The notes under the pieces: generated by a model
Told to the model about the DNA's origin: nothing
What the model saw: only the letters and a program-made list of their open reading frames with translations
Databases searched by the model: none
Assembly (NCBI GenBank): GCA_947447825.1
Contig: CANFLL010000004.1
Span: 1-64,000, forward strand
Length of the DNA stretch: 64,000 bases
Direction of reading: 5' to 3'
DNA from: Chitinophagaceae bacterium
GTDB lineage: Bacteria > Bacteroidota > Bacteroidia > Chitinophagales > Chitinophagaceae
Made by a program: the position numbers and the translations under genes
Part shown: positions 1-64,000 of the stretch, one piece after another
Layout of the letters: each line of letters begins with the position of its first letter
How positions within the stretch are numbered: the stretch's first letter is position 1

Positions 1-15
1 AAACTCTCCATTGTA
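1..15 (-). rRNA. 5' extremity of a 16S rRNA gene (minus strand, running off the left edge)
   Basis: Reverse complement of the first bases reads ...TTTACAATGGAGAGTTT, matching the ACAATGGAGAGTTTGATCCTGGCTCAG start of Bacteroidota 16S; long noncoding leader and promoters lie upstream. Confidence 0.75.
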
Positions 16-180
16 AATGAGTTGTTGACCTGACTGTTAATCTCAATAATTAACGGTCTATCTAATTTGTATTTTTTACGCTTTACCTTGTATGATTATC
101 GCTAATCACACCCTGTTGTTTCCTAACTTTCAAAGATCTTTATAACCACTTTTTCAGTTGCTATCCGATTATTTCGGAGT

Positions 181-215
181 GCAAATGTAGGGGTTTATTT
201 TCAATTCAAACAAAA
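181..215 (-). promoter_or_regulatory. Bacteroidota-type promoter (TAnnTTTG -7, TTTG -33) for the rRNA operon
   Basis: Minus strand: TTTGTTTGAATTGAAAATAAACCCCTACATTTGC. Confidence 0.6.
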
Positions 216-348
216 AAAATTTTATTTCTTTTCCCTGAACCTTTTTGACCACTTTTTAGCAACTAGATCTCATCTCATCAAGTACTCAATTTCCTCAACT
301 CAACCGCCTAATCACAACTAAAAGAACTTCCCATTTTTTGTTGGGGGT

Positions 349-381
349 GCAAATATAGAACCCTTTACATTAACAGACAAA
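349..381 (-). promoter_or_regulatory. Second tandem Bacteroidota-type promoter for the rRNA operon
   Basis: Minus strand: TTTGTCTGTTAATGTAAAGGGTTCTATATTTGC; TTTG and TATATTTG separated by 20 nt. Confidence 0.55.
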
Positions 382-1080
382 TTTAATTCTAAATTTCATT
401 CATATTTCTTAAAATATAATTCATTTTATACCTAATTCAAGGCGTTTGGTGCCTTTTAACGCTTGAAATTCCTACCCTGACAATAAAATGGCTTTCTGAA
501 ACCTCTCTTCAAGCTATATATTGTATCTACCATTTTGGTATTACTATCATAGTATTACGATAAATGACCTTGATTAATCTGAAAAAGAGAAAAAGAAAAC
601 AGGCACTGGCTTTTATTGGAGGAGTATCTTCTAAAAACTATAGAATGATACTTGATTCATGCAGAAAAGCTACAGTGAAATTTCAGCATTTAGTTGCTTT
701 AACTGCATTACTAAATATATAGGTATAAGAATAGGGTGGTTTATGGAGAAGTAAAGGGTTTCAACACATAGATTGCATAGGAATATAGAAAACATAGGCT
801 TGGTGCGGGAGAGGGTTAAGAAAAAGAACACATAGAAAATGCTACTGCGTAGCATTGACCAACATTATTCGTAATAAGTTGGATAGAAGATGTAAAGAAT
901 CGGGTGGTTTATTGGACTCTGAAGAAAGGAATGCTTGTTTGAGGACTGGAAGTATTGGAATTTATCGTAAAAAATAGGGATTAAACAATTAGGGACCGCC
1001 TAATTTGATTAAGCAGTCCCTTGATTAATTCTGTGTTTCTATATACATATATATAGTAGTATAGAATTCACTGCATTTAG

Positions 1081-1998
1081 CTATATAACCTGTAACAGTA
1101 TGATTGAAACTTCGTGGGTATCGCCGAGGCTGAATGTAGTTGGGATTGTTTGAGTGACATATCCTGGGCAAGAGTAGGTGACAATGTAGGTGCCTGGGAT
1201 GAATTTTTCTAATTCGGCAATGCCTAAAAGATTTGTGGTGGCGGATTTTATTAAGCCATTGATGTCTATTTCTATTAAAACGCCTAGTAGTGGCTCATTG
1301 GCAGCATTGACGATATTGGCTAAAAGAGCGGTATGCTTAGTTAATCCCCTGAGTTTTTTTGCCGAATCGAAATTGCTTATTACAGAAAGCTTTGCTGAGA
1401 CACCCGATTTGAATCGTCCAAAAATTGATTTTTCTAACAAAAGAATCGTTGAATCTACTAATTTGAAGGCTGCATCTATTTCTTCATTGGATGTTTTATT
1501 GCTGCCAATGATGGTACTTGGACTAGCTATCAGGTTTTGTGCAACTACGATGTATGCTCCAGCGGCAGTCAGTTCGGCTGCAGTAATATCGTATCCTGCA
1601 ATTAGTGCTACACTATTTGCATTTAGTGCGGTTAGTACATTTTGTGCTAGTATGGTCTGCTCAACTTCGGGGATTGAATGAAAAGCACTTTTTTCAATTT
1701 GAAAAGTAGAAAGTAAAGTCTCGCTTGCTGTATCTGCGGCAAAGAGATAGGCGCGATTGGCAAGAGATAAAATGCTATCAATCATATTGGCAAAGTCTCT
1801 GTTTTTGATGATGGTGGCAGGAGAGGATTTGGTGGCCGTGGAGGAGGGCAGTAATACTTTTAGTGCTGTGAAGGCCGCTTTAAAGTCGGTGGCAGACTTT
1901 AATAGTCTTACTAGTCCAGTGAAAAGCACTGAATACGCGAAAAGAAAGTTGACAATCCTGTTATAGGATGAGAATTTTGCTGCTTGAATCTTTGTCAT
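1081..1998 (-). CDS. Hypothetical protein: helical N-terminal region plus C-terminal carboxypeptidase-regulatory-like (Ig-fold) domain
   Basis: 305 aa ORF; C-terminus NAANEPLLGVLIEIDINGLIKSATTNLLGIAELEKFIPGTYIVTYSCPGYVTQTI resembles CarboxypepD_reg-like domains. Confidence 0.7.
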   Translation of the reverse strand: MTKIQAAKFSSYNRIVNFLFAYSVLFTGLVRLLKSATDFKAAFTALKVLLPSSTATKSSPATIIKNRDFANMIDSILSLANRAYLFAADTASETLLSTFQIEKSAFHSIPEVEQTILAQNVLTALNANSVALIAGYDITAAELTAAGAYIVVAQNLIASPSTIIGSNKTSNEEIDAAFKLVDSTILLLEKSIFGRFKSGVSAKLSVISNFDSAKKLRGLTKHTALLANIVNAANEPLLGVLIEIDINGLIKSATTNLLGIAELEKFIPGTYIVTYSCPGYVTQTIPTTFSLGDTHEVSIILLQVI

Positions 1999-2166
1999 AA
2001 TAGATGTTTTATTTATTAAAAATTTGAATTTGATTATTGATTTATTGAATTGAATGATATTAATGATTGATTACCTTGATTTCAATGGATTTGAGACCAT
2101 AATTTTTATGAAATAGCCGCTTTTTTTTAGTGAGATGATGGGAAATAGAGGGAAATAGATGTTGAT

Positions 2167-2334
2167 TTTTTGAAGTGTGATACAGTCTTTTTGAAGTTGG
2201 CAGGGTTTTATTCGTCAAATTGTATGCTACCCTGTCACACAAAAACGCTTCCCACGAACGTGTGTATGCTACCCTGTCAGTTCGATAAAACCTTTTTTGT
2301 GTTGTGAGTAGTTTATTTGAAGTAGAATGAGCCA
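2167..2334. repeat. Degenerate array with 21/42-nt phasing
   Basis: TGTATGCTACCCTGTCA at 2221 and 2263 (42 apart); TTTGAAG motifs with GAAG at 2172, 2193 and 2319 (21 and 126 = 6x21 apart). Confidence 0.5.
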
Positions 2335-3224
2335 AATTTAGTAGTAATAAAACTGGCAGCGAGGTATGGGGATACATCTTTTTGACCGGATGGGTGTGCA
2401 TGAAAGCAACTAACAAAATAGATGTATATATATGTAGGACGTAAAGATGGACTATTTAATTGATAGTGTAGGTTTTATTTGTGGAGGGAAGGAGGGGGAA
2501 GAGATAAGGAGGAGATAGGGAAAGAGGAAAAGAGTGCTGGAGGGGATAGGAGAAGAGGAGTGGAGGAGAAGAGGGAAAGAGAAGAAAGGTAAGAAAATTG
2601 GCACAAAAGCACTATGACTAAAAGAAGGATAAGAGGGAAAGAGGGAATAGGAAAAGAGTGGTGTTTAAAAAGAATATTAAACATTGTATTATTGTGATGG
2701 CTAATAGAACATAAACAAGTTTAAAAATATGGGATTTTGTTTACAGACATTACCAAAAGGAACACTTAGAACCTGGGTTATTTGTTTTGAAGTATTTCTA
2801 AATTCTACAACATTATTATCTTGTATCCTTTGTGTTTCCTTTGTGACCTAGGTGGTAACGTTTCTGAGTATTAAACCATTTGAAGACTCTACATCTTTGT
2901 GATTTTTGTTTTTTCCTGTTTTCCTTTGTGATTAAATATCCTGAGTTGAATTGAAACCAATAGGGTTTGGCATGTTTCAAAAATTCAGGATGGTGCATGA
3001 CGCATACTTTAGTCTCAGCACTATTTTTACCTTATTAGTATAATAGTTTGAAGAAGATACTACAATATATTAAAATAGTATTTTATTTCATTAAAATGGT
3101 TGGTTAAATATGAAAAATACCATCAGTTAGTAAGTTACTTTCATGCTTTTAATTTTTTGATTGCTGTCAATAAACGAATGACTTGATTCTTGCTCTATTA
3201 ACGATGTTATATAAAATTTTTCGA

Positions 3225-4841
3225 ATGAAATTTACACTTTTACTAAGCTTGTCAACGTGTTTCACGATGGCAACAATTGCCCAAAATTATTCTTGGAGTA
3301 ATCTGCCCAAAGCGGATTTGCCTACATTTAAAAAGGACACTTTCAATATACTTTCTTATGGAGCGATTGAAGGGGGCAAGAAGTTGAATAGCAAAAGTAT
3401 CAACGATGCCATAAACGCTTGCAATGCCAAGGGGGGAGGAGTGGTGCTTATTCCCAAAGGCACGTGGCTTACTGGGCCAATCGTTTTGAAAAGCAATGTA
3501 AACCTGCACCTCAATCCTTCGGCTTCATTACAGTTTACCGAAGATAAAAATGAATACAAACTGATATTGGGCGACTATGAAGGTCACCCATCGCCACGAA
3601 ACGAGTCGCCTATTTTTGGTAAAGACTTAACCAATGTAGCCATCACGGGCGAAGGAACAATTGACGGACATGGAGATGTTTGGCGAGCCATTAAAAAAGG
3701 GAAAATGTCTACTGCCGAGTGGGAAGGCCTTACTGCATCTAGTGGCGTTTTGAGTGAAAATAAAAGTACTTGGTATCCATCCGAAAGCTATGCAAGAGGC
3801 GCAGCAGAAAAAGATGCTATCGTGCTTCAACCAGGAAAAACGTTGAAAGATTATGAAGGGATGAAAGACTTTTTTCGTCCGAATCTTATTGTTTTAAATA
3901 ACTGCAAAAAGGTATTGTTACAGAATACAACGTTCAAAAACTCGCCCGCTTGGTGTTTACATATTCTTCTATGTACCGATTTAACCGTTCAAGGCGTACA
4001 CGTTGATAATCCTTGGAATGCACAAAATGGCGATGCATTGGATATAGAATCATGTAAAAATGTATTGGTAGAAAACAGCACGTTCAATGCCGGTGATGAT
4101 GGCATCTGTGTAAAATCTGGGCGTGATGCTGACGGTAGAAAGCGTGGCATTGCAACCGAAAACATGGTGGTGCGCAACTGTATAGTATATCGTGCCCACG
4201 GTGGTTTTGTGATAGGAAGCGAAATGTCCGGCGGTGCAAGGAACATTTTTGTATATAACTGTAAGTTTATCGGAACTGATATTGGTCTTCGTTTTAAAAC
4301 AACACGTGGTCGTGGTGGGGTGGTAGAAAATATTTTTATCAAGGATTTGAGTATGAAAAATATTGCGCACGAAGCTATATTGTTCGATATGTATTATGCT
4401 ACAAAAGCCAAGAAAAAAGAGACTATGCCAGTAACGGAAGGCACGCCACAATTCAAAGATTTTTATGTAAACAATGTAACCTGCGATGGTGCCGAAAGAG
4501 CATTATTGATACGTGGTTTGCCAGAGATGAGCATTAAAGGGATTCATTTAGAAAACATTACCTTGAACACTAGAAAAGGATTAGAAATAATAGAAGCGGA
4601 TGGTATTTCGTTAAAGAATATGACTGTGAACTGTGAGGAAACTAACCCATTGGTACATATAGATAATGGTAGTAACATATCGATTGACAACCTAAAATAC
4701 GGAAGTAACACTAGTTTGTTATTTGGTATTGAAGGTGATAAATCTGCGGCTATTAAAGTTTCTGGAACAGATGTTACCACCGCAAAGAAAGCCGACTTTA
4801 CTAACGGAGCTACTGAACAAGCATTGATTATTGCCAAATAA
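3225..4841 (+). CDS. Polygalacturonase, GH28
   Basis: Signal peptide MKFTLLLSLSTCFTMATIAQ; GH28 motifs NTWNAQNGDALDIES-type, AGDDGICVKSG, RAHGGFVIGSE. ORF-track start 3183 is TTG; ATG at 3225 preferred. Confidence 0.93.
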   Translation: MKFTLLLSLSTCFTMATIAQNYSWSNLPKADLPTFKKDTFNILSYGAIEGGKKLNSKSINDAINACNAKGGGVVLIPKGTWLTGPIVLKSNVNLHLNPSASLQFTEDKNEYKLILGDYEGHPSPRNESPIFGKDLTNVAITGEGTIDGHGDVWRAIKKGKMSTAEWEGLTASSGVLSENKSTWYPSESYARGAAEKDAIVLQPGKTLKDYEGMKDFFRPNLIVLNNCKKVLLQNTTFKNSPAWCLHILLCTDLTVQGVHVDNPWNAQNGDALDIESCKNVLVENSTFNAGDDGICVKSGRDADGRKRGIATENMVVRNCIVYRAHGGFVIGSEMSGGARNIFVYNCKFIGTDIGLRFKTTRGRGGVVENIFIKDLSMKNIAHEAILFDMYYATKAKKKETMPVTEGTPQFKDFYVNNVTCDGAERALLIRGLPEMSIKGIHLENITLNTRKGLEIIEADGISLKNMTVNCEETNPLVHIDNGSNISIDNLKYGSNTSLLFGIEGDKSAAIKVSGTDVTTAKKADFTNGATEQALIIAK

Positions 4842-4847
4842 CAACAC

Positions 4848-5864
4848 ATGAAATTGAGTAAATTATTTGTCGCATTTCTTTATTGCCTACTAGGTTTATT
4901 GCCAATGGCAATGGGCCAAAAGCCAACTTATCCAAGTGAGTTGGTTGTATCGCAAGATGGAAGCGGCAATTTTACGACTATTCAGGAAGCGGTAAATTCA
5001 GTTAGAGATTTGTTGCAGCAACGGGTAACCATCCACATTAAGAAAGGAATTTATCACGAGAAGCTCATCATTCCTTCATGGAAAACTAAGATTTCTTTGA
5101 TAGGAGATGACAAGGAAAACACCATCGTTACCAATAGCGATTATTCTGGCAAAGCTTTTCCTAGTGGCAAAGATGTTTTTGGCAAGGATAAGTTTAGCAC
5201 CTACACTTCTTTTACTGTTTTGGTGCAGGGCAATGACTTCATTGCAGAAAACCTCACCATCGAAAATGCTGCTGGAGCTGTTGGCCAAGCGGTGGCATTG
5301 CATGTAGAAGGCGACCGTTGCCAAATTAAAAATTGTAAACTATTAGGACATCAAGATACCTTATATGCCGCTACCGAAGGAAGCCGTCAGCTATACCAAG
5401 ATTGCTATATAGAAGGCACTACCGACTTTTTGTTTGGAGAAGCTACCGTGGTATTTCAAAATTGCACCATCAAGAGTTTGACTAATTCTTATATAACGGC
5501 AGCAGCTACTACACCTCGTCAGGCATTTGGATTTGTATTGATAAATTGCAAATTGATTGCAGATTCAAGTGTGAAAAAGGTATTTCTTGGGCGACCATGG
5601 CGGCCGTATGCAAAAACAGTTTACGTTTATTGCGAAATGGGTAGCCACATTCTTGCAGAAGGATGGAACCCGTGGAAAGGCGATGCCATGTGGCCCGATA
5701 AGGAAAAGACAGCTTTTTATGCCGAGTATGGAAATACAGGTGTAGGTGCTTCTACCGATAAAAGGGTTTCATGGTCTAAACAGCTAACAAAGGAAGAGGC
5801 GCAGAAATATACTATTAGTAATATTTTAGGAGGAGTGGATAAATGGAATCCGATGGATAAATAA
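4848..5864 (+). CDS. Pectinesterase, CE8
   Basis: Motifs GHQDTLYA, YIEGTTDFLFGEATVVFQNC, YLGRPW-like FLGRPWRPYAKTVY. Confidence 0.94.
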   Translation: MKLSKLFVAFLYCLLGLLPMAMGQKPTYPSELVVSQDGSGNFTTIQEAVNSVRDLLQQRVTIHIKKGIYHEKLIIPSWKTKISLIGDDKENTIVTNSDYSGKAFPSGKDVFGKDKFSTYTSFTVLVQGNDFIAENLTIENAAGAVGQAVALHVEGDRCQIKNCKLLGHQDTLYAATEGSRQLYQDCYIEGTTDFLFGEATVVFQNCTIKSLTNSYITAAATTPRQAFGFVLINCKLIADSSVKKVFLGRPWRPYAKTVYVYCEMGSHILAEGWNPWKGDAMWPDKEKTAFYAEYGNTGVGASTDKRVSWSKQLTKEEAQKYTISNILGGVDKWNPMDK

Positions 5865-5896
5865 TGTTTTAATACAATAATTTAATAAGCATAAAT

Positions 5897-8800
5897 ATGA
5901 AAAAAGATTACTTCAAATCAATGGTAGTTTTTGCTACCATCTTTCTCGTTGGCATTCATGCTGCCAATGCCCAATTAGTAGCTTTTCCTGGAGCAGAAGG
6001 TTTTGGCAAGTATGCCACAGGTGGAAGAATAGGAACAGTGTATCATGTTACTAATCTTAAAGATGCTGGCGCAGGTTCGCTTCGTGATGCTGTTAGCCAG
6101 CCCAACAGAATTGTAGTGTTTGATACGGCGGGTGTAATAAAAATAACGGCAAGATTGCTTGTTGGTGCTAATATTTATTTGGCTGGGCAAACAGCACCAG
6201 GAGAAGGGATTACGGTGTATGGTAATGGGTGGACGTTTACAAAGTCGAGTAACACAATATGCCGATACATGAAAATAAGGATGGGCATTGTGGGTACTTC
6301 TGGCAAAGATGCGAATGGACTTGATAATGCAACCGACGTTATTTTTGATCATTGTTCAGTTTCGTGGGGAAGGGATGAGAACTTTTCAATCAATTCAACT
6401 ACTGCACAACGTATAACCATTCAAAACTGTATTATTTCTCAAGGGTTATTGACGCACTCTGCTGGTGGATTGATACAAAATGACGGTGGCATTACACTAT
6501 ACAGAAACCTTTATGCTGATAATGGAACTAGAAATAATAAAGTAAAAGGGGTTAACCAATATGTAAATAACATCGTTTATAATTGGAGTGCTGGTGCTTA
6601 TATTATGGGAGGCGATTCGCAAGGAGAGTCATTTGTTAATGTTACGGACAACTGTTTTATCATGGGGCCACTTAAATGTGTATCACCATTTTCCAGAGCT
6701 AACTCTTTATTTCACGTATATGCTTCTGATAACATAAGTGATTCTGACAGAAACGGTGTGCTAAACACTTATCCTATTCAACAGAGTGAATATGTGGGAG
6801 GTCCAGATTTTCAATCGAAACCATATTCCTATCCTTCCTTACCTACTCTGCCTGCCTCTAGCTTGGTAGATAGTTTGTTGCCTAGTGTTGGTGCTTCTCT
6901 TCCTTGCAGAGATTTAGTAGATTATTATGTAGTAAATGAAGTAAAAACTTTTGGGAAAAAAGGAGAATTTATTGCTAGTGAAGACAGGCTTCCTTTTGGT
7001 GCGCCTACCACTTGGAAATTGTGGGGTGGAGCTAAAAGAGTAGATACTGATAATGACGGTATGCCTGATGATTGGGAAAATGCTAATGGAACAAATCCTA
7101 TTGTAGACGATGCAATGGTGATTAGTGCAAATGGCTATGCTAATATAGAAAACTACATAAATGGTATTAATACTAATAGTGCGCAAAATTATTTGAGAGC
7201 ACCTTTAAATTTAAAAGCCGATTCGGCCACTCAAAGTAGTATTTCTCTTTCATGGTTCGATTACACACAAAAAGAATTAGGCTATATAGTTGAACAAAAG
7301 ATTAATGGAAGCTTTGTACAAATAGCAGTAACAGGAATTGATACCAACTATTATAAAGTAACTGGTTTAAAACCTGAAGAAGTGGATACGTTTAGGGTTA
7401 GGGCTTTCAATGCTACAGATACTTCTGCCTATACTAATGTGTTGGTTGCTAAATCTAGACCTATCGAAGTGCCTGTTTTAGATGTAAATACTTTTGCCCC
7501 CGACTTAACCTGGAGTGGTAATGTGAGTAAAGACTGGGATTCAACATCCCTAAATTGGCTAAATGGTGCTTCTGCTGCTTTGTTTGCAGATAGTAGTAAA
7601 CTTCTATTTGGCGAGGCAGGTTCTGCAGGGCAAACAATTAACATAACAGCCCAGATGGGACCAAAAGATATTGTGGTAAACAGTTCGGGTGATTATTCCT
7701 TTACTGGTACTGGTATTATTGCTGGAAATGGATCTATAAACAAAGTAGGAAGCGGAACACTTTCATTGCTTACTGATAATAAATACAAAGGAGCTACAGT
7801 TTTGCATGAGGGTACAATCGTTATTGACAGTCTTGCTAATGGACTGAAAGCAAGTTCCATTGGCGCATCTGCAAATTATGCTTTCAATTGGGTTTTAAAA
7901 GGAGGCAAGATGTCGTACATTGGTGCAAACACGAGTACAGACAGAAGTATGTCATTAGATGCTACAAGCGAATTCAACATTACTAAGTCAACCGTAACAA
8001 TGACTGGCGTAATATCTGGATCAGGCGGACTCATCAAGTCTGGTGCAGGAAGATTGGTACTAAAAAATACAAATCCATATTTGGGTGAAACAACCATAAC
8101 TGGTGGTGTTTTAGAAATAACACCTGTTAGCAGTGCCACGTTAGCAGGAGACATAATTGATAATTGTGTGGCTATTGGTACATCGAATGTATTAAGACTA
8201 CACGGAGGTACTTTTAGAACATCAGGTGGAAGCAGTACTATTTATGAAAATTATCCTATACATATATATGTAGATGATAGTACAGTAAATGGTTTGGAAC
8301 CTTACAGAAATGCCAACTTAAGCTGCACGGTTAGTGGCAATGGCACACTTAATTATGCTATTCCTTATGTACGTGAATTAATACAGGGCGATTGGTCTGA
8401 CTTTACGGGAACATTGGTAGCAAATGGTCTTGCTGCTGGTAATATTTTAATGATAGACAATGGTATAGGATTCCCTAATAACAGAGTGGTTACTGCTGGA
8501 GGAACAAAAATTGCAACTTATCAAAATAATGAGACGCTCTATCTTGGGGGACTATCTGGGCCAGCCGGAACAATGCTATCTACTGGTGGTACTAAAACAG
8601 CTTCTTTCGGAAATGGACACACTACCTACTCTGTTGGAGCTATGGGAACTGATGAAACCTTTAACGGCGTTATAAACGATCAATTATATGGAAACACTAC
8701 CGATGCAAACGGCACTACAACCATTATTAAAGAAGGTACAGGCGTATGGAGATTAACAGGTAAAAACACATACAAGGGTACCACAACCGTTGAAGGCGGT

Positions 8801-9772
8801 TCATTGATCATTAATGGTAGTCATACTGGTACTGGTAGCATTTATGTTTCTCAAGGTATTCTTGCAGGAAAAGGAAATGTTGCTGGGGATGTGTTTGTTC
8901 AAACTGGAGGTACATTGCAATCTGGAGATAGCGCAATAGGAAACTTTACATTAAAAGGTAAGCTAGCTTTGGATTCTGGAAGCGTTGTAGATATTGACAT
9001 TAATAAGGCAAAATCTACTTGGGATAAATTAACCATAACAGGCGCAGTTTCTTTGAACGGTACATTAAAAATAAATAGTACAGATAGTTTTGCTGTAGGT
9101 GATGTGTTTAAAATTTTAGTATTAACCACTTCTCCAGCTACAGGAAACTTTACCAATTTTATTCCTGCAACACCTGGAGATGGACTGGCTTGGTCTTTTT
9201 CTCCAACTACTGGCGAACTAAGTGTTGTTTCTGCATTGCCAGTTAAGCTTATTTCTTTTAGTGGTGCTAATGATAGTAAGGGCAATTTATTGAAATGGAC
9301 AACTTCCAATGAAATTAATCTATCTTCTTACATAATAGAAAGAAGTATAGATGGAAGAAACTTTACAAACATTGGAAATGTAACAGCTAATAAAAATGCT
9401 TCTGCCAATAGTTACAGTTTTGTTGATGCAAATATTTCTGATGCAGCTACTATTTATTACAGATTAAAATCTGTTGATGCTGTTGGATTTTTTGAATACA
9501 GCAAAACCATTGCTATCACTAAAAGCATTAAAAGCTTGTTTAATGTATATCCAAACCCTGTAACCTCAACGATAAATATTTCGCATGGTAAAGCTGGTGC
9601 AAACACTGTTTGTAGACTATATGCCTTAAACGGAAAGCTTATATTAGTACAACAAGTAAAAGAAAACGCCACACAAACATCCATTGATGTATCTAGGCTT
9701 GCAAATGGAAGTTATCAATTAACATTGCTTAATGGATTAGAAAAATCAAGTACAATCATCATTAAAAAATAA
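5897..9772 (+). CDS. Pectate-lyase-like protein with FN3-like, autotransporter-associated beta-strand repeat and T9SS C-terminal regions
   Basis: N-term FPGAEGFGKYATGGRIGTVYHVTNLKDAGAGSLRDAV; repeated G-x-G-T-L/NTYKGTT motifs; C-term NVYPNPVTSTINIS...LANGSYQLTLLNG. Confidence 0.88.
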   Translation: MKKDYFKSMVVFATIFLVGIHAANAQLVAFPGAEGFGKYATGGRIGTVYHVTNLKDAGAGSLRDAVSQPNRIVVFDTAGVIKITARLLVGANIYLAGQTAPGEGITVYGNGWTFTKSSNTICRYMKIRMGIVGTSGKDANGLDNATDVIFDHCSVSWGRDENFSINSTTAQRITIQNCIISQGLLTHSAGGLIQNDGGITLYRNLYADNGTRNNKVKGVNQYVNNIVYNWSAGAYIMGGDSQGESFVNVTDNCFIMGPLKCVSPFSRANSLFHVYASDNISDSDRNGVLNTYPIQQSEYVGGPDFQSKPYSYPSLPTLPASSLVDSLLPSVGASLPCRDLVDYYVVNEVKTFGKKGEFIASEDRLPFGAPTTWKLWGGAKRVDTDNDGMPDDWENANGTNPIVDDAMVISANGYANIENYINGINTNSAQNYLRAPLNLKADSATQSSISLSWFDYTQKELGYIVEQKINGSFVQIAVTGIDTNYYKVTGLKPEEVDTFRVRAFNATDTSAYTNVLVAKSRPIEVPVLDVNTFAPDLTWSGNVSKDWDSTSLNWLNGASAALFADSSKLLFGEAGSAGQTINITAQMGPKDIVVNSSGDYSFTGTGIIAGNGSINKVGSGTLSLLTDNKYKGATVLHEGTIVIDSLANGLKASSIGASANYAFNWVLKGGKMSYIGANTSTDRSMSLDATSEFNITKSTVTMTGVISGSGGLIKSGAGRLVLKNTNPYLGETTITGGVLEITPVSSATLAGDIIDNCVAIGTSNVLRLHGGTFRTSGGSSTIYENYPIHIYVDDSTVNGLEPYRNANLSCTVSGNGTLNYAIPYVRELIQGDWSDFTGTLVANGLAAGNILMIDNGIGFPNNRVVTAGGTKIATYQNNETLYLGGLSGPAGTMLSTGGTKTASFGNGHTTYSVGAMGTDETFNGVINDQLYGNTTDANGTTTIIKEGTGVWRLTGKNTYKGTTTVEGGSLIINGSHTGTGSIYVSQGILAGKGNVAGDVFVQTGGTLQSGDSAIGNFTLKGKLALDSGSVVDIDINKAKSTWDKLTITGAVSLNGTLKINSTDSFAVGDVFKILVLTTSPATGNFTNFIPATPGDGLAWSFSPTTGELSVVSALPVKLISFSGANDSKGNLLKWTTSNEINLSSYIIERSIDGRNFTNIGNVTANKNASANSYSFVDANISDAATIYYRLKSVDAVGFFEYSKTIAITKSIKSLFNVYPNPVTSTINISHGKAGANTVCRLYALNGKLILVQQVKENATQTSIDVSRLANGSYQLTLLNGLEKSSTIIIKK

Positions 9773-9780
9773 TATCACTT

Positions 9781-9818
9781 AGCCTCTACTAGTTACGCAT
9801 TCTGGTAGAGGCTTTTTT
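9781..9818 (+). terminator. Rho-independent-like terminator
   Basis: AGCCTCTAC...GGTAGAGGCTTTTTT hairpin plus T-tract. Confidence 0.7.
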
Positions 9819-9828
9819 AAATTATACA

Positions 9829-12456
9829 ATGAATATCACTTCTACCATTTTACGCATAACACTCTCTTTATCATTACTGCTTGCATTTACACAAGTGCAT
9901 TCTCAACAGATTTCGTTTCCTGGAGCAGAAGGTGCAGGAAGGTTTGCAAGCGGCGGTAGAGGAACAGCCAAAGCTCTGACCACTGTTTTTGAAGTTACGA
10001 ATCTTACCGATAAAAACTCCGTTGGTTCTTTGAGATATGCCTGCAGCCAATCTATCAGTAAAGTTCCTTACAGAACAATCGTTTTTAGAGTTTCTGGAAC
10101 TATTCACCTCAATTCAAAGTTGCCAATACCAGCCAATACTACTTTAGCAGGGCAAACAGCTCCTGGCGATGGTATATGTCTTGCAGACTTTCCTACGGTA
10201 ATAAACGGTGACAATGTAATTATTCGTTACATGCGTTTTAGAATGGGCGACAAAAATCAGCTAAAAACAAATCGTGCAAACTGTGGCGTACCAGTAGCAC
10301 CCTTTACGGATACAACTTGTCTGCCCCTTAATGGTAGTGGAGGTGATGATGCACTTGGCGCAATAGGATCAAATAATGTAATTATTGATCATTGTACCGT
10401 TGGTTGGGGGGGAGATGAATCATTAAGTGTTTACAGGGGTGATAGCCTTACACTACAATGGAATCTAATTAGTGAAGGTTTAAATTATTCGTATCATTTC
10501 GAAACCGGAGATAAAGATTTTGAACATCATGGTTACGGTGGAATATGGGGCGGACTACATGCCACTTTTCACCATAATCTATTTGCACATTTTAAAAGTA
10601 GAAATCCGCGCTTTTCTGGTAATAGCACTTACCCAGCCGGCTCTTTCGAGAGTGCAGATTTCAGAAACAATGTAATTTACAATTGGGGTTTGTTTTCAGC
10701 TTATGGTGGCGAAGGTGGACATTACAACATGGTAAATAACTATTATAAATCTGGCCCATCCACTGGTTCTGGAACAAGATACCGCATTGTAAATGTAGAT
10801 AGTAGTGTTGCAGAGGGTTATGCACACTATTATTTGTCTGGCAATTATGTGTATGGTTCTGCAAAGATTACCAATAGCAATTGGTTAGGCGCATACATGA
10901 TGTCAGGTAAAACCGCAGATTCTGGGCGGTCTAGAGTTTCAACCCCTTTTATACCAGACTGGATTCCTTCCTACACAAACACGGCGCAAGAAGCTTACGA
11001 TACGGTTATTAAATATGCAGGGGTAACCATTCCGAGAAGAGATACCCTCGACCAACGGGTAATTAATGATGTAGAAAATAGGATTGGACGGTTGATTGAT
11101 GTACAAGGAGACTATCCGCACGCAACGCCGTATGCTCAAACTGTAAATGCTTGGCCAACACTCAATTCTGATACTGCACCAGTAGATTCAGATCATGATG
11201 GAATGCCAGATAGTTGGGAAACAGCCAACGGACTGAACCCCAATAATGCAGCAGATAGGGGTGTATTTGCTGCTAATGGATATACCAATCTGGAGAATTA
11301 TCTTAATGGTATTACCACTTCTCCCACGCCTATCACTACAAATATTGCCACTGCTACTTGGCCATTATTAACAGATCAATTACCAATCATAAAAGGAAAT
11401 ATTAGCGCTACTAATCAAGTGGTGGGTAGTGGATTAGCTGATATTAGTTATGGAAAAACTTTTGGTACTATCAACGGATGGCAAACTTTAGGAACTACTA
11501 GTTTTTTACCGAAATCCTACACTGCAAATGCGTATTTGCAATACAATGTAACCCCACTTCCGGGAAAGATATTTACGGTTAATGCCATTGGTTTAGCTGC
11601 TTTGGGTGGCGGTGGAACAGGTGTAAAAACAGCGGTGTATTACTCGCTAGATAGTTTTGCTACTGCTAACCCAATTGCAGGAGGATGTTTTTATAATGGT
11701 GCTACATCAACTGCTTTAAGTACTAGTCCTATTTCTCTTTTAAGTTCCAATTCCGCTTCTCTTGCCGGAGAACAAGCTAGTAGCTCGCCAACATCTATCA
11801 CCGTATTGCCCAATCAAACTTTGTCTTTAAGGGTTTATGTGTGGAATACAAGTACGGCAAACAGGTACTTTGCCAATCAGAATGTAACCATCAATGGCAT
11901 TACTTCCGATGCACCTCTATCCGTAAATCTTGCTGACTTATCCGCTGAAGTTATAAATGAGAAAGTAAGGCTTAACTGGAATACAGTTAATGAAACTAAC
12001 ATGAAAGCTTTTGAAGTTGAAAGAAGCACTGATGCACAAACATTCGTATTTGTAGAAAAGATTGCTGCTAAGAATTTGACAAATAATAATTATCAATTTA
12101 CGGATGATAATAAACTTGAGAACACTGTTTACTATCGATTAAAAACAATAGAAAAGGATGGCAAATATGCTTACAGTAAAATAGTGAAAGTTGTTTTGGG
12201 TAGAAATCAAATGACAGCTAAGTTGTTTCCTAATCCGGTTAATAGTCAATTAACTGTGTCATTAAATACTTTTTCGGGTAATAGGAATGCCGAGATATTA
12301 TCTATCGTAGGAAAGAAATTAATGCAGTTTACCATAGAGAATGGTGTGGTTTCTAAAACCATTGATGTATCTAAATTAGGTAAAGGGCAATATTTATTAG
12401 TAATAAAGGGAGGATTGCAAAGTGAAAGCACCACACTAAAATTCGCTAAAGAATAG
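9829..12456 (+). CDS. Secreted pectate-lyase-like protein with T9SS-type C-terminal domain
   Basis: FPGAEGAGRFASGGRGTAKALTTVFEVTNLTD; DHCTVGWGGDESLS; C-term KLFPNPVNSQLTVSLN...LGKGQYLLVIKGG. Confidence 0.88.
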   Translation: MNITSTILRITLSLSLLLAFTQVHSQQISFPGAEGAGRFASGGRGTAKALTTVFEVTNLTDKNSVGSLRYACSQSISKVPYRTIVFRVSGTIHLNSKLPIPANTTLAGQTAPGDGICLADFPTVINGDNVIIRYMRFRMGDKNQLKTNRANCGVPVAPFTDTTCLPLNGSGGDDALGAIGSNNVIIDHCTVGWGGDESLSVYRGDSLTLQWNLISEGLNYSYHFETGDKDFEHHGYGGIWGGLHATFHHNLFAHFKSRNPRFSGNSTYPAGSFESADFRNNVIYNWGLFSAYGGEGGHYNMVNNYYKSGPSTGSGTRYRIVNVDSSVAEGYAHYYLSGNYVYGSAKITNSNWLGAYMMSGKTADSGRSRVSTPFIPDWIPSYTNTAQEAYDTVIKYAGVTIPRRDTLDQRVINDVENRIGRLIDVQGDYPHATPYAQTVNAWPTLNSDTAPVDSDHDGMPDSWETANGLNPNNAADRGVFAANGYTNLENYLNGITTSPTPITTNIATATWPLLTDQLPIIKGNISATNQVVGSGLADISYGKTFGTINGWQTLGTTSFLPKSYTANAYLQYNVTPLPGKIFTVNAIGLAALGGGGTGVKTAVYYSLDSFATANPIAGGCFYNGATSTALSTSPISLLSSNSASLAGEQASSSPTSITVLPNQTLSLRVYVWNTSTANRYFANQNVTINGITSDAPLSVNLADLSAEVINEKVRLNWNTVNETNMKAFEVERSTDAQTFVFVEKIAAKNLTNNNYQFTDDNKLENTVYYRLKTIEKDGKYAYSKIVKVVLGRNQMTAKLFPNPVNSQLTVSLNTFSGNRNAEILSIVGKKLMQFTIENGVVSKTIDVSKLGKGQYLLVIKGGLQSESTTLKFAKE

Positions 12457-12627
12457 ACGAGAAAACAAATATCTTTTTCATGTAAACGAGAATTGATGAT
12501 GACCTCGAAAGTACAGCGTTGTTTTGCTATGCAATATGATATTTATTGTACTTACAATTATTCTTCCTGAATATCCCAGAATGGGTTTCTATTTAAGTGA
12601 AATATGGAGGTTATAATTACTATCCCT

Positions 12628-12843
12628 TTATTTCAAGCGATTGAAAAATGTGTCTTCTTCAATTCCGATAGAAGGATTGGCTTGGTAAGATGCCAGACGT
12701 CTGATAGATTCTTCTTGATGCCAAGCAGGTATAGGTTGTTCCAGAATATCTATGGCATCCATTAGTTTTAAGTCTTCAATTATAGCCGCGGCGTATTCCT
12801 TTTTTATGGCTATTTGATAAATGTTATTATTCATAAACATCAT
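12628..12843 (-). CDS. Small hypothetical protein, possible antitoxin-like
   Basis: 71 aa; IPAWHQEESIRRLASYQANPSIGIEEDTFFNRLK resembles addiction-module antitoxin tails; no adjacent toxin seen. Confidence 0.5.
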   Translation of the reverse strand: MMFMNNNIYQIAIKKEYAAAIIEDLKLMDAIDILEQPIPAWHQEESIRRLASYQANPSIGIEEDTFFNRLK

Positions 12844-13058
12844 TTTTTCTAAATCTACCTATAAACCACCATACCCTGTTTCTAAATTATTAATTGGATT
12901 AAAAGTTAGAGAAAAGCTATCTAAGCGACTGCACACGCAAAACACGTTCGCTAGCCCTTGTAGATATTAGCGATTGACGTGGACTAGCGGAGAGATTTTA
13001 TTTCATAGGGTTACAAATCATATTCAAAAGTGTGGAATAAAAAACTTTAGCTAACTAG

Positions 13059-13445
13059 TTAGCTAAAACTAAAAGGATTGATGATTTTTAAAGACCTAAT
13101 ATTTTCAAAGTCTTTCGCATTATTAGTAATCAAGGTGTAACCATAAGTTATAGCAGTGGCAGCAATAATGGCATCAGGTGTTTTTACTTTTTTGCCTTTC
13201 CGTAGTTTTATACAGTTGGCTATCACTTCTTCGTTGATGTTTAGAATATTGCTATCCGTAATAAAATCCCTGATACTTTTTTCTTTCTGTGGCGATGTTT
13301 TCCAACATAACAACTCTATTTGGGTAATAATGGAAAGATTAGGTAAGGCATCAATTACTTCATCTAGAAAATTGGTGGCATTAATGGAAAAACAATCAGA
13401 AAGATAATCGGAGATTACATTGGTGTCAATTAAATATTGTTCCAT
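13059..13445 (-). CDS. PIN-domain toxin, VapC-like
   Basis: YLIDTNVISDYLS and TPDAIIAATAITYGYTLITNNAKDFENI. Confidence 0.9.
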   Translation of the reverse strand: MEQYLIDTNVISDYLSDCFSINATNFLDEVIDALPNLSIITQIELLCWKTSPQKEKSIRDFITDSNILNINEEVIANCIKLRKGKKVKTPDAIIAATAITYGYTLITNNAKDFENIRSLKIINPFSFS

Positions 13446-13645
13446 TCTGTTCTCATTTGTTGGATATGCTTGGTCAAATCTTCGCCTTCTTCTTTATTTA
13501 GGATGCCCTTATACTTTTCAGATAATCTTTTGGTAGCAGGGGTCGTTGGTTCTTTTATTATCTTTATCAAACGCAGTTCTTCCAATTGTTTCAGCAAACC
13601 CCTTGCCTTAGGATTAGTTATTTGTATTTGCAGTGTGTTTACCAT
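13430..13645 (-). CDS. Antitoxin partner of the VapC-like toxin
   Basis: 71 aa, overlaps the toxin start, same strand; typical VapBC layout. Confidence 0.75.
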   Translation of the reverse strand: MVNTLQIQITNPKARGLLKQLEELRLIKIIKEPTTPATKRLSEKYKGILNKEEGEDLTKHIQQMRTEWNNI

Positions 13646-13806
13646 AAAACAAAAGTACTATTTTATGTGCATCTTATCAATTATAGATTACTTGGATAAA
13701 AATCGCTGATACTGCACGTGTACTAACTAACTTGTGGCTTCGCTACAATCAAATAGTTATAGTAAAAATGATACTGCAAAAACATTAGCAAACTATCTTA
13801 GCGAAG

Positions 13807-13873
13807 CCACAAGTGACACACTTGCGGTAGCAGCGAGTCCGTGCGGCACCCTGATTTGACTTGCGGCAGCGAG
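13807..13873. repeat. Left inverted-repeat element flanking the R-M module
   Basis: CCACAAGTGACACACTTGCGG...CACCCTGATTTGACTTGCGGCAGCG; near-reverse-complement of 15978-16030. Confidence 0.7.
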
Positions 13874-13949
13874 GGCTGTTATTTATAACTTCTTTTTTAA
13901 AGTAATATTAAAGACATAAATTTGTAACCCTTGTGTAAGGTTAAACAGG

Positions 13950-15188
13950 TTGGTTATGAGTGATTATTTAACATTGGCAGAAGCTTCAGAATTTATAGGG
14001 AAGAGTAAGGAAACCCTAAGACGTTGGGATAGAGAAGGAAAGCTAAATGCTGTCCGTGAACCAATGAGCAACTATAGGGTTTACAGAAAAGCAGAAGTAT
14101 TGTCTTTGTTTTCTGACTTTGTTACGCCGGATATATCTGAATCTATTTCAAACTTTGTTCTTCCCGATCACGGATATACTGTATTGGAGTTGTTTGCAGG
14201 TGCTGGAGGGCTAGCTGTAGGAATAGAAAAAGCAGGATTGAAATGTGTTGCACTAAATGAATTGGACAAATGGGCTTGTCAAACTCTTCGGAATAATCGA
14301 CCGAATTGGAAGGTGTTGGAGGGAGATATAAAGTCCTTCAATTTTGAAGAATACCATAATAAGGTAGATGTCGTAACTGGTGGATTTCCTTGTCAGGCAT
14401 TTAGTTATGCAGGCAAAAAGTTAGGATTGGCAGATGCGCGAGGCACCTTGTTTTATGAGTTTGCACGTGTAGTGAAAGAGGTTAACCCACCAATATGTAT
14501 TGGTGAGAATGTACGTGGGTTATTGAGTCATGAAAATGGAAAAACATTGCAGGGTATGGTTTCTATATTGGACGAGATAGGTTATAATGTTGTTCCTGTT
14601 CAGGTATTAAAAGCTATTAACTATAAAGTTCCCCAAAAACGGGAACGATTAATCTTGGTAGGAATTAGAAAAGATATTGGCTTAAAATACGAATATCCTA
14701 AGCCTTATAAAATGATTTATAACCTAAAGGATGCCCTTAAAAAAGGCGAGCTATTTGATACAGATGTTCCATTGTCCGAAGGTGTAAAGTATCCTAAGAG
14801 CAAAAAAGACGTGTTAGACTTGGTGCCACCAAAAGGATATTGGAGAGACCTTCCATTACATATTCAGAAAGAATTTATGGGGGGAAGTTTTCACCTTGGT
14901 GGAGGTAAGACAGGTATTGCTAGAAGGATTGGATGGGACGAGCCTTGCCTTACCCTAACTTGTAGTCCTGCCCAAAAACAAACAGAACGTTGCCATCCAG
15001 ATGAAACAAGACCTTTTACAGTAAGGGAATACGCCCGCATACAAACCTTTCCCGACGATTGGCAGTTTCATGGTTCAATGGCTCAACAATACAAACAAAT
15101 AGGAAATGCCGTTCCTGTAAACTTAGGAAGGGAGGTTGGTTATTCTATTATCCAGTTTTTAAATGAATACTATAAGATTAAAAAGTAA
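13950..15188 (+). CDS. DNA (cytosine-5) methyltransferase with N-terminal MerR/excisionase-like HTH
   Basis: LELFAGAGGLAVGIEKAG, GGFPCQAFSYAGKK, ENVRGL, QIGNAVPV motifs; N-term LTLAEASEFIGKSKETLRRWDREGKL. Confidence 0.94.
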   Translation: MVMSDYLTLAEASEFIGKSKETLRRWDREGKLNAVREPMSNYRVYRKAEVLSLFSDFVTPDISESISNFVLPDHGYTVLELFAGAGGLAVGIEKAGLKCVALNELDKWACQTLRNNRPNWKVLEGDIKSFNFEEYHNKVDVVTGGFPCQAFSYAGKKLGLADARGTLFYEFARVVKEVNPPICIGENVRGLLSHENGKTLQGMVSILDEIGYNVVPVQVLKAINYKVPQKRERLILVGIRKDIGLKYEYPKPYKMIYNLKDALKKGELFDTDVPLSEGVKYPKSKKDVLDLVPPKGYWRDLPLHIQKEFMGGSFHLGGGKTGIARRIGWDEPCLTLTCSPAQKQTERCHPDETRPFTVREYARIQTFPDDWQFHGSMAQQYKQIGNAVPVNLGREVGYSIIQFLNEYYKIKK

Positions 15189-15891
15189 ATAATGGTGAGG
15201 TTCTTATCTCATTAGCTAAATCACTACATCCTTTTTCAAAGAAATCTTGTGTATCAAGTTCCAAGATACTTAGATTCAGTGCTACAACAAGTTGATCATA
15301 GAACCTAATATATCCAGTTACCCTATGCCAAAAATCCCTACCTATCAGTACGGGATGGGCGGCATCTATTTTTCTGTAATGCATACTCAATTCAGATGGC
15401 TCACCATATAAAACACCTACAATAAAGTCCGAATTGCTAATGCCAGATAGTGCCCTGTTAGTTCTAGCTAGGTTAATTGTGTCGGTAAACTTTTTGATAA
15501 GTGGGTTAACATCTTCCGAGTTAATAGTATTAGGGCCAGATTTCAATTGACACCATTTCTTTCTTGAATCAACTTTGTCTATAAACTCAATATCCATCCC
15601 CTTTATCATTGAACCTTCAGCAATGCCTAAATCAATGAACATACTTTGAATTCTTGTTCCAAAAGAAGTATTGATAGACGTACCAAGAACCCTAGGATAA
15701 TACAATGCTTTTGCAATTCCTTCTGGACTAAACTTTCCATCCAATACCTTTGACAAGTATTTTACTACGATTGGATTTATGTTGTAGGACTTTAGTTTAG
15801 AATGTGTTTTAAGTGAAGAATTGATATGTTGTTCAAAGATATTTTCTTTAAAATATCCCACAATCTTCAGCGTAAGTTCTTGTTCTGTCAT
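15178..15891 (-). CDS. Type II restriction endonuclease, possibly Eco47II/PmeII-like
   Basis: 237 aa, convergent with and overlapping the 3' end of the C5-MTase; KGMDIEFIDKVDSRKKWCQLKSGPNTINSEDV compatible with a D-(E/Q)xK nuclease core. Confidence 0.7.
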   Translation of the reverse strand: MTEQELTLKIVGYFKENIFEQHINSSLKTHSKLKSYNINPIVVKYLSKVLDGKFSPEGIAKALYYPRVLGTSINTSFGTRIQSMFIDLGIAEGSMIKGMDIEFIDKVDSRKKWCQLKSGPNTINSEDVNPLIKKFTDTINLARTNRALSGISNSDFIVGVLYGEPSELSMHYRKIDAAHPVLIGRDFWHRVTGYIRFYDQLVVALNLSILELDTQDFFEKGCSDLANEIRTSPLFTF

Positions 15892-15977
15892 TCAATAAGG
15901 TTTAATTTATTTCCTCAAATATAGTTGGATATAACTGTTATCCTTACTTGTTTTTTCCGTCTTTGTTGGTGTTCCCC

Positions 15978-16030
15978 GATACCGCACGTCAAATCAGGGT
16001 GTCGCTGCCGCAAGTCTGTGACTTGTGGTA
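15978..16030. repeat. Right inverted-repeat element flanking the R-M module
   Basis: CGCACGTCAAATCAGGGTGTCGCTGCCGCAAGTCTGTGACTTGTGG. Confidence 0.7.
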
Positions 16031-16221
16031 TGTAAGCAAGTTCCCCTACATCTCTTACTTCTACCACTCTAATAAATTTTACAAAAAAGAGGTTCTCATA
16101 AGCTGATTTCAAACGGACACTCCTTTTTCTACTTCGTAAAGATGCAGATTTATTTTGTATAACAATAAAATAAAATTGTCACGATGTGTAAATGATTGGT
16201 GCTAGAGTTTATTCGGCAACT

Positions 16222-16254
16222 AACGCTATAAGGGCTTTGAGCCCTTATAGCGTT
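16222..16254. repeat. Perfect 15-bp hairpin
   Basis: AACGCTATAAGGGCT-TTG-AGCCCTTATAGCGTT. Confidence 0.8.
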
Positions 16255-16577
16255 TTGGTGTTTTGCGTATAGATGTGGTGAAGAACGCCAACTTCGACAA
16301 ATGGAAACACCGAAAGCTTCATGCTTTCTGGAAGATGCAATAACTCTCTTCCATCTCCCTCAAAAAACTATTTCAAATTTAATTAGGTTTTATCGAACTT
16401 TCCTTTGAACCTTCACCAGAATTAAAAACTGACTAATTACTAAAACATAAAACGTTGCTTTATGAACACATTAGTAGCTTACAAATTTCTTCTTTGCAAC
16501 GTCCGAAATAGCTGCTATTCAACGGCAGTAATCATTACACAGCTTCAACTAGATGGTTAAAAGGCTTTTTTGCTTCC

Positions 16578-16760
16578 AAGAACAATATCATTCTTAGTAA
16601 GAACAATATCATTCTTGGCAAAAACAATATCATTCTTAGTAAGAATGATATCATTCTTAGTAAGAACAATATCATTCTTGGTAAGAACAAATTCATTCTT
16701 GATAAGAACAATATCATTCTTGGCAAGAACAATATCCTTCTTGGTAAGAACAATATTCAG
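16578..16760. repeat. 21-nt-period palindromic array 1
   Basis: 8 units plus a partial one of AAGAACAATATCATTCTTGGT; one unit has the perfect palindrome AAGAATGATATCATTCTT. Confidence 0.95.
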
Positions 16761-16826
16761 GAAGGGAAAAAGTAAATTGCAATTAACCTCTTTTACATAC
16801 TCGTTTAATCATTAAATTTAAAAAAA

Positions 16827-17495
16827 ATGTCAGACAACAAACCGCTTATACCATCAACAGATGACGGCAAACATGGTTTTTACATAGTTATTGTGCCATA
16901 CATAAATCTGGCTGCCAATCAATTGCGTTTCAATACGCCCGCAGGAATTCTTTCAGCAATGAACACCAATTATGGGCTTTGGAATCCAAATTGGTTAAAG
17001 TATAAGGATGTTTCTCAGTGCACAAAGCCAGTAATTGAATTAAAGGATAGCTTGGAAATTAAGCTTGACGGTAATATTGATGATGTTTATGGGGATATTC
17101 CCGATTCTGTTTTAACGGCCAACGACAAGGCTGTATTTTTAATTTATGCCCGTAAAGCGGCAAGTTCGGCTGTGGTTTCGCCCATAGCACCGGGTTTTGC
17201 AATGGATACTGCGGGTCATTTGTGGGCTAAGTTTCTATTTCACAACACCGCCACGCCTACTAGTAAGGGTGCGCCAACGGGCAATATTGTTTATTACGAA
17301 ACCTACATTGGTGCAGCGGGCATTGCCAATGCCGATGTGGTGTTTAGCAATGGAAACGTAACATCTTCATCAATACATACTTTTCATTTTGATGAAAGTC
17401 AGGTAGGAAAAACTTGTTACGTGCGCTGTTTTTATCAAACAAAAAAAGACGAACGTAGCCCTGCAAGCGTCATTCTTAGCTTTGTGATAATGTAG
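16827..17495 (+). CDS. Hypothetical protein with FN3/Ig-like C-terminal region
   Basis: 222 aa; helical-type N-term plus beta-rich C-term HTFHFDESQVGKTCYVRCFYQTKKDERSPASVILSFVIM. Confidence 0.75.
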   Translation: MSDNKPLIPSTDDGKHGFYIVIVPYINLAANQLRFNTPAGILSAMNTNYGLWNPNWLKYKDVSQCTKPVIELKDSLEIKLDGNIDDVYGDIPDSVLTANDKAVFLIYARKAASSAVVSPIAPGFAMDTAGHLWAKFLFHNTATPTSKGAPTGNIVYYETYIGAAGIANADVVFSNGNVTSSSIHTFHFDESQVGKTCYVRCFYQTKKDERSPASVILSFVIM

Positions 17496-17618
17496 GAGGT
17501 GCTAAGTATTGTGTAAAATAAAAGAAGAGACTGCCCATTGGCACACGTCAAATTAGAATGTGAAACGGACTTGCTGCTACCGCACGTTTCCTCACGTGTT
17601 GATTCGCTAAGATGCTTC

Positions 17619-17677
17619 ACTAGACCATCAATATCCCAATAGTGCAATACTGCTCGAAAATCTGGATGCTAGAAGGG
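17619..17677. repeat. Dispersed palindromic element, copy A
   Basis: ACTAGACCATCAATATCCCAATAGTGCAATACTGCTCGAAAATCTGGATGCTAGAAG. Confidence 0.65.
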
Positions 17678-17683
17678 TTGACC

Positions 17684-17717
17684 AATCCTATAAGGGGCTG
17701 GCAGCCCTTATAGGATT
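17684..17717. repeat. Hairpin related to 16222-16254
   Basis: AATCCTATAAGGG-GCTGGCAG-CCCTTATAGGATT; shares CTATAAGGG/CCCTTATAG with 16222-16254. Confidence 0.75.
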
Positions 17718-17726
17718 TTATCTGCG

Positions 17727-18578
17727 ATGTTATTCTTCTTTACCAAAATCTATAAAGACGTAATCTATATATTTGTGAGAGGGAAATCGTTAGTTTTAGA
17801 TATGAAATTCAAAAGCAGCATTCTTTTTATATTCACAATTTGCACATTGTATAATTGTAATTCTCAGCAAAGTGACAATATTAAGTTTCCCCTAATTTAT
17901 ACGGGCCATTATAGAGAATTAATGGAGGCTTGTGAAAAAGAGGACACCTTCCTCATAGGAAAAATAATGTACAAACACAAATTAAATCCTAATTATGTTG
18001 AATCAAAAAGCTGTATTTCTTTACTTAATTGGTGCATAATTAATCATAAAATTAATTCTACAGAAGCGTTACTAAAAATGGGGGCAGATCCAAATTGGGC
18101 AGACTCTAATTGCACATATCCTCCCCCAATAACCATTGCAACTGAAATGGAGCAACCATTAATTTTTTTAAAATTAATGGTAAAGTATAAGGGTGATGTA
18201 AATGTAAAGTCTTCTAATTTTATAGACCCTAATCCTGGACTAAAAGGTAAATCCCCACTTTACGCAGCTATATATTCTGGAGAAATGGATAAAATAAAAT
18301 TGTTAGTTGATAATGGAGCAGATATTAATTTAAGGATTGATTCTACGCCTAGTCCATTGGCATTAGCATTGCTTCATAGAAAATTAGTTACAGTAAAATA
18401 TTTATTAGATGAAGGAGCAGATTTTAAAGAGTTAAATTTTGTTACTTTAGATGGGGAAAAACTAACTATTTATGATTTTCTTGATAAAATTAAACCAATG
18501 AAAGACACAAATCAAATGGAATTAAAAAAGAAAATAATCGAATATTTAGAATTAAAAAATTACAAACGAAAACAATAG
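17727..18578 (+). CDS. Ankyrin-repeat protein
   Basis: Repeats such as GKSPLYAAIYSGEMDKIKLLVDNGADINLRIDSTPSPLALALLHRKLVTVKYLLDEGADF; likely start at the internal MKFKSSILFIFTICTLYNCNS lipoprotein-like signal. Confidence 0.85.
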   Translation: MLFFFTKIYKDVIYIFVRGKSLVLDMKFKSSILFIFTICTLYNCNSQQSDNIKFPLIYTGHYRELMEACEKEDTFLIGKIMYKHKLNPNYVESKSCISLLNWCIINHKINSTEALLKMGADPNWADSNCTYPPPITIATEMEQPLIFLKLMVKYKGDVNVKSSNFIDPNPGLKGKSPLYAAIYSGEMDKIKLLVDNGADINLRIDSTPSPLALALLHRKLVTVKYLLDEGADFKELNFVTLDGEKLTIYDFLDKIKPMKDTNQMELKKKIIEYLELKNYKRKQ

Positions 18579-18589
18579 ACTAACTCCTT

Positions 18590-18650
18590 CTAGCTCATGA
18601 ATAACCCAACAGTGCAGTACTGCTCTAATATCGGGTGCTAGTTCATTACT
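18590..18650. repeat. Dispersed palindromic element, copy B
   Basis: CTAGCTCATGAATAACCCAACAGTGCAGTACTGCTCTAATATCGGGTGCTAGTTCATTA. Confidence 0.7.
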
Positions 18651-18746
18651 CCCGTTATGGACTGATTGGTTACTTGGTTTAGCATAAGTGAAATATAAAA
18701 TAAACCGCCCCACTCTGCAAAAGGTATATTTGTATAAATACTTGAA

Positions 18747-19295
18747 ATGCAAATAATACAATCCATACAAAACAGGATATACACGATAAGGGGAGAAAGA
18801 GTAATGCTAGATTTTGATTTGGCAGCCCTCTACGAAGTAGAAACAAGGGTATTGAACCAAGCCGTGAAAAGAAACTTGAAAAGATTTCCCGAAGATTTCA
18901 TGTTCAGACTTAGTGTTACCGAGTGGCAAATGATGCAGTCACAATTTGTGACCGCATCCCCTATGTCATCACAAATTGTGATGACATACCCAAGCAAGCG
19001 ACCTTCTGCAGCTTTGCCATATGCTTTTACCGAACAAGGAGTAGCAATGCTTAGTGGCATACTAAACAGTGATAAGGCAATAAATACCAATATTGCCATC
19101 ATGCGAGCATTTATAGAAGTTCGAAAAGTATTGCTTCAACAAACTGATATGCGCGAACAACTGCGGGAAATAAAAGAGCGGATGGGCGAACACGATACCC
19201 AACTAAATCAAATATATGATGCCATGGAAAACCTGCTAGACGAAAAAGCCGCCCAAAGAAAATGGGATGAACGCCAACGGATTGGGTTTAAGTAG
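18747..19295 (+). CDS. ORF6N domain (KilA-N-like) DNA-binding protein
   Basis: IYTIRGERVMLDFDLAALYEVETRVLNQAVKRNLKRFPEDFMFRLS. Confidence 0.92.
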   Translation: MQIIQSIQNRIYTIRGERVMLDFDLAALYEVETRVLNQAVKRNLKRFPEDFMFRLSVTEWQMMQSQFVTASPMSSQIVMTYPSKRPSAALPYAFTEQGVAMLSGILNSDKAINTNIAIMRAFIEVRKVLLQQTDMREQLREIKERMGEHDTQLNQIYDAMENLLDEKAAQRKWDERQRIGFK

Positions 19296-19306
19296 TAAGA
19301 ATCCTA

Positions 19307-19366
19307 TCTAGCCCAAAAATTCAGTACTGCCCAAAAAGTGGGGGTGTTAGTTCATTAGCAAGTGCT
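19307..19366. repeat. Dispersed palindromic element, copy C
   Basis: TCTAGCCCAAAAATTCAGTACTGCCCAAAAAGTGGGGGTGTTAGTTCATTAGC. Confidence 0.65.
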
Positions 19367-19454
19367 ATTTTAGGCAATCAGGGAGTTGAACGAATATCAA
19401 CACAAGAAAAATAGCAACAAAACCTCTTATCTTTAACCTAAATAAAATATTGCA

Positions 19455-19679
19455 ATGAATAATAGTTCAATAAATGCACAAATTAGTTTTCCTGAATTGG
19501 TAGCAATAGTGAAAACACTATCTAATTCAGAGAAACAATTATTAACAGAAGTATTATGGGATGATAATTTTCCAGTATTTGAAGAACATCAAAAGTTAGT
19601 GCAAAACAGAATGGAAAAAGCCAAAAGACAACCAGAAAGAATGTTGAATTGGGATGCTGTTTCTAAATCCTTAGGATAA
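19455..19679 (+). CDS. Addiction-module antitoxin
   Basis: 74 aa; SFPELVAIVKTLSNSEKQLLTEVLWDD...RPERMLNWDAV-type tail; directly upstream of a RelE/ParE-like ORF. Confidence 0.8.
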   Translation: MNNSSINAQISFPELVAIVKTLSNSEKQLLTEVLWDDNFPVFEEHQKLVQNRMEKAKRQPERMLNWDAVSKSLG

Positions 19680-19680
19680 A

Positions 19681-19992
19681 ATGAAACAAAGAAAAATTCT
19701 TATCGACATAGATGCACTATCCGACATCAACTCTTCAATGAAATGGTATGAAGAGCAATCAACAGGTTTGGGAATACGCTTTGGAAAACAAGTTCGGTCT
19801 CAAATCAATTCCCTTAAAGTTAATCCTGAAGCATATAGTGTTAGATACTTGAATGTGCGTTGCATGCTGATTAAGAAATTCCCTTTTTTAGTCCACTTTA
19901 TAATAACCGAAAATGACACAGTGAATATATTTGCAGTATTTCACACAAGTCGTAATCCAAAGATATGGGCAGGGAGAAGAACCGAAGAATAA
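19681..19992 (+). CDS. RelE/ParE-family toxin
   Basis: ALSDINSSMKWYEEQSTGLGIRFGKQVRSQINSLKVNPEAYSVRYLNVRCMLIKKFPFLVHF. Confidence 0.9.
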   Translation: MKQRKILIDIDALSDINSSMKWYEEQSTGLGIRFGKQVRSQINSLKVNPEAYSVRYLNVRCMLIKKFPFLVHFIITENDTVNIFAVFHTSRNPKIWAGRRTEE

Positions 19993-19998
19993 TTATCA

Positions 19999-20062
19999 AC
20001 TAGTCAATGAATACCCCCTACAGTACTTCTATAAAAATCGGGTTCAAGTTCATTAGCGAGTA
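19999..20062. repeat. Dispersed palindromic element, copy D
   Basis: ACTAGTCAATGAATACCCCCTACAGTACTTCTATAAAAATCGGGTTCAAGTTCATTAGCGAGT. Confidence 0.65.
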
Positions 20063-20169
20063 GAAAACACAATTGTCAGCAGAAATAATATCCATTTTAC
20101 AGAGGCAAAAAAAATAAGGAAGCAGATTACTACTTCCTTATAAACTAAACTTATCGTAATAGGTACATT

Positions 20170-21798
20170 CTATTTAGCAATAATCAATGCCTTATCTGTA
20201 GCACCTTCATTAAACGTTACTTTCTCTTTTGCTATAGATACATCGGTTTTAGATACCTTAATATCGGCAGCTTTATCGCCAGTTATGTTGAAAAGCAATT
20301 GAGTGGTATAAGGATATTTAATGTTTTCGAGCGTTATGTTTCTGCCATTATCAACTAAAACAACAGGTTTTGTATCTGTACTAATCAGGTTTACATTCTT
20401 TAGAGAAATATCTTCCGCTTCGATGATTTCTGCTCCTTTGTCTGCTTTCAAAACAAGGTTTTCTAAGTGAATGCCTTTAATGCTCATTTCGGGCAATCCA
20501 CGTATCATCAAGCCTTTTTCGGCTCCATTACAAACTACATTGTTTACATAAAAATCTCTAAACTGAGGTGTGGCTTCGGTTACAGGTTTGGTTTCTTTCT
20601 TGGCAGCTTTTACCATGTAGTACATATCAAAAAGGATGGCTTCATGAATAATATCCTTCATGCTGATGTTTTTGATGTAAATCTTTTCTACCATTCCACC
20701 ACGACCACGCGTAGTTTTAAAACGCAAACCAATATCAGTTCCGATAAAAGTACAGTTTGAAACAAAAATATTTCTAGCACCGCCCGACATTTCGCTACCT
20801 ATTACAAACCCACCATGCGCACGATAAACGATACAATCTTTAACCACCATGTTTTCGGTAGGCACACCACGCTTTCTTCCGTCTTCATCCCTACCCGATT
20901 TTACACAAATACCATCATCACCCGCATCAAAAGTGCAACCTTCTACCAATACATCCTTACAAGATTCTACATCCAAAGCGTCACCGTTTTGGGCATTCCA
21001 AGTATTGCGAACATGCACTCTTTTTACTGTTAAGTTCCTACAAAGAATAGTATGCAAACACCAAGCTGGCGTATTTTGGAAAGTGGTATTTTCTAACAGT
21101 ACGTTTTTACAATTATTGAGAACAACCATGTTTGGTCGGAAAAAATCTTTATACGGTTCATAGTCTTTCAAGGTTTTACCAGCTTGATATTTTATGATGT
21201 CTTTTATTTTAGAACCTTCCAAATAACTTTGAGACGGCAACCATTCCTTCCCATTTTCGCTTACTAAACCACCACTTGCCACTAAGTCTTTCCAATCGCT
21301 TTCTGTTAATCTTTCCCTAGCAATAGCTCTCCATACTTCACCATGACCATCTAAAATACCTTCACCCGTAATGGCAACATTTACCAAATTAATTCCAGAT
21401 ACTGGAGATTGGTTACGAGGCGAAGCATGACCTTCATACTCACCCAATACCAATGGATACTGTGTTTTATCATCCGTAAACTGCAATAAAGCTGAATGGC
21501 TAATATGAAAATTTACATTGCTTTTTAAAACTATTGGCCCAGTAAGCCATAACCCTTGAGGTACTAAAACTACTCCACCACCTTTTGCTGAACACGCATC
21601 AATAGCCGCATTAATACTTTTTGTATTTAAAGTAACGCCATCAGCAACTGCCCCATACTTTACAATATTGAACGTGTCTTTCTTAAAAGTTGGTAGAACA
21701 GCCTTGGGAAGATGATTCCAAGAATAGGTTTCTATTTGTGCAGTCAGGCTTATAACAGCTGAGAAAAATAAGGTTACAAGGCAAACAACTTTATTCAT
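20170..21798 (-). CDS. Polygalacturonase, GH28 (paralog of 3225-4841)
   Basis: Highly similar over full length to the first GH28; AGDDGICVKSGRDEDGRKRG, RAHGGFVIGSEMSGGARNIFV. Confidence 0.93.
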   Translation of the reverse strand: MNKVVCLVTLFFSAVISLTAQIETYSWNHLPKAVLPTFKKDTFNIVKYGAVADGVTLNTKSINAAIDACSAKGGGVVLVPQGLWLTGPIVLKSNVNFHISHSALLQFTDDKTQYPLVLGEYEGHASPRNQSPVSGINLVNVAITGEGILDGHGEVWRAIARERLTESDWKDLVASGGLVSENGKEWLPSQSYLEGSKIKDIIKYQAGKTLKDYEPYKDFFRPNMVVLNNCKNVLLENTTFQNTPAWCLHTILCRNLTVKRVHVRNTWNAQNGDALDVESCKDVLVEGCTFDAGDDGICVKSGRDEDGRKRGVPTENMVVKDCIVYRAHGGFVIGSEMSGGARNIFVSNCTFIGTDIGLRFKTTRGRGGMVEKIYIKNISMKDIIHEAILFDMYYMVKAAKKETKPVTEATPQFRDFYVNNVVCNGAEKGLMIRGLPEMSIKGIHLENLVLKADKGAEIIEAEDISLKNVNLISTDTKPVVLVDNGRNITLENIKYPYTTQLLFNITGDKAADIKVSKTDVSIAKEKVTFNEGATDKALIIAK

Positions 21799-21837
21799 TT
21801 TATTTTCTGTTTTATTAATGATTGATTATGACAACAA

Positions 21838-21866
21838 TTAAGGCTTCGCAAGTTGCGAAGCCTTAA
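21838..21866. terminator. Perfect palindrome between susD and GH28
   Basis: TTAAGGCTTCGCAA-G-TTGCGAAGCCTTAA. Confidence 0.55.
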
Positions 21867-21892
21867 TTGTCTAAACTGTTAAAAGTATTTAA

Positions 21893-23863
21893 TTAATAAC
21901 CATAATCTTGGGTCAATGTTTTATTGCTAGCATCTATTACAATTTGTGGTAATGGAAATAACTCACTATGGTTTGGCTTAAAGCCACTACCCAAAATAGA
22001 GAATGTGCTAACAATTGGTGGAATAGGTGTTGAAGTACTTGGTCCTGCAACCCACCCTACTTTTGTATTAATGGGCCTTGCATAAGTTTGGGTAACTGTA
22101 ATACCCAATTTTTTTCCATAAAAATTACTACCACTAACCCACAAAGTTGAATCATCAACAGCAGTTGCTTGTTGACCAGGATTTCCAGCATCTCCCGGAT
22201 AATTAAAGAACATTGATGATGGCAATGGACCAGAAATGGTATAAGAAGGCGGTGATGCCATATAACTAGTTGTTGCCATAACCAAATTGTAACCCAATGT
22301 GTTTATATTTTTCTGAGTTTCACTGATAGCAGTGCCCAAAAGTCCCCATCTTTTTAGGTCATATTTACGAACTCCTTCTCCCCCAAATTCAAGTGAGCGT
22401 TCTCTAACTATTGCCTTAAAAAATCCATCTTTATCGGTTGGGATAGTTCCTATCAATGCAGCATTACCACCAAATCCTCTTGTTCTTACGGCAGCAAAAG
22501 CATTATAAGCAGCAGAACCTGTGGCAACACCATTATTCAATTCATTATCTGCCTCCGCAAACATCAATAATACATCTGCATATCTTATCAACGGCCAATC
22601 TAATCCCCAATATAATGAACTGGAAGGGGCAGGATTAGAAACCCAGTCTGCTCTAAACTTACCATCTCGTAGAGCGGTAATTTTTGAACCCACTTTAGAG
22701 TAATCTTGCATAACATCATAAGGAGCTATCGTGACATCTCTTCTTAAATCATTAGCATCGAATAAATAAAAATAAGTAGGCAACATTAATAACGATGCAC
22801 TTCCTGATGAATAGGTTATGGTTGGCGTAGGAACACCTGTTGCATTTGGCAATACAGATGTGATTGTACCACCAAACTTTGGCCCATTATACAACCCAAT
22901 TTTGCTATCAGTAGAACCTGTTCCTCCACCCATTGCAACCTGAAATATTATTTCATTGTAAGGATCAGTAGTATGTGCGCAAATACCATTTTTAAAGAGA
23001 GACTTAAAACTTGGATTCAACTTATGTTCACCACTATTAATGATGTCATTGCACTCATTCCATGCAATTTGATAATAATCTTTATAGTGCGCTTCGTCTC
23101 TTGAAATGGTAAGATCTTTTCTTAAATCATATCCTCCTCTATACAAAGCAATCTTTGCACGTAAAGCTTTCACAGCACCTTTAGTAATTCTTTCGTCTGG
23201 CGCATCGTCAGTCAGAGCAGTAACTTGAGACCTCCAAGGTACCATCGACTCAGCTGTTAAAAGGCTATTTAAAAGGGTATCATAAATTACATTTCTATCT
23301 GTTTTGCCTATAAATAAATTTTTAGAAACCTCTGATGGCAAAAATTGTGCAGGTACGTCACCCCAGTTTCTTATTAATTCCAAATAAAATTGTGCTCTCA
23401 AGGTTAAAGCCTCACCATATAATCTTTGAAGTTCATTGTAATCTTTTCCACTACCGCTTTTAAAAAGAGGCATTCTTTGAATGTTGTAGATACAAAGGTT
23501 AGCACGCTCAATTCCTTGGTACAACTGCACATAAGGAGAATAGAGTTGTAGATTAATAGACGATGCGTTGTAATGTGCAATGTCTCCCCTGTCATTATCA
23601 CCTGCTTTGGCAGATGCAATTGTTTCATCATTATCTAATGAATAATACATGCTCAATCTAATTCCATAACCCTGATCCCCAGCTAAGTCTTGATAAATTC
23701 CCAAAACCGCCATACCAGCAGTGTACACATTACTGTAAACATCTGTAGTTGTTAACAAAGATGGCGTTTCGGGAGATAGAAACTTTTTGCAAGAACCTAA
23801 ACCCAGAACAATTGAACCAGTTACAGTGAATAATGCAATTTTTTTAAAATATTTATTTCTCAT
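21893..23863 (-). CDS. SusD/RagB-family outer-membrane lipoprotein
   Basis: Lipobox GLGSCKKFLSP; RYADVLLMFAEADNELNNG; VRERSLEFGGEGVRKYDLKRWG. Confidence 0.95.
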   Translation of the reverse strand: MRNKYFKKIALFTVTGSIVLGLGSCKKFLSPETPSLLTTTDVYSNVYTAGMAVLGIYQDLAGDQGYGIRLSMYYSLDNDETIASAKAGDNDRGDIAHYNASSINLQLYSPYVQLYQGIERANLCIYNIQRMPLFKSGSGKDYNELQRLYGEALTLRAQFYLELIRNWGDVPAQFLPSEVSKNLFIGKTDRNVIYDTLLNSLLTAESMVPWRSQVTALTDDAPDERITKGAVKALRAKIALYRGGYDLRKDLTISRDEAHYKDYYQIAWNECNDIINSGEHKLNPSFKSLFKNGICAHTTDPYNEIIFQVAMGGGTGSTDSKIGLYNGPKFGGTITSVLPNATGVPTPTITYSSGSASLLMLPTYFYLFDANDLRRDVTIAPYDVMQDYSKVGSKITALRDGKFRADWVSNPAPSSSLYWGLDWPLIRYADVLLMFAEADNELNNGVATGSAAYNAFAAVRTRGFGGNAALIGTIPTDKDGFFKAIVRERSLEFGGEGVRKYDLKRWGLLGTAISETQKNINTLGYNLVMATTSYMASPPSYTISGPLPSSMFFNYPGDAGNPGQQATAVDDSTLWVSGSNFYGKKLGITVTQTYARPINTKVGWVAGPSTSTPIPPIVSTFSILGSGFKPNHSELFPLPQIVIDASNKTLTQDYGY

Positions 23864-23884
23864 TTTATTATATTTATAGAAAGA

Positions 23885-26800
23885 TTAGAAATTAAGATTA
23901 ATGCCACAAACATAACCTCTACTACGAGGGTAAGCAGAATAATCAACACCGGGTGTTAATGGAGAATCACGTCTAGTGTTTACTTCTGGATCATAGCCTG
24001 TATAGCTAGTGATTACAGCTAAATTGTTTACAGTGGCATAAAAGCGCAACTTAGTAAACGTTAATTTCCGCATGAATGTAGCAGTAACTGGCACTGAATA
24101 CCCAATGGTAATATTGTTAATTCTTAAGAATGAGGCATCTTCTAAAGCCCATGAATTAGGCGAAAATGCAGAAGAAGATGAACCAACTGATGGTAACCAG
24201 ATTGAGGCATTTTTATTTATTGACTCAAGGGTTGCAGGATCTACACCTACAAGTACTTTGTTTACATATTGCTGATAAGCTACTCCATCATTATTTGTAA
24301 CCCTCCATCTGTTATTCATAACAGCTAACATATTTGCTCCTGGGGTGTAACCGCTTGTAAACTCTAATTTGTTGTCATTTACAATCTTTCCACCAATACG
24401 ATAGTTAACAAATATGCTTGCATCCCAATTTTTATATTTGAATGTTTGCGTTAAACCCCCAAAACATAAAGGCTGAGCATTTCCTAAAATGGTTCTATCA
24501 TTTACATCAACAGTACCATCACCATTTAAATCTTTATACTTTATGCTTCCTGGTTGAAGTGTGGAAGCTGTTGCAGCAGTATCGCTAACAACACCCTTCT
24601 TTAATGTATAAGTACCTAATGCTAAACCATTGCTTGTTTTTGTACCATTTGGTGTCCAATCAAAATCTTTGGTTGTATAAAAACCATCATTAACGTATCC
24701 ATACATAGATCCTACTTTCTCACCTACCTTAACTATGAAGTCCGCAAGGTTACTTGATCCTGCCCATTTAGAATTTTGTAGATAAAAGTTCTGTCTAGAT
24801 CCTAAACTCTTAATTACATTCTGATTAGCAGACACATTGAAAGTAAAACTCCAAGTAAAATCTTTTGAACGAATTATTGTTCCTGCCAATTGTAGTTCAA
24901 TGCCTCTGTTGTTAGTAGACCCAGCATTTTGAATTTGTGAAGTATAGCCTGAAGATTCTGGAACAGGAACTTTCACTAACAGTTTATTTGTGGTGTTTGA
25001 ATACAAGTCAACGGTAACTTGAAATTTGTTTCTAAATATGCCAAAATCAAATCCTAGATTTCTTGACAAAGTAGATTCCCATTGAAGATCAGGATTTGCC
25101 AAATTTGGAACATTATACCCAGAAGCAAGTAAACCACCTAAAGCATAAGAAGAAGCAGGATCAGATGATGTATAATATTGGTCAGAAAGTCCATTAGGAA
25201 TACGAGCATTCCCAACTACCCCATAGGAAAACCTAACTTTTGTATCTGAAATATATTTATTTATCCTCTCCATAAAATTTTCTTTTGAAAGACTCCAAGA
25301 AACCCCTGCCGAAGGAAATATACCCCATCTATTCGCTTCACTAAACACATTAGCAGCATCTGCTCTGACACTTGCGGTAAACTGATATTTTTGCTGTACA
25401 TTAATTTTTGCACTCGTAAAAAATGATAAAATATTTGTAGGATCTTCTGATGAAGTTGTTGAAAAACTAGGATGCAACGCATCTAATGGTCTACTATTAC
25501 CCATATTTGCTAAAGCACTTCTAGGAGTAATTCCTTTGGGCATATACAATGATTGAACAAAATTCTGAGTTGCTACATTCTGATACGTTTCTTCTCCTAT
25601 TAATAATGTAATAGGATTTTTATTAATTTTAGTTGTGTAAGTAAATACATTCGAATTGTTCAATATTACTTTCTTGTTTCTTTCAATAGAAGCACTTGGC
25701 TTACCAGCACCATTCCTCTTGGCAAAAATTGTTATAGTATCATTAAATACATTCTTTTGCACATCTGCAATATCGTAACCTACAGTCGTTCTGAAAGAAA
25801 GTGACTTTGTTAATTGTAAATTTAAATAACTATTAACTACAAAATTGTCCGTTACATTGTTTCTGTACATCTGTTTGTTTAGCAGTGAAGGATTAATTAG
25901 AAATAACCCATTACCACCTGTTAAATTCTCAAATGTAGGGTCAAATCCATCTGCACTTTCACCAGCTTTAAAAAATGGTTTGTAACGGATTATTTGGCGT
26001 AGGAAACTTAATGATTGATCACCATTTGGATCTGTTGTTCCAGATCCATCCACCGTAGTGCGATTGTAACGTACACTGAAACCTAGTTTTACATTATCGT
26101 TTGCCTTGTGGTCAAATTTAAATGTTACCAATTTTCTGTCGTATTCAGAATTTTGGAATATTCCATCCTGTGCATTATCTGTTAAGCTCAAATAATATTG
26201 TGTTTGAACGTTTCCACCAGATACACTTACATTATGTGTTTGCTGTAGCGCATTTCTTCCAAACATTTTATTCTGCCAATCAAATTTCGGAACATTTTTA
26301 AAGCTGTCTACTGTATGCCAAGTATTGCCATAAGTGGAGATTCCACTTGAATCCTGTGCTGTTGTAAAAAATTGTCTTTCATATTGTAAAAGCATAAAAT
26401 CATGAGGGTTCATCACGGCTAATTCCTTACTAAGCTGATTCAATCCAACAGAACCGTTATAAGAAACGGTCATCTTTCCTTTTGTATTCTTTCCACCTTT
26501 TGTAGTAACAACCACAACACCATTTGCTGCACGTGCTCCATAAATGGAAGTTGCAGAAGCGTCTTTCAAAACATCAATAGATTCAATGTCTTGTGGTGCA
26601 ATCAATGAAAGCCCTTCATCAGATTCTATACCATCAATTATGTACAAGGGTGCATTACTTTGAGTAACTGATCCTCCACCACGAACCTGAATTTGAACTT
26701 GCGAACCAGGAGCACCTTCGGAAGTGGTAACCTGCACGCCTGCCAATTTACCTGTTATCGCTTCTTCTGCTGAATTTACAACTACATCTTTCAAGTCCTT

Positions 26801-27196
26801 AGCCCCAATAGTTGAAACACCCCCAGGTATATCTTTTCTTTTTATAGTTTGATAGCCAATTACAACTACTTCATCACCAACCACGTCTGCACTTAGCTCC
26901 ATTTTAATAGCTAGCTTTTCATCGCCTTTAGCTTCCACCAACTGCGTTTTGTAGCCAACATAGCTTATAGTAAGGTAAACTGACTCTTTACCCACTTTTA
27001 CCTGAAGAGTAAAATCTCCTTTGCTATTTGTTTTAACGCCTTTGTTTGTTGCTTTCAAAACAACACTTGCCCCCTCTAATGGATTTCCTTTTGCATCCAC
27101 CACATTACCCTTTATTTCTCTTGACTGGGCTAAGAGAGTTGCAGAAAAAAGTAGTGGGAGAATGAATAAAAACAGAAATTTCTTCATAATCATCAA
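23885..27196 (-). CDS. SusC/RagA-family TonB-linked outer-membrane protein
   Basis: CarboxypepD_reg N-term, IESIDVLKDASATSIYGARAANGVVVVTTKGG plug motif, C-term beta barrel. Confidence 0.96.
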   Translation of the reverse strand: MMIMKKFLFLFILPLLFSATLLAQSREIKGNVVDAKGNPLEGASVVLKATNKGVKTNSKGDFTLQVKVGKESVYLTISYVGYKTQLVEAKGDEKLAIKMELSADVVGDEVVVIGYQTIKRKDIPGGVSTIGAKDLKDVVVNSAEEAITGKLAGVQVTTSEGAPGSQVQIQVRGGGSVTQSNAPLYIIDGIESDEGLSLIAPQDIESIDVLKDASATSIYGARAANGVVVVTTKGGKNTKGKMTVSYNGSVGLNQLSKELAVMNPHDFMLLQYERQFFTTAQDSSGISTYGNTWHTVDSFKNVPKFDWQNKMFGRNALQQTHNVSVSGGNVQTQYYLSLTDNAQDGIFQNSEYDRKLVTFKFDHKANDNVKLGFSVRYNRTTVDGSGTTDPNGDQSLSFLRQIIRYKPFFKAGESADGFDPTFENLTGGNGLFLINPSLLNKQMYRNNVTDNFVVNSYLNLQLTKSLSFRTTVGYDIADVQKNVFNDTITIFAKRNGAGKPSASIERNKKVILNNSNVFTYTTKINKNPITLLIGEETYQNVATQNFVQSLYMPKGITPRSALANMGNSRPLDALHPSFSTTSSEDPTNILSFFTSAKINVQQKYQFTASVRADAANVFSEANRWGIFPSAGVSWSLSKENFMERINKYISDTKVRFSYGVVGNARIPNGLSDQYYTSSDPASSYALGGLLASGYNVPNLANPDLQWESTLSRNLGFDFGIFRNKFQVTVDLYSNTTNKLLVKVPVPESSGYTSQIQNAGSTNNRGIELQLAGTIIRSKDFTWSFTFNVSANQNVIKSLGSRQNFYLQNSKWAGSSNLADFIVKVGEKVGSMYGYVNDGFYTTKDFDWTPNGTKTSNGLALGTYTLKKGVVSDTAATASTLQPGSIKYKDLNGDGTVDVNDRTILGNAQPLCFGGLTQTFKYKNWDASIFVNYRIGGKIVNDNKLEFTSGYTPGANMLAVMNNRWRVTNNDGVAYQQYVNKVLVGVDPATLESINKNASIWLPSVGSSSSAFSPNSWALEDASFLRINNITIGYSVPVTATFMRKLTFTKLRFYATVNNLAVITSYTGYDPEVNTRRDSPLTPGVDYSAYPRSRGYVCGINLNF

Positions 27197-27308
27197 TCGT
27201 TTTATAAAATTTAATAATACCTAGTTCCTTATTTGAGTTCACAAAGTTGGCGAAATTAATAGTACAACGTGCAAAACCATCACGCACTATCCTGCCAAAT
27301 TTATGTTT

Positions 27309-29354
27309 TTACTGCTTTATGAATGTTTGAGATACCTTTTTCATTCCTGCTTTATAGGTTAATATGTAAGTACCTGATGCCAATTTAGAAACATCAATCA
27401 CTTCCTCGATAGAATTTTTTGCAATGCTCTGCGTCAACAATTTTTTTCCATCAATAGAAAAAACAGTCACATCTCCGATACCATTTGTTTTCTCATGAAC
27501 TAAACTCAAGGTATTATGAGCAGGATTCGTCTTAATTCTGCAGCTACTTTTTGTGGCGTTATTCTTTACCACCAACACATTACTGTAAGTTACTGCTCCG
27601 CTTTTGTCTTGTATTTTGAGCCTATAGTATGCTGAGTTTGCTTTGCTGGATGGTGCATCGATAAACGCATAATCATTTGATTTGCTCAATCCTCCATTTG
27701 CATTTACTAAACCAATAGCATTAAATGTAAATCCATCATTACTTCTTTCAATACTAAAAGCTTCTGTGTTTAACTCATTGCTTGTTGACCAATTTAGTGT
27801 TACTTGTTGTTGTTCGTTTGCTGCAGCTTTAAAAGCAATAAGTGAAATAGGTAAAGTTTTAGGCGCAACTAATTCATTCAAATACAATTCAAGCATGGTA
27901 TATCCACTTGAGTCAACGGTGTTTCCGTCTGTTGAATCACTTGGGCTTAAACCCTTTGCTATTTCCCAAGCATCTGGAATTCCATCATGATCACTATCAG
28001 TTGGTGCAATAGCTGTAGTGTCATAAGCTGGCCATCCGCCTATTGAATCTTGCGTATCTATAATACCTATGTTTCCTTTTCCGAAGTAAGTACTTGTTGA
28101 ATTTGTGGCATGTTGAGAGGCTGTACCAGTCAATGTTTCATGAATTATTCTTCTATCAAGTGTATCTCTTTTGGGATAAGTGTCTCCCACACCTTCTAAA
28201 ACAGAATTAAATGCATCTAAAGCTGTTTGCATCACAATAGGTTCGTTTACTGTTGGAGCGGCAAGCTTAAAAGAGTCAGCATACGAAGCTGGATAATATT
28301 TTGGATTCAATCCTAAATAATTGTTTGCTGTAACGGTAGGCACGCCATAAACATAATTGCCAGACATATATGCTTTTCCTTTTAACCTAGAAGCCCATGC
28401 TGGAACATAAGCATCTGTAGCATTCCATATTATTTTACCTTTAGATGCAGGCGTTGCTGGCCCAGGTTTATAATAATTATTCATTATGTTCACCTCGGCT
28501 CTTCTCAAGGCAAAGATTGGTTTGCCTGTATCTGCAATTTCTATTTCATTCCCATAGCAACCTAAATCGCTTCCCCAATTATAGATAACATTGTTTCTGT
28601 AATCCAAATAAGCTAACGTGTCGTGGGTTCTTGAACCATTAAAACGTATGGCACGGCTATGGTGATGCGCCAATAAATTATGGTGATAAGAGGCATACTG
28701 TCCTCCCCAAACACCTGCATATCCATGGCTACCTTTTCCGTTATAAGATGCATTTAGGCTTTCGCTTACCAAACACCATTGAACGGTGGAATATTTATTG
28801 TCGTAGAATGTAGCAGCTTCTTCCATAGACCAACTCATGGAGCAATGATCTACGATAAAATTGGTTGAGTTTTCTATATCAAGTCCATAAACAGCAGGAT
28901 TATTGGTTTTAGAAACATCTCCTGGGCGAAAGTGCATATATCGGATAATCAGGTTTTTTCCATAAATCTTCACCATCCCTCTTTTCGTACAAATACCATC
29001 ACCAGGAGCGGTTTGCCCTGCAATAGTCATATTTGATCGTTGAACTTTTAGGGGAGTCAATAAATCTATTATTCCTCCTACCCTAAAAACGATGGTCAAG
29101 GGTTGTCCTGGAAAAGCATTAAAGGCCTGACGAAAACTACCCGGCCCATCATCTGCCAATGTAGTTACTTCATATACTTTACCTCCACGACCACCTAATG
29201 AATATTTTCCATATCCCTCTGCTCCAGGAAAAGCCAATTGTTGTGCCTTTGCACTACTCATCAACATTAAAAGAAAGAATAAAGTGGAATTGGTTGTTGT
29301 AACTACCTTTTTAAAGGATTTAAAAAAGGCAAACTTTGTGTGAAGTTTAAACAT
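27309..29354 (-). CDS. Secreted pectate-lyase-like protein with T9SS-type C-terminal domain
   Basis: FPGAEGYGKYSLGGRGGKVYEVTTLADDGPGSFRQAF; DHCSMSWSMEEAA; C-term ASGTYILTYKAGMKKVSQTFIKQ. Confidence 0.9.
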   Translation of the reverse strand: MFKLHTKFAFFKSFKKVVTTTNSTLFFLLMLMSSAKAQQLAFPGAEGYGKYSLGGRGGKVYEVTTLADDGPGSFRQAFNAFPGQPLTIVFRVGGIIDLLTPLKVQRSNMTIAGQTAPGDGICTKRGMVKIYGKNLIIRYMHFRPGDVSKTNNPAVYGLDIENSTNFIVDHCSMSWSMEEAATFYDNKYSTVQWCLVSESLNASYNGKGSHGYAGVWGGQYASYHHNLLAHHHSRAIRFNGSRTHDTLAYLDYRNNVIYNWGSDLGCYGNEIEIADTGKPIFALRRAEVNIMNNYYKPGPATPASKGKIIWNATDAYVPAWASRLKGKAYMSGNYVYGVPTVTANNYLGLNPKYYPASYADSFKLAAPTVNEPIVMQTALDAFNSVLEGVGDTYPKRDTLDRRIIHETLTGTASQHATNSTSTYFGKGNIGIIDTQDSIGGWPAYDTTAIAPTDSDHDGIPDAWEIAKGLSPSDSTDGNTVDSSGYTMLELYLNELVAPKTLPISLIAFKAAANEQQQVTLNWSTSNELNTEAFSIERSNDGFTFNAIGLVNANGGLSKSNDYAFIDAPSSKANSAYYRLKIQDKSGAVTYSNVLVVKNNATKSSCRIKTNPAHNTLSLVHEKTNGIGDVTVFSIDGKKLLTQSIAKNSIEEVIDVSKLASGTYILTYKAGMKKVSQTFIKQ

Positions 29355-29691
29355 ATTGCAATCATTTGAGAAGATAAAAATAGCCTTAAATGTATTATTT
29401 AAAACTTAGGTGCGAAGATATTTGGCACAAGAATAAAAACTATCCTGTTCTCTCACGCAAACAAGAAACAGCGTTTAATGATTTTTTCTTTTATACTTTA
29501 TTAAAAAGCAGGGTTTGGCTTTAATTAATTCTCTCTTTACTACTTCTTTGCGCAAAACCTTTATGGGCTTTGCGGTTAAATTGCCCTCCATTATAAAACT
29601 AAATAAAAGGGGCGTTTAGTTCAATTCGTCTACTTACGCTGTTTAAGAAAGTTTCTTTGGTTTACATCTCAATTGCTTAACTATTCTCTCA

Positions 29692-30555
29692 CTATCTATA
29701 GTTACCCATTGTTTTACAATCACAGTCATCTTCCGGTGAGATGTTCATTTTTTTACAAAAAGTTTTATAAAATCCAATTCGCTCATTTCTATTATCACTT
29801 ACCTCCTTTTTGATAGTATTACATTCTAACCCCCCATTAATGATGTTAATCGTCATGCCAAAACCAGCTTTTCTGTTTAGTGCAAGGTCTTGAGGTGTAG
29901 GTATCCATTTACCACTCATTACTTCATGGCAACTAGGTTTTGGTTTCTGTGCTTTCATCCAAAACCATAAAGCCACTTCAAAAGCCACCGTACCATTTTT
30001 GCAAACTAGTTCGGGTTGCTGCACCAAGGGCAGTTTTAAATCATCGCCGGCCAATCCATAATTGTAAGTGTAGGAGAGTTGCAATGGTCCACGACCATAA
30101 TAGTTTTTGCCCGGAACTGGCTTATATTGGCTTGTGCCACCTGTGTTATAAACCGGGCAAGGCTTTTTTAAACAGTCTTGTTCTTCCTTATACACCAATC
30201 CCCAAACATAAGGTCCACCGTCAGCTTCAGGCCATCCATCGGTGGTTTCATGTGCCACATTAGCAAAAAAAGCCATTAGTTCAAGTTTGTTTTGCAACTC
30301 ATTTCCTTCGGTGGCAAATGTTGGAAACTTTAGTGTGGCAGCAACAAAAGATTCATAAGTGTAGAGTTTATCATGATGCGGAAACAATTGTTCGTACTGT
30401 TGTTTTGAGAGTAATTTTTTGATTGGATTTTCGGCAGCCAATGAATGTTGAAGTCCACAATTCATCAATAAACAAATGAAGAAGAGGAGAAATAAGTATG
30501 TACTTTTTTTCATGATTACTTTTTTAAGATTATGCTGCGCAATAAGGTCTTTCAA
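29692..30555 (-). CDS. Chitinase, GH19-like
   Basis: FFANVAHETTDGWPEADGGPYVWGLVYKEE...YYGRGPLQLSYTYNYG...INGGLEC. Confidence 0.9.
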   Translation of the reverse strand: MKDLIAQHNLKKVIMKKSTYLFLLFFICLLMNCGLQHSLAAENPIKKLLSKQQYEQLFPHHDKLYTYESFVAATLKFPTFATEGNELQNKLELMAFFANVAHETTDGWPEADGGPYVWGLVYKEEQDCLKKPCPVYNTGGTSQYKPVPGKNYYGRGPLQLSYTYNYGLAGDDLKLPLVQQPELVCKNGTVAFEVALWFWMKAQKPKPSCHEVMSGKWIPTPQDLALNRKAGFGMTINIINGGLECNTIKKEVSDNRNERIGFYKTFCKKMNISPEDDCDCKTMGNYR

Positions 30556-30751
30556 AATGCTTATTGTTCTTTCAATTCAAAAATAAAGACTATGTCATTT
30601 AAAGAAGGTTAAAAAATAGCGGGATTGGTAGGAGCAATCAAAAAGATGGAAAAATAAATTTCTTATAATAAAATGTTTTGTATAAGTATCTGCCATAAAA
30701 AAACAAGCATTCCTCTTCAAGATGTCCGCCACATTCACCATTCATCTTTAA

Positions 30752-31129
30752 TCAATAATAACCTTGTTTCATTTCTACCCAATTGATGATTGTTTCTGCT
30801 TGTTCTAAACCTGCATTACTAACTTTTACACTTAGGTTTCCATCATATCCCATTGCAAGATGCAGCGTATCATAAGCTACTCTAAAGTTTAAAAGCATCT
30901 TTCTATCCACCTTTCCCAATTCCTCCTGATACCATTCCACACTTTTTCTTCCTTTTCTCTTCAATCCAAAATAACCATCCAACGCTTCCAAAATACCAGA
31001 GTAGGCAGTGTTTCCTGCCATCTTCACATACTTTTTATCATGATAAAATCCATCTTCCTTTTGCGCTTTAGTACTCAATATTTCTTTTGCATTATCTAAA
31101 TATCGGTGCGCTTCCTCAATATGTTTCAT
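30752..31129 (-). CDS. DUF5618-like small helical protein
   Basis: MKHIEEAHRYLDNAKEILSTKAQKEDGFYHDKKYVKMAGNTAYSGILEALDGYF. Confidence 0.75.
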   Translation of the reverse strand: MKHIEEAHRYLDNAKEILSTKAQKEDGFYHDKKYVKMAGNTAYSGILEALDGYFGLKRKGRKSVEWYQEELGKVDRKMLLNFRVAYDTLHLAMGYDGNLSVKVSNAGLEQAETIINWVEMKQGYY

Positions 31130-31210
31130 GCTGGTAAAACTAATCTATAAGTTGAAAGTCAAGAGTTGAAAGTTTAAAAGTAAAAAGTCGAAAGTCAAGA
31201 GAAGATAGTT

Positions 31211-31255
31211 TTAAAAAAGCAAAAGGCTACTCTATAAAGGGTAGCCTCTTGCTTA
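31211..31255 (-). terminator. Hairpin downstream of the FN3-like gene
   Basis: GCAAAAGGCTACTCTATAAAGGGTAGCCTCTTGC. Confidence 0.5.
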
Positions 31256-31277
31256 ACTCATCATTCAAAACTCAACC

Positions 31278-31901
31278 CTAATTTGCCGCCCTTGTTATTG
31301 GTGCACTATAATTTCTTCTTGGATCTGTGCCACAAGCCGCCATTTTAAAAACATAAGGAACAAAACTTGGCAAACCATCAATTTCTAAAGAGTGAGAAGT
31401 AGTTGTTTTTGTTACCCAAACACTTGCATCCGTTGCAGGATGAGGCGTAAACAATATTTCATAAAACTTGGCCTTAGGCATTGCTTTGCAACTAGCCAAC
31501 ACCTTATTACTAGCCTGTTGCGTAACAACATTAAAACCAGTAACCACTCCAAAAGCACCAATTTTAGCTTTTGAAGCCGCTGTGTGCATTCCTGCCGACA
31601 AAATTTTTGTTTCGTCGCCACCGCTAGTCAACTGCACATACGCACACTCCACGTGAATCATACCTTCCAAAATTTTCCGTTCATCATCTTTATCAGACGT
31701 TTGCGTTGGCGTACCATTATGAGCCAATGCTAATTTTCCCTGAAATTTAATCCGCTGTGCCGTAATTACCGTTAACGCAGGCGAAGGCGTTGCGTAGGTT
31801 GCGATACTTGCCGCCATCTTCGTTTCTATACTTTCCACTTCTATCACAAACTCAGGGTCTGTGTAAGTGTCTATCGAATAATTAATTAGAACATCTGCCA
31901 T
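31278..31901 (-). CDS. Hypothetical protein, N-terminal helical region plus C-terminal FN3-like domain (paralog of 56802-57422)
   Basis: LTSGGDETKILSAGMHTAASKAKIGAFGVVTGFNVVTQQASNKVL...SFVPYVFKMAACGTDPRRNYSAPITRAAN. Confidence 0.85.
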   Translation of the reverse strand: MADVLINYSIDTYTDPEFVIEVESIETKMAASIATYATPSPALTVITAQRIKFQGKLALAHNGTPTQTSDKDDERKILEGMIHVECAYVQLTSGGDETKILSAGMHTAASKAKIGAFGVVTGFNVVTQQASNKVLASCKAMPKAKFYEILFTPHPATDASVWVTKTTTSHSLEIDGLPSFVPYVFKMAACGTDPRRNYSAPITRAAN

Positions 31902-31989
31902 TTTATGATTTTTTTAAAAGAATGAAAATAATCCGTTGAAAGTAGTCTTATTGTAACGGGTAATTAAAATTTTATTTCGTAAGAACCCT

Positions 31990-32178
31990 ATTTACTTGAT
32001 GACGAAAACCAAAAACTTCATCACTTAATCGAAAAAGTTCATCATAAAAAACATTTTCTTCATCAAATAATTATGGAACTTCATCAAAAAAACCAAAAAC
32101 TTCATCAAGTATTTGGAAAACTTCATCAAGAAAGTCAAATACTTCATCACTTTTTTCAATTACTTGATGAAGTTTTTG
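31990..32178. repeat. 21-nt-period palindromic array 2
   Basis: 9 units of 21 nt centred on ACTTCATCAAG(T); first and last units read the opposite way (TTGATGA). Confidence 0.93.
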
Positions 32179-32245
32179 AGGATTGGTAAGCTATATTTGA
32201 CTTTCGGATATAGGAATAGGACAACATTTACAAATAATTTAGACT

Positions 32246-33172
32246 ATGGTTATCAATCAAATAAAAACTAAGAAAGGGTGCTGCTTGGTGCTTTTAATAC
32301 TGGGAATGAGTTTTTCTGTAAGAGGATTTGGACAGACAATTTACAAGGGATTTATAGGCGTGTATCCAATTGAGTTGGTTATAGATGATTTTTATGGTGA
32401 TAAAGAAATAACGGCAGTGTATTCTTACATGAAATTCTGCGACCCGATTCCAATTAATGGTGAGCATCATAAAGATTCATTAATACTTTATGAAAAGGAC
32501 AAGAATTGTAAAACATCAGCCATTCTACTATTCGATAAATATGATAAAAATGCTAAAATCATTGAGGGGACATGGAAAAATTTATCAACTAAAAAAGAGC
32601 TCAAAATAACTTTGAAAAAGGATTATGAAATTGAAGATGCTTATGCAGATAGCATTGAATGGAAGAATAGAGAAATATTGCAACCTGTTTCGCTAGAGGA
32701 TTATTATTTTAAAGTTGTTACTTCAAAAGAAAAGAATGCATACGGTGTTGTAACTGGAGTAAAAATATTTCAAAAGGGTACTGGACAATTAGTTCAAACG
32801 CTAAAGGCAGATGAATGTGAAATTAAGAGACTAAATAGCATTTATATTGGTGATTTTAATTTTGATGGGATAGAAGACTTTTCTCTTTTTCAATCTCATG
32901 CTGGTGCTGGTCCAAATACTTCATTTATGTATTTTTTGTTTAACCCCAATACAAAAAAATTCTTTGATTCAAAATTTGGGGGTACTTCATTAGAGTTTGA
33001 TTCAAAACGAAAGAGAATTTATGAAATGAATTCATGTTGTGCAGGTCATAATCAAACCACCGCAGAATATAAAGTTGTAAATAATAAAATGGTTTTATTG
33101 GAAGAACATTGCTGGATTTGGGATGAGAAAAAGCAAGATATGGTAGAAAGAAAAATGAAAGATTGCCGTTGA
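32246..33172 (+). CDS. Secreted hypothetical protein, XAC2610-like C-terminal region
   Basis: Signal peptide; IYIGDFNFDGIEDFSLFQSHAGAGPNTSFMYFLFNPNTKKF...KRKRIYEMNSCCAGHNQTTAEYK. Confidence 0.7.
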   Translation: MVINQIKTKKGCCLVLLILGMSFSVRGFGQTIYKGFIGVYPIELVIDDFYGDKEITAVYSYMKFCDPIPINGEHHKDSLILYEKDKNCKTSAILLFDKYDKNAKIIEGTWKNLSTKKELKITLKKDYEIEDAYADSIEWKNREILQPVSLEDYYFKVVTSKEKNAYGVVTGVKIFQKGTGQLVQTLKADECEIKRLNSIYIGDFNFDGIEDFSLFQSHAGAGPNTSFMYFLFNPNTKKFFDSKFGGTSLEFDSKRKRIYEMNSCCAGHNQTTAEYKVVNNKMVLLEEHCWIWDEKKQDMVERKMKDCR

Positions 33173-33249
33173 TGTTTTATTCATATTTCCCATCCATTCG
33201 CCGTTGTTTCCTCTTTTAAGCAACAACAATAAATTCAGCGTTCATTCAA

Positions 33250-33282
33250 AAACCTGTCAGGTCTTGAAGACCTGACAGGTTT
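33250..33282. repeat. 33-nt perfect inverted repeat
   Basis: AAACCTGTCAGGTCTT-G-AAGACCTGACAGGTTT. Confidence 0.85.
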
Positions 33283-33338
33283 AATTGGGACATAAAAATT
33301 ATCTATTTTAGCATCTACAACTCAATAAATACGGTCTT

Positions 33339-34472
33339 ATGAAACATAAAAACGTCTTCCTATTGCTTGCTTTTGTGCCACTGTTTTTGATGGCACAAAC
33401 TAAAGACTACAACTACTATTATACTAGTGGAAACGATTTGCTACAGAAAGGAAATTGGAAAGAAGCCTTGGCCATGTTTGATAGTGCATTGTTGTTTCAA
33501 CCGAAAAGCTCGAATGCCTACATTGGCAGGGGTGGAGCTAAAGTATATAGTGATCTATTTGAAGAAGGATTAAAAGATTATGATACTGCAATATTGTATG
33601 CTGAAAAAAAAGATAAGCTAAGTTTTTACAGGAAGAAAGAAAATGCGCTTGAAAGTGAAAAGCTAAGGAATTATTATTATTTTGATCAAAAACTAGCCAT
33701 TTATAATGAGGCAATGGCTGCTTTTCCAGATTCTGCAAGTGCTTATTCGGACAGGTCATTTTTGTATTATTTTAAGGGGAAGTACGAGGAAGCCTTGGAT
33801 GATGCAAAAAAATCGATGAAAATTTGCCATACTGTTGATGGATATTCCATATTGGCGTTGGCAATGGCTAAGACAGGTGATTATTCTGAGAAAAGAATTA
33901 GGAGTGAGTATGACAAATGCATTGAAGAATTTCCAAATGATGCAGCGAGTTATTTTAACAGAGGAGTATATTTTGATGGAAAACGGAAATCATTAATGAA
34001 AAATCATCCTAATAGTGAACAAAACAAAGAAATGTTGGACTTGCAAGAGAAATCTCTTTTAGATTTTAGTAAGGCGGTTTCACTTAATCCTAATGAGTCC
34101 ATTTATCAATCCTTTTATTGTAGGTTGAAAGTAAATTCAAATAAATTTAGTAGTGATGAAATATTGAAGGATTATCAATCTTGGATAGACCATTGCCCAA
34201 CGAGTAGACAACCGTATTCTGAGAGGGCAATGTATTATGCATCGCTGAAACGATGGGAGGACGCCATTGTAGATATAGATTCTTCCACAAAGGATATTAA
34301 AAGTCCATTAGCGATTCTCTACAAAGCAAATTTTAAGGATCTATCAGGCAATTATACGCCAGAAGATATTTTGAAAGATTTGGATAAGGCGGCAGCATTA
34401 AAAGCAGAAAAAGGTTTTGTTGTCTTTAATGATGAAATGTACAAACGGCTGAAGGCTAAGTATGGTAAATAA
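33339..34472 (+). CDS. Secreted TPR protein
   Basis: Signal peptide; TPR-like YYTSGNDLLQKGNWKEALAMFDSALLFQPKSSNAYIGRG. Confidence 0.85.
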   Translation: MKHKNVFLLLAFVPLFLMAQTKDYNYYYTSGNDLLQKGNWKEALAMFDSALLFQPKSSNAYIGRGGAKVYSDLFEEGLKDYDTAILYAEKKDKLSFYRKKENALESEKLRNYYYFDQKLAIYNEAMAAFPDSASAYSDRSFLYYFKGKYEEALDDAKKSMKICHTVDGYSILALAMAKTGDYSEKRIRSEYDKCIEEFPNDAASYFNRGVYFDGKRKSLMKNHPNSEQNKEMLDLQEKSLLDFSKAVSLNPNESIYQSFYCRLKVNSNKFSSDEILKDYQSWIDHCPTSRQPYSERAMYYASLKRWEDAIVDIDSSTKDIKSPLAILYKANFKDLSGNYTPEDILKDLDKAAALKAEKGFVVFNDEMYKRLKAKYGK

Positions 34473-34601
34473 CTTCAAAGAAAAAGTACCATTATGATAT
34501 ATTCCTGTTTTGAAACAAATCGAATATTTTGACTAGTCTTGTTTATTATATCGCTTGGTGATATTTAAGTTTCATCTTTTTTATTCAACTTATTACCAAT
34601 A

Positions 34602-34632
34602 AAAAAGGCCTCAAATTGAGGCCTTTTTAAAA
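34602..34632. terminator. Terminator-like hairpin
   Basis: AAAAAAGGCCTCAAATTGAGGCCTTTTT. Confidence 0.75.
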
Positions 34633-34636
34633 TGTT

Positions 34637-34936
34637 TTAAGCGGCAAGCTTTTCTTTTTTTCTTTTTATTTGATTAACGATAGATTCCATTGCAGAATCG
34701 AATGACTCTTCGAATGATTTAGAAGATGTCTTTACAAAAAACTCATGTTTTGGAACGTGCACCTTAATCTCTACAACCTTATCTTTAATGTTATGGACTA
34801 GGTTATCCAACTTTAAAAACACATCTACTTTTGTAATCTTATCATGAAAAGTGTTTAGCTTTTCTACTTTTTTTGAAACAAATTCTAATAACTTTTCGTC
34901 TGCGTCAAAGTGCACTGTTTGAATGTTAATGTTCAT
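34637..34936 (-). CDS. hpf: Ribosome hibernation promoting factor/RaiA family
   Basis: MNINIQTVHFDADEKLLEFVSKKVEKLNTFHDKITKVDVFLKL. Confidence 0.9.
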   Translation of the reverse strand: MNINIQTVHFDADEKLLEFVSKKVEKLNTFHDKITKVDVFLKLDNLVHNIKDKVVEIKVHVPKHEFFVKTSSKSFEESFDSAMESIVNQIKRKKEKLAA

Positions 34937-35227
34937 AGCAACTCAATTTAAATTTTGAAATAATAAAGAATGTCGTGTAGTTTTCTTTACATAAGCCTTG
35001 TTATTAAATTATCACACCACTAATGTACAGAGAAAAGATTTAATAAAAAGATAATCTTGAAAAAAAATATAGCTAGGTTTTTTTAACCACAAGGCTCACT
35101 TAGAAATCACCAAGAACCAAAGGTTGTATGAAATCGTTACTTAGAAATTTTAATGTGGAATCAAAACCGTTGGATCCCTTGTTTTTCCCTTGTGAAGTTT
35201 GTGGTAAAGATGCTGCGATTGAAAACC

Positions 35228-36130
35228 TTACGCTTTGGGATGCGCTTTATTAAAAACATCTTTCAATTTGTCAATTGTATTATGGGTATATACCTGTGTT
35301 GAAGCCAGACTAGAATGTCCTAAAAGTTCTTTTACCGCATTTAAGCTTGCTCCATTATTCATTAAATGGGTAGCAAAACTGTGGCGAAGTATATGCGGAC
35401 TTTTCTTTTTGATGGTTGTAATGGTAGATAAATACTGATTTACAAATGTGTAAACCTTTCGCTGCTGCAATGCCTTACCCTTTTCGTCAGTAAATAAATT
35501 GGTAATGCCTTCTATTTGAACAGATTTTTCTGCCACATATTCTTTTAACGAATCCCTCATTTCTGTGGAAATGGGCACAATCCTTTCCTTATTTCCTTTT
35601 CCCAAAACTTTTATCTGCGATTTTGAATAGTCAACATCACCTTCTTTAATAGTAATAAGTTCCGTTAACCGCATCCCTGTAGAATAAAATAGCAACAGCA
35701 CTAGGCGTTCTGTTCTTCCTTTCCAATCATCAGGAAACTCTACATGGTTAAATAAGGTTTGCATGTCATCTTCCAATACAAACTCTGGCAAACGTTTATT
35801 AATCTTGGGGGTATGCACGGTAATCATGGGACTAACTTCTAGCTTACCCATTTTCATAAGGTACTTAAAGAAAGATTTTAGAGAAGAGGCTTTTCTATTG
35901 ATTGACTTTGAACTAATGTCATCACTCTTTAACGAAGCCAACCAAGTACGAATAAAGGTGGGGAGTATTTTGGATATCTCAGGAGAATCGAATGAATCTA
36001 CTAAGAAAAGGAAAAACTGTTCCAAATCATTTCGATAGGCTTCAATAGTATGGAGAGAGTACCTCTTTTCGAACTGGAGATAATCTAAAAAAGATTGTAT
36101 TTCTGGGTGATATTGCTTAGTAATAGACAT
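35228..36130 (-). CDS. xerC: Tyrosine recombinase XerC/XerD family
   Basis: STGMRLTELITIKEGDVD; HILRHSFATHLMNNGASLNAVKELLGHSSLASTQVYTH. Confidence 0.92.
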   Translation of the reverse strand: MSITKQYHPEIQSFLDYLQFEKRYSLHTIEAYRNDLEQFFLFLVDSFDSPEISKILPTFIRTWLASLKSDDISSKSINRKASSLKSFFKYLMKMGKLEVSPMITVHTPKINKRLPEFVLEDDMQTLFNHVEFPDDWKGRTERLVLLLFYSTGMRLTELITIKEGDVDYSKSQIKVLGKGNKERIVPISTEMRDSLKEYVAEKSVQIEGITNLFTDEKGKALQQRKVYTFVNQYLSTITTIKKKSPHILRHSFATHLMNNGASLNAVKELLGHSSLASTQVYTHNTIDKLKDVFNKAHPKA

Positions 36131-36211
36131 AAAAAAGTAGCCTAAGGTATTGAACCAAGGCTACTTGAATATATTTGGGGATAAATAGTAACGTTCGAAT
36201 CTACTTGTCTA

Positions 36212-36400
36212 CTAGCTTTCGTTAGCTAGTTTTTGCTTGTAAATTGCTTTAAGAACTTGTGTACGACGAACAACACTTGGCTTAGTAAATGTTTGACGCT
36301 CTCTTAATTGCAAGAGAGTTTTGCTTTTTTCAAACTTCTTTTTGTACTTCTTTAGCGCCTTGTCAATGTTTTCGCAATCTTTTGAGTCGATTATTAGCAT
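36212..36400 (-). CDS. rpsU: 30S ribosomal protein S21
   Basis: MLIIDSKDCENIDKALKKYKKKFEKSKTLLQLRERQTFTKPSVVRR. Confidence 0.93.
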   Translation of the reverse strand: MLIIDSKDCENIDKALKKYKKKFEKSKTLLQLRERQTFTKPSVVRRTQVLKAIYKQKLANES

Positions 36401-36504
36401 AATATTTATTCCTTTTTTTAAATTTGGAGTGCGAAAATAGTGGAAAAGTTTTAATTTCCAAATAAGATATTTACCGTATGCCTATTCCTTAATAAATTGC
36501 GCCC

Positions 36505-37098
36505 ATGTTTACAGGAATAATTGAGCAAATGGGGCTTGTAGAAGCCATAGAAACGACAGGAACAAATGCTACGTTTTGGATTTCATCCCCTCTTTCAGCA
36601 GAACTTAAAATAGATCAAAGCGTTAGCCACAGTGGAGTGTGCCTTACAGTAGAAGAAATAAAGGACAATAAACATAGAGTAACTGCCATAGAAGAAACGC
36701 TCAACAAAACCAATCTGGGTACATGGAAAACAGGCACTTTGGTAAACTTAGAAAGATGCATGATAATGAACGGACGACTAGACGGACATATTGTGCAGGG
36801 ACATGTAGACGCAACGGCAGTGTGCATAAAGAAGCTGACGCTGAATGGTAGCTGGGAATATACCTTTGAGTTCGACACTCAGTTTGCCCATTTGGTGATA
36901 GAAAAAGGTTCTATCTCTGTTAATGGCACAAGCCTTACCTGTTTTAATGTTACCAACAACTCTTTTACGGTTGCCATTATTCCTTACACATTCGAACATA
37001 CTAACATGAGCCAACTTGAGGAAGGGCATTACATAAATGTTGAGTTTGATATTATTGGTAAATACATTCAACGGATGGCACAATTGAAAAAAGACTGA
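36505..37098 (+). CDS. ribE: Riboflavin synthase alpha subunit
   Basis: MFTGIIEQMGLVEAIE; SVSHSGVCLTVEEI; DGHIVQGHVDATA. Confidence 0.95.
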   Translation: MFTGIIEQMGLVEAIETTGTNATFWISSPLSAELKIDQSVSHSGVCLTVEEIKDNKHRVTAIEETLNKTNLGTWKTGTLVNLERCMIMNGRLDGHIVQGHVDATAVCIKKLTLNGSWEYTFEFDTQFAHLVIEKGSISVNGTSLTCFNVTNNSFTVAIIPYTFEHTNMSQLEEGHYINVEFDIIGKYIQRMAQLKKD

Positions 37099-37109
37099 AA
37101 TATAGTTTT

Positions 37110-39134
37110 ATGAAAGACAAATTTTTGGGCTCTTACAGAAACTATCTTCTATTACTATTAATTTTATTGATTGCTTATCTGCCCTTATCCAGTTTTCTGT
37201 TTGCTTTAAAAAACGATGCTTTCACAGATAACTTTCCCGATAAATTCTTCTTTAGTTCCGCTCTTCATAGTGGTCATTTGCCGCTTTGGAATCCCTACAT
37301 GAATTTTGGCTTTCCTATTTATGCCGATTTCGGCTTTGCATTCTATAATCCTATTACTTGGTTGTTTGGAATAATAGGCTACAATGCCTTCACATTTACC
37401 ATAGAGGTTTTATTGTACATCTATTTGGCAGGGGTAAACATGTATCTACTTTGCAAGTATCTCTCCTTTCAAAACCGGGTTTGCTTGGCGGTTGCTTCTA
37501 TGTTTATGTGTTCTGGTTTTTTTGTAGGAAATCTGCAACATATTAACTTCTTAACTGCGACCGCCTTTGTGCCTTTGGTAGTAAAATATTTATTGTCTTC
37601 GCTCTCAAATCCGAGTTTAAAAAACAGTTTCTATTTAGCAATAGCTTTCTTTTTTGTTATCATGGGAGGGCATCCTGCAATACCAATTGCTACAGTTTAT
37701 TTTATGCTATTTATTACTGTATCGTTTTTGATAAATCATTCAGATTTTATTTTAAAAAGAATTGGTTACTTAATATTAGCAGCGGTAATCTTTCTTTCAC
37801 TAAGTATCCAAATAATATATAGTTATCTAAATATTCTCCCTTTTTATTCGAGAGGAATGCCGGTAGCCCAAGACGATTTAGCTAATGTGGGTACATCAAT
37901 CTCCTCTCTAATTTCATTTATTTTGCCTTATTCATCAACAAAAGGAGATGCCTTTTTTGGTACAGACTTGTCCATGAGAAATTTATATCTATCAATAGTG
38001 GCAATCCTTGTTATCGTTGCCATCAAGCCCACAAAGAAGTCTTTTCCTTTTATTATTATTGGCTCAATATTTTTCCTATTTGCTTTAGGAGGAGATATTA
38101 AGCATTTGCTATATAATCATTTGCCAGGGTTAAGCTATATACGTATCAATGGTGAATTTAGAATGTTTACTATCCTTTGCTTTTGTATTGCCGGTGGTTA
38201 TAACTTAAATTATCTACTTGATAATCTCCACGTTGAAGTATTTCAAAAGCATCTTAAAATCGTCGGACGGTATTTTCTTATGGCATTAGTCGTATTCTTT
38301 TTAATAGTTCTTGGTAATACGCTTACAGATATACATTTAAAAGAATCTAGTTTTAAGGTTTCTATTTCCTCTTTAAAAGAGTTTTTACATAACCTTTCTT
38401 TCAAGGATTGTTTACTAATAAGTACAGTTATAGCCATCATATTTATATCCACTTTTCTTGTTTTAATTAAAAAGAAACTATTCCGTCTAATTCCTTTTTT
38501 AATAATTCTTGATGTTACCATTAACCTATTTATTTATATGCCCATTACTGGTGTTGGGCAAAAGAGTGTTGCGTTTGTTCAAAGTATTTACAATAGAAGT
38601 CCGAAAGGAATACCTATTCCAAGTTTAACCCCTTTAGAAAAATTAGATAGCGTTTCTACAGAAGAAAGTAGTTTAGTGGGCGATTGGAGTTATTATAATA
38701 AACAAATAGGAACGAAGAAAATTACGGATTATCCATCCTATTTCCTCTCGCTCGAAAGTTATTTTAACAGTAATAATCCTTCTACCATCAATAAAAAACC
38801 ATATTTGTTTACCAAGGCTAATGACTCAAAAATTACTGTTAATAGCTATAACCCTCAAAATATTGAGATTACTTGTTCATCATCAAATGCAGACACATTG
38901 GTATTTCTGCAAAACAATTATAAGTTTTGGAGTGCAACACTGAATGGTAAGAATCAACCAATTAGTACGGCTTACAATTCGTTTATGGCAATTCCCATTC
39001 AGAAAGGGTTGAATAAAATTCAGTTTAATTATCAAGACAAAGGGTTGCTCATTTCGTTCTTGATAAGTATGTTGTTTTTTGTATTTTACACAATGAAAAT
39101 TTTTCTGGATAAGCGCAAAGCATCTGTCAATTAA
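37110..39134 (+). CDS. Multi-pass membrane protein, YfhO-like
   Basis: 674 aa, LPLWNPYMNFGFPIYADFGFAFYNPITWLFG and a periplasmic C-term domain. Confidence 0.75.
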   Translation: MKDKFLGSYRNYLLLLLILLIAYLPLSSFLFALKNDAFTDNFPDKFFFSSALHSGHLPLWNPYMNFGFPIYADFGFAFYNPITWLFGIIGYNAFTFTIEVLLYIYLAGVNMYLLCKYLSFQNRVCLAVASMFMCSGFFVGNLQHINFLTATAFVPLVVKYLLSSLSNPSLKNSFYLAIAFFFVIMGGHPAIPIATVYFMLFITVSFLINHSDFILKRIGYLILAAVIFLSLSIQIIYSYLNILPFYSRGMPVAQDDLANVGTSISSLISFILPYSSTKGDAFFGTDLSMRNLYLSIVAILVIVAIKPTKKSFPFIIIGSIFFLFALGGDIKHLLYNHLPGLSYIRINGEFRMFTILCFCIAGGYNLNYLLDNLHVEVFQKHLKIVGRYFLMALVVFFLIVLGNTLTDIHLKESSFKVSISSLKEFLHNLSFKDCLLISTVIAIIFISTFLVLIKKKLFRLIPFLIILDVTINLFIYMPITGVGQKSVAFVQSIYNRSPKGIPIPSLTPLEKLDSVSTEESSLVGDWSYYNKQIGTKKITDYPSYFLSLESYFNSNNPSTINKKPYLFTKANDSKITVNSYNPQNIEITCSSSNADTLVFLQNNYKFWSATLNGKNQPISTAYNSFMAIPIQKGLNKIQFNYQDKGLLISFLISMLFFVFYTMKIFLDKRKASVN

Positions 39135-39139
39135 AATAT

Positions 39140-40882
39140 ATGCACTCAAAACACCTCAAGCAACTCTGTCTCATTACTGTTCTACTATTAGGAAGTACGC
39201 TGTTGTCGGTGTTTTTAATTCTTTTATCCCTCGATAGAAATGAACTTATTGCGCATATCATCCGCCTAACCAATAAACCCTATTTGCTCAATCTATTATC
39301 TAATAAAATACTCACTCCGCAAAAGTTTACAATCCTAAGATACGGTTTGCAGGTCTCAATTATTCTTGATTGTATAACAATTGCCTTATTGTATCGTTTT
39401 AGAAATGGGGTATTGTCGTTACTGAATTTTATTTTTTCTACCATTAAAAATTGTTTTGGTGCTATCAGCCTTGCGCATAATACAAGAAAAGAAAATATAC
39501 TTCTACTCATCATACTGGCAATTGTATTTTTAAAAGGATTGTATTACATTCTATCATTCGATTTACAATATGATGAAATGTGGAGTTACAATTACTTCAC
39601 TTCTCGCCCCGTTTATCTTATTTTCTTTAGTTATAATAACTATCCGATTTACGAACTAAGTACGCACCTGTTTAAATGGCTGCCTTTTTCTATGAAGGTG
39701 AACCTACGATTACCCCCTTTTTTGATGGGGATATTTTGCATTTTCGTGTTATTTGGTTGCACAAAAAAGATTACGTCACACTTTCTCACCGCCCTTGCAA
39801 GCGTCGTATTATTTGCTTGCATGCCCGTTTCGGTGTTTTACATGTTGTATGCACGAGGGGTAATGTTCGAACTTTTCTTTGCCGTTACAGCATTTTTTAG
39901 TCTTGTATTTCTTGTAAAAACTCAGCAAAAGAAAAAGTATTTGTTTCTATATGTTGCCTCAAACGTGTTAGGAGCGTATTCCATGCCTACTCATTTGTAT
40001 TTCTGGGCAGTGTTTTCTTTGGTATCATTTCTTTATTTTATCCTTTATCAAAAATCAGTAATAAAGTCTATCTTACTAAGCAATTTTCTAATCCTAGCCT
40101 TAATCGTATTGTGTTATTTGCCAGTATTTTTTGGCTCTGGATTGTCGTTTGTTTTTGGTGCACTTACAGATACCTCTCAATCCACAAATCTATTTGCCAA
40201 CACAATTGCTTACACCAAAGGCATCAATAACTTCTTTACTGGCAATGTTTATGGTTTGGTAATTCTATCTTTTATGTCTTTTGTCTTTTTGTTTTTATAT
40301 AAAACAGCGGATTACAAATACCTATTTACATTGCTACTGGTTAACCTATTTATCTTTTTGCCAAGTATAATCTATCTATTTCAACGTGTATTTATCCCCG
40401 AAAGAGCTTTGGCTTTTATTGGCTTAGTAATTCCTTTTTTAGGATGCACGCTATTTTATTTTACAAAAAATTCTCTCAAACAATATCAACAGTATTGCAT
40501 TCTTGCAATTGTTTTTATTGCTGGTTGCGCCATCAGTCATCGGCATGAATACCTAAATTGGAGTGTTCAAAAAGACAAGGATGCCATTAAGCTTTCTACC
40601 CTTTTTTTAAAGAATAAAATAGAGACTTGCTATGATAATTCGCCCACTTCCGAGTTCTATTATTTCTATCCAGCTTTAGAATATTATTTTAGTCAGCAGA
40701 AAAAAACTATCAACTTTAATATGGCGGAACCTAATAGTCAGCGATATAAACCATTACTTTCCACAGATAATTTTGATTGCATTATAGATAGCATTTATGC
40801 CAATGAAGAACCAAGAAGAGTAAAGTATAAAAAGATATTTACTGATAATGCTTATGGATTTAAAGTGTGGCGGTTGAAATAA
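39140..40882 (+). CDS. Multi-pass membrane protein, GT39/ArnT-like glycosyltransferase
   Basis: LQYDEMWSYNYFTSRP motif after TM helices; KVNLRLPPFLMG. Confidence 0.75.
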   Translation: MHSKHLKQLCLITVLLLGSTLLSVFLILLSLDRNELIAHIIRLTNKPYLLNLLSNKILTPQKFTILRYGLQVSIILDCITIALLYRFRNGVLSLLNFIFSTIKNCFGAISLAHNTRKENILLLIILAIVFLKGLYYILSFDLQYDEMWSYNYFTSRPVYLIFFSYNNYPIYELSTHLFKWLPFSMKVNLRLPPFLMGIFCIFVLFGCTKKITSHFLTALASVVLFACMPVSVFYMLYARGVMFELFFAVTAFFSLVFLVKTQQKKKYLFLYVASNVLGAYSMPTHLYFWAVFSLVSFLYFILYQKSVIKSILLSNFLILALIVLCYLPVFFGSGLSFVFGALTDTSQSTNLFANTIAYTKGINNFFTGNVYGLVILSFMSFVFLFLYKTADYKYLFTLLLVNLFIFLPSIIYLFQRVFIPERALAFIGLVIPFLGCTLFYFTKNSLKQYQQYCILAIVFIAGCAISHRHEYLNWSVQKDKDAIKLSTLFLKNKIETCYDNSPTSEFYYFYPALEYYFSQQKKTINFNMAEPNSQRYKPLLSTDNFDCIIDSIYANEEPRRVKYKKIFTDNAYGFKVWRLK

Positions 40883-41132
40883 GGCTAACCAAATGCGACA
40901 AAAGCCTAAGCAAATGCCGCATAAGGTTGAACAAATATGATATAAGGTTAACCAAATGCGACAAAAGCCTAAGCAAATGCCGCATAAGGTTGAACAAATA
41001 TGATATAAGGTTAACCAAATGCGACGAAAGGCTTCCCAAATGCCGCATAAGGTTGAACAAATGCGACAAAAGTTTAGCCTAATGCCACATAATGTTAACC
41101 TAATGCCACATAAGGTTAGCCCAATACGACAC
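40881..41132. repeat. 21-nt-period array 3
   Basis: 12 exact 21-nt units (AAGGTTAACCAAATGCGACAA type); a 63-nt trimer is duplicated (40881-40943 vs 40944-41006, about 1 mismatch). Confidence 0.95.
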
Positions 41133-41155
41133 ACCTTTGAACATTTAAGCCTAAA

Positions 41156-41776
41156 CTATTCCTTTATCGTTTCCATCTTTTTCTTGCAAACCATTAGGCT
41201 CAGATAGATGGTAATAACAGCTATCAGCATCCCGCCTGCTATATCTCTGGGAAAATGTTCAGCCAAGTATATTCTAGAAAATCCTACTAAAGAAGCGTAA
41301 ATAAATCCAATTGAAACTATCCATCTGCCCGATATTGCCAAGCAGGCAATAAAGAAAACGGTGAAAGCGGTGGCTGTATGACCCGATGGAAAACTGTGCA
41401 CTTTGTACAATTCTACGCCAGGAACGGTGTGAATTTGATTGGCATTTGTGATGGCTTTTGTGGGGCGAGCTTGTTCGGGCAATACGTTTTTTAACCCTTG
41501 AACAAACAAAGTAGAGATTACAAAACAGGCTATCAATAACCAAATAAAATCTCTTCGGAGGGTTAAAACTAATGCTAAGGCTGTAACCCAAGGCAATACT
41601 TCGCCAAAGCGAGTGATGGTAGAAAAGAAGAAATCTGCAACCTTTCCTTGGTCTTGATTGAGTAATAAAAAGAAGGATTCTTTATTGAAAAGAAAGGAGG
41701 CAATAAGTAATAATGTGGCCACAACTGTGGTTGCAATAGTGGCTATGCTGAGATTTGAATAATTTAATGTTCGCAT
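41156..41776 (-). CDS. PAP2-family phosphatase
   Basis: LPEQARPTKA...VHSFPSGHTATAF...SRIYLAEHFPRDIAGG. Confidence 0.93.
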   Translation of the reverse strand: MRTLNYSNLSIATIATTVVATLLLIASFLFNKESFFLLLNQDQGKVADFFFSTITRFGEVLPWVTALALVLTLRRDFIWLLIACFVISTLFVQGLKNVLPEQARPTKAITNANQIHTVPGVELYKVHSFPSGHTATAFTVFFIACLAISGRWIVSIGFIYASLVGFSRIYLAEHFPRDIAGGMLIAVITIYLSLMVCKKKMETIKE

Positions 41777-41872
41777 GTATTACCTATTAATAAACACAAA
41801 AGAAAGAAAAGGAATTGCTACCAATGATTGTTATAGGTAAAAAAGGTTTATTAAAGGGAGTAATAATTGCAC

Positions 41873-41975
41873 TTTACCACAAAGTTCACAAAGAAGAAAC
41901 ACGAAGAACACAAGGTAAAACAGGGTACACAAAGTTCTTGATAGTAATTTTACCTTGTGTTCTTTGTGGTAAAAT
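41873..41975. repeat. Hairpin repeat of the ACCACAAAG...CTTTGTGGT family
   Basis: TTTACCACAAAGTTCACAAAG...CCTTGTGTTCTTTGTGGTAAAA. Confidence 0.65.
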
Positions 41976-41985
41976 TTTCCTCGGA

Positions 41986-42600
41986 TTATAAATTATCTAG
42001 TTCCTTCCAAATGTCGTCGGCAATTGCGGCTACAGATTGATTGCCATTTATAAAAACAATTTTTTCTTCTCCCTTCAATTTCTCGAATGACTCTAAATAC
42101 TTTGCCTTTACTTGCTGCAAGTTTTCGAGGGTTTCATAAAGTTCTATCGTGCCTCTTGTGCTATTTAATCGCTTCATAGAAACTTCTGGATCAACATCTA
42201 TAAAGAAGTTTACATCGGGCTTCAAGGTAGCAGCACTTAGTGCATTGGCCGCAATTACCCAATCAATATCCACATGAACACCATGATAGGCATACGATGA
42301 AAAGTAATATCTATCAGAAATAACGGTGTAGCCTTCCTCCATCTTTTTCAATAATCCGTTAATCTCATTGTGCAAATGATCTAACCTGTCGGCCACATTT
42401 AGGGCGGCAATGGTTTTATGGTCGGCATTCATACGTCCCTTAAAAATGTTACGTACCAAGGAACCAATGGGGCTGTCGGTAGGTTCGAACGTAGTGTAAA
42501 CCTTATGCCCAGCAGCAATCAGCTTTTCGGTTAATAACTTCACCTGCGTGCTTTTTCCGCTACCATCAATACCCTCGAATACTATAAATAATTGTTTCAT
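41986..42600 (-). CDS. tmk: Thymidylate kinase
   Basis: MKQLFIVFEGIDGSGKSTQVKLL; DRYYFSSYAYHG. Start moved from 42636 to the Met at 42600. Confidence 0.94.
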   Translation of the reverse strand: MKQLFIVFEGIDGSGKSTQVKLLTEKLIAAGHKVYTTFEPTDSPIGSLVRNIFKGRMNADHKTIAALNVADRLDHLHNEINGLLKKMEEGYTVISDRYYFSSYAYHGVHVDIDWVIAANALSAATLKPDVNFFIDVDPEVSMKRLNSTRGTIELYETLENLQQVKAKYLESFEKLKGEEKIVFINGNQSVAAIADDIWKELDNL

Positions 42601-42700
42601 GTAAGTGTGATTAAAATGATTTGTTTCTTTTACCACAAAGGTTTGTTGTCACCTTTATTCAATCCAAATCCTTGTGTTGTTTGAGGCGAATACTCTTTCC

Positions 42701-43987
42701 CTATCCCCTCTTTTTCTCTTTCCCTAATGAAGAAAAAGGAATCATAGCCACTAACGGTGTAATTAAAATGGGAAGCATCAAGCTTCTGTATCTAACAATT
42801 GCGCCTGTAAATGTTACCGTAAAGCCATCCAATAATAAAACGCTCAAGGCTAAATAGAGACAGCAAATATAAAAGGGAGGCATTAGTCTTTTGTGTTTTG
42901 CAAATATTAAAAAAGCAATTAGGATGCAAGCATTGAAAAGTGTTTCTCCAAAAGCCATCAGGTAAGCTATGTTTTTAATCTCGGAAAAGTGCGGTCTGAT
43001 GAATGCAACATCTAAAGCTGTAGGCAGGTAATGAATAACACTTTCTGTAGTAGGCATCAAGGTAGGAACATTGATAGCAGAGTTTCCCTTTAGTAGTAAA
43101 AACTCGTGCTGTTTGTTTGCCACATAAAAGAGCGCATTGTAATGGTCGCCCAAAAGTGCCACAGCCATCAATGCCAAGATGCCACCAGAGTAGACAGCAA
43201 AGAAATAAAACTGGTGCCGTTGATTGTTTCTATCGGCTAACCACCAACTAAGCACAGCCGGAAACAAGGCAATAGCTACATAACTTTTGATGAAGAAGAT
43301 AAGCAGAAAAGAAAAAGCAATCATGAGGTAGTGCTTGCTACTGCTTTCCTTTTTGATAACCCGATTGAAGCAATAGAAGAACATCCCCAAAGCAGAAAGA
43401 AGAATCCCATCTTTATGTATGCCACTCCCCCAGAATAAAAAGGAGGGCATCAAAAAAATAGGAATAAGCAATAAATACTGGTGAACATTGGTAAAAGATT
43501 TTACTAGCCAATAAAAAGCAACCAATCCAAAGAGGTGGAGGAAGTTGAAAAATAGGATGTTAGTGAAGTAATTAGTACGGCTAAATACATTACAGATAGC
43601 AAGGAATTTAATTATCAGGTTGTCTTTCAGATCGTTCCAATAAGAGTTGGATCCAGAAAACAAGCCGCCCCTTTCAGCGTAATTGCTCATAAAAAGAGAT
43701 TTTACAAACAAGAGAGGGTTGTGTAGTAGCAATTCTGTTTCGGGGAGGCTTTCTCTATAAAAGCGCCAAGTATCTGCCCCTGCCCGTTGTGCCGGAAAGT
43801 TGAAATACATGCCATAAGCCACACCAGCAAAGACTTTTAGTACAAATAAGCCCACCAGTAGCCACCAAGCAATGCCCGACTTTTTTAAAAAGGGGATGCG
43901 TGTAATGATAAAACTAAACAGCAGGAGGTATAATAAAAATGGGATGATGTCTACTTTCATTGAAGTTATTTTTTGCCACTGAGGCAC
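42701..43987 (-). CDS. Hypothetical multi-pass membrane protein
   Basis: 428 aa with many hydrophobic segments. Confidence 0.75.
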   Translation of the reverse strand: MPQWQKITSMKVDIIPFLLYLLLFSFIITRIPFLKKSGIAWWLLVGLFVLKVFAGVAYGMYFNFPAQRAGADTWRFYRESLPETELLLHNPLLFVKSLFMSNYAERGGLFSGSNSYWNDLKDNLIIKFLAICNVFSRTNYFTNILFFNFLHLFGLVAFYWLVKSFTNVHQYLLLIPIFLMPSFLFWGSGIHKDGILLSALGMFFYCFNRVIKKESSSKHYLMIAFSFLLIFFIKSYVAIALFPAVLSWWLADRNNQRHQFYFFAVYSGGILALMAVALLGDHYNALFYVANKQHEFLLLKGNSAINVPTLMPTTESVIHYLPTALDVAFIRPHFSEIKNIAYLMAFGETLFNACILIAFLIFAKHKRLMPPFYICCLYLALSVLLLDGFTVTFTGAIVRYRSLMLPILITPLVAMIPFSSLGKEKKRG

Positions 43988-44053
43988 AGAGAAAACAGAG
44001 AAGAAATATGTAGAAACATAACTTATTTTCTGTTTTCTCTGTGCCTCAGTGGC
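43973..44053. repeat. Long inverted-repeat hairpin element
   Basis: TTGCCACTGAGGCACAGAGAAAACAGA...TCTGTTTTCTCTGTGCCTCAGTGGCAA. Confidence 0.85.
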
Positions 44054-44064
44054 AATCTTTATTC

Positions 44065-44463
44065 TTAATAAATTACTCTTTTTATATCCAACCTAAGTTT
44101 TCCAAAATTTAATATAAGACCAACCTTACAGCCAGATATTTTCAAATAGTTGATTACTTGGGCATAATCCTCGTCCGAAATGCCACCTTCTTTTGCTTTT
44201 ACTTCAAGCACTACGATATCATCAACAATAAAATCTGCGTAGAACTTATGTGCCAAAACAATATCCTTGTATGGAATAAAGTATTCTTTTTCGCGCTCAA
44301 AAGGAATTGTATGGGCATTAAACTCATACTCAAATGCATCTTTATACACGATTTCAAGAAACCCTGAGCCAAGTGTTTTGTGAACTTCAACGCCAATACC
44401 TATTATGGTATCAGTTTCTCCTTGTAATGGATACTTGTTTTTATCAAAAATTTGCTGAGCCAT
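44065..44463 (-). CDS. GxxExxY protein
   Basis: GVEVHKTLGSGFLEIVYKDAFEYEF; LEVKAKEGGISDEDYAQVINYLKISGCKVGLILNFG. Confidence 0.92.
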   Translation of the reverse strand: MAQQIFDKNKYPLQGETDTIIGIGVEVHKTLGSGFLEIVYKDAFEYEFNAHTIPFEREKEYFIPYKDIVLAHKFYADFIVDDIVVLEVKAKEGGISDEDYAQVINYLKISGCKVGLILNFGKLRLDIKRVIY

Positions 44464-44471
44464 AATTATTT

Positions 44472-44551
44472 ATTTGCCACAGAGGTACGGAGAATACATA
44501 GAAAAGGTAAACTATAATTTTCCTCCACTTTTTTCTGTGCCTCAGTGGCAA
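44472..44551. repeat. Second copy of the long inverted-repeat hairpin element
   Basis: TTTGCCACAGAGGTACGGAGAATACATAGAAAA...TTTTTTCTGTGCCTCAGTGGCAAA. Confidence 0.8.
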
Positions 44552-44555
44552 ATCT

Positions 44556-45839
44556 TTACCCCACTATCACTAAGTAATAATTCTTCTTGCCTTTTTGCAC
44601 CAAAATATATTTGCTTTGTAGTAAATCTTCTGCCGCAAGAGTTGCTTTCTCCGCACCAATCTTTACCTTATTTACAGATAGTCCACCGGCCTGCAGCATT
44701 TTCTTTGCTTCACCCTTACTTGGAAATATCTGAGAATCGGCCAAGAAAGAAACCAAATCATATCCTGCCGCCAACTGCTCTTTGCTGATGTTTACCGTAG
44801 GCACACCATCCAACACTTGCAGCAATTGTTCCTCGTTAAGCGATTGCAAAACAGACGCTGTATCATTGCTAAATAAAATCTCGCTTGCTTTCACAGCAAA
44901 ATCATACTCTTCTCTGCCGTGTACAAACACACTTAGTTCTTCGGCAAGCTTCTTTTGCAATAATCGTTGATGTGGTGCGGCTTCATGTTCAGCTATCAAA
45001 GCATCGATGGTTTCTTTAGATAAAAGTGTAAACAATTTTATCCATTTCTTCGCATCATCATCGCTTGCATTAAGCCAGAACTGGTAAAACTGATAAGGAC
45101 TTGTTTTCTTGGCATCCAACCAGATATTGCCTTTTTCTGTTTTGCCAAACTTGCCGCCATCGGCTTTTGTAACCAACGGACAGGTGAAGGCATACGCTTC
45201 GCCGCCCATCTTTCTGCGTATCAGTTCGGTGCCGGTGGTGATGTTTCCCCATTGGTCACTACCGCCCATTTGCAGTTTGCAGTTCTTGTTTTTATACAGC
45301 CAGTAAAAATCGTAACCCTGAATCAGTTGGTACGTAAACTCCGTGAAGCTGATGCCGCTTTCGCCTTCAATACGTTTGCGCACGCTATCCTTACTCATCA
45401 TATAGTTTACGGTAATATGCTTGCCCACATCGCGGATGAAACTCAGAAAGTCGATTTCCTTAAACCAATCGTAGTTGTTTACCATTTCGGCGCAGTTAGG
45501 TTTGGAAGCATCAAAGTCCAGAAACTTTTCCAGTTGCTTCTTCACTCCAGCTTGGTTGTGCAGCAGAATATCTTCGCTCAATAAATTCCTTTCCTCACTT
45601 TTTCCGCTTGGGTCGCCCACCATTCCGGTAGCGCCACCCACCAAAGCGATGGGCTTATGACCAGCCTTTTGCAAATGCACCAACAACAATATCGGCACCA
45701 AACTACCAATGTGTAAACTATCCGAAGTGGGGTCGAAGCCAATATAGGCACTCGTCATTTCCTTGTTTAATTGCTCTTCTGTGCCCGGCATTATATCCTG
45801 CAACATGCCTCTCCAACGCAGTTCTTCTATTAATGTCAT
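44556..45839 (-). CDS. tyrS: Tyrosyl-tRNA synthetase
   Basis: [31 protein letters not shown] (KMSKS-like region). Start moved from 45857 to MTLIEEL. Confidence 0.95.
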
Positions 45840-45979
45840 CCTAATTATTTGCAACAAAAGTAACTACTTAGGCATTTCGGTGATTAATTGAAAAAAATAG
45901 ATATTGAGGGATGAGGGCGTTAATGCTATGTAGTTTTATATGATTAATGTTTGGCTTTGCGATAACCTGATTGAAATAG

Positions 45980-46210
45980 GAACCGGTTGAACATGTTTAA
46001 AAAAAGCTTTTTTAGCGTAATGTTCAGTTGAACGAGGTTTGCGTGAGGGCTTACGAAACTTCCGTTCAACTGAACTTATCTTCCGTGAGGGCTTACCGAG
46101 TTTCCGTTCAGCCGAACGAGGTTTCCGTAAAGGCTTACGGAACTTCCGTACGACTGAACATTTCCTCCGTAAGAGCTTACCGAACTTCCGTTCAATTGAA
46201 CTTATCTTCC
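45980..46210. repeat. 21-nt-period palindromic array 4 (9 clear units 46022-46210, 2 degenerate units before)
   Basis: Alternating GTTCA[RY]TGAAC and GTAAG[AG]CTTAC palindromes; degenerate units carry AACCGGTT and AAAAAGCTTTTT palindromes. Confidence 0.95.
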
Positions 46211-46313
46211 GAAAGGCAGTATAAACTTAAAAACTAAGTCTATATTAATGAATATGATTGATTAAAAGTTTCTCTTTTCAATCAAAAATTCATCTAGCTA
46301 AAATTGAAAGCTT

Positions 46314-46550
46314 CTAATCTTTTATTTCTTCAAACTCAATGTATTCATCATTGGTAGATGTGGTGGAGCTTTTAGGCGGAACAGTTGATTGTTGGGTAGA
46401 TTGTGTTTTGGTAAACTGTTGTTGCTGTTCGTTCATTTGCGAAACGGTGGTTTTCATTTTGCTAACGGTTCTAGCAATAGGTATTACCAACTCGAAAATG
46501 AATCGGTATAATAAATATATAGCTACACCCCAGAATAAATCTTTTATCAT
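46314..46550 (-). CDS. Small membrane protein, DUF4834-like
   Basis: 78 aa; DLFWGVAIYLLYRFIFELVIPIARTVSKMK, C-term NDEYIEFEEIKD. Confidence 0.7.
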   Translation of the reverse strand: MIKDLFWGVAIYLLYRFIFELVIPIARTVSKMKTTVSQMNEQQQQFTKTQSTQQSTVPPKSSTTSTNDEYIEFEEIKD

Positions 46551-46771
46551 AAGGCGGTAAAGATAATATTGAAGATTACCAAATTATTACATTTTATGTT
46601 ACTGTTAAGAATTTTAGTTATTACTCAGGATATTTTAACCACAAAATGAAAAATGAAGGATTTAATATTTCGGGTTTTATATTTTACGGATTAGTAAAGT
46701 GAATAGAAATTTAGATAATCATTAGAACCCTTTTACGAAAGTTTTTACCTTTCAGGACGTTAATACCACAT

Positions 46772-47584
46772 TCAACCTGTAACTGTCTTTCGATAGATGC
46801 TAACAAGTGTGTCCACTGCCTTTTTACCTTCAACGCCCAGATTGATTGTAAAGTTATTTACGTATAAGTCAATGTGTTTACGCATTACATCATCACTCAT
46901 TTCTTGGGCATGACATCGGATATAATCTGAAAGTTCTGGATAATTAGCAAAAGCAAACTCTACACTTTTGCGGATAAGACCATCCACCTTTACTGCAAGC
47001 TCTTTGCCAATTCGGTTATGCGCCACAATACCTCCCAACGGAATAGGCACCTTTAATTGCTGCTCCCAATAGTTGCCCAAGTCCATCAATTTCACTAAGC
47101 CTTTATCTTGATAGGTAAACCTGTTTTCGTGAATAATAACCCCAGCATCTACTTTTTCAGATAAAACAGCCTCTTCAATCTCATTAAAAACTAGAAACTT
47201 TTTGTTATTGGCATTAGGAAAAGCCATCGAGAAAAGCAAATGAGCAGTAGTGTTAACGCCTGGTACTGCAATGGTAAAATTGTTTACCGTTTTTTGCAAT
47301 TGGGCAGGATCGATTGCTTTTTTACTTATTAATAATGGTCCAACACCTTTGCCTAAAGCACCACCACTATTCAACAATTGATACTGTGAAAGCACCAATG
47401 GAAGTACGCCATAACTAATTTTGGAGAGGTCTAGTTTGCCCTCTCTTGCCCATTCATTAAGGGTTTGCACGTCTTCCAACTGCACCTCAAACCTGAGACC
47501 TTCGGTATCTATTTTATTATTTACGAGGGCATCGAAAATAAAAGTGTCGTTAGGGCAAGGAGAAAAGCCAAGGGAAAGTGTCAT
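46772..47584 (-). CDS. mqnD: 1,4-dihydroxy-6-naphthoate synthase (futalosine pathway)
   Basis: LGFSPCPNDTFIFDALVNNKIDTEGL; VDAGVIIHENRFTY. Confidence 0.93.
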   Translation of the reverse strand: MTLSLGFSPCPNDTFIFDALVNNKIDTEGLRFEVQLEDVQTLNEWAREGKLDLSKISYGVLPLVLSQYQLLNSGGALGKGVGPLLISKKAIDPAQLQKTVNNFTIAVPGVNTTAHLLFSMAFPNANNKKFLVFNEIEEAVLSEKVDAGVIIHENRFTYQDKGLVKLMDLGNYWEQQLKVPIPLGGIVAHNRIGKELAVKVDGLIRKSVEFAFANYPELSDYIRCHAQEMSDDVMRKHIDLYVNNFTINLGVEGKKAVDTLVSIYRKTVTG

Positions 47585-47623
47585 AAATGTTATTAAAATG
47601 AATTACAAACGTAGTACATAGAG

Positions 47624-48259
47624 TTAAATGCCATCCACAATTTCCAAAAGCACTTTGTTTGCATTCTGTACAGTTTCTTTTATCAACCATTTAGACTTGT
47701 CTCGTTCACCAATATAATTACTTAAACCACGAATTTGCAAATACGGTATGTTCAACTCGTTACACACATAATGTAATGCTGCTCCTTCCATACTTTCAAT
47801 TATTGGATTATACATAGATTTTAGTTGATTAATACGTTCAGTTCTAGTAGTTACCTCATTTACTGTTATTGCGGTAACTTCTTGTAGGTGTAGTTTATTA
47901 TAAACTGAAAGATTTTTGTTTACTAATCTTCCATTTGTAAATGGCGAATCATCTGGAGCAATGAATTTGGTTTTGAATAGATCTTTCCACTCTCCGTTTT
48001 CTTCAACACCCGTATCCCCCAATATTTCATCTTTCACTAAAACGACATTTCCCAATAGTAAAGATGTATCAAAACAACCTGCAATACCCACTTGAATAAT
48101 TAAATCGGGTTTATGGGTTAATGCCAACTTAGTTATTGATACAGCAGATGCCAACATGCCAACACCCGAAATATGAAAGGAATAATTTTGAGAAGCAATT
48201 AATTGAGCCGAAGCAAATTCAACTTCCATAAGTGTTGCTGAAACAATAAGTGTTTTCAT
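47624..48259 (-). CDS. mqnB: Futalosine hydrolase
   Basis: Nucleosidase fold DLIIQVGIAGCF, ESMEGAALHYVCNELNIPYLQIRGLSNYIGERDKSKW; adjacent to mqnD. Confidence 0.9.
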   Translation of the reverse strand: MKTLIVSATLMEVEFASAQLIASQNYSFHISGVGMLASAVSITKLALTHKPDLIIQVGIAGCFDTSLLLGNVVLVKDEILGDTGVEENGEWKDLFKTKFIAPDDSPFTNGRLVNKNLSVYNKLHLQEVTAITVNEVTTRTERINQLKSMYNPIIESMEGAALHYVCNELNIPYLQIRGLSNYIGERDKSKWLIKETVQNANKVLLEIVDGI

Positions 48260-48326
48260 AATGGCAAATATGATTTTGATTGTTCATCAATCAATAAAAA
48301 TAAATTTTAAGGATTTAGTAAAATTA

Positions 48327-48360
48327 AAAAAGAGGCTATCCAAATTAGACAGCCTCTTTT
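48327..48360. terminator. Terminator-like hairpin
   Basis: AAAAGAGGCTATCCAAATTAGACAGCCTCTTTT. Confidence 0.75.
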
Positions 48361-48379
48361 AACAGCAACATTTATCGGG

Positions 48380-49411
48380 TTAAACTATTTCCCAAACTTC
48401 CCTTCCTTTTAATAATTTATCTAAATTTCCTTTACCCTTTGTTGCAATGGCTTCTTCTATTTGCATAGCCATCACATCTTCGTAGCAAGCTCTTTCTGTT
48501 TGATAAAAAATGCCAAATGGACGAGGGAAATGTCCTTCTATCCTTGGGTCATCAAACATGCGCGTAAGTATCTGTGCCTTGTAGAAATCTTTCTCATCAT
48601 GTATCCACAAGTCGCTAGTACTTGCTCCTTCTTCTAAATCAACTACTACAGGTTTTAATCCATCAAGCTTAATTCCTTTGTTTTTAGTTGCACCGAAAAC
48701 TAGTGGCTGACCTTGCTCTAAAAATAAAACTTCATTAAGTTTACTTCCTTTCTCAGTAAATACTTCAAAAGCACCATCATTAAAGATGTTACAGTTTTGA
48801 TATATCTCTAAAAAAGAAGACCCTTTATGTAAGTGACTTCTAGTGAGCATTGTTTGTAAATGCTTAGGGTCTCTATCCATGCTGCGAGCTATAAAAGTGG
48901 CATCTGCACCCAAGGCTAAAGCCAATGGATTGAAAGGATGATCGATACTTCCTAAAGGCGTACTCTTAGTTACCTTGTTTTCTTCGGATGTAGGAGAATA
49001 TTGTCCTTTGGTTAACCCGTAAATCTGGTTATTGAAAAGCAATACATTCACATCAAAGTTTCTTCTAAGCAAATGAATGGTATGGTTACCACCAATGCTC
49101 AATCCATCACCATCTCCCGTCACAATCCAAACACTTAGTTCTGGTCGTGCAGCTTTTAATCCGCTAGCCACAGCAGTAGCACGTCCATGAATGGAGTGCA
49201 TGCCAAATGTGTTCATATAATAAGGGAAACGGCTACTACAACCAATTCCACTAATGATTACTATGTTTTCTTTTGGAACGCCAATAGATGGCATTATCTT
49301 TTGTACTTGTGCCAAAATGGAATAATCGCCACAACCCGGACACCAACGAACCTCTTGATCTGTAGCAAAATCTTTAGCGGTAAGTACTGGTGTATCTAAT
49401 GTTTCTGTCAT
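48380..49411 (-). CDS. korB: 2-oxoacid:ferredoxin oxidoreductase beta subunit
   Basis: WCPGCGDYSILAQVQ; GIGCSSRFPYYMNTFGMHSIHGRA; TGDGDGLSIGGNH TPP motif. Confidence 0.94.
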   Translation of the reverse strand: MTETLDTPVLTAKDFATDQEVRWCPGCGDYSILAQVQKIMPSIGVPKENIVIISGIGCSSRFPYYMNTFGMHSIHGRATAVASGLKAARPELSVWIVTGDGDGLSIGGNHTIHLLRRNFDVNVLLFNNQIYGLTKGQYSPTSEENKVTKSTPLGSIDHPFNPLALALGADATFIARSMDRDPKHLQTMLTRSHLHKGSSFLEIYQNCNIFNDGAFEVFTEKGSKLNEVLFLEQGQPLVFGATKNKGIKLDGLKPVVVDLEEGASTSDLWIHDEKDFYKAQILTRMFDDPRIEGHFPRPFGIFYQTERACYEDVMAMQIEEAIATKGKGNLDKLLKGREVWEIV

Positions 49412-49642
49412 AATGGAGAGTTATAAACCCCTTTTAAAATTGCAAAAAGGAGCGCAAAGATAACAAACACACTTTTATTATAAAAGGTTTTATACAATTG
49501 CAATGTTTCGGCAAAGGATATTATTAGAATATTTTGTTTTGAAAAGGGTTGTAGTCAAAATAATTTGAGCAATATGAAGCTAAATGCTAAGTCCTTTTGA
49601 CTTAATACCTACAACTTATTACTTGCAACTTCTAAAGCGCAC

Positions 49643-49957
49643 TTATTTGTATTGCTCGATAAGTTTTTTTAGTTGAGAGGCTGGTATTACACCACTTTGT
49701 CTCCACAATACTTTACCATTTTTAAAAATGATAAACGTAGGCACGCCTTGTATTTGGTATTGTGCTGCCACGGCAGGGTTTTTATCTACATCCACTTTTA
49801 TGATGGTAGCAGCATCCCCAACCATTTGCTTTACTTCTTTCAGTATGGGAGCCATTGTTTTGCAAGGCCCACACCAAGTGGCAAAAAAGTCTACCAAAAC
49901 TGGCTTACTACTATTTATCGTATCTGAAAATGATTTGCTTATTCCTTCTGTTTGCAT
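49643..49957 (-). CDS. trxA: Thioredoxin
   Basis: [29 protein letters not shown]. Confidence 0.95.
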
Positions 49958-50288
49958 TTTACTTTTTTATGAAATTAAACAATTAAGATAACTTCCCAAA
50001 TAATTGAACGATTAATAAGAAACTTGGGAGGTTGAAAATAAAATATTGAGAATCTAGTTTCAACCAACAAAAACACATTTCACGCATCAAAAGATTTCAT
50101 AAACTATTCATGAATATTTGTACTATTAGGAACACTAAGGTTTCACCAAGAAAACAAGGACAATTTGGTAAAATTAGCTTACAATAACCAACATGAACCA
50201 TAAAACTTACTGTTTTTAGTGGTCTTGGTGGTAAACTTCTTGAGTAATGAACCTTTTTGTTTTCGACTTAACTCCTCGTTTTTCCAAC

Positions 50289-50345
50289 ATGAAACATATT
50301 GAGGAAGCACATCGATATTTAGAAAATGCTAAAGAACTTTCATAG
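50289..50345 (+). pseudogene. Truncated DUF5618-like gene remnant
   Basis: Translates MKHIEEAHRYLENAKELS-stop, near-identical to the start of the intact 30752-31129 protein (MKHIEEAHRYLDNAKEILS). Confidence 0.8.
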
Positions 50346-50409
50346 TGCTCAATACACAACCAGATGGAGTGAAATAAGAGAGGTTGTATAAAATTGTAGT
50401 GGTGTGATT

Positions 50410-51360
50410 TTAAAAAAAGAGTTGAAACAAAGAACGTTTCTTTTTCACAGGCTCTGGCCTTCTAATGTTTAGTCCACATACATCATTTAATTTATCAATC
50501 ATGTAGCCAGATATTTCAGGGAAATTTTGTTCATCTTGTAAGTGCATAAAAAAATAAATTTCCTCAATTCCATTGTCAATCCAAAGTTTTATTCTATCAA
50601 TCCATTCGTCAATCCTAGTATAATCTGATGAATGCGTTCCATTGCCCACATACCGAATAAAAGCTTTAGATACTGTAAGTTGCATGTGCAAACAATCTCT
50701 TCTTCCACTGGTATCAGTAATTATCAATCCTATTTTATTCTCTTTCAAAAAAGTTATCAACTCATTTCTCGCAGCCTCATTTGTAAACCATTCTGAATGG
50801 CGGATTTCTACAAAAAATTGATATTTGGTAGGTAAACTTTTTAAATAATCAAAAAGCTCATTTATTTTCTTTGGACTGAACGATTCATTTAATTGAATCA
50901 ATATTGGTCCTAACTGCTCTTCAAATGCTGCTATTCCGGCAATAAAATTATCTGTTATATGCTTTTTTCCATAAAGGGATCCTTCATGAGTTATTTCCTT
51001 GAACATCTTTGGACAATAAACAAAATTTTGTCTACTTGTTTTTTCAGCCCATTTGCCAATAGTTCTCGAACTATGAATTTTATAATGCGTAGTGTTTAGT
51101 TCTATGCCATTGTAGCATTTAGCATAATTTTCTAGGTAATCTTTCTCTTCTGTTTTGTAAGGAAATATTTTTCCTATCCATTCGCTACGTCCCCATTTGG
51201 AACAACCAATATGTACTCTTGGTGAATTTATTTTTCTCCCTATCAAAAAACTATTGTTTGATGAAGGGTCTTTTGGTAATTTAAAATCTATATGGCTAAG
51301 TAATCGTTCAGAAACACGTCCAAATTCCATTCTGATGAATTTTGTGTTGATAATTTCCAA
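50410..51360 (-). CDS. DUF72 family protein
   Basis: VHIGCSKWGRSEWIGKIFPYKTEEKDYLENYAKCYNGIELNTTHY; FFVEIRHSEWF; yield of YFFMHL. Confidence 0.9.
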   Translation of the reverse strand: MEIINTKFIRMEFGRVSERLLSHIDFKLPKDPSSNNSFLIGRKINSPRVHIGCSKWGRSEWIGKIFPYKTEEKDYLENYAKCYNGIELNTTHYKIHSSRTIGKWAEKTSRQNFVYCPKMFKEITHEGSLYGKKHITDNFIAGIAAFEEQLGPILIQLNESFSPKKINELFDYLKSLPTKYQFFVEIRHSEWFTNEAARNELITFLKENKIGLIITDTSGRRDCLHMQLTVSKAFIRYVGNGTHSSDYTRIDEWIDRIKLWIDNGIEEIYFFMHLQDEQNFPEISGYMIDKLNDVCGLNIRRPEPVKKKRSLFQLFF

Positions 51361-51420
51361 AATTAAGGAAATTTTAATGTTAAGAACCTCTTCAAAGAAT
51401 TATTAAATGTAAAAAATAAT

Positions 51421-51939
51421 CTAATCCTTACTTACGGGCTTTTTATAAATAGGAACTGTACTACATGGTTCACCATACATGATGCTTTTGGCAATAGGCC
51501 GTAGCTTGGCTGTCATTTCTACATAGGCACTTTCTGGTATGGATACTTCTCCACATCCTTTTATTACGACCCTTTTATCAGTGTATTCTTCCACATTCAA
51601 TCCAGTTAATTTTCTGGTAATTACAGTAGATATTAGTTGAGTTTCATTTCCAAAAACAAGCTCTTTTGCCACAGGTTGCAAATAGTTAGCCGCCAACATA
51701 TATGCCCACATAGGTATTACTGCATCGGCAGTACAAGTAATGGCAACATATTTACCTTGATACTTTGCCCAGTCGGTAGTTTGCAAAGCAGTCCTATAGT
51801 CCTTCTCTTTTAATATTAATCCCATGAAAAGATATTCTTTCAAGTCAAAAACCACTATTTCTCCTTTAGGATAAAAATCTGCTAGGTCTAATGTTATTAT
51901 ACCACTTTCGGCTACCTTATTTACAATTGTTGCTTCCAT
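51421..51939 (-). CDS. DUF2480 family protein
   Basis: IITLDLADFYPKGEIVVFDLKEYLFMGLILKEKDYR; VVIKGCGEVSIPESAYVE. Confidence 0.85.
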   Translation of the reverse strand: MEATIVNKVAESGIITLDLADFYPKGEIVVFDLKEYLFMGLILKEKDYRTALQTTDWAKYQGKYVAITCTADAVIPMWAYMLAANYLQPVAKELVFGNETQLISTVITRKLTGLNVEEYTDKRVVIKGCGEVSIPESAYVEMTAKLRPIAKSIMYGEPCSTVPIYKKPVSKD

Positions 51940-52044
51940 TATTAATCTTATGATTGAAACTTATCTGAATAAATGAAATGATTTTCTATCAATACGAAAA
52001 TACAATTCTGATTCTATTTTTTGTTTTCGCTATTTGCAAAAACA

Positions 52045-52077
52045 AAACAGCCGCTCCTTTAAAAAGGGCGGCTGTTT
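52045..52077. terminator. Terminator-like hairpin
   Basis: AAACAGCCGCTCCTTTAAAAAGGGCGGCTGTTT. Confidence 0.75.
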
Positions 52078-52127
52078 AAATATTTACTCTTTTATACTCT
52101 CCTTATCTTCCTTTAGGGGATAGCGGA

Positions 52128-54227
52128 TTAATAAAACTTACTTCTATAATCTTTTATAGTTGCAGACTTACGCAAAGCATCTCCACCCCTGTAGAAAGCA
52201 GTACGTTGTTGTTGTTGCATTGACTGTTTTAGTTGTTGTGCATCTGTTGCACTTTGTTTTGCACCAATATTTTCTACACGGATTGCATACACACCAGACT
52301 GACCATTGATTGGCTCGCTAACTTTTCCTTTTAAATCTTTATTGAATGCAGCACCAACTACTTTGTTTTCCATGCCCAAACCAGGAATAAAAGCATTTGC
52401 AAAACTTATACTATCAGCTTTCACTACTGGAGTGCCTGTGCTTTTGCTTAAAGCTTCTAGTGTGGTAGCGGTAAATTTACCTTCTATAATTTGTTTTGCT
52501 TTTTTATCATTACGAGCTAAAGTTTCTACTTGCTGGCGTAATACAGAAACATCTGGTAAACCAGCTTTATTAATACTAGTTTCGATAGCAACTACATATT
52601 TTTCACCAATTTCAAATGGCTCAGAAACATCGCCTTTACTATGTTCATAAACCCATCTTACTAATTGACGTGCTTGCCCTAAAGCATTAACATAACTGTC
52701 GTTCTCCTTAATTTCAGCAGCAGGCAAAGCCAATTTTTTTAATTTTTTAGCATTGTCTTGAAAATCTTGTAAAGTCTTATTAGTTGCAGAAAATTCAGCA
52801 GCGGCAGTACTTGCAGCAGAAACTGTTTCAGAACTTGCTATAATAGGTTTAGCCAAATAAGCAATCTTATAAGCAGTCTGAGGATTCTTTTGTCCCAATA
52901 CTTCTATATAATGATATCCATATTCTGTTTTTACTACGCCCTTACTACCAACTGGTTTATCGAAAGCAAAATCATTGAAAGTACCTACCATTTGTCCTTG
53001 AGGAAAGAAATCGTAAACACCACCTTTGTCTTTACTGCCTGGATCGTCAGAATATTTCTTACAAAGCTCTTCGAAATTTGCACCAGCCTTAATAGCAGTT
53101 TCTATACTATCAGCCAATTTCTTTCCTGTGCTATCTTCTTTAATTTGTTGACCACTTTTTGGATCCATAGTAGCTATCAAGATATGACGAACCTTAGCAC
53201 TATCAGGCCACTGTTTTGTTCCAATCAATTTAGCAATAACAAAATTGTTTCCATCAAGATAAGGACCAAAAGTTTGTCCGGCAGCTAATTTAAACAGTGT
53301 ATCTTTTTTAGCAGACTCCACTTTTGTTTTAGAAAAATAACTTTCTTTATAAGGAGTTTCAGTACCTACTTTACCTAAATAAGCTTTTTCATCTTTTGTG
53401 GCAGCAAAGTCAGCTTTCAATCCATCTAATTGACTCAAAACAGCTGCACTATCAGCACCACTTGGTGTTGCATCAAAAGGAACATAAGTGATACCTCTCG
53501 TTTCTTCGTCCTTATCATATTCTTTATGATGCTTTTGGGCGTAAGCCATAATTTCATCATCAGATACTTTAATAGTAGAATCTACAATAGTTCCATAAGG
53601 AACAGCCACATAACTAATAGTAGAGATAGCATTATTGTCGGCTTGTGATTTTTCTATTAACCATTTAGGAATGTAAACAGACTGTTGCAACAAATCATTG
53701 TATTTGCTACGAAGTTTTTGCTGAATAGTTGGTTTCAGGTATGCTTCGTTAATCATTTCAATTTGTTCAGCGTTCTTGCTCTTTTTTACTTGAGCAATAA
53801 TTTGCTTTGCCTTGTTAACATCAAACACACCTGTTTTTTCATCAGTAAATTCTCTTTTTAATGGAGACTGTTGAGGATCGAACAAAATATCTGATAATTC
53901 TTTATCACTTACTACCAAGCCAAGTTTATCATACTCTTGCTCGTTAATAATTCTTTCTACTTCCTGATTCCAAACATTTGGAATCAATTGTTCACGATTA
54001 CCAGCTTGCTGACCATACATTTTTTGCATCATGCTCAACTTGGCTTCAAAATCGACTCTTTCTATCGATACACCATTTATCTTACCTAATGTAGTAGTAT
54101 TAGTAAAAATACCACCTCTTCCTCCACCGAGTGCCCTATCCTGAAGAATAAAAGAAATTAAGGCAATAGCAATTAGCCCAAACATTATCCAGGCTCCTTT
54201 GTCACGAATTTTTTGAATAACAGACAT
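52128..54227 (-). CDS. PpiD/SurA-type peptidyl-prolyl isomerase
   Basis: N-term MSVIQKIRDKGAWIMFGLIAIALISFIL; parvulin VRHILIATMDP...FEELCKKYSDDPGSKDKGGVYDFFPQGQMV. Confidence 0.94.
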   Translation of the reverse strand: MSVIQKIRDKGAWIMFGLIAIALISFILQDRALGGGRGGIFTNTTTLGKINGVSIERVDFEAKLSMMQKMYGQQAGNREQLIPNVWNQEVERIINEQEYDKLGLVVSDKELSDILFDPQQSPLKREFTDEKTGVFDVNKAKQIIAQVKKSKNAEQIEMINEAYLKPTIQQKLRSKYNDLLQQSVYIPKWLIEKSQADNNAISTISYVAVPYGTIVDSTIKVSDDEIMAYAQKHHKEYDKDEETRGITYVPFDATPSGADSAAVLSQLDGLKADFAATKDEKAYLGKVGTETPYKESYFSKTKVESAKKDTLFKLAAGQTFGPYLDGNNFVIAKLIGTKQWPDSAKVRHILIATMDPKSGQQIKEDSTGKKLADSIETAIKAGANFEELCKKYSDDPGSKDKGGVYDFFPQGQMVGTFNDFAFDKPVGSKGVVKTEYGYHYIEVLGQKNPQTAYKIAYLAKPIIASSETVSAASTAAAEFSATNKTLQDFQDNAKKLKKLALPAAEIKENDSYVNALGQARQLVRWVYEHSKGDVSEPFEIGEKYVVAIETSINKAGLPDVSVLRQQVETLARNDKKAKQIIEGKFTATTLEALSKSTGTPVVKADSISFANAFIPGLGMENKVVGAAFNKDLKGKVSEPINGQSGVYAIRVENIGAKQSATDAQQLKQSMQQQQRTAFYRGGDALRKSATIKDYRSKFY

Positions 54228-54279
54228 AATAGAAAAATATTAATAAAAATTTTTGGATGGCAAAAATAGGGGGAATATA

Positions 54280-54800
54280 TGTTTGAAACATATTGTGGAA
54301 AAATGCTTCAAACTCAATAGGCACCTACTGTTTATTATGTTAACAAAAACTACACACTATTTTATCTTTTAATGAGAATGAAAAATCAATAAAATCCAAA
54401 AAAACTATTCCCCATCTACCCTGTTAATAACCTAAATTTTAGGGGGATAACCTCTCTTTTTTCCTTTTTAAAAGGGGATAGTTATAGAACAAATACCTCA
54501 AAAAAATCTACCAAAAAGCTTATGTAGCAAATTTTTATCCTTTCTTATCCATGTTAAACCAATATTAATTTCGTGTTAACTACTAAATGTTATTATTGCG
54601 TTTAACAACCTATCTTTCTGTTCAAAAACTATTAAAACCCTTACTGATAAAGGATTTTATTTTGTGCATTAAATGTTAGAACACGTGGATAAGCCCTAGT
54701 TTATTAACTTCGCTGCTTGTGTACAACTTAGTTTTCCCGATATCCACAGCCGTAATAGTAGTATTGGGTTATATAAATAATGTATTATTAAAAGTATATT
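54280..54800. other. Candidate chromosomal origin (oriC)-like intergenic region
   Basis: About 0.58 kb AT-rich noncoding gap with DnaA-box-like TTATCCACG (minus strand), ATATCCACA and TTATCCATG. Confidence 0.4.
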
Positions 54801-54809
54801 ACAAGAGTT

Positions 54810-55817
54810 ATGAACATTGAAATAGCAAAAGAAAAAATTTTAGAAAATGGATTCCTTAATCTCGAACTAGATCCTTCTTTGGATTTATTTGCTGAGATAG
54901 AAAAATTGAAAAAAGAAAAAAATGCAATAATTCTTGCACACTTCTATCAGGAACCCGACATTCAGGATATTGCAGATTATATTGGGGATAGCCTCGGACT
55001 CGCACAAAAGGCACAAAGCACCAATGCGGATATGATTATTTTTGCCGGTGTACATTTCATGGCAGAGACGGCAAAAATTCTGAATCCTTCAAAAAAGGTT
55101 CTATTGCCCGATTTAAACGCTGGATGTTCTTTGGCAGATTCTGCACCAAAAGATTTGTTTAAAGCCTTTAAAGAGAAGCACAGCGACCATTTGGTAATAT
55201 CCTACATCAATTGCTCGGCAGATATTAAAGCCCTCAGCGATATTATCTGTACCAGTAGCAATGCAGAGGCTATTATTAACAGTGTTTCACCAGATCAGCC
55301 CATCATTTTTGCGCCCGATAAAAACTTGGGTGCATGGCTCAATAAAAAGACGGGCAGAAATATGTTGTTATGGAATGGTGCCTGTATGGTTCATGAGATT
55401 TTTAGTTTAGAAAAGATAACCAAGCTAAAGATTCGTCATCCCGAAGCACTAGTATTGGCGCATCCAGAATGTGAGGATGCAATATTGAGAATTTCAGACT
55501 TTGTAGGAAGTACCACACAGATACTAAAATATGCGGTTACTTCTAGTTGTAACACTTTTATTGTGGCTACAGAAACGGGTATTCTGCATCAAATGCAAAA
55601 AGATGCCCCAAATAAGACGTTTATTCCTGCTCCCCCTACCAATAATTGTGCTTGCAACGATTGTCCGCACATGAAGCTAAATACGCTAGAAAAACTATAC
55701 TTGTGTATGAAGTATGAACTCCCCGAAATTACAATGGATGAAAACCTGCGTATTGCCTCTAAAAAACCGATTGATAGAATGTTGGATATTAGTAGGACTG
55801 CGGGACTGATTGGATAA
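54810..55817 (+). CDS. nadA: Quinolinate synthase
   Basis: [41 protein letters not shown]-term [18 protein letters not shown]. Confidence 0.96.
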
Positions 55818-55841
55818 ATAAAATAAAACATTAGATAAATA

Positions 55842-55880
55842 AAAAACCTCTTTTTTCCTGTAAGGGAAAAAAGAGGTTTT
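55842..55880. terminator. Terminator-like hairpin
   Basis: AAAAAACCTCTTTTTTCCTGTAAGGGAAAAAAGAGGTTTTT. Confidence 0.75.
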
Positions 55881-55901
55881 TCTTATAAAAAGAATATATT
55901 T

Positions 55902-56459
55902 TTAGAAAGCTTCTTTATTTTCAGTTTTTGGTTTAGCATTGTTTATTCCAGCCATAAATTTTAGTGCCTTCAATAATCGTTGTTCAATATTATCTTCTTT
56001 AGTAAATTCTGTACCAGATACAAACCAAATTTTTGTGCGTACATGGTCTATATAATATGGACTCTGTGGCTCGTTTGTTTTGCTGTTAATTTGCCTAAGT
56101 ATAACCTTGTTTTTATAAGTTTTAAAATCATAAACATCATTACTTCCCGACATATTGCTTACATCTGTTAAATCGCTAATTTTAAAAGTGTAAACGTTAG
56201 TAATATTTTTGCCACCTGTTAATACACGTGTTTCTTGTATTTTAACCGTATCGCCCCCATAGTAAAAGGTTTTATACTTAATAGATGACTCCGTTGCTCC
56301 CTTTGATTGCGGCTTGTACGTTGCTTCAGTACCACCGTATTTTTCAATTTTCTGTCTAATCCAATCTTTAGTACTTTGTTCAGTTTGGGCGTTTACATTT
56401 AGAGATAGCACCATCAGCGATACTCCTGCTACAAGTTGCGAAATTTTTTTTGTTATCAT
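55902..56459 (-). CDS. Secreted hypothetical protein
   Basis: Signal peptide MITKKISQLVAGVSLMVLSLNVNAQ; start moved from 56546. Confidence 0.7.
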   Translation of the reverse strand: MITKKISQLVAGVSLMVLSLNVNAQTEQSTKDWIRQKIEKYGGTEATYKPQSKGATESSIKYKTFYYGGDTVKIQETRVLTGGKNITNVYTFKISDLTDVSNMSGSNDVYDFKTYKNKVILRQINSKTNEPQSPYYIDHVRTKIWFVSGTEFTKEDNIEQRLLKALKFMAGINNAKPKTENKEAF

Positions 56460-56801
56460 TGTTGTTATTGTTTTAAGTGAGAAAATTTTAATGAAAAATG
56501 TGTAGTAATAAGTATAAATTATAGATAAATCAATACAATAATTCATACTAAACTACACAAAGAACCTTTACTTCTCAAAAATAGGGAGATTTTGTATAAA
56601 AAATTTAATATTAAAACAAAAAGAATCCCTAAATAAGGTAGAAATATCAAATGGTAATATAAATATGACCGTATACTAATATTTCAAGGTATTTGGGAGA
56701 CTGGACTATTAGGAAAATAGGAAATTTGAATAGGCTATTGATAGTTGTTAGATATAAATTTTCAAGCCTTTTAACCTCTAAAAATAATACCTATCATCTA
56801 G

Positions 56802-57422
56802 TTAGTTCGCAGCTCTCGTTATTGGTGCGCAATAGTTTCTTCTTCTATCAGATCCACGAGCTGCCATTTTAAATACATAAGGAACAAAGCTTGGTAAATT
56901 TTCTATTTCTATGGAATGACTGGTAGATGTTTCAGAAATCCACACACTTGTAGCTATTGCTGGATAAGCGGTGTACAATACTTCATAGAAACCAGCTTTT
57001 GGCATAGGATTGCAACTGCACAACACTTTATTACTTGCTTCTTGTGTTACTACTTTAAAATTAGTTACTACTGCAAATACCCCAATTTTAGCTTTAGAAC
57101 CTGCTGTGTGCATTCCTGATGATAATATCTTGGTTTCATCACCACCACTTGTAAGTTGAATGTACGCACCCAATACGTGCATTTGCCCTTCTATAACAGC
57201 CCTTTTATCATTCTTATCAGAAGTGTCTGTTGGTGTTCCATCTTTAGCCTTTGCCACAGCAGTCTGAAACAATATACGCTCAGTAGTTATTGCTGCAACT
57301 GCGGGCGATGGTGTTGGAAAGCTTGAGTTGGGTGAAAGATGCGTCTCAATACTTTGCACTTCAGTTATTAATCCATCGTCAGTGTAAACGTCTCTTGAAT
57401 AATCAACCAGTACTTGTGACAT
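56802..57422 (-). CDS. Hypothetical protein with FN3-like C-term domain (paralog of 31278-31901)
   Basis: LTSGGDETKILSSGMHTAGSKAKIGVFAVVTNFKVVTQEASNKVL...SFVPYVFKMAARGSDRRRNYCAPITRAAN. Confidence 0.85.
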   Translation of the reverse strand: MSQVLVDYSRDVYTDDGLITEVQSIETHLSPNSSFPTPSPAVAAITTERILFQTAVAKAKDGTPTDTSDKNDKRAVIEGQMHVLGAYIQLTSGGDETKILSSGMHTAGSKAKIGVFAVVTNFKVVTQEASNKVLCSCNPMPKAGFYEVLYTAYPAIATSVWISETSTSHSIEIENLPSFVPYVFKMAARGSDRRRNYCAPITRAAN

Positions 57423-57532
57423 GACATTAATGATTTAATAAATGAAAAATAATCGGTTGAAAGTAGTCTTATTGTATCTAGCAATACTAGTTAGTTTACC
57501 AGAACAGGCATTTCAGACGTAAAATGGTTATA

Positions 57533-57742
57533 ATAATCACCAATATTATCAATATCTGTATCAAGATTATCATAATCGGTATACCGATGGAAACAATCTG
57601 TATAAAGATTGCCATCATCTGTATACAGATAGTCACCATATTCATACAGATGATGGCAATCGGTTGAAAGATATTGATGATATTGATACCGATTATCGCC
57701 ATCGGTATGAAGATATCCATAATCGGTAAGCCGATATTGGCT
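57533..57742. repeat. 21-nt-period palindromic array 5
   Basis: 10 units of 21 nt, 14-nt palindromic core plus 7-nt spacer; perfect cores ATCGGTATACCGAT and ATCTGTATACAGAT. Confidence 0.95.
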
Positions 57743-57933
57743 TTAGTTATTGATTGGATAATAAAAGATGACTTTATATTTTATTATCCATAGAAGAGGA
57801 AGGAAAAAGGTTTAAAAATATTTAAGTATATGATTATCAATAAATTAATATCAAATAAAGGTTATTGTACAGTTTATTTAATAGTTGTAATGTTTAGATA
57901 GATTAGCAGATATGGAAAGATTATGTTTGATAA

Positions 57934-57969
57934 TAAAAAAGCATTCAATCATTTGAGTGCTTTTTTATT
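57934..57969 (-). terminator. Terminator-like hairpin
   Basis: ATAAAAAAGCATTCAATCATTTGAGTGCTTTTTTAT. Confidence 0.65.
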
Positions 57970-57984
57970 AATACGAAGAGACAC

Positions 57985-58323
57985 TTATTTATCAGATTTT
58001 ACTTTATTAGAACCAAAGTATAAACCTAAAACTAGGGATACAATGGAGTTAAGAATAACTTTAGAGTATTCCCAAACGTCTTTAACACCAGAATTATCAG
58101 TACAATCGTTACTGTAGAATACCCTTAATAATGCGAGACCAACATAAATAAAAGCAGCAATTCCTAAAACCCAAGCTGCTAAAACATAAATATCATATGA
58201 ATTAACATCTGTTTTATCGTCTTTCCTGAAGACAGAAAATTTGGAAGTAGAAGATGATGGATTATTTGTGACATCACCAAAGTTTATTGGTTCATCAGGT
58301 ACTGTAGATTTTGTATCTGCCAT
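57985..58323 (-). CDS. Small membrane hypothetical protein (2 predicted TM segments)
   Basis: IYVLAAWVLGIAAFIYVGLALLRVFY and ILNSIVSLVLGLYFGSNK. Confidence 0.6.
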   Translation of the reverse strand: MADTKSTVPDEPINFGDVTNNPSSSTSKFSVFRKDDKTDVNSYDIYVLAAWVLGIAAFIYVGLALLRVFYSNDCTDNSGVKDVWEYSKVILNSIVSLVLGLYFGSNKVKSDK

Positions 58324-58325
58324 TT

Positions 58326-58550
58326 TTATATTTTTATATTATCGTTAAGTTTAAGTAGTTGTTTAGAACCATCCTTATTTTCTATATAGATTTTACCACC
58401 ATTTTGAATAGTTTTGATAAGTTCATCTGTTAACTCTAAAGATGTTACAATTAATTGTGCTCCACTTGTTGCTCCAGTGATTGCTGTCATATTATTTATT
58501 AATTGAACTGTTTCTGGTTTTAGTGTCATTTCAACTCTTTGACTTTCCAT
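58326..58550 (-). CDS. Small hypothetical protein co-directional with the membrane protein
   Basis: 74 aa ORF directly abutting the next gene (2-nt gap). Confidence 0.55.
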   Translation of the reverse strand: MESQRVEMTLKPETVQLINNMTAITGATSGAQLIVTSLELTDELIKTIQNGGKIYIENKDGSKQLLKLNDNIKI

Positions 58551-58602
58551 AATTTTTAATTTAGTAATGTCAAAAATAGCAATATTTTTCTAATCTATTC
58601 CA

Positions 58603-60471
58603 TCATCTTCCCATAAACACCATCAATATCTGGATATCGCTTGGGCTTACACCACTAATTCTGCTTGCTTGACCAAGCGTACGTGGCCTAACCTTCTTAA
58701 ATTTTTGTTTCGCTTCACTAGAAATGGCTGTTAGTTTTTCAAAATCAAATGTATCTGGTATAACTAATTTTTCTAAATGACTCACTTTTTCTACCAAGTC
58801 TTCTTCTTTACGTATATAAGTTTCGTATTTAACCTGAATTTCCGCTTGTTCAAGGCTATCTTGATCATAGTCTTCTAATGAAGCAGCCAACGTAGGAATG
58901 GCTTGTAGCATACCATCTAGGGTTACATTAGGGCGAAGTATAATTTTAGAAGCCTTTTGTTTATCCTCAATAATAGAAGACTCTATTGTTTCGAAATAAG
59001 GGTTTATATCTTCTGGTTCTACATTATATACACTCAGTATCTTCTTTATTTCAGCTACGTTCTTCTGTTTACTTTCTACCTTATCCAATCGTTCCTGCGA
59101 AGCTAATCCTATCTTATTACTCAAAGCAGTAAGGCGTATGTCAGCATTATCTTGTCTTAACAACGTACGAAATTCTGCTCTGCTGGTAAACATTCGGTAA
59201 GGTTCATCAGTACCCTTGCTTATCAAATCGTCTATCAAAACACCAATATAGGCTTCGTTTCTTTTAATAATAAATGGTTCTTCTTCCTTCACGGCAAGAT
59301 GCGCGTTAATACCAGCCATTAAGCCCTGACAAGCTGCTTCTTCATAACCAGTAGTACCATTTATCTGCCCAGCAAAGAATAGGTTCTTTATAAGCTTCGT
59401 TTCCAATGTATGGGTTAATTGAGTTGGCTGAAAGAAGTCGTACTCAATTGCATAACCAGGACGGAAGAATTTACAGTTTTCAAAACCAGGTACTTTACGC
59501 AAAGCTTTTACCTGAACATCTTCTGGAAGAGAGGTAGAAAAACCATTTACATATATCTCAACTGTGTTCCAACCTTCTGGTTCTACAAATATTTGGTGAC
59601 GTTCCTTATCTGCAAACCTATTTATTTTATCCTCTACACTTGGGCAATAGCGAGGACCGCGGCCTTCTATCCTTCCTTGAAACATAGGGCTTCTATCAAA
59701 ACCAGTCTTCAATAACTCATGTACTTCCTTATTTGTGTAAGTTATATGGCAGCTACGTTGTTGTTCTGGTTTAATTAAAGGAAGGTCTAAATAAGAGAAT
59801 CCTGTTATCACATCATCCCCTTTCTGCTCTTCCATCTTGCTATAATCAAGACTCCTACTATCTACCCTTGGTGGAGTTCCTGTTTTTAGTCTATCTGCTT
59901 CAAAGCCATATTCTACTAATTGTTCAGTAATTCCTGTTGCAGCCTTCTCACCCACTCTACCACCGCCTAATTGTTTTTCACCAATATGAATAATACCATT
60001 CAGGAAGGTTCCACTGGTTATAATCACACTTTTAGCTTTAATCTTATTCCCTAAACCTGTTATTACACCACACACCTTTCCATTTTCTATTATTAGAGAA
60101 CTAACCATATCCTGATAAAAATCTAGGTTATTGGTATGTTCTAGCATTTCTCTCCATTTTGCAGCAAATAGCATCCTATCATTCTGTGTTCTAGGGCTCC
60201 ACATGGCAGGTCCTTTACTTTTATTAAGCATACGGAACTGAATCATTGTCAGGTCTGTAACTATGCCGCTATATCCTCCTATTGCATCTATTTCTCGCAC
60301 TATTTGTCCTTTAGCAATACCACCCATTGCTGGGTTGCAACTCATCTGACCAATGGTTTGCATATTCATTGTAATCATCAAAGTTTTACTACCCATATTA
60401 GCAGCGGCAGCGGCAGCTTCAGAACCTGCATGACCTGCACCAACTACTATAACATCATATTCTTGAAACAT
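58603..60471 (-). CDS. mnmG: tRNA uridine 5-carboxymethylaminomethyl modification enzyme MnmG/GidA
   Basis: YDVIVVGAGHAGSEAAAAAANMG; MSCNPAMGGIAKGQIVREIDAIGG; GLMAGINAHL. Confidence 0.97.
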   Translation of the reverse strand: MFQEYDVIVVGAGHAGSEAAAAAANMGSKTLMITMNMQTIGQMSCNPAMGGIAKGQIVREIDAIGGYSGIVTDLTMIQFRMLNKSKGPAMWSPRTQNDRMLFAAKWREMLEHTNNLDFYQDMVSSLIIENGKVCGVITGLGNKIKAKSVIITSGTFLNGIIHIGEKQLGGGRVGEKAATGITEQLVEYGFEADRLKTGTPPRVDSRSLDYSKMEEQKGDDVITGFSYLDLPLIKPEQQRSCHITYTNKEVHELLKTGFDRSPMFQGRIEGRGPRYCPSVEDKINRFADKERHQIFVEPEGWNTVEIYVNGFSTSLPEDVQVKALRKVPGFENCKFFRPGYAIEYDFFQPTQLTHTLETKLIKNLFFAGQINGTTGYEEAACQGLMAGINAHLAVKEEEPFIIKRNEAYIGVLIDDLISKGTDEPYRMFTSRAEFRTLLRQDNADIRLTALSNKIGLASQERLDKVESKQKNVAEIKKILSVYNVEPEDINPYFETIESSIIEDKQKASKIILRPNVTLDGMLQAIPTLAASLEDYDQDSLEQAEIQVKYETYIRKEEDLVEKVSHLEKLVIPDTFDFEKLTAISSEAKQKFKKVRPRTLGQASRISGVSPSDIQILMVFMGR

Positions 60472-60539
60472 TCTTTATTCTATTATTAGCTTACAAAGAT
60501 AATCTTGCAGCCAATGATACACTTATGTTTTTCTAAATT

Positions 60540-60555
60540 CGTTCCACGTGGAACA
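60540..60555. promoter_or_regulatory. parS: parS-like ParB-binding site 1
   Basis: CGTTCCACGTGGAACA; 15/16 to TGTTNCACGTGNAACA. Confidence 0.75.
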
Positions 60556-60582
60556 TTTAGTATTAATGTTAGGGGTCGAATA

Positions 60583-60618
60583 ATTTGTAGGGACTGAAAA
60601 TTTTCAGCCCCTACAAAT
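60583..60618. repeat. 36-nt palindrome between the parS-like sites
   Basis: ATTTGTAGGGACTGAAAA/TTTTCAGCCCCTACAAAT, one mismatch. Confidence 0.8.
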
Positions 60619-60633
60619 GTTTCACGTGGAACA
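60618..60633. promoter_or_regulatory. parS: parS-like ParB-binding site 2
   Basis: TGTTTCACGTGGAACA; full match to TGTTNCACGTGNAACA. Confidence 0.85.
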
Positions 60634-60637
60634 TTTT

Positions 60638-61066
60638 TTAAAGAGATAAATATTGATTAATGTAGTAATCCTCTTTTTCTCTCATTAACTTAATATCCCC
60701 TTTTTTTTTATCTAAGTAACCACATAAATGAAGGCTTCCATGAAATATTACCCTAAGATTTTCTTCTAATACAGATGTTTTATGGGTAGCTGAATTATCC
60801 TTAACTCTATCTAGGCTAATATAAATTTCTCCAATAACAGGATTACCCTCTTCTGCTAACGAAAAGGTAATTATATCGGTGTAATAATCATGATTTAGAT
60901 GGTCTTTATTAATTTGAAGAAGGTAATCATCTGAGCAGAATATATAGTTCAGCTCATCCAATTCAGTATTTTCTTGTTCAAATAGAGAAATAATAAAATT
61001 TTTAAGTTTGTTTTTATCGGTTAGAGATAGCTTTCTATCCGCATAATTAAATTTTACGCTTGCCAT
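60638..61066 (-). CDS. ybeY: Endoribonuclease YbeY
   Basis: HDYYTDIITFSL; VIFHGSLHLCGYLD (metal-binding HGxLHLxGYDH-like). Confidence 0.92.
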   Translation of the reverse strand: MASVKFNYADRKLSLTDKNKLKNFIISLFEQENTELDELNYIFCSDDYLLQINKDHLNHDYYTDIITFSLAEEGNPVIGEIYISLDRVKDNSATHKTSVLEENLRVIFHGSLHLCGYLDKKKGDIKLMREKEDYYINQYLSL

Positions 61067-61176
61067 AATTAGTATTTACTTTTGCAACTTCAAAAATCGT
61101 AATAAAAGAGAGACTACACCGGTTTATTTTTGCTACAGAAAAACTATGGATAGTATTTTCTTAATAAAGAATTGAA

Positions 61177-61398
61177 ATGAGAAGATTGAGTGAGTTAGGG
61201 ATTGGTCAAAGAGCAGTGATACATTCATTTGAAAAGGATGATATTTTTATTAAACTAATGGAAATGGGTTGTGTTCCAGGTGAAGAAGTTAAGGTAATTC
61301 AGGTTGCACCATTAGGAGATCCAATTTCAATTGCAGTTGCAGGATATAATCTTAGTTTGAGATTGAGTGAGGCGAGTAGTATTTTTTTAGAGGGTTAA
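61177..61398 (+). CDS. feoA: Ferrous iron transport protein A
   Basis: LSELGIGQRAVI...LMEMGCVPGEEVKVIQVAPLGDPISIAVAGYNLSLRLSEASSI. Confidence 0.92.
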   Translation: MRRLSELGIGQRAVIHSFEKDDIFIKLMEMGCVPGEEVKVIQVAPLGDPISIAVAGYNLSLRLSEASSIFLEG

Positions 61399-61414
61399 GC
61401 TTAAATGTTGCTAA

Positions 61415-61987
61415 ATGAAAATTGGTTTATACTTCGGTTCCTTCAACCCTATACATATTGGACACCTAATAATTGCTAATCATGTTGCCAATTTTACAGA
61501 TGTGGAACAAGTATGGTTTGTTATTAGTCCGCAGAATCCATTAAAACCATCGTCGGAGCTTTTAAATGAATACCATAGGCTTCACTTAGTTCAAAAAGCC
61601 ATAGAAGATAATCCGAAACTTAAAGCTTCAAATGTGGAGTTTAAACTATCTAAACCTTCTTATACAATAGATACACTTACTCATTTATCAGAAAAATATC
61701 CAAAACATCAGTTTAGTGTAATTATGGGAAGTGATAGTTTTACCAACCTTCCTAAATGGAAGAATTTCCAAGAAATACTAAATAACTACCCACTAATTAT
61801 TTATAAACGACCGTTATTTGAAGTAGATAATTCAAAATTGAATACTTTGGTTACAATATTAGAAGCACCTTTATTGGAAATATCTGCCTCTGCTATTCGT
61901 AAGAGTATTAAGATTGGAAAAAGTATTCAATATCTTGTTCCAGAGGTTGTAAATAAAGAAATTAAGGATAACGGATATTATAAGTAA
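61415..61987 (+). CDS. nadD: Nicotinate-nucleotide adenylyltransferase
   Basis: MKIGLYFGSFNPIHIGHLIIANHV; VISPQNPLKP; ISASAIRKSIKIGKSIQYLVP. Confidence 0.95.
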   Translation: MKIGLYFGSFNPIHIGHLIIANHVANFTDVEQVWFVISPQNPLKPSSELLNEYHRLHLVQKAIEDNPKLKASNVEFKLSKPSYTIDTLTHLSEKYPKHQFSVIMGSDSFTNLPKWKNFQEILNNYPLIIYKRPLFEVDNSKLNTLVTILEAPLLEISASAIRKSIKIGKSIQYLVPEVVNKEIKDNGYYK

Positions 61988-62040
61988 GAGGTATATAAAA
62001 TGCATTACTTACCGCATCTTTGCATCTTGTTTTATTGGCT

Positions 62041-64000
62041 ATGTCTGAATCTGCACAAATTTTTCAAACTACTAACCCTTCCCGTTGGCAAAGGCTAAAA
62101 TGGGGTTCACGTATTGTAATTTTTCTTTTAATATTTGCGATTGCTGTAATTACATTAACACTTAGAAGTGTATCAAAATCAAATGATAAAATTCCTCTTG
62201 ATGTTAGAGCTATAAAAAAAGTCCTTTCTGGTAGTGTGCCTACAGTTGATAAAGAAAGCAGTATTAGTAAATATAACAAAGGATTTAAATATTATATACA
62301 CAATCAATGGGTTGAGGGAAAAGGTGTAGGACAAAAAGATACAGTTTTAAACCTTTCTAATTCATCATTATTTAGTGATAGTTTAGGTATACGAGCTGCT
62401 TTCTATATGCCATGGGATCCTCAGTCATTATTTTCATTGAGAAGAAATGTAAAAAAAGTAAATCTTGTATTGCCAGAATGGTTTTTTATTGACCCTAAGG
62501 CAGATACTTTAATTGTACATATTGATAAGGAAGCTTATGATATAGTTAAGGGGGCAGGTGTTAAGATGATGCCTATGTTGTCTAATTCATACAACGATAA
62601 ACCAACTATTGATGCATTAGCTAGAATTATTGATAATCCAATAAAAAGAGAAAACCTAATAAATAGCCTCTTAAAACAGTTGAGTAGATTAAAGTTCATT
62701 GGTATTAATTTGGATTTTGAAGATATTCAAATAAAGAACAAAAAAGATATTTGGTCTTTTCAAAAAGATTTGTACTCAAGATTGCACGAAAATAATTTTT
62801 TAGTTACTCAAAATGTTTCTCCTTTTACAGAGTTTAATTATAATCATTTAGAAAAGGATAACGATTATGTTTTTTTGAAAGCCTACGATGAACATTCAAA
62901 TTATACTAATAGTGGTTCAATATCAAGCCAAAAGTGGATTGAAGAAAGAGTAGATGCATTAGCTAAGTATGTTTCTCCTTCTAAAATAGTTGTTGATTTA
63001 GCAGCTTATGGTTATGACTGGGGTAATGCAAAAGATACAGTAAGACCGCTTTCTTATCAGCAAGCATTGGTTACGGCAAGAGAGAGTGATGCAGTAGTAG
63101 ATTTTGATAATGATACTTATTGTACTCACTATCAATATTATGATGAAAAAGATGTTCTTCATAATGTAAATTTTGTAGATGCCGCTACAAATTTTAATGC
63201 TATCAGATTTTCAACTGAATATGGATTAGCAGGAACAGCTCTTTGGAGACTTGGTTCGGAGGATAGTAGAATTTGGGAATTCTATCACTTGCCAATGACC
63301 AGATCGGCTTTGAAAAAGTTTGATTTTGCAGGATTTAATAAAGTAGAGGGAAGTAGAACTGTTGATTATACAGGAGCTGGGGAAATTTTAGATGTGTTAG
63401 CGTCACCTACGAATGGAAGAATTACTACAGAAATTGACACATTTAGCATGTTGATTAGTGAGGAAAAATATGTTTCTCTACCCTCATCGTATGTTGTTCG
63501 TAAGTTTGGGAAGACTTCTAAGCCAAAACTTGTTCTTACTTATGATGATGGTCCTGATCCAAAATATACCAAAGAAATATTAGATACTCTTGCTTATTAT
63601 CATGTTCCTGCCACATTCTTTGTTGTAGGATTAGAAGCTGAAAATAACATACCCCTCATAAAAAGAATACTCAGAGAAGGTCATGAAATAGGAAATCACA
63701 CATTTACTCATCCAGATATGAGTAAGGTTAGTAGAGATAGGGCACTATTAGAAATGGATGCTACTAAGTTATTAATAGAATGTATTACTGGTAGAAGTAT
63801 GTTAATGTTTAGGGCTCCATTTAATGCAGACAGTGAGCCAGAAAAGAATGAAGAACTTGTACCTGTTGCTTTGAGTAGAACGAGAAATTATATCACAGTT
63901 GGGGAAAGTCTTGACCCTGAGGATTGGCAAAAAGGAGAAATAGAAAATTTTAATGCTGATACAATTGTAAGTAGGGTTATTAAAGAATATGAAAGAAATC
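62041..64000 (+). CDS. GH18-like plus polysaccharide deacetylase (CE4) protein, truncated at window end
   Basis: Open frame from ATG 62041 to the window end; GINLDFEDI, KIVVDLAAYGYDWG (GH18-like) and LVLTYDDGPDPKYTKEIL...GNHTFTHPDMS (NodB). Absent from the ORF track because no stop lies in the window. Confidence 0.88.
   Translation, partial: MSESAQIFQTTNPSRWQRLKWGSRIVIFLLIFAIAVITLTLRSVSKSNDKIPLDVRAIKKVLSGSVPTVDKESSISKYNKGFKYYIHNQWVEGKGVGQKDTVLNLSNSSLFSDSLGIRAAFYMPWDPQSLFSLRRNVKKVNLVLPEWFFIDPKADTLIVHIDKEAYDIVKGAGVKMMPMLSNSYNDKPTIDALARIIDNPIKRENLINSLLKQLSRLKFIGINLDFEDIQIKNKKDIWSFQKDLYSRLHENNFLVTQNVSPFTEFNYNHLEKDNDYVFLKAYDEHSNYTNSGSISSQKWIEERVDALAKYVSPSKIVVDLAAYGYDWGNAKDTVRPLSYQQALVTARESDAVVDFDNDTYCTHYQYYDEKDVLHNVNFVDAATNFNAIRFSTEYGLAGTALWRLGSEDSRIWEFYHLPMTRSALKKFDFAGFNKVEGSRTVDYTGAGEILDVLASPTNGRITTEIDTFSMLISEEKYVSLPSSYVVRKFGKTSKPKLVLTYDDGPDPKYTKEILDTLAYYHVPATFFVVGLEAENNIPLIKRILREGHEIGNHTFTHPDMSKVSRDRALLEMDATKLLIECITGRSMLMFRAPFNADSEPEKNEELVPVALSRTRNYITVGESLDPEDWQKGEIENFNADTIVSRVIKEYERN

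Follow-up and report, generated by a model that had tools for sequence, protein, structure and literature searches.

Subirana and Messeguer described, in many bacteria, tandem repeats whose size is constant (20-21 or 52 nt) and whose sequence varies (PMC8161180, PMC6749651), and this class of repeats had been introduced by an earlier survey (reference 3 of PMC8161180). Several families of such repeats occur per species, and they are non-coding, species-specific, dispersed and without known function (PMC8161180, PMC6749651). The authors suggested that a protein might form polymers along the DNA or, alternatively, that small RNAs might be involved, and for the 52-nt class they stated that there was no evidence for a Cas-like protein (PMC8161180, PMC6749651). 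No gene or protein partner of constant-size repeats is named in these two papers or in the literature that we searched.

Here we analyzed a 64,000-nt stretch of DNA (the window) from a lake-type bacterium of Chitinophagaceae, together with sequences of its relatives. The arrays that we describe belong to the constant-size 20-21-nt kind of Subirana and Messeguer: their size is fixed near 21, they have no common sequence, several families occur per genome, and they are dispersed and non-coding. Beyond the described repeats, they have a palindrome-plus-spacer anatomy, a linked gene family and matching arrays that stand alone (solo arrays), and they are absent from genomes without the gene.

The cassette around the array at 16578-16756

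The array at 16578-16756 (+ strand) consists of 8.5 copies of a 21-bp unit (TRF: period 21, 87% matches) with the consensus AAGAACAATATCATTCTTGGT. The unit is composed of a 12-bp palindrome and a 9-bp spacer (dyad symmetry, p = 0.004), and the 21-bp self-match of the array (0.89) is far over background. A gene for a 222-aa protein has its ATG at 16827, 70 nt beyond the end of the array. Thus, the array and the gene about 70 nt downstream, reported in the original prediction from the sequence, are real, and the pairing of the arms AAGAA and TTCTT was confirmed. The whole array was predicted to fold as one long hairpin on both strands, better on the - strand (z = -11.7) than on the + strand (z = -9.0), because tandem palindromes form one long inverted repeat. 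The array had also been called the most homogeneous one; this holds for 21-bp units (0.52-0.71 in the others) but not at 63 bp, where the self-match of the array at 41 kb is 0.99. Its supposed youth was not borne out, since units of the AAGAACAATATCATTCTTGGT class also occur at G004:C42 and, in arrays without an adjoining fibronectin-III (FN3) gene, at C148 (13 units), C77 and C16. The sequence class is therefore older than the copy at 16578-16756, whose homogeneity more likely reflects recent homogenisation than youth.

When 14001-19500 was compared with L064 by blastn and alignment, the block common to the window and G004:C86 was confined to 16377-17541 (+ strand), and the flanks were unrelated on both sides. 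At G004:C86 the homologous block contained a short ORF, an array and the gene only, in agreement with the suggestion that array and gene move together. The idea that they arrived with a restriction-modification island is unsupported, as the block begins at 16377 and the island lies outside it. This restriction-modification pair, to the left of the cassette at 13950-15891, comprises a cytosine-5 methyltransferase with an N-terminal helix-turn-helix and an opposing gene for an EcoO109I-type restriction endonuclease. Between the window and G004:C86, the short ORF was nearly identical, the array barely aligned and the protein was 87% identical, with the second half of the gene more conserved than the first. 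Further, the same arrangement of a conserved left flank, a hypervariable array and a conserved gene, with the conservation ending near the stop codon, recurred in many pairs. About 20 copies of a cassette composed of a short peptide gene, a palindromic 21-bp array and a helix+FN3 gene are present in the genome, and this locus is one of them.

The short ORF (16462-16560, + strand; 32 aa, MNTLVAYKFLLCNVRNSCYSTAVIITQLQLDG) leaves a gap of about 13-17 nt to the array and is conserved in five related cassettes. Among these five, differences at the three codon positions numbered 54/26/103, and codons with a single change were synonymous in 64 cases and non-synonymous in 29. Three cassette groups carry three different short ORFs just before the array, and the second of the two larger groups showed 140/135/487 differences by codon position. 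Judged by this excess at third positions, the short ORFs of the two larger groups are very probably translated. Upstream of the family-B genes (see below) of L014 and L125, a conserved 48-aa short ORF that ends in FHFNHLxLYxPPTR lies just before the arrays.

Array-linked proteins of families A and B

The 222-aa protein (16827-17495, + strand; family A) was modelled by AlphaFold2 (mean pLDDT 90.6) as a helical domain (residues ~12-103) followed by an FN3 domain (~115-222). Two other proteins in the window, of 207 aa (31278-31901, - strand; helical + FN3, model pLDDT 91.4) and 206 aa (56802-57422, - strand; 65% identical to the 31-kb protein), belong to family B. In the predicted models of both families, three long helices and a short helix precede a seven-stranded FN3 domain. 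Comparison of these models using Foldseek and VIA-align gave FN3 matches of up to Z 11.0 (rmsd 2.2, 89 residues) for family A and Z 14.4 (rmsd 1.6, 90 residues) for family B; the lists for the whole models were dominated by the FN3 domain, and Pfam fn3 was detected in 6 of 27 family-B members. Thus, the predicted plan of both families is a domain of three helices joined to one of the fibronectin-III type. The similar plan that had been proposed for the 222-aa protein and the 31- and 57-kb proteins was recovered in this way, and structure prediction with fold comparison did not give the unrelated folds named as counting against it. The proposal that the 222-aa protein is no obvious paralog of the other two was also correct: a search of its own genome did not retrieve them, and no homology between the families was found by sequence (profile-profile probability, 0.8%).

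The 222-aa protein had no matches in Pfam, PHROGs, PADLOC or NCBIfam, and no match was found in plasmids searched with families A and B or in phages searched with family B. We found no known DNA-binding domain or profile in the helix+FN3 proteins, no nuclease or HUH fold or transposase profile in the predicted fold and the profile searches, and no cas profile in the array-linked proteins. The pI is near neutral (6.2 for the 222-aa protein; family medians, 7.8 and 6.7). Within the genus, up to 24 matches of family A and 14 of family B were counted per genome. A DUF5618 gene (30752-31129) immediately follows the 31-kb FN3 gene, and two family-A genes (L003, L004) are likewise followed by DUF5618 genes.

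Anatomy and distribution of the arrays

Among 89 distinct family members for which 400 nt or more of upstream DNA were available, strong periodicity was detected upstream of 68, and the best period was 21, 42 or 63 in all 68. The consensus of the array varies from locus to locus and the period is constant. The gene-linked arrays sit about 50-220 bp before the start codon, and arrays were also present upstream at four loci on contigs labelled outside Chitinophagaceae (L022, L023, L024 and L026). Compared with column permutations, 51 of 66 gene-linked arrays (28 of them at p <= 0.002) and 27 of 39 solo arrays showed significant dyad symmetry (p < 0.05). Alignment on the dyad divides the unit into a 12-bp palindrome and 9 remaining bp. 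In 47 arrays, mean conservation was 1.1-1.7 bits per position in the palindrome, where it peaked at the ends and was lowest at the centre, and 0.7-1.2 bits in the spacer, which leaned to AA in its first half and to TT in its second. Higher conservation of the palindrome than of the spacer is the pattern that would be expected of dimer sites. Note that 21 bp corresponds to two turns of B-DNA.

We also considered whether the arrays encode a 7-residue repeat and rejected this possibility. A + frame was open in 42 of 66 arrays, no more than expected by chance (estimated at ~97% for identical units). Most frames contain stop codons, and their frequency indicates that the arrays are non-coding. Separately, five arrays with periods of 62, 82 or 41 bp, just below multiples of 21, were observed (L184:13011-13421, L189:13446-13653, L163:12047-12401, L188:15648-15919 and L184:1734-2104). 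Those of L184 and L189 share sequence around ACAAGAATAG, and arrays with these periods possibly form a second class.

Four further 21-bp-class arrays are present in the window, at 32.0, 40.9, 46.1 and 57.6 kb. The first (32005-32149, - strand; 21/42 bp) and the last (57519-57736, - strand; 21 bp, with ATCNGTATACNGAT palindromes) lie upstream of the family-B genes for the 207- and 206-aa proteins, respectively. The other two have no helix+FN3 gene alongside. The solo array at 40879-41131 (21/63 bp), between convergent genes, has a unit resembling the array of the family-B gene G000:C6:23234 (similarity 0.89), and the unit of that at 46022-46216 (42/84 bp) resembles the array of the family-A gene G000:C2:1444 (0.84). 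Orthologous genes were found for both of these loci.

In 683 kb of the same genome, picked regardless of arrays, we detected, in intergenic DNA, 45 arrays whose period was a precise multiple of 21 and 9 others whose period deviated from such a multiple by at most 2 bp; a separate merged count of this sample gave 56, so that the number is about 55. The density estimated from this sample is one array per 12-15 kb, which extrapolates to ~300-380 in 4.6 Mb. A 771-kb sample contained 63 arrays of several classes, almost none of which were within ORFs. The genes around solo arrays were arranged in tandem in 28 cases, divergently in 10 and convergently in 8. Further, 10 of 11 FN3-family ORFs in the unbiased sample had an array within 500 bp upstream (chance 0.057 per gene, p ~4e-12), and the sole exception was a fragment.

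The densities in G006, G007, G032 and G012 were 2.9-5.1 arrays per 100 kb. In G005 and G008, which belong to the same genus and have no A/B matches, no array was found in 257 kb, where ~17 would be expected at the density of the window's genome (p 4e-8) and 7.5 at the lowest observed density (p 6e-4); these are fragmented drafts, which break at repeats, and contigs were taken in order rather than randomly. The absence of arrays from these two genomes may represent one shared loss. No array was found in 220 kb of three FN3-free genera or in 149 kb of two genera with one array-less FN3 gene. In G012 (L280-L284), a genome of the same genus with few FN3 genes, many other tandem repeats are present, with periods of 9, 14, 35, 45 and 99.

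We compared solo arrays with gene-linked arrays at a similarity threshold of 0.7, using reversed uncomplemented units and arrays of distant taxa as controls. A gene-linked array of the same genome was matched by 16 of 39 solo arrays (reversed control, 0; distant taxa, 0) and one of another genome in the genus by 2, and 21 had no match among the gene-linked arrays compared. The flanks of the orthologous solo arrays C77 and G006:C60 are 80% identical, and the sequence of the array has drifted. Turnover was also seen beside the gene: where proteins were at least 80% identical, arrays were similar in 8 of 15 pairs, and some pairs of 90% identical proteins had unrelated arrays. Array similarity tracked the helical domain over the FN3 domain (partial correlation 0.57 vs -0.46; within-clade permutation p < 0.001). 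However, for the three largest clades the correlation with the helical domain came to 0.09, 0.32 and 0.74, most of it being due to one clade, and thus a dependence of the array on the helical domain is only suggestive.

A possible DNA role of the arrays

We propose, with a probability of about 40%, that the locus is a gene-plus-array cassette whose product, directly or via a partner, acts on matching arrays throughout the genome. By inference, the arrays are bound by the helix+FN3 protein, the solo arrays serve as its targets and the binding has a cellular role. Each array class would be a set of two-fold-symmetric binding sites at a spacing of two helical turns, which would let symmetric protein units line up along the same side of the double helix. 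Each class would be determined by its own cassette: the helix+FN3 protein, either by itself or together with a partner such as the peptide, would bind its own array and the solo arrays, with the helical domain closest to the DNA and the FN3 domain making protein-protein contacts. Binding may lead to self-regulation and to the marking or organising of intergenic DNA, and retargeting would occur when the array is swapped and the gene retained. A role at the level of DNA is made more likely by the strictness of the period and by a conservation profile like that of binding sites. The linkage of arrays to FN3 genes, the matching solo arrays and the array-free genomes without these genes also speak for the proposal. 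We count against this proposal that the proteins are near neutral without a recognised DNA-binding domain and that single FN3 genes without arrays exist in other genera. Further, unrelated arrays beside 90% identical proteins fit poorly with a protein that reads the sequence by itself, and 21 of the 39 solo arrays are without a match among the gene-linked arrays compared.

The layout resembles that of REP/REPIN sequences with RAYT (TnpA-REP), in which intergenic palindromes include one gene-linked set and dispersed copies, and dispersed palindromes cognate to a linked gene are what we found in the 16 matching solo arrays. The arrays could accordingly be non-autonomous mobile DNA that is spread by the cassette through a single-stranded hairpin, possibly with no benefit to the host. 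This is unlikely in our view, even though solo arrays of the same sequence occupy gaps of all three gene orientations, one long hairpin is predicted for the array as a whole and the flanks of the cassette differ. The protein has no visible nuclease or HUH fold, a hairpin does not require exactly 21 bp, and the persistence of the drifted orthologous arrays C77 and G006:C60 argues that copies are not simply recent. Unlike REP/RAYT, the arrays here are long and keep strictly to a 21-bp period, no GTAG/CGTC tag occurs in the unit AAGAACAATATCATTCTTGGT or its complement (this unit only), and the gene encodes helices and FN3 rather than a Y1/HUH transposase. As the linked gene is not a transposase, the arrays are not members of REP/RAYT despite the similar layout. 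At L002:3004-3639, the gene for a protein that starts with MAKTEPYYIKFEENKFYHVYNRSTDKQPMF, which we take to resemble a REP-associated Y1 transposase (no match in Pfam), adjoins a 102-bp repeat array.

Alternatively, the arrays before FN3 genes might be regulatory DNA of local effect or vary in copy number (phase variation), and solo arrays might have this role at other genes, without the FN3 protein being a reader. Their position before start codons and their fast turnover among close relatives are consistent with this idea. We nevertheless regard it as improbable: some solo arrays lie between convergent genes, sequence classes are common to several loci, and cis-regulation alone does not predict that FN3-free genomes are without arrays.

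Less likely still is a function as RNA, in which a transcript, perhaps antisense, would form a long hairpin or an array of hairpins. The predicted folding is strong and better on the - strand. In the array at 16578-16756, A-C mispairs exceed G-T mispairs on the + strand (30 vs 5) and hence become G-U pairs on the - strand, as had been claimed. The claim did not extend to arrays in general, among which the minus strand was favoured by 29 and the plus strand by 16 (p = 0.03), a bias that base composition could explain. Over 47 arrays, we counted 430 G-T and 573 A-C mispairs. The sense strand showed no preference for G-U pairs, and we rejected an RNA hairpin as a general function on this ground. 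Further, RNA hairpins need neither a strict 21-bp period nor contiguous palindromes, and all matches to Rfam families were below the gathering score. Finally, tandem repeats grow by slippage and the units are homogeneous, but functionless repeats born in this way are very improbable, as they predict none of the fixed 21-bp period, the palindromy, the gene association and the absence from FN3-free genomes.

Two other kinds of array differ from those described here. CRISPRs have identical repeats, unique spacers of ~25-40 nt and cas genes, whereas the present spacers are 9 bp long and related in sequence within an array, and the linked proteins have no cas profile. Iteron and partition-site (parS/parC-like) arrays are phased tandem sites that adjoin the gene of their binder and are bound by plasmid proteins. 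The arrays here are likewise phased tandem sites beside the gene of a candidate binder; unlike iterons and partition sites, they number hundreds on the chromosome (by extrapolation), and their sequence shifts from locus to locus.

It is a tentative and somewhat doubtful extension that the helix+FN3 family, each member with its own palindromic 21-bp array and matching arrays elsewhere, forms quickly retargeted DNA-organising systems that explain at least part of the constant-size bacterial repeats. The family would be the first candidate partner for constant-size, variable-sequence repeats of bacteria. Further, the linked family, the anatomy of the unit, the matching solo arrays and the genomes without both genes and arrays make the idea of a protein that forms polymers on the DNA testable.

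Follow-up and report, generated by a model that had tools for sequence, protein, structure and literature searches.

What is the tandem array of alternating palindromes that lies upstream of the tyrosyl-tRNA synthetase gene (tyrS) in a genome of the Chitinophagaceae: a regulator of tyrS, the relic of a gene that once adjoined it, or a copy of something more widespread? The array is number 4 in the window, i.e. the complete stretch of 64,000 nucleotides that was analysed. The genome that carries the window is referred to as G000, and the other species of the genus that recur below as G002, G003, G004, G006 and G007. The features around the array are:

44556-45839, minus strand: tyrS, tyrosyl-tRNA synthetase (Pfam PF00579, E=8.9e-81)
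45855-45862, minus strand: putative tyrS -7 element (TACTTTTG, i.e. TAnnTTTG), retained in 12 of 12 species, array or none
45980-46021, no strand: degenerate leader, holding AACCGGTT and AAAAAGCTTTTT; palindromes not kept in sister species
46022-46210, no strand: array 4, nine 21-nt units in the order ABABABABA (direct reading, TRF)
46211-46222, no strand: truncated B unit (GAAAGG...) that ends array 4 (unit table)
46314-46550, minus strand: 78-aa gene on the far side of array 4, with a weak resemblance to DUF4834 (E=0.0063, below cut-off)
46772-47584, minus strand: VitK2_biosynth (MqnD-like) gene, near tyrS in G000, 32 kb off and inverted in G004

Each unit of array 4 consists of a 12-nt palindrome, GT(N8)AC, and a 9-nt spacer that in most units ends in TTCC. 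The palindromes are of two types, A (GTTCAnnTGAAC) and B (GTRAGnGCTTAC), which have a GT....AC frame in common and differ in three inner pairs on both arms, with the dyad preserved. The strict 21-nt units alternate between the two types and thus produce the 42-nt super-period that a first-pass annotation of this DNA had described: the match is 0.71 at lag 42 vs 0.49 at lag 21, and TRF gives periods of 42 and 84. The self-reverse-complementarity of the array is higher than that of a column-permutation null (z=4.2; 0 of 100 permutations). The same annotation had the array run from 45980 to 46210, start about 140 nt upstream of tyrS and open with two units that hold perfect palindromes in phase. 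The clean part is 46022-46210, extended by the truncated B unit to about 46222, and its first unit lies 183 nt upstream of the tyrS ATG (45839); the distance of 140 nt applies only when counted from the degenerate leader at 45980-46021. Within that leader, AACCGGTT is one base out of phase, unchanged in G004 and replaced by AACAGTTG in G003, and AAAAAGCTTTTT becomes ATAACTCTTTTT in G004 and ATAACGCTTTTT in G003. Because the sequence varies between sister species and AACCGGTT is off phase, both leader palindromes are best taken as chance occurrences in AT-rich DNA, and the claim of two in-phase leading units was not confirmed.

The region upstream of tyrS was compared in 12 species of the genus. 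Arrays of the array-4 family were found in three of these (G000, G003 and G004), the tyrS genes of which are 96-100% identical; at this place G006 carries an array that is unrelated and repeats every 64 nt, G007 a short one that is likewise unrelated, and the remaining seven species none. The motif CAAAnnTA (TAnnTTTG on the tyrS strand), which from established knowledge of Bacteroidota promoters we take to be a promoter element, is present just before the tyrS ATG in all 12. With the promoter motif in 12 of 12 species and the array family in 3 of 12, the suggestion that the array regulates tyrS was not supported, and array 4 probably has no required regulatory role at tyrS, where it sits upstream of an intact promoter. 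No small Ig-like gene adjoins the array in G000, G003 or G004, as had been noted for the window, nor do the sister species examined carry such a gene at tyrS that would make the array a relic; the tyrS array is therefore read as a dispersed copy and not as the remains of a local gene. The description as an orphan array stands, as the same family precedes a small Ig/Fn3-like gene elsewhere, in corresponding positions of G004, G003 and G002 and in decayed form in G000.

The arrays at tyrS differ in composition between the three species: the alternation is retained in G004 (ABABABABABA) and not in G003, where the order BAABAABA gives a 63-nt super-period. On the side of the array away from tyrS, similar sequence follows in G000 and G003, including the 78-aa gene, which has a similar sequence in the same place in G003. 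In G004 this side is occupied by an unrelated gene, P0008, that was absent from five other genomes searched for it. We place a rearrangement junction of G004 within or at the tyrS array on the basis of the alignment, because array 4 ends within a B unit where the flanks of G000 and G004 part (the alignment stops at 46216, inside the truncated unit), and because the G004 flank is P0008, with mqnD displaced and inverted. The places at tyrS (G004) and rhaT (G004/G006) are suggestive of arrays as synteny breakpoints; for a systematic test the cases were too scarce (2 array-bearing gaps vs 23 array-free ones; 29 collinear gaps).

A search of 13 genomes with array 4 as query recovered members of its family in G000, G002, G003, G004 and G006. 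The recovered places include: the gap between gltP and dedA, an orthologous place shared by four species, the flanks of which align on both sides; the region upstream of metG in G004, which lacks such an array in G000 and in whichever other species could be read at metG; a position beside rhaT in G004 and G006; and the region upstream of a small gene, P0013/P0014, in G004, G003 and G002, with a decayed version in G000. The match between array 4 and the array of the P0013 gene amounts to 152 bits (80%). The latter array reads BABABABA in G004, all A in G003 and all B in G002, and is decayed in G000; the A/B alternation, though retained at most places of the family, is thus not obligatory. Over 128 units from 15 places, the palindrome arms have a mean conservation of 0.94 vs 0.63 for the first five spacer positions. 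Part of this difference follows from the selection of units, which were retained for resembling the A or B palindrome; the TTCC at the spacer end, which was not selected for, shows a conservation of 0.80-0.97.

Several places point to turnover of array sequences. Upstream of G000:C11:41433 (L284) an array with a TGAGTCA core still has spacers of the array-4 type (AAGATAAGTTCA, TGAACTTATCTTCCG), a hybrid that may represent one array family turning into another. The corresponding gap at G000 C1:122604 and G004 C5:48457 holds entirely different array sequences, and the same is seen at G000 C1:67615 and G004 C5:108, where the gap is collinear on one side only; the comparison suggests replacement in place.

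Arrays of this kind are common in the genus. They were counted in stretches that amount to 441 kb for G000 and 824 kb for G004 (1.26 Mb; about 9.5% and 17% of the genomes), which yielded 86 intergenic arrays (28 and 58, respectively) with a median length of about 180-190 bp, i.e. one array per 14-16 kb and by estimate roughly 300 per genome. Apart from a heptamer class, lag peaks were restricted to 21, 42, 63 and 84, the best lags of the 86 arrays being chiefly 21, 41, 42 and 63, and shuffled DNA gave no lag peaks. Self-reverse-complementarity at p<=0.05 was recorded for 49 of the 86 by a test that misses some. The location of the arrays tracks the share of intergenic bases, without preference for convergent gaps or 3' ends, and a sense-strand G-U bias is absent (23 vs 19); the location and the absent bias together point to the level of DNA rather than of RNA. 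No such arrays were seen in 541 kb of DNA surrounding tyrS in 80 Bacteroidota or in 200 kb from six other genera (0.74 Mb in all); judged by tyrS, the closest named relatives are Chitinophagaceae, for instance Sediminibacterium, at about 77-80% identity. A phage or plasmid origin was rejected, as neither array 4 nor P0013 had a match in phages, plasmids or viral contigs. Two other kinds of repeat were encountered: a separate, non-palindromic heptamer class (periods 7, 14, 21, 28 and 35; G000:C104:743-1837, C1:17932, C1:168711 and others) that is also present in other genera, and a palindromic tandem repeat of 27/54 nt close to tyrS in Chitinophagaceae nzgw143 (L081, 5029-5136), perhaps an analogous array with a different spacing. 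The window itself contains, besides array 4:

16578-16756, no strand: array 1, directly upstream of the small Fn3-type gene at 16827-17495
32005-32149, no strand: array 2, directly upstream of the small Fn3-type gene at 31278-31901 (minus strand)
40875-41131, no strand: array 3, 21/63-nt, an orphan of the same class, related to the array that precedes the Fn3-type gene at G000:C6:23234 (125 bits, 75%)
57541-57630, no strand: array 5, directly upstream of the small Fn3-type gene at 56802-57422 (minus strand)

The genes that follow the arrays encode an unnamed group of small proteins. Neither P0013 nor the window's own P0001, P0002 and P0004 are matched significantly in Pfam, and NCBIfam gave nothing for those that were tried. 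AlphaFold models for both subfamilies (mean pLDDT 88 and 83) combine a bundle of three helices at the N-terminus with an Fn3-like sandwich at the C-terminus, for which Foldseek retrieved Fn3-type domains (best E 2.5e-4 and 2.9e-5); the domain arrangement in the first model is uncertain because of its low pTM (0.49). An array was found directly upstream of 26 of the 35 testable small Fn3-type genes in G000 and G004, vs 9.8% of all genes (odds ratio 27, p=3.6e-18). The array-free genes include two subfamilies, L261/L271 and L285/L286/L288; L280 has a decayed array upstream, yet was scored as array-free. Matches to one of the 26 gene-linked arrays were obtained for 18 of 77 orphan arrays, where column-permuted arrays lead one to expect less than one. 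Closely similar paralogous proteins can be preceded by arrays that differ in sequence (L290/L292 and L293/L296).

With respect to the same 26 genes, the motif TAnnTTTG occurs between array and ATG in none, vs 25% of genes (p=0.0014), and several have AATAAGACTACTTTCAAC in this position, perhaps a different kind of promoter. Near position 108660 of G004:C3 an array adjoins the gene for a truncated protein of 79 aa that is related to the small Fn3-type proteins; gene and array are probably a pair in decay.

The period of the arrays is coupled to the class of protein. The short proteins (about 205-235 aa) have lag 21 in 25 of 26 upstream arrays, the exception being a 259-aa protein with 43. For the longer proteins (256-361 aa) 10 of 11 facing arrays have lag 41-42 and a lag-21 match <0.5, in a set that mixes the P0017 family (321 aa), which accounts for six of these cases, with genes picked for facing an array. 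That array period goes with protein class suggests a partnership between DNA and protein. Within the P0017 family, a 41- or 42-nt array is found directly upstream in six of the six members with readable upstream DNA. These six members are:

G004: C3:62971 (L301), C3:11323 (L303), C55 (L304), C116 (L307) and C4:20785 (L308)
G000: C36 (L302)

With moderate confidence we read array 4 as an orphan, dispersed copy of a protein-paired palindromic satellite that functions as a phased DNA-binding tract. A copy of its family does lie directly upstream of a small 3-helix plus Fn3-type gene, namely P0013, with counterparts in G003, G002 and G000. The complete form would comprise 21-bp palindromic units (a 12-bp GT....AC palindrome and a TTCC-ended spacer) directly upstream of the 3-helix/Fn3-like gene, and copies without the gene would have spread to other intergenic places, such as that upstream of the tyrS promoter; at each place, units would be homogenised and replaced by unequal exchange. 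Each palindrome would be a site for a two-fold symmetric binder acting on DNA, and a step of 21 bp, being two helical turns, would bring every site to the same face of the helix, so that an array could serve as a tract for protein assembly. With regard to an iteron- or parS-like tract of phased protein-binding sites, what the arrays show is 21-bp phasing and dyads; the binding sites themselves are putative. Protein binding, the binder's identity and the purpose of the assembly are what we infer; the assembling protein would most likely belong to the paired small-protein family. Against this speaks that the combination of helices and an Fn3-like domain is not among the recognised DNA-binding folds. 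It is also unlikely that the adjacent protein simply reads the array sequence, because closely similar paralogues can have different arrays, and recognition may proceed by shape or via another factor. No clean empty site that defines an insertion boundary was found. More tentatively, the whole may be a new two-part genetic system of a single Chitinophagaceae genus, in which families of small helical-bundle plus Fn3-like proteins each have their own palindrome array with a protein-set period, and in which orphan copies would be seeded for the assembly of the own or a related protein.

The alternative that survives best, and that we consider possible though clearly less probable, is a passive satellite without binder or function, which would expand through slippage and hairpin-templated repair and owe its spread to recombination. 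The rapid turnover in place of the P0013-type array, which differs between G004, G003, G002 and G000, and the unrelated arrays that occupy the same gap in different species are what it would produce; it leaves unexplained that one protein group has arrays at 26 of 35 genes, that period goes with protein class and that palindrome arms are better conserved than spacers. An RNA-level element (either a structured leader or, within the 3' region of the upstream gene, a hairpin that stabilises or terminates the transcript) is unlikely. The predicted RNA fold is strong (z=-6.5), but any palindromic array should fold well by construction, and a terminator-like site is missing, as are the convergent/3' preference and the sense-strand G-U bias; the gene-linked arrays might be transcribed as leaders, given that no TAnnTTTG separates them from the ATG.

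Even less probable is a non-autonomous element of the REP/BIME type, mobilised by RAYT (an IS200/IS605-like tyrosine transposase). Extragenic palindromes, dispersal and alternating palindrome types recall BIMEs (PMC2817692), and Y1 transposase genes occur in 7 of 7 genomes searched. However, three of the four Y1 places examined (L231-L233) lack 21/42-nt arrays and two of these have 16-17-nt repeats of their own, the sole Y1 place with an array (L230, in G007) has one of 41 nt, the unit listings contain no common GTAG or CGTC tag, and the paired gene is of the Fn3 type and no transposase. The 16-17-nt repeats beside the Y1 genes of G000 and G003 (L232, L233) are of the AATCTGGAGGCAATTC type, unrelated to the 21-nt arrays, and possibly the REP family of the genus. 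A slightly smaller chance still is given to an upstream regulatory element of tyrS: three species with near-identical tyrS have the array in this position, but it is missing or unrelated in the other nine, which keep the promoter motif, and the family, without Rfam match, stands beside many other genes (dedA, metG, rhaT). A short coding repeat (21 nt = 7 codons) is very unlikely, since the 60-115-aa open frames through several copies come for free with a period divisible by three, strand and frame vary among copies of the family, and the class includes 41- and 43-nt arrays.

How do the arrays relate to known systems? A tyrS leader RNA or T-box was rejected, in view of the absence of an Rfam match and of conservation of the array at tyrS across the genus, and no intrinsic terminator (a GC-rich hairpin followed by a T run) is present at 45800-46800. 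The regular short repeats and their palindromic character resemble CRISPR, but the spacers are not unique, with ATTTCTTCC and GGAACTTCC recurring across units and places, the unit has 21 nt, and no cas gene was recognised among the genes beside array 4. REP/BIME elements with RAYT (TnpA-REP) are extragenic palindromes with alternating tandem types, many dispersed copies and a linked gene family (PMC2817692, PMC3733652). The class described here likewise consists of extragenic palindromes in many dispersed copies; it differs by a strict 21-bp step, many unrelated sequence families and the lack of a GTAG/CGTC tag, and by a linked gene that encodes a 3-helix plus Fn3-like protein, whereas the Y1 genes mostly have other repeats or none.

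Plasmid iterons and partition-site arrays consist of direct repeats that are spaced by about two helical turns and allow cooperative protein binding; in our case there are hundreds of chromosomal arrays with many sequences, and no Rep or Par gene was recognised beside the array. We rate the class as belonging to no known kind, and open-access papers, as distinct from subscription journals and preprints, contained no description of such arrays. Their density, their restriction to the genus among the genera sampled, the unnamed protein group and the period link are hard to explain by ordinary repeat expansion, and if the pairing is functional it would be a new kind of bacterial repeat-protein partnership. 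Eukaryotic centromeric satellites are characterised by higher-order repeats, local homogenisation and sequence turnover at fixed positions. By analogy, the arrays share higher-order repeats, homogenisation and turnover in place with them; they differ in being bacterial, short, intergenic and linked to small-protein genes, and would offer bacterial material to learn how a satellite retains its period and its place even as its sequence is renewed.

Follow-up and report, generated by a model that had tools for sequence, protein, structure and literature searches.

The gene at 56802..57422 raises the question of what is conserved and what is free to change at a locus where each gene copy carries its own tandem array. 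Within the window (the whole 64-kb stretch of DNA analysed), this gene and its paralog are both preceded by a 21-nt periodic array, and the two arrays differ in sequence. Both genes lie on the minus strand. The first, a family A gene, encodes a protein of 206 aa with an N-terminal helical domain and a C-terminal FN3 domain, and the second (31278..31901, named P0002), recognised by sequence comparison, encodes 207 aa. The proteins align over their full length with 133/207 identical residues (64%, E=2e-101), confirming the paralogy proposed in the initial annotation. Array 5 (approximately 57541..57738, minus strand) consists of about 9 units with the dyad ATCGGTATACCGAT and its variants (dyad z=5.1), and array 2 (approximately 32005..32149, minus strand) of about 9 to 10 units with the dyad ACTTGATGAAGT/ACTTCATCAAGT (dyad z=4.2), both with period 21. 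They end about 103 to 118 nt from the start codons, just upstream of the genes as had been described, and their earlier reading as unrelated agrees with an alignment identity of 0.47 versus 0.45 for shuffled sequence. Between array and gene, the paralogs have near-identical proximal leaders (AATGAAAAATAATCGGTTGAAAGTAGTCTTATTGT at 57441..57475 and AATGAAAATAATCCGTTGAAAGTAGTCTTATTGT at 31921..31954, both on the minus strand). The leader that had been proposed as a common feature is indeed common to the pair, and it is conserved in about six subfamily members of the source genus (L001, L002, L014, L158, L159, and L161), but it is not conserved across the whole family.

A scan of the window at lags 12 to 35 gave repeated matches at lag 21 only (4), with one match each for lags 23 and 31, at one other place. 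Array 1 (16567..16765, plus strand), composed of AAGAACAATATCATTCTTGGT units, precedes a gene of a second family, family B (16827..17495, plus strand, 222 aa). Two further arrays, to which no strand is assigned, are orphans: array 3 (40879..41131) has GGTTAACCAAATGCGACATAA units and lies between convergent genes, and array 4 (46022..46216) alternates GTTCAACTGAAC and GTAAGGGCTTAC dyads with a period of 21/42. The array 5 type recurs in the same genome as an orphan array (L044).

Once the genus genomes and family B had been added, an upstream period-21 array was detected for 76 of 100 distinct family A and B genes, so that most homologs do have the array that the initial annotation expected of them. 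The thresholds were set by us, and some of the 24 genes below them have a sub-threshold signal. In an earlier set of 42 distinct A genes, the best upstream lag passed the threshold at 21 in 29 genes and at 22 in 3, compared with 2/42 at lag 21 in the downstream control for the same genes. The array is nearly always on the 5' side, with a median distance of 90 nt from array end to start codon. Searching from the arrays outward returned families A, B, and C as the recurrent downstream families, with proteins of about 200 to 230 aa; most of the other small clusters arose from a single gene being counted twice where its array was split. The same 21-nt period occurs in several genera and at least two gene families, among genomes that are drafts sampled in part (864 kb for the source genome).

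Family A proteins are about 205 aa long. The FN3 fold of the C-terminal half is indicated by the Pfam fn3 domain in 15/33 members, by the AlphaFold model (pLDDT 87.8), and by its best Foldseek matches, all pointing to FN3, and the N-terminal helical domain has no match. The Pfam search found FN3-type domains only, neither a domain for DNA binding nor any other known function was found, and the PADLOC defence-system models matched 0/33 members, on which grounds we rejected a defence-system reading. Rfam, PHROGs, and PADLOC returned nothing that accounts for gene plus array. Carriage by phages or plasmids was ruled out, the gene family having no match in the phages, plasmids, and viral contigs searched. 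The distribution is patchy: family A is present in 16/120 Chitinophagaceae genomes (judged by named loci) and, phylum-wide, in 10/396 genomes, part of these being FN3-only partial matches. It extends to Bacteroidales and Prolixibacteraceae MAGs and reaches up to 15 copies per genome. The neighbours are diverse, and no operon partner or regulator gene is generally conserved beside it. The A paralog P0002 is followed directly by a DUF5618 gene (window 30752-31129), as are two B genes (L010 948-1328 and L011 2183-2623, the latter recognised by eye).

Family B was found in only five genomes, each with 6 to 15 family A copies. Its profile aligns to family A over the full length, and the common descent of A and B is suggestive only, since the match probability is only 50% despite E=1.6e-4. 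The single-sequence structure model of family B is unusable (pLDDT 30). A third gene type, family C, is also found 3' of arrays (L043 7638-8339 and L220 1671-2354), as is a possible fourth, D (L049 15465-16118), with a weak B match. Some B, C, and D genes have restriction-modification genes beside them, which were not seen at most other loci: in the window, a C5 cytosine methylase with a MerR-type HTH and an EcoO109I-like nuclease (13950-15188 and 15178-15891), and methyltransferase-like genes, judged by eye, in L043 (5720-7090) and L049 (13932-14789). The upstream distal flank of family B (L010, L011, L013, L124, L129, and L136) can be read as an open frame (MFxRKIPQxxxTPPPxYxW..., about 90 aa) and appears conserved in that reading.

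The proposal that arrays are replaced without change of gene, period, or position is borne out at syntenic loci between species. At the array-1 locus of the sister species G048 (pair window array 1/L148), the distal flank (16361..16558 in the window, plus strand) is 80% identical and the gene 71% identical at the DNA level. The same 247 nt separate the matched blocks in both genomes, and the array between them is unrelated and of the same length class, with AAATAATTGGTACACCAAATA units instead. The array-1 type is present elsewhere in the sister-species genome. In the pair L005/L167, the proteins are 93% identical and the distal flanks 81% identical up to the array, after which the arrays are unrelated; L169/L183 and L010/L011 are further cases. 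The locus of 56802-57422 has three array types in five species (L001 and L158; L038 and L168; L161), with synteny judged by its shared neighbours, the 'TRKITQIVAG' gene and the 'MAGINAHLAVKEEEPF' gene, which we take to be mnmG. Replacement is saltatory, not gradual, as other pairs at 82 to 94% protein identity keep the array type (L001/L158, L169/L192, L002/L014, and L006/L176); array 2, for example, is retained in its G048 ortholog L014 with an array similarity of 0.96. In the subfamily of 56802-57422 both distal and proximal flanks are common, and eleven loci of one A subfamily share the distal flank, their proximal flanks not being conserved. The conserved flank is the distal one in the largest other subfamily and in one B group. 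Sharing among gene-linked arrays is confined to such flanks, within subfamilies.

The initial annotation likened the array to an address or barcode of each copy, which is unproven. In a specific form, self-complementary arrays would identify each copy, for example, by homotypic pairing between copies of one array, as DNA or as RNA, and it is true that the arrays are self-complementary, locus-specific, and rapidly replaced while the architecture is kept. We consider this improbable nonetheless: no machinery for it was identified, some types occur at more than one locus of a genome, as array 5 and the L044 orphan show, and near-identical proteins may have different arrays. Unrelated arrays beside proteins that are 83 to 93% identical argue against a protein being tightly matched to its array sequence, and for the same reason, sequence-specific binding of the array by the family A product itself seems unlikely.

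With degenerate ends counted in, the detected arrays have a median length of about 12 periods, and about 10 units are typical. The period is 22 nt in Lacibacter (L016 and L031), with two such loci in Lacibacter cauensis, and L021 has both 21 and 22. The dyads are phase-locked in the unit, with a score of 0.57 at one phase, 0.47 at +10.5 bp, and 0.26 elsewhere, the second peak being largely implied by any symmetric repeating unit. Dyad symmetry exceeds the mirror control in 60/72 arrays (p=1e-9), and the best dyad period is 21 or 22 in 42/58 upstream regions versus 4/55 downstream. Dyads even outlast direct repetition: L025 has a lag-21 identity of only 0.33, yet a dyad z of 3.5, and L131 has a dyad z of 4.1. 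From the distal to the proximal end, unit identity to the consensus climbs and then drops symmetrically, and higher-order repeats of 42 or 63 nt occur, which together mark array growth as tandem-repeat dynamics and not growth at a leader end. In one subfamily (L005, L167, L169, and L183), the distal array boundary carries an inverted repeat, GGGAGGCATATTTGGTATGCCTCCC, and the units have a TGCGACAT-like half in common, the other half, a palindrome, being different. Another inverted repeat, of about 100 nt, lies distal to the array in L003 (669-770), with sub-threshold miRNA matches on both strands that are surely spurious as miRNA.

With 21 nt corresponding to 7 codons, the arrays might encode heptapeptide repeats, and open frames are slightly above expectation (1.24 versus 0.87 per array). 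However, they have no strand preference (0.64 versus 0.60), many arrays have no open frame, and 22-nt arrays exist, making this reading highly implausible.

Double-stranded DNA accounts for the array signature better than RNA hairpins do. The central dyad positions, where a hairpin loop would fall, are complementary too (0.53), G.T pairs are not in excess on the gene-sense strand (71 G.T versus 90 A.C), the arrays lack a strand sense, and the search for RNA families was negative: Rfam covariance models gave no match at gathering score in the window and sub-threshold matches only in 18 loci, by which a structured Rfam RNA was rejected as a candidate. Covariation within units initially gave a pooled z of 6.8, which we discarded as the same data had served to pick the dyad centre. 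When centres were chosen without bias and compared with a mirror control, compensatory change was not above the control, and base-paired compensation is therefore not claimed.

These features bear on a second alternative, in which transcription of the array would yield a repeat RNA acting on the neighbouring gene's protein, as in the type III toxin-antitoxin systems ToxIN, CptIN, and TenpIN. The anatomy is the same, with tandem repeats directly 5' of one small, solitary gene of about 200 aa, and the repeat likewise differs between loci; the gene family is also fast-evolving, patchy, and multi-copy. Type III antitoxin repeats are, however, far longer than the 21- to 22-nt units found here, whose dyads exist at the DNA level, with paired centres and without G.U or strand bias. 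Orphan arrays without a gene are common, and the proteins resemble no toxin fold, toxin model, or defence family, the Pfam and Foldseek matches being to FN3. We therefore regard control by a repeat RNA as rather unlikely.

Our preferred mechanism, put forward tentatively, is a cassette consisting of a family A, B, or C gene and a cis-acting lattice of double-stranded DNA dyads bound by a protein, operator- or centromere-like. The association with the gene, the period, the dyads, the 5' side, and the wholesale replacement of the array between kept flanks and gene are direct observations. Each unit would be a single-gene cassette with the lattice just 5' of the gene, and the lattice would comprise about 10 dyad-symmetric sites with a two-turn phasing of 21 bp, occasionally 22. 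We infer that a dimeric or filament-forming protein may read it as double-stranded DNA and either control the gene, as at an operator, or mark the locus, as at a centromere; the identity of this reader and the biological role of the lattice are guesses. The lattice sequence would drift within the limits set by dyad and phase and be re-homogenised into new array types, as in satellite DNA, when 1 to 3 units slip or are exchanged unequally. The 42- and 63-nt higher-order repeats and the degenerate ends are consistent with such tandem exchange. Counting against the lattice are the family A proteins without a DNA-binding domain, the missing kept regulator, compensation no higher than in the mirror control, and the fact that most arrays in the source genus are orphans in random-looking intergenic contexts.

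The gene with its array was further compared with known kinds of element. The regular period, the palindromic character, and a leader-like conserved flank on one side recall CRISPR, but the units are in tandem without unrelated spacers, no cas genes were seen adjacent, and what varies does so from array to array, staying constant within any one of them. Consensus identity is symmetric along the array, and CRISPR-like polarity was rejected, the two ends decaying alike without a leader-end bias. Iteron and operator arrays likewise have dyad or direct sites at 21 to 22 bp on the same helix face, and here too the phasing is at whole helical turns, with a period of 21 or 22 and dyads at 10.5-bp intervals. 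In contrast to these, the array sequence is unrelated between orthologous, syntenic loci, the diverse neighbours include no adjacent initiator or repressor gene, and hundreds of copies are estimated in one genome. Eukaryotic centromeric satellites, as an analogy only, have a constant period, fast sequence turnover, dyads, and higher-order repeats as well, but the present arrays are bacterial, about 200 bp long, and tied to a gene family. A description of gene-linked 21-bp palindrome arrays was not found in the open-access literature, and the gene with its fast-changing palindrome array seems to belong to a hitherto undescribed type of gene-linked element in bacterial DNA, new in the sense that it matched no known kind on the features that define membership, and still compatible with RNA-based or neutral explanations. 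We think it quite conceivable, if somewhat short of probable, that helical-plus-FN3 gene and satellite-like array form an undescribed bacterial element class, in which only dyad symmetry, two-turn period, length, and position are selected and the sequence, replaced time and again, is private to each locus and species. If so, bacteria would have a constant architecture with free sequence, serving locus identity or conflict. Conservation of period, symmetry, and position without sequence is rare in bacteria, and searches that rely on alignment miss it. Should such an element have a function, this implies either that the geometry of its DNA is read or that a partner co-evolves rapidly with it, and the question posed by eukaryotic satellites, in which architecture persists and sequence turns over, would become testable by bacterial genetics.

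The main rival is a non-functional satellite, in which short dyads were amplified by slippage, spread with a mobile element, and came to lie beside genes by chance. Here the array-gene pairing of the initial annotation has to be qualified: most genes have an array, but many arrays, including arrays 3 and 4, have no gene. The source genome has 52 arrays in 864 kb (about 6 per 100 kb), 7 of them with a detected family gene, and the sister species has 27 in 380 kb, 5 of them with such a gene. Orphan arrays, abundant in the source genus, occupy intergenic contexts in ordinary proportions, and no gene remnants were found at those in the first 464 kb, the one exception being a weak relative of family B that has an array to itself. 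This abundance and the symmetric degeneration of the array ends favour a satellite. Against it, eight other genomes carrying family A have 0 arrays in 320 kb of sampled background DNA, and about 7/13 of their family-gene upstream regions pass a similar cut. The nearly constant 5' side, the period shared by several genera and at least two families, and the persistence of dyads where direct repetition is nearly lost (L025, L131) also speak against it, and we judge the satellite unlikely, though the strongest of the alternatives to the protein-bound lattice.

Spread with a mobile element has one concrete counterpart. A dispersed, MITE-like element of 700 to 725 bp (L048 15918-16621, L052 11738-12443, and, on the reverse strand, L054 approximately 13586-14308), with copies 83 to 87% identical, contains an orphan GACTCACCTGAGTC array and has possible terminal inverted repeats (AATTCTACTTTGACA ... 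TGTCAAAGTAGAATT). Shared flanks and termini of dispersed copies, as in REP/MITE palindromes, were seen for this one orphan class, in three copies; the arrays otherwise differ from such palindromes in that they are tandem and phase-locked, comprise about 10 units, mostly occur singly at a locus, and are unrelated in sequence.

In the 464-kb sample, lag 21 gave 29 stretches, lag 28 three, and lags 15, 18, and 22 one each, with none at the remaining lags; part of the lag-21 stretches belong to a separate period-7 repeat, which inflates this tally and was left out of later array counts. This degenerate, intergenic period 7/14 repeat is CTTTCAACTTTCGACTTATGA-like and occurs in L004 (685-877 and 1600-1885), L013 (2400-2574), and L061 (14610-14945).

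What the first reader, a model, noticed from the sequence alone, without database searches (positions are those of the whole stretch)
57533..57742. Array 5: compensatory changes within 14-nt palindromes and a 7-nt modular grammar
ATCGGTATACCGAT and ATCTGTATACAGAT differ by paired G-to-T and C-to-A changes that keep perfect symmetry. Other units look like combinations of 7-nt half-sites (ATCGGTA, ATCTGTA, ATCTTNA, ATATTSA) plus a 7-nt spacer. A 17-nt inverted repeat (ATTGCCATCATCTGTAT at 57608-57624, ATACAGATGATGGCAAT at 57644-57660) spans whole units. Selection on symmetry or gene-conversion-like inversion is implied.
Basis: seen in the sequence. Interest (0 to 1): 0.8.

Follow-up and report, generated by a model that had tools for sequence, protein, structure and literature searches.

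The report
Genome-wide palindromic 21-bp repeat arrays
The palindromes are real, but their two halves change independently rather than in compensating pairs, and the array is one of several hundred 21-base, mirror-symmetric repeat arrays scattered between genes in one genus of freshwater bacteria, most likely rows of binding sites for paired DNA-binding proteins.

Summary
The sequence facts are correct: ten 21-bp units (14-nt palindrome plus 7-nt spacer) at 57533-57742, and the 17-nt inverted repeat (18 nt exact). The "compensatory change" reading fails. Half-sites match their own partner no better than any other unit's partner (shuffle p = 0.37). Against a sister species, 16 dyad pairs changed on one side and none on both. 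The 7-nt grammar is local to this family: lag-7 and lag-14 signal is zero over 115 arrays.

What is there is larger. The genome carries about 64 such arrays per 864 kb (roughly 340 extrapolated). They have exactly 21-bp period, mostly 7-11 units, lie in intergenic gaps, and half are significantly two-fold symmetric. They fall into many unrelated motif families, occur across an unnamed Chitinophagaceae genus and are nearly absent from other genera. Consensus positions evolve three times slower than spacers between species. Array position can persist while the motif turns over almost completely.

Best explanation (confidence 0.42): rows of half-site-recognised sites for dimeric DNA-binding protein(s), one per two helical turns, evolving as bacterial satellites. 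The binder is unknown. RNA hairpins, REP/RAYT elements and MITEs fit worse for array 5.

The parts
57533..57742 (.). Array 5: ten 21-bp units, half-site consensus ATCKKTA as a 14-nt dyad plus variable 7-nt spacer
   Evidence: ATC and GAT ends nearly invariant, spacers near random
57607..57661 (.). 18-nt exact inverted repeat (57607-57624 / 57644-57661) including two spacers; possible inversion between palindromic units
   Evidence: p = 0.015 against column-shuffled arrays
57434..57476 (-). Conserved 5' flank of the 206-aa gene with a Bacteroidetes-like promoter (TACTTTCA), shared at 91% with the flank of array 3 (31913-31955)
   Evidence: promoter call is by eye
56802..57422 (-). 206-aa gene (helical N-terminus plus Fn3 fold); homologues in the genus nearly always have a 21-bp array upstream
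57811..57861 (+). Right flank, matching the 5' end of the 308-aa gene downstream of array 3 (32227-32277); here only a truncated remnant of that gene
31973..32183 (.). Array 3 (CTTCATCA family), at the paralogous gene pair, with a different unit sequence
16552..16780 (.). Array 1 (AAGAACAATATCATTCTTGGT), dyad-symmetric
40855..41152 (.). Array (GACATAAGGTTAACCAAATGC), fills a convergent gap
46008..46228 (.). Array (alternating TTCCGTAAGNNCTTACGGAA and CGTTCANNTGAACG units)

Best explanation
Array 5 is one of about 340 intergenic arrays in this genome. Each is a row of usually 7-11 two-fold-symmetric sites spaced exactly 21 bp apart, that is two helical turns, so that all sites face one side of the DNA. 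Shown: period, symmetry, independent drift of the two half-sites, slower evolution of consensus positions than spacers, unit gains and losses in steps of 21 bp, and turnover of the motif at a conserved position. Inferred: each site is bound by a protein dimer, one monomer per half-site, and neighbouring dimers cooperate along the array. Unequal exchange or slippage spreads new unit variants through an array, as in eukaryotic satellites, so motifs diverge quickly while spacing and symmetry are kept. The cellular role (local nucleoid or topological organisation, or regulation of nearby genes) is not determined. The lack of preference for promoters or terminators favours a structural role.
For: Period 21 dominates: 33 arrays in 464 kb against 0-4 at other periods from 15 to 27 (28 scores only through 84), and 31 against 0-1 in another 400 kb. 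53% of 115 arrays are dyad-symmetric at p < 0.02. Half-sites vary independently, as expected for per-monomer recognition and not for hairpins. Variation is concentrated in spacer columns (array 5 p = 0.004; 49% of 103 arrays p < 0.01), and consensus columns diverge threefold more slowly between species. No strand bias of mismatches: 372 G/T vs 374 A/C. Unit number is peaked at about 9, not piled up at the detection floor of about 5. The array upstream of the 206-aa gene family persists across paralogues and species with different motifs. Arrays flank ordinary genes with no orientation bias.
Against: No binding protein was identified. Dozens of unrelated motif families would need many specificities or a binder that tolerates any symmetric core. 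No universal motif was found. Some arrays show little or no symmetry (16% with p > 0.5). An extra class of exactly 41-bp arrays is unexplained. Array homogenisation could contribute to the slower evolution of consensus columns.
Confidence: 0.42

Rival explanations
1. Neutral or selfish satellites: hairpin-prone units slip and expand during replication, palindromes promote the expansion, and no binding is needed.
For: Indels between sister species are multiples of 21 bp; direct duplications within arrays are far above column shuffles (27.7 vs 12.1 nt); fast motif turnover; arrays fold better than period-preserving permutations (median z -2.7).
Against: Does not explain the exact 21 bp without 19, 20, 22 or 23, the peak near 9 units, the slower evolution of consensus columns, or persistence upstream of one gene family.
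Confidence: 0.28
2. Classical regulatory operator arrays: each motif family is the regulon of one transcription factor with about ten sites per target.
For: Families recur at unlinked loci; some arrays lie just upstream of promoters, as at the 206-aa genes.
Against: No enrichment in divergent or upstream positions; flanking genes are an ordinary mix with no shared function; orthologous genes 93% identical carry arrays with different motifs.
Confidence: 0.15
3. RNA hairpin arrays (transcribed stem-loops, terminators or regulator-binding RNA).
For: Both strands of array 5 fold strongly; some arrays end within 40 bp of a start codon.
Against: No within-unit covariation, no overall G-U excess on either strand, no orientation bias, no Rfam hit.
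Confidence: 0.06
4. One reading: compensatory selection or arm-to-arm correction keeps each palindrome perfect.
For: Two perfect palindromes with different cores and an inverted spacer pair.
Against: Perfect palindromes no more frequent than with shuffled half-sites (p = 0.35); 16 one-sided and 0 two-sided changes between species; 72-array test shows no excess over units two steps apart.
Confidence: 0.03
5. Array-bearing miniature transposons (MITE-like) spread the arrays.
For: The TGAGTCA family lies inside a ~700-bp dispersed element with terminal inverted repeats AATTCTACTTTGACA.
Against: No such repeats around array 5 or other families (mean longest inverted flank 9.3 vs 9.2 in controls).
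Confidence: 0.06

Closest known systems
REP / BIME / REPIN elements with RAYT transposases (PMC3733652, PMC3116915)
   Same: Hundreds of short palindromic intergenic repeats per genome, sometimes clustered, species-specific families
   Different: No GTAG/CGTC tag or other common motif, strict 21-bp tandem spacing with about nine units, no preference for downstream positions, Y1/RAYT-type genes not enriched in the genus
Heptanucleotide intergenic repeats, e.g. TAACTGA in Beggiatoaceae, Cyanobacteria and some Bacteroidetes (PMC4679880)
   Same: Abundant tandem intergenic repeats next to unrelated genes; 7-bp arrays also occur in this genome
   Different: No 7-nt periodicity inside the 21-bp arrays; two-fold symmetry; many motifs instead of one
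Iterons and partition-site arrays of plasmids (own knowledge)
   Same: Direct repeats of about 21-22 bp, two helical turns apart, bound cooperatively by a protein
   Different: Hundreds of chromosomal loci, no linked rep/par genes seen, sequence differs between loci
Eukaryotic satellite arrays such as centromeric repeats (own knowledge)
   Same: Unit length conserved while sequence turns over by concerted evolution
   Different: Short (~200 bp), intergenic, hundreds of loci, bacterial

Membership tests
REP/BIME/REPIN | Conserved GTAG or CGTC tag / common REP motif | tested here: not met
   No motif shared across 131 arrays beyond small families
REP/BIME/REPIN | Associated RAYT (Y1) transposase | tested here: inconclusive
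   Y1_Tnp 0-7 per genome in the genus, 0-9 in relatives outside it; physical linkage to arrays not tested
REP/BIME/REPIN | Mostly downstream of genes (tandem and convergent gaps) | tested here: not met
   27 tandem / 18 divergent / 8 convergent, like all gaps of 200 bp or more
Heptanucleotide repeats | 7-bp unit | tested here: not met
   Zero excess at lags 7 and 14
MITE | Terminal inverted repeats around the element | tested here: not met
   Not met for array 5; met for the separate TGAGTCA family
RNA hairpin element | Covariation between stem arms | tested here: not met
RNA hairpin element | Strand-specific G-U tolerance | tested here: not met
   372 G/T vs 374 A/C mismatches overall
Dimeric protein operator array | Two-fold symmetric sites in helical phase with conserved contact positions | tested here: met
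Dimeric protein operator array | A protein that binds the sites | not testable with these tools
   No candidate found; the linked 206-aa protein folds as helices plus Fn3, not a DNA-binding fold
Iterons | Linked replication initiator and origin | not tested
   Hundreds of chromosomal copies make it unlikely

The most novel reading that the evidence does not exclude
A bacterial satellite system: hundreds of motif-exchangeable, dyad-symmetric arrays in strict two-turn phase, maintained at fixed intergenic positions and read by a binder (or a rapidly co-evolving family of binders) that demands spacing and symmetry rather than one sequence, acting in chromosome organisation.
Probability: 0.22. Interest if true: 0.88.

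Novelty: new variant of a known kind. Interest (0 to 1): 0.66.

Why it matters
About 1.5% of the genome (estimated from ~340 arrays of ~200 bp) would be devoted to a genus-specific, precisely phased repeat system not found in the searched literature. It would be a compact model for how repeat arrays keep spacing and symmetry while their sequence turns over, a question mostly studied in eukaryotic centromeres, and would point to unknown DNA-binding factors.

Tried and rejected
Compensatory arm changes; 7-nt grammar; RNA structure; RAYT enrichment; general MITE origin (only the TGAGTCA family is MITE-like); a universal array motif; promoter or terminator bias; shared function of neighbouring genes; the 206-aa protein as the DNA binder (Fn3 fold). 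Paper searches for 21-bp intergenic arrays in Bacteroidetes or Chitinophagaceae found nothing relevant; only an open-access library was searched. Two flagged contigs (L169 G008, L179 G019) scored at every control period and were ignored as artefacts.

Full report
1. The observation. The array at 57533-57742 is ten units of exactly 21 bp: a 14-nt dyad (outer ATC...GAT nearly invariant) and a 7-nt spacer. All quoted sequences and coordinates are right. Symmetry beats period-preserving permutations (z = 4.2, p = 0.005). The inverted repeat is 18 nt exact and unusual for the column composition (p = 0.015), while direct repeats are not (p = 0.28), which is consistent with one inversion between palindromic units. 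Folding z-scores of about -8 follow from a symmetric periodic consensus and do not by themselves indicate a functional fold.

2. The compensatory claim fails. Dealing right half-sites at random among units gives the same arm agreement (49 observed, 47.4 +/- 3.4 expected, p = 0.37) and about the same number of perfect palindromes (2 vs 1.2, p = 0.35). Across 72 symmetric arrays, a left arm matches the right arm of its own unit (0.586) no better than that of units two steps (0.586, 0.579) or four steps away (0.58, 0.585); odd offsets are lower because many arrays alternate two unit types. In sister genome G004 (MnmG 99% identical; about 90% nt identity around the locus), array 5 and a second array of the same family show 16 one-sided changes and no two-sided change in 133 dyad pairs; 8 broke and 6 made a pair.

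3. A genome-wide feature. The window alone has five arrays with exactly 21-bp period and five different sequences. In 864 kb of this genome 64 arrays were detected, against 0-4 per half for other periods, so about 340 per 4.65 Mb by extrapolation. The lag spectrum has peaks at 21 and its multiples, a separate class at 41 and its multiples, and heptamers at 7/14. Unit number peaks near 9 (median 8.9, IQR 6.8-10.3). 53% of 115 arrays are dyad-symmetric at p < 0.02. Arrays fall into small motif families; the array-5 family recurs at L084 19775 and L085 13427. Lags 7 and 14 show no signal, so the 7-nt grammar is only the 14+7 layout of this family.

4. Distribution. Members of the same unnamed Chitinophagaceae genus (G001-G004, G006, G007, G010, G011) carry about 4-15 arrays per 100 kb in the stretches sampled. 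Other genera of the family gave 0 in about 180 kb (artefact contig aside) plus 0 in 280 kb, and there were 5 in 1.41 Mb of other Chitinophagales loci, close to the rate of control periods.

5. Constraint and turnover. Within arrays, variation is concentrated in some columns (array 5 p = 0.004; half of 103 arrays p < 0.01). Between species, conserved columns changed at 3.8% and variable ones at 11.1% (Fisher p = 7e-5; five arrays, four against G004 and one against G006). Indels between orthologous arrays are multiples of 21 bp. Yet motifs can turn over: the flanks of array 5 match those of array 3 (91% and 76%) but the units differ, and G001 and G007 have other 21-bp palindromic arrays at the same place relative to the gene. 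Orthologues L188 (own) and L213 (G004) are 93% identical in protein while their arrays are barely above chance similarity (0.47; null 99% point 0.47), whereas array 5 is 0.96 similar in the same two genomes. Weak similarity (0.5-0.6) among several arrays of the array-5 gene group suggests common descent with fast concerted change.

6. Gene context. Arrays sit in tandem, divergent and convergent gaps in the same proportions as all gaps of 200 bp or more, beside ordinary genes such as dnaK, secA and rplM. The one strong association is with a 206-aa family: most of its members in the genus have an array upstream of the start, and the three homologues from outside the genus do not. The predicted fold is helices plus a fibronectin-type-III domain (mean pLDDT 89.5, pTM 0.53), so it is probably a neighbour, not the binder. 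Some of this association is inherited through gene duplication and is not independent evidence per copy.

7. Mechanism. Exact two-turn spacing, two-fold symmetric consensus, independent half-sites and constrained consensus positions point to rows of sites for dimeric DNA-binding protein(s) aligned on one DNA face. Satellite-like exchange explains unit gains, losses and motif turnover. The binder and the benefit are inferred, not shown. The strongest rival is a neutral satellite driven by slippage of hairpin-prone units; it has difficulty with the exact period, the peaked unit number and the constrained columns.

8. Limits. Genes were called with a simple ORF picker; genomes are fragmented; arrays under about five units are missed; the constraint test uses five arrays and cannot fully exclude array homogenisation; the literature searched is open-access only.

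Noticed in passing
L087 13585-14309; L112 11740-12445; L108 15920-16621; L121 2244-2814; L125 15579-16133; L118 5730-6329: A ~700-bp dispersed noncoding element with terminal inverted repeats AATTCTACTTTGACA and a TGAGTCA-type 21-bp array in its middle; 6 copies in 864 kb of this genome (MITE-like).
   Followed up: partly
L110 15680, L114 11880, L125 8500, L129 2570, L143 12420, L146 19030, L154 2640: A second class of tandem arrays with exactly 41-bp units (not 40 or 42), some with long palindromes (GCACGATAGYRYTATCGTG); also 62- and 83-bp arrays.
   Followed up: partly
window 56802-57422, 31278-31901 and homologues L186-L216: Genus-enriched 206-211 aa Fn3-like protein family whose members nearly always have a 21-bp array just upstream of the start codon.
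   Followed up: partly
window 15178-15891: EcoO109I-like type II restriction endonuclease gene (Pfam E = 2e-21) on the other side of array 1.
   Followed up: no
L100 10716-10798, L234 9427-10310, L157 473-604: Heptamer repeat arrays (TAACAAC, GTGAATG, AACTGAT types) resembling the TAACTGA repeats described for Beggiatoaceae, Cyanobacteria and Bacteroidetes.
   Followed up: no
L085 7602-7843 versus L160 75-392: Upstream of the same gene two sister species have 21-bp arrays of unrelated sequence although the adjoining DNA is 90% identical.
   Followed up: partly
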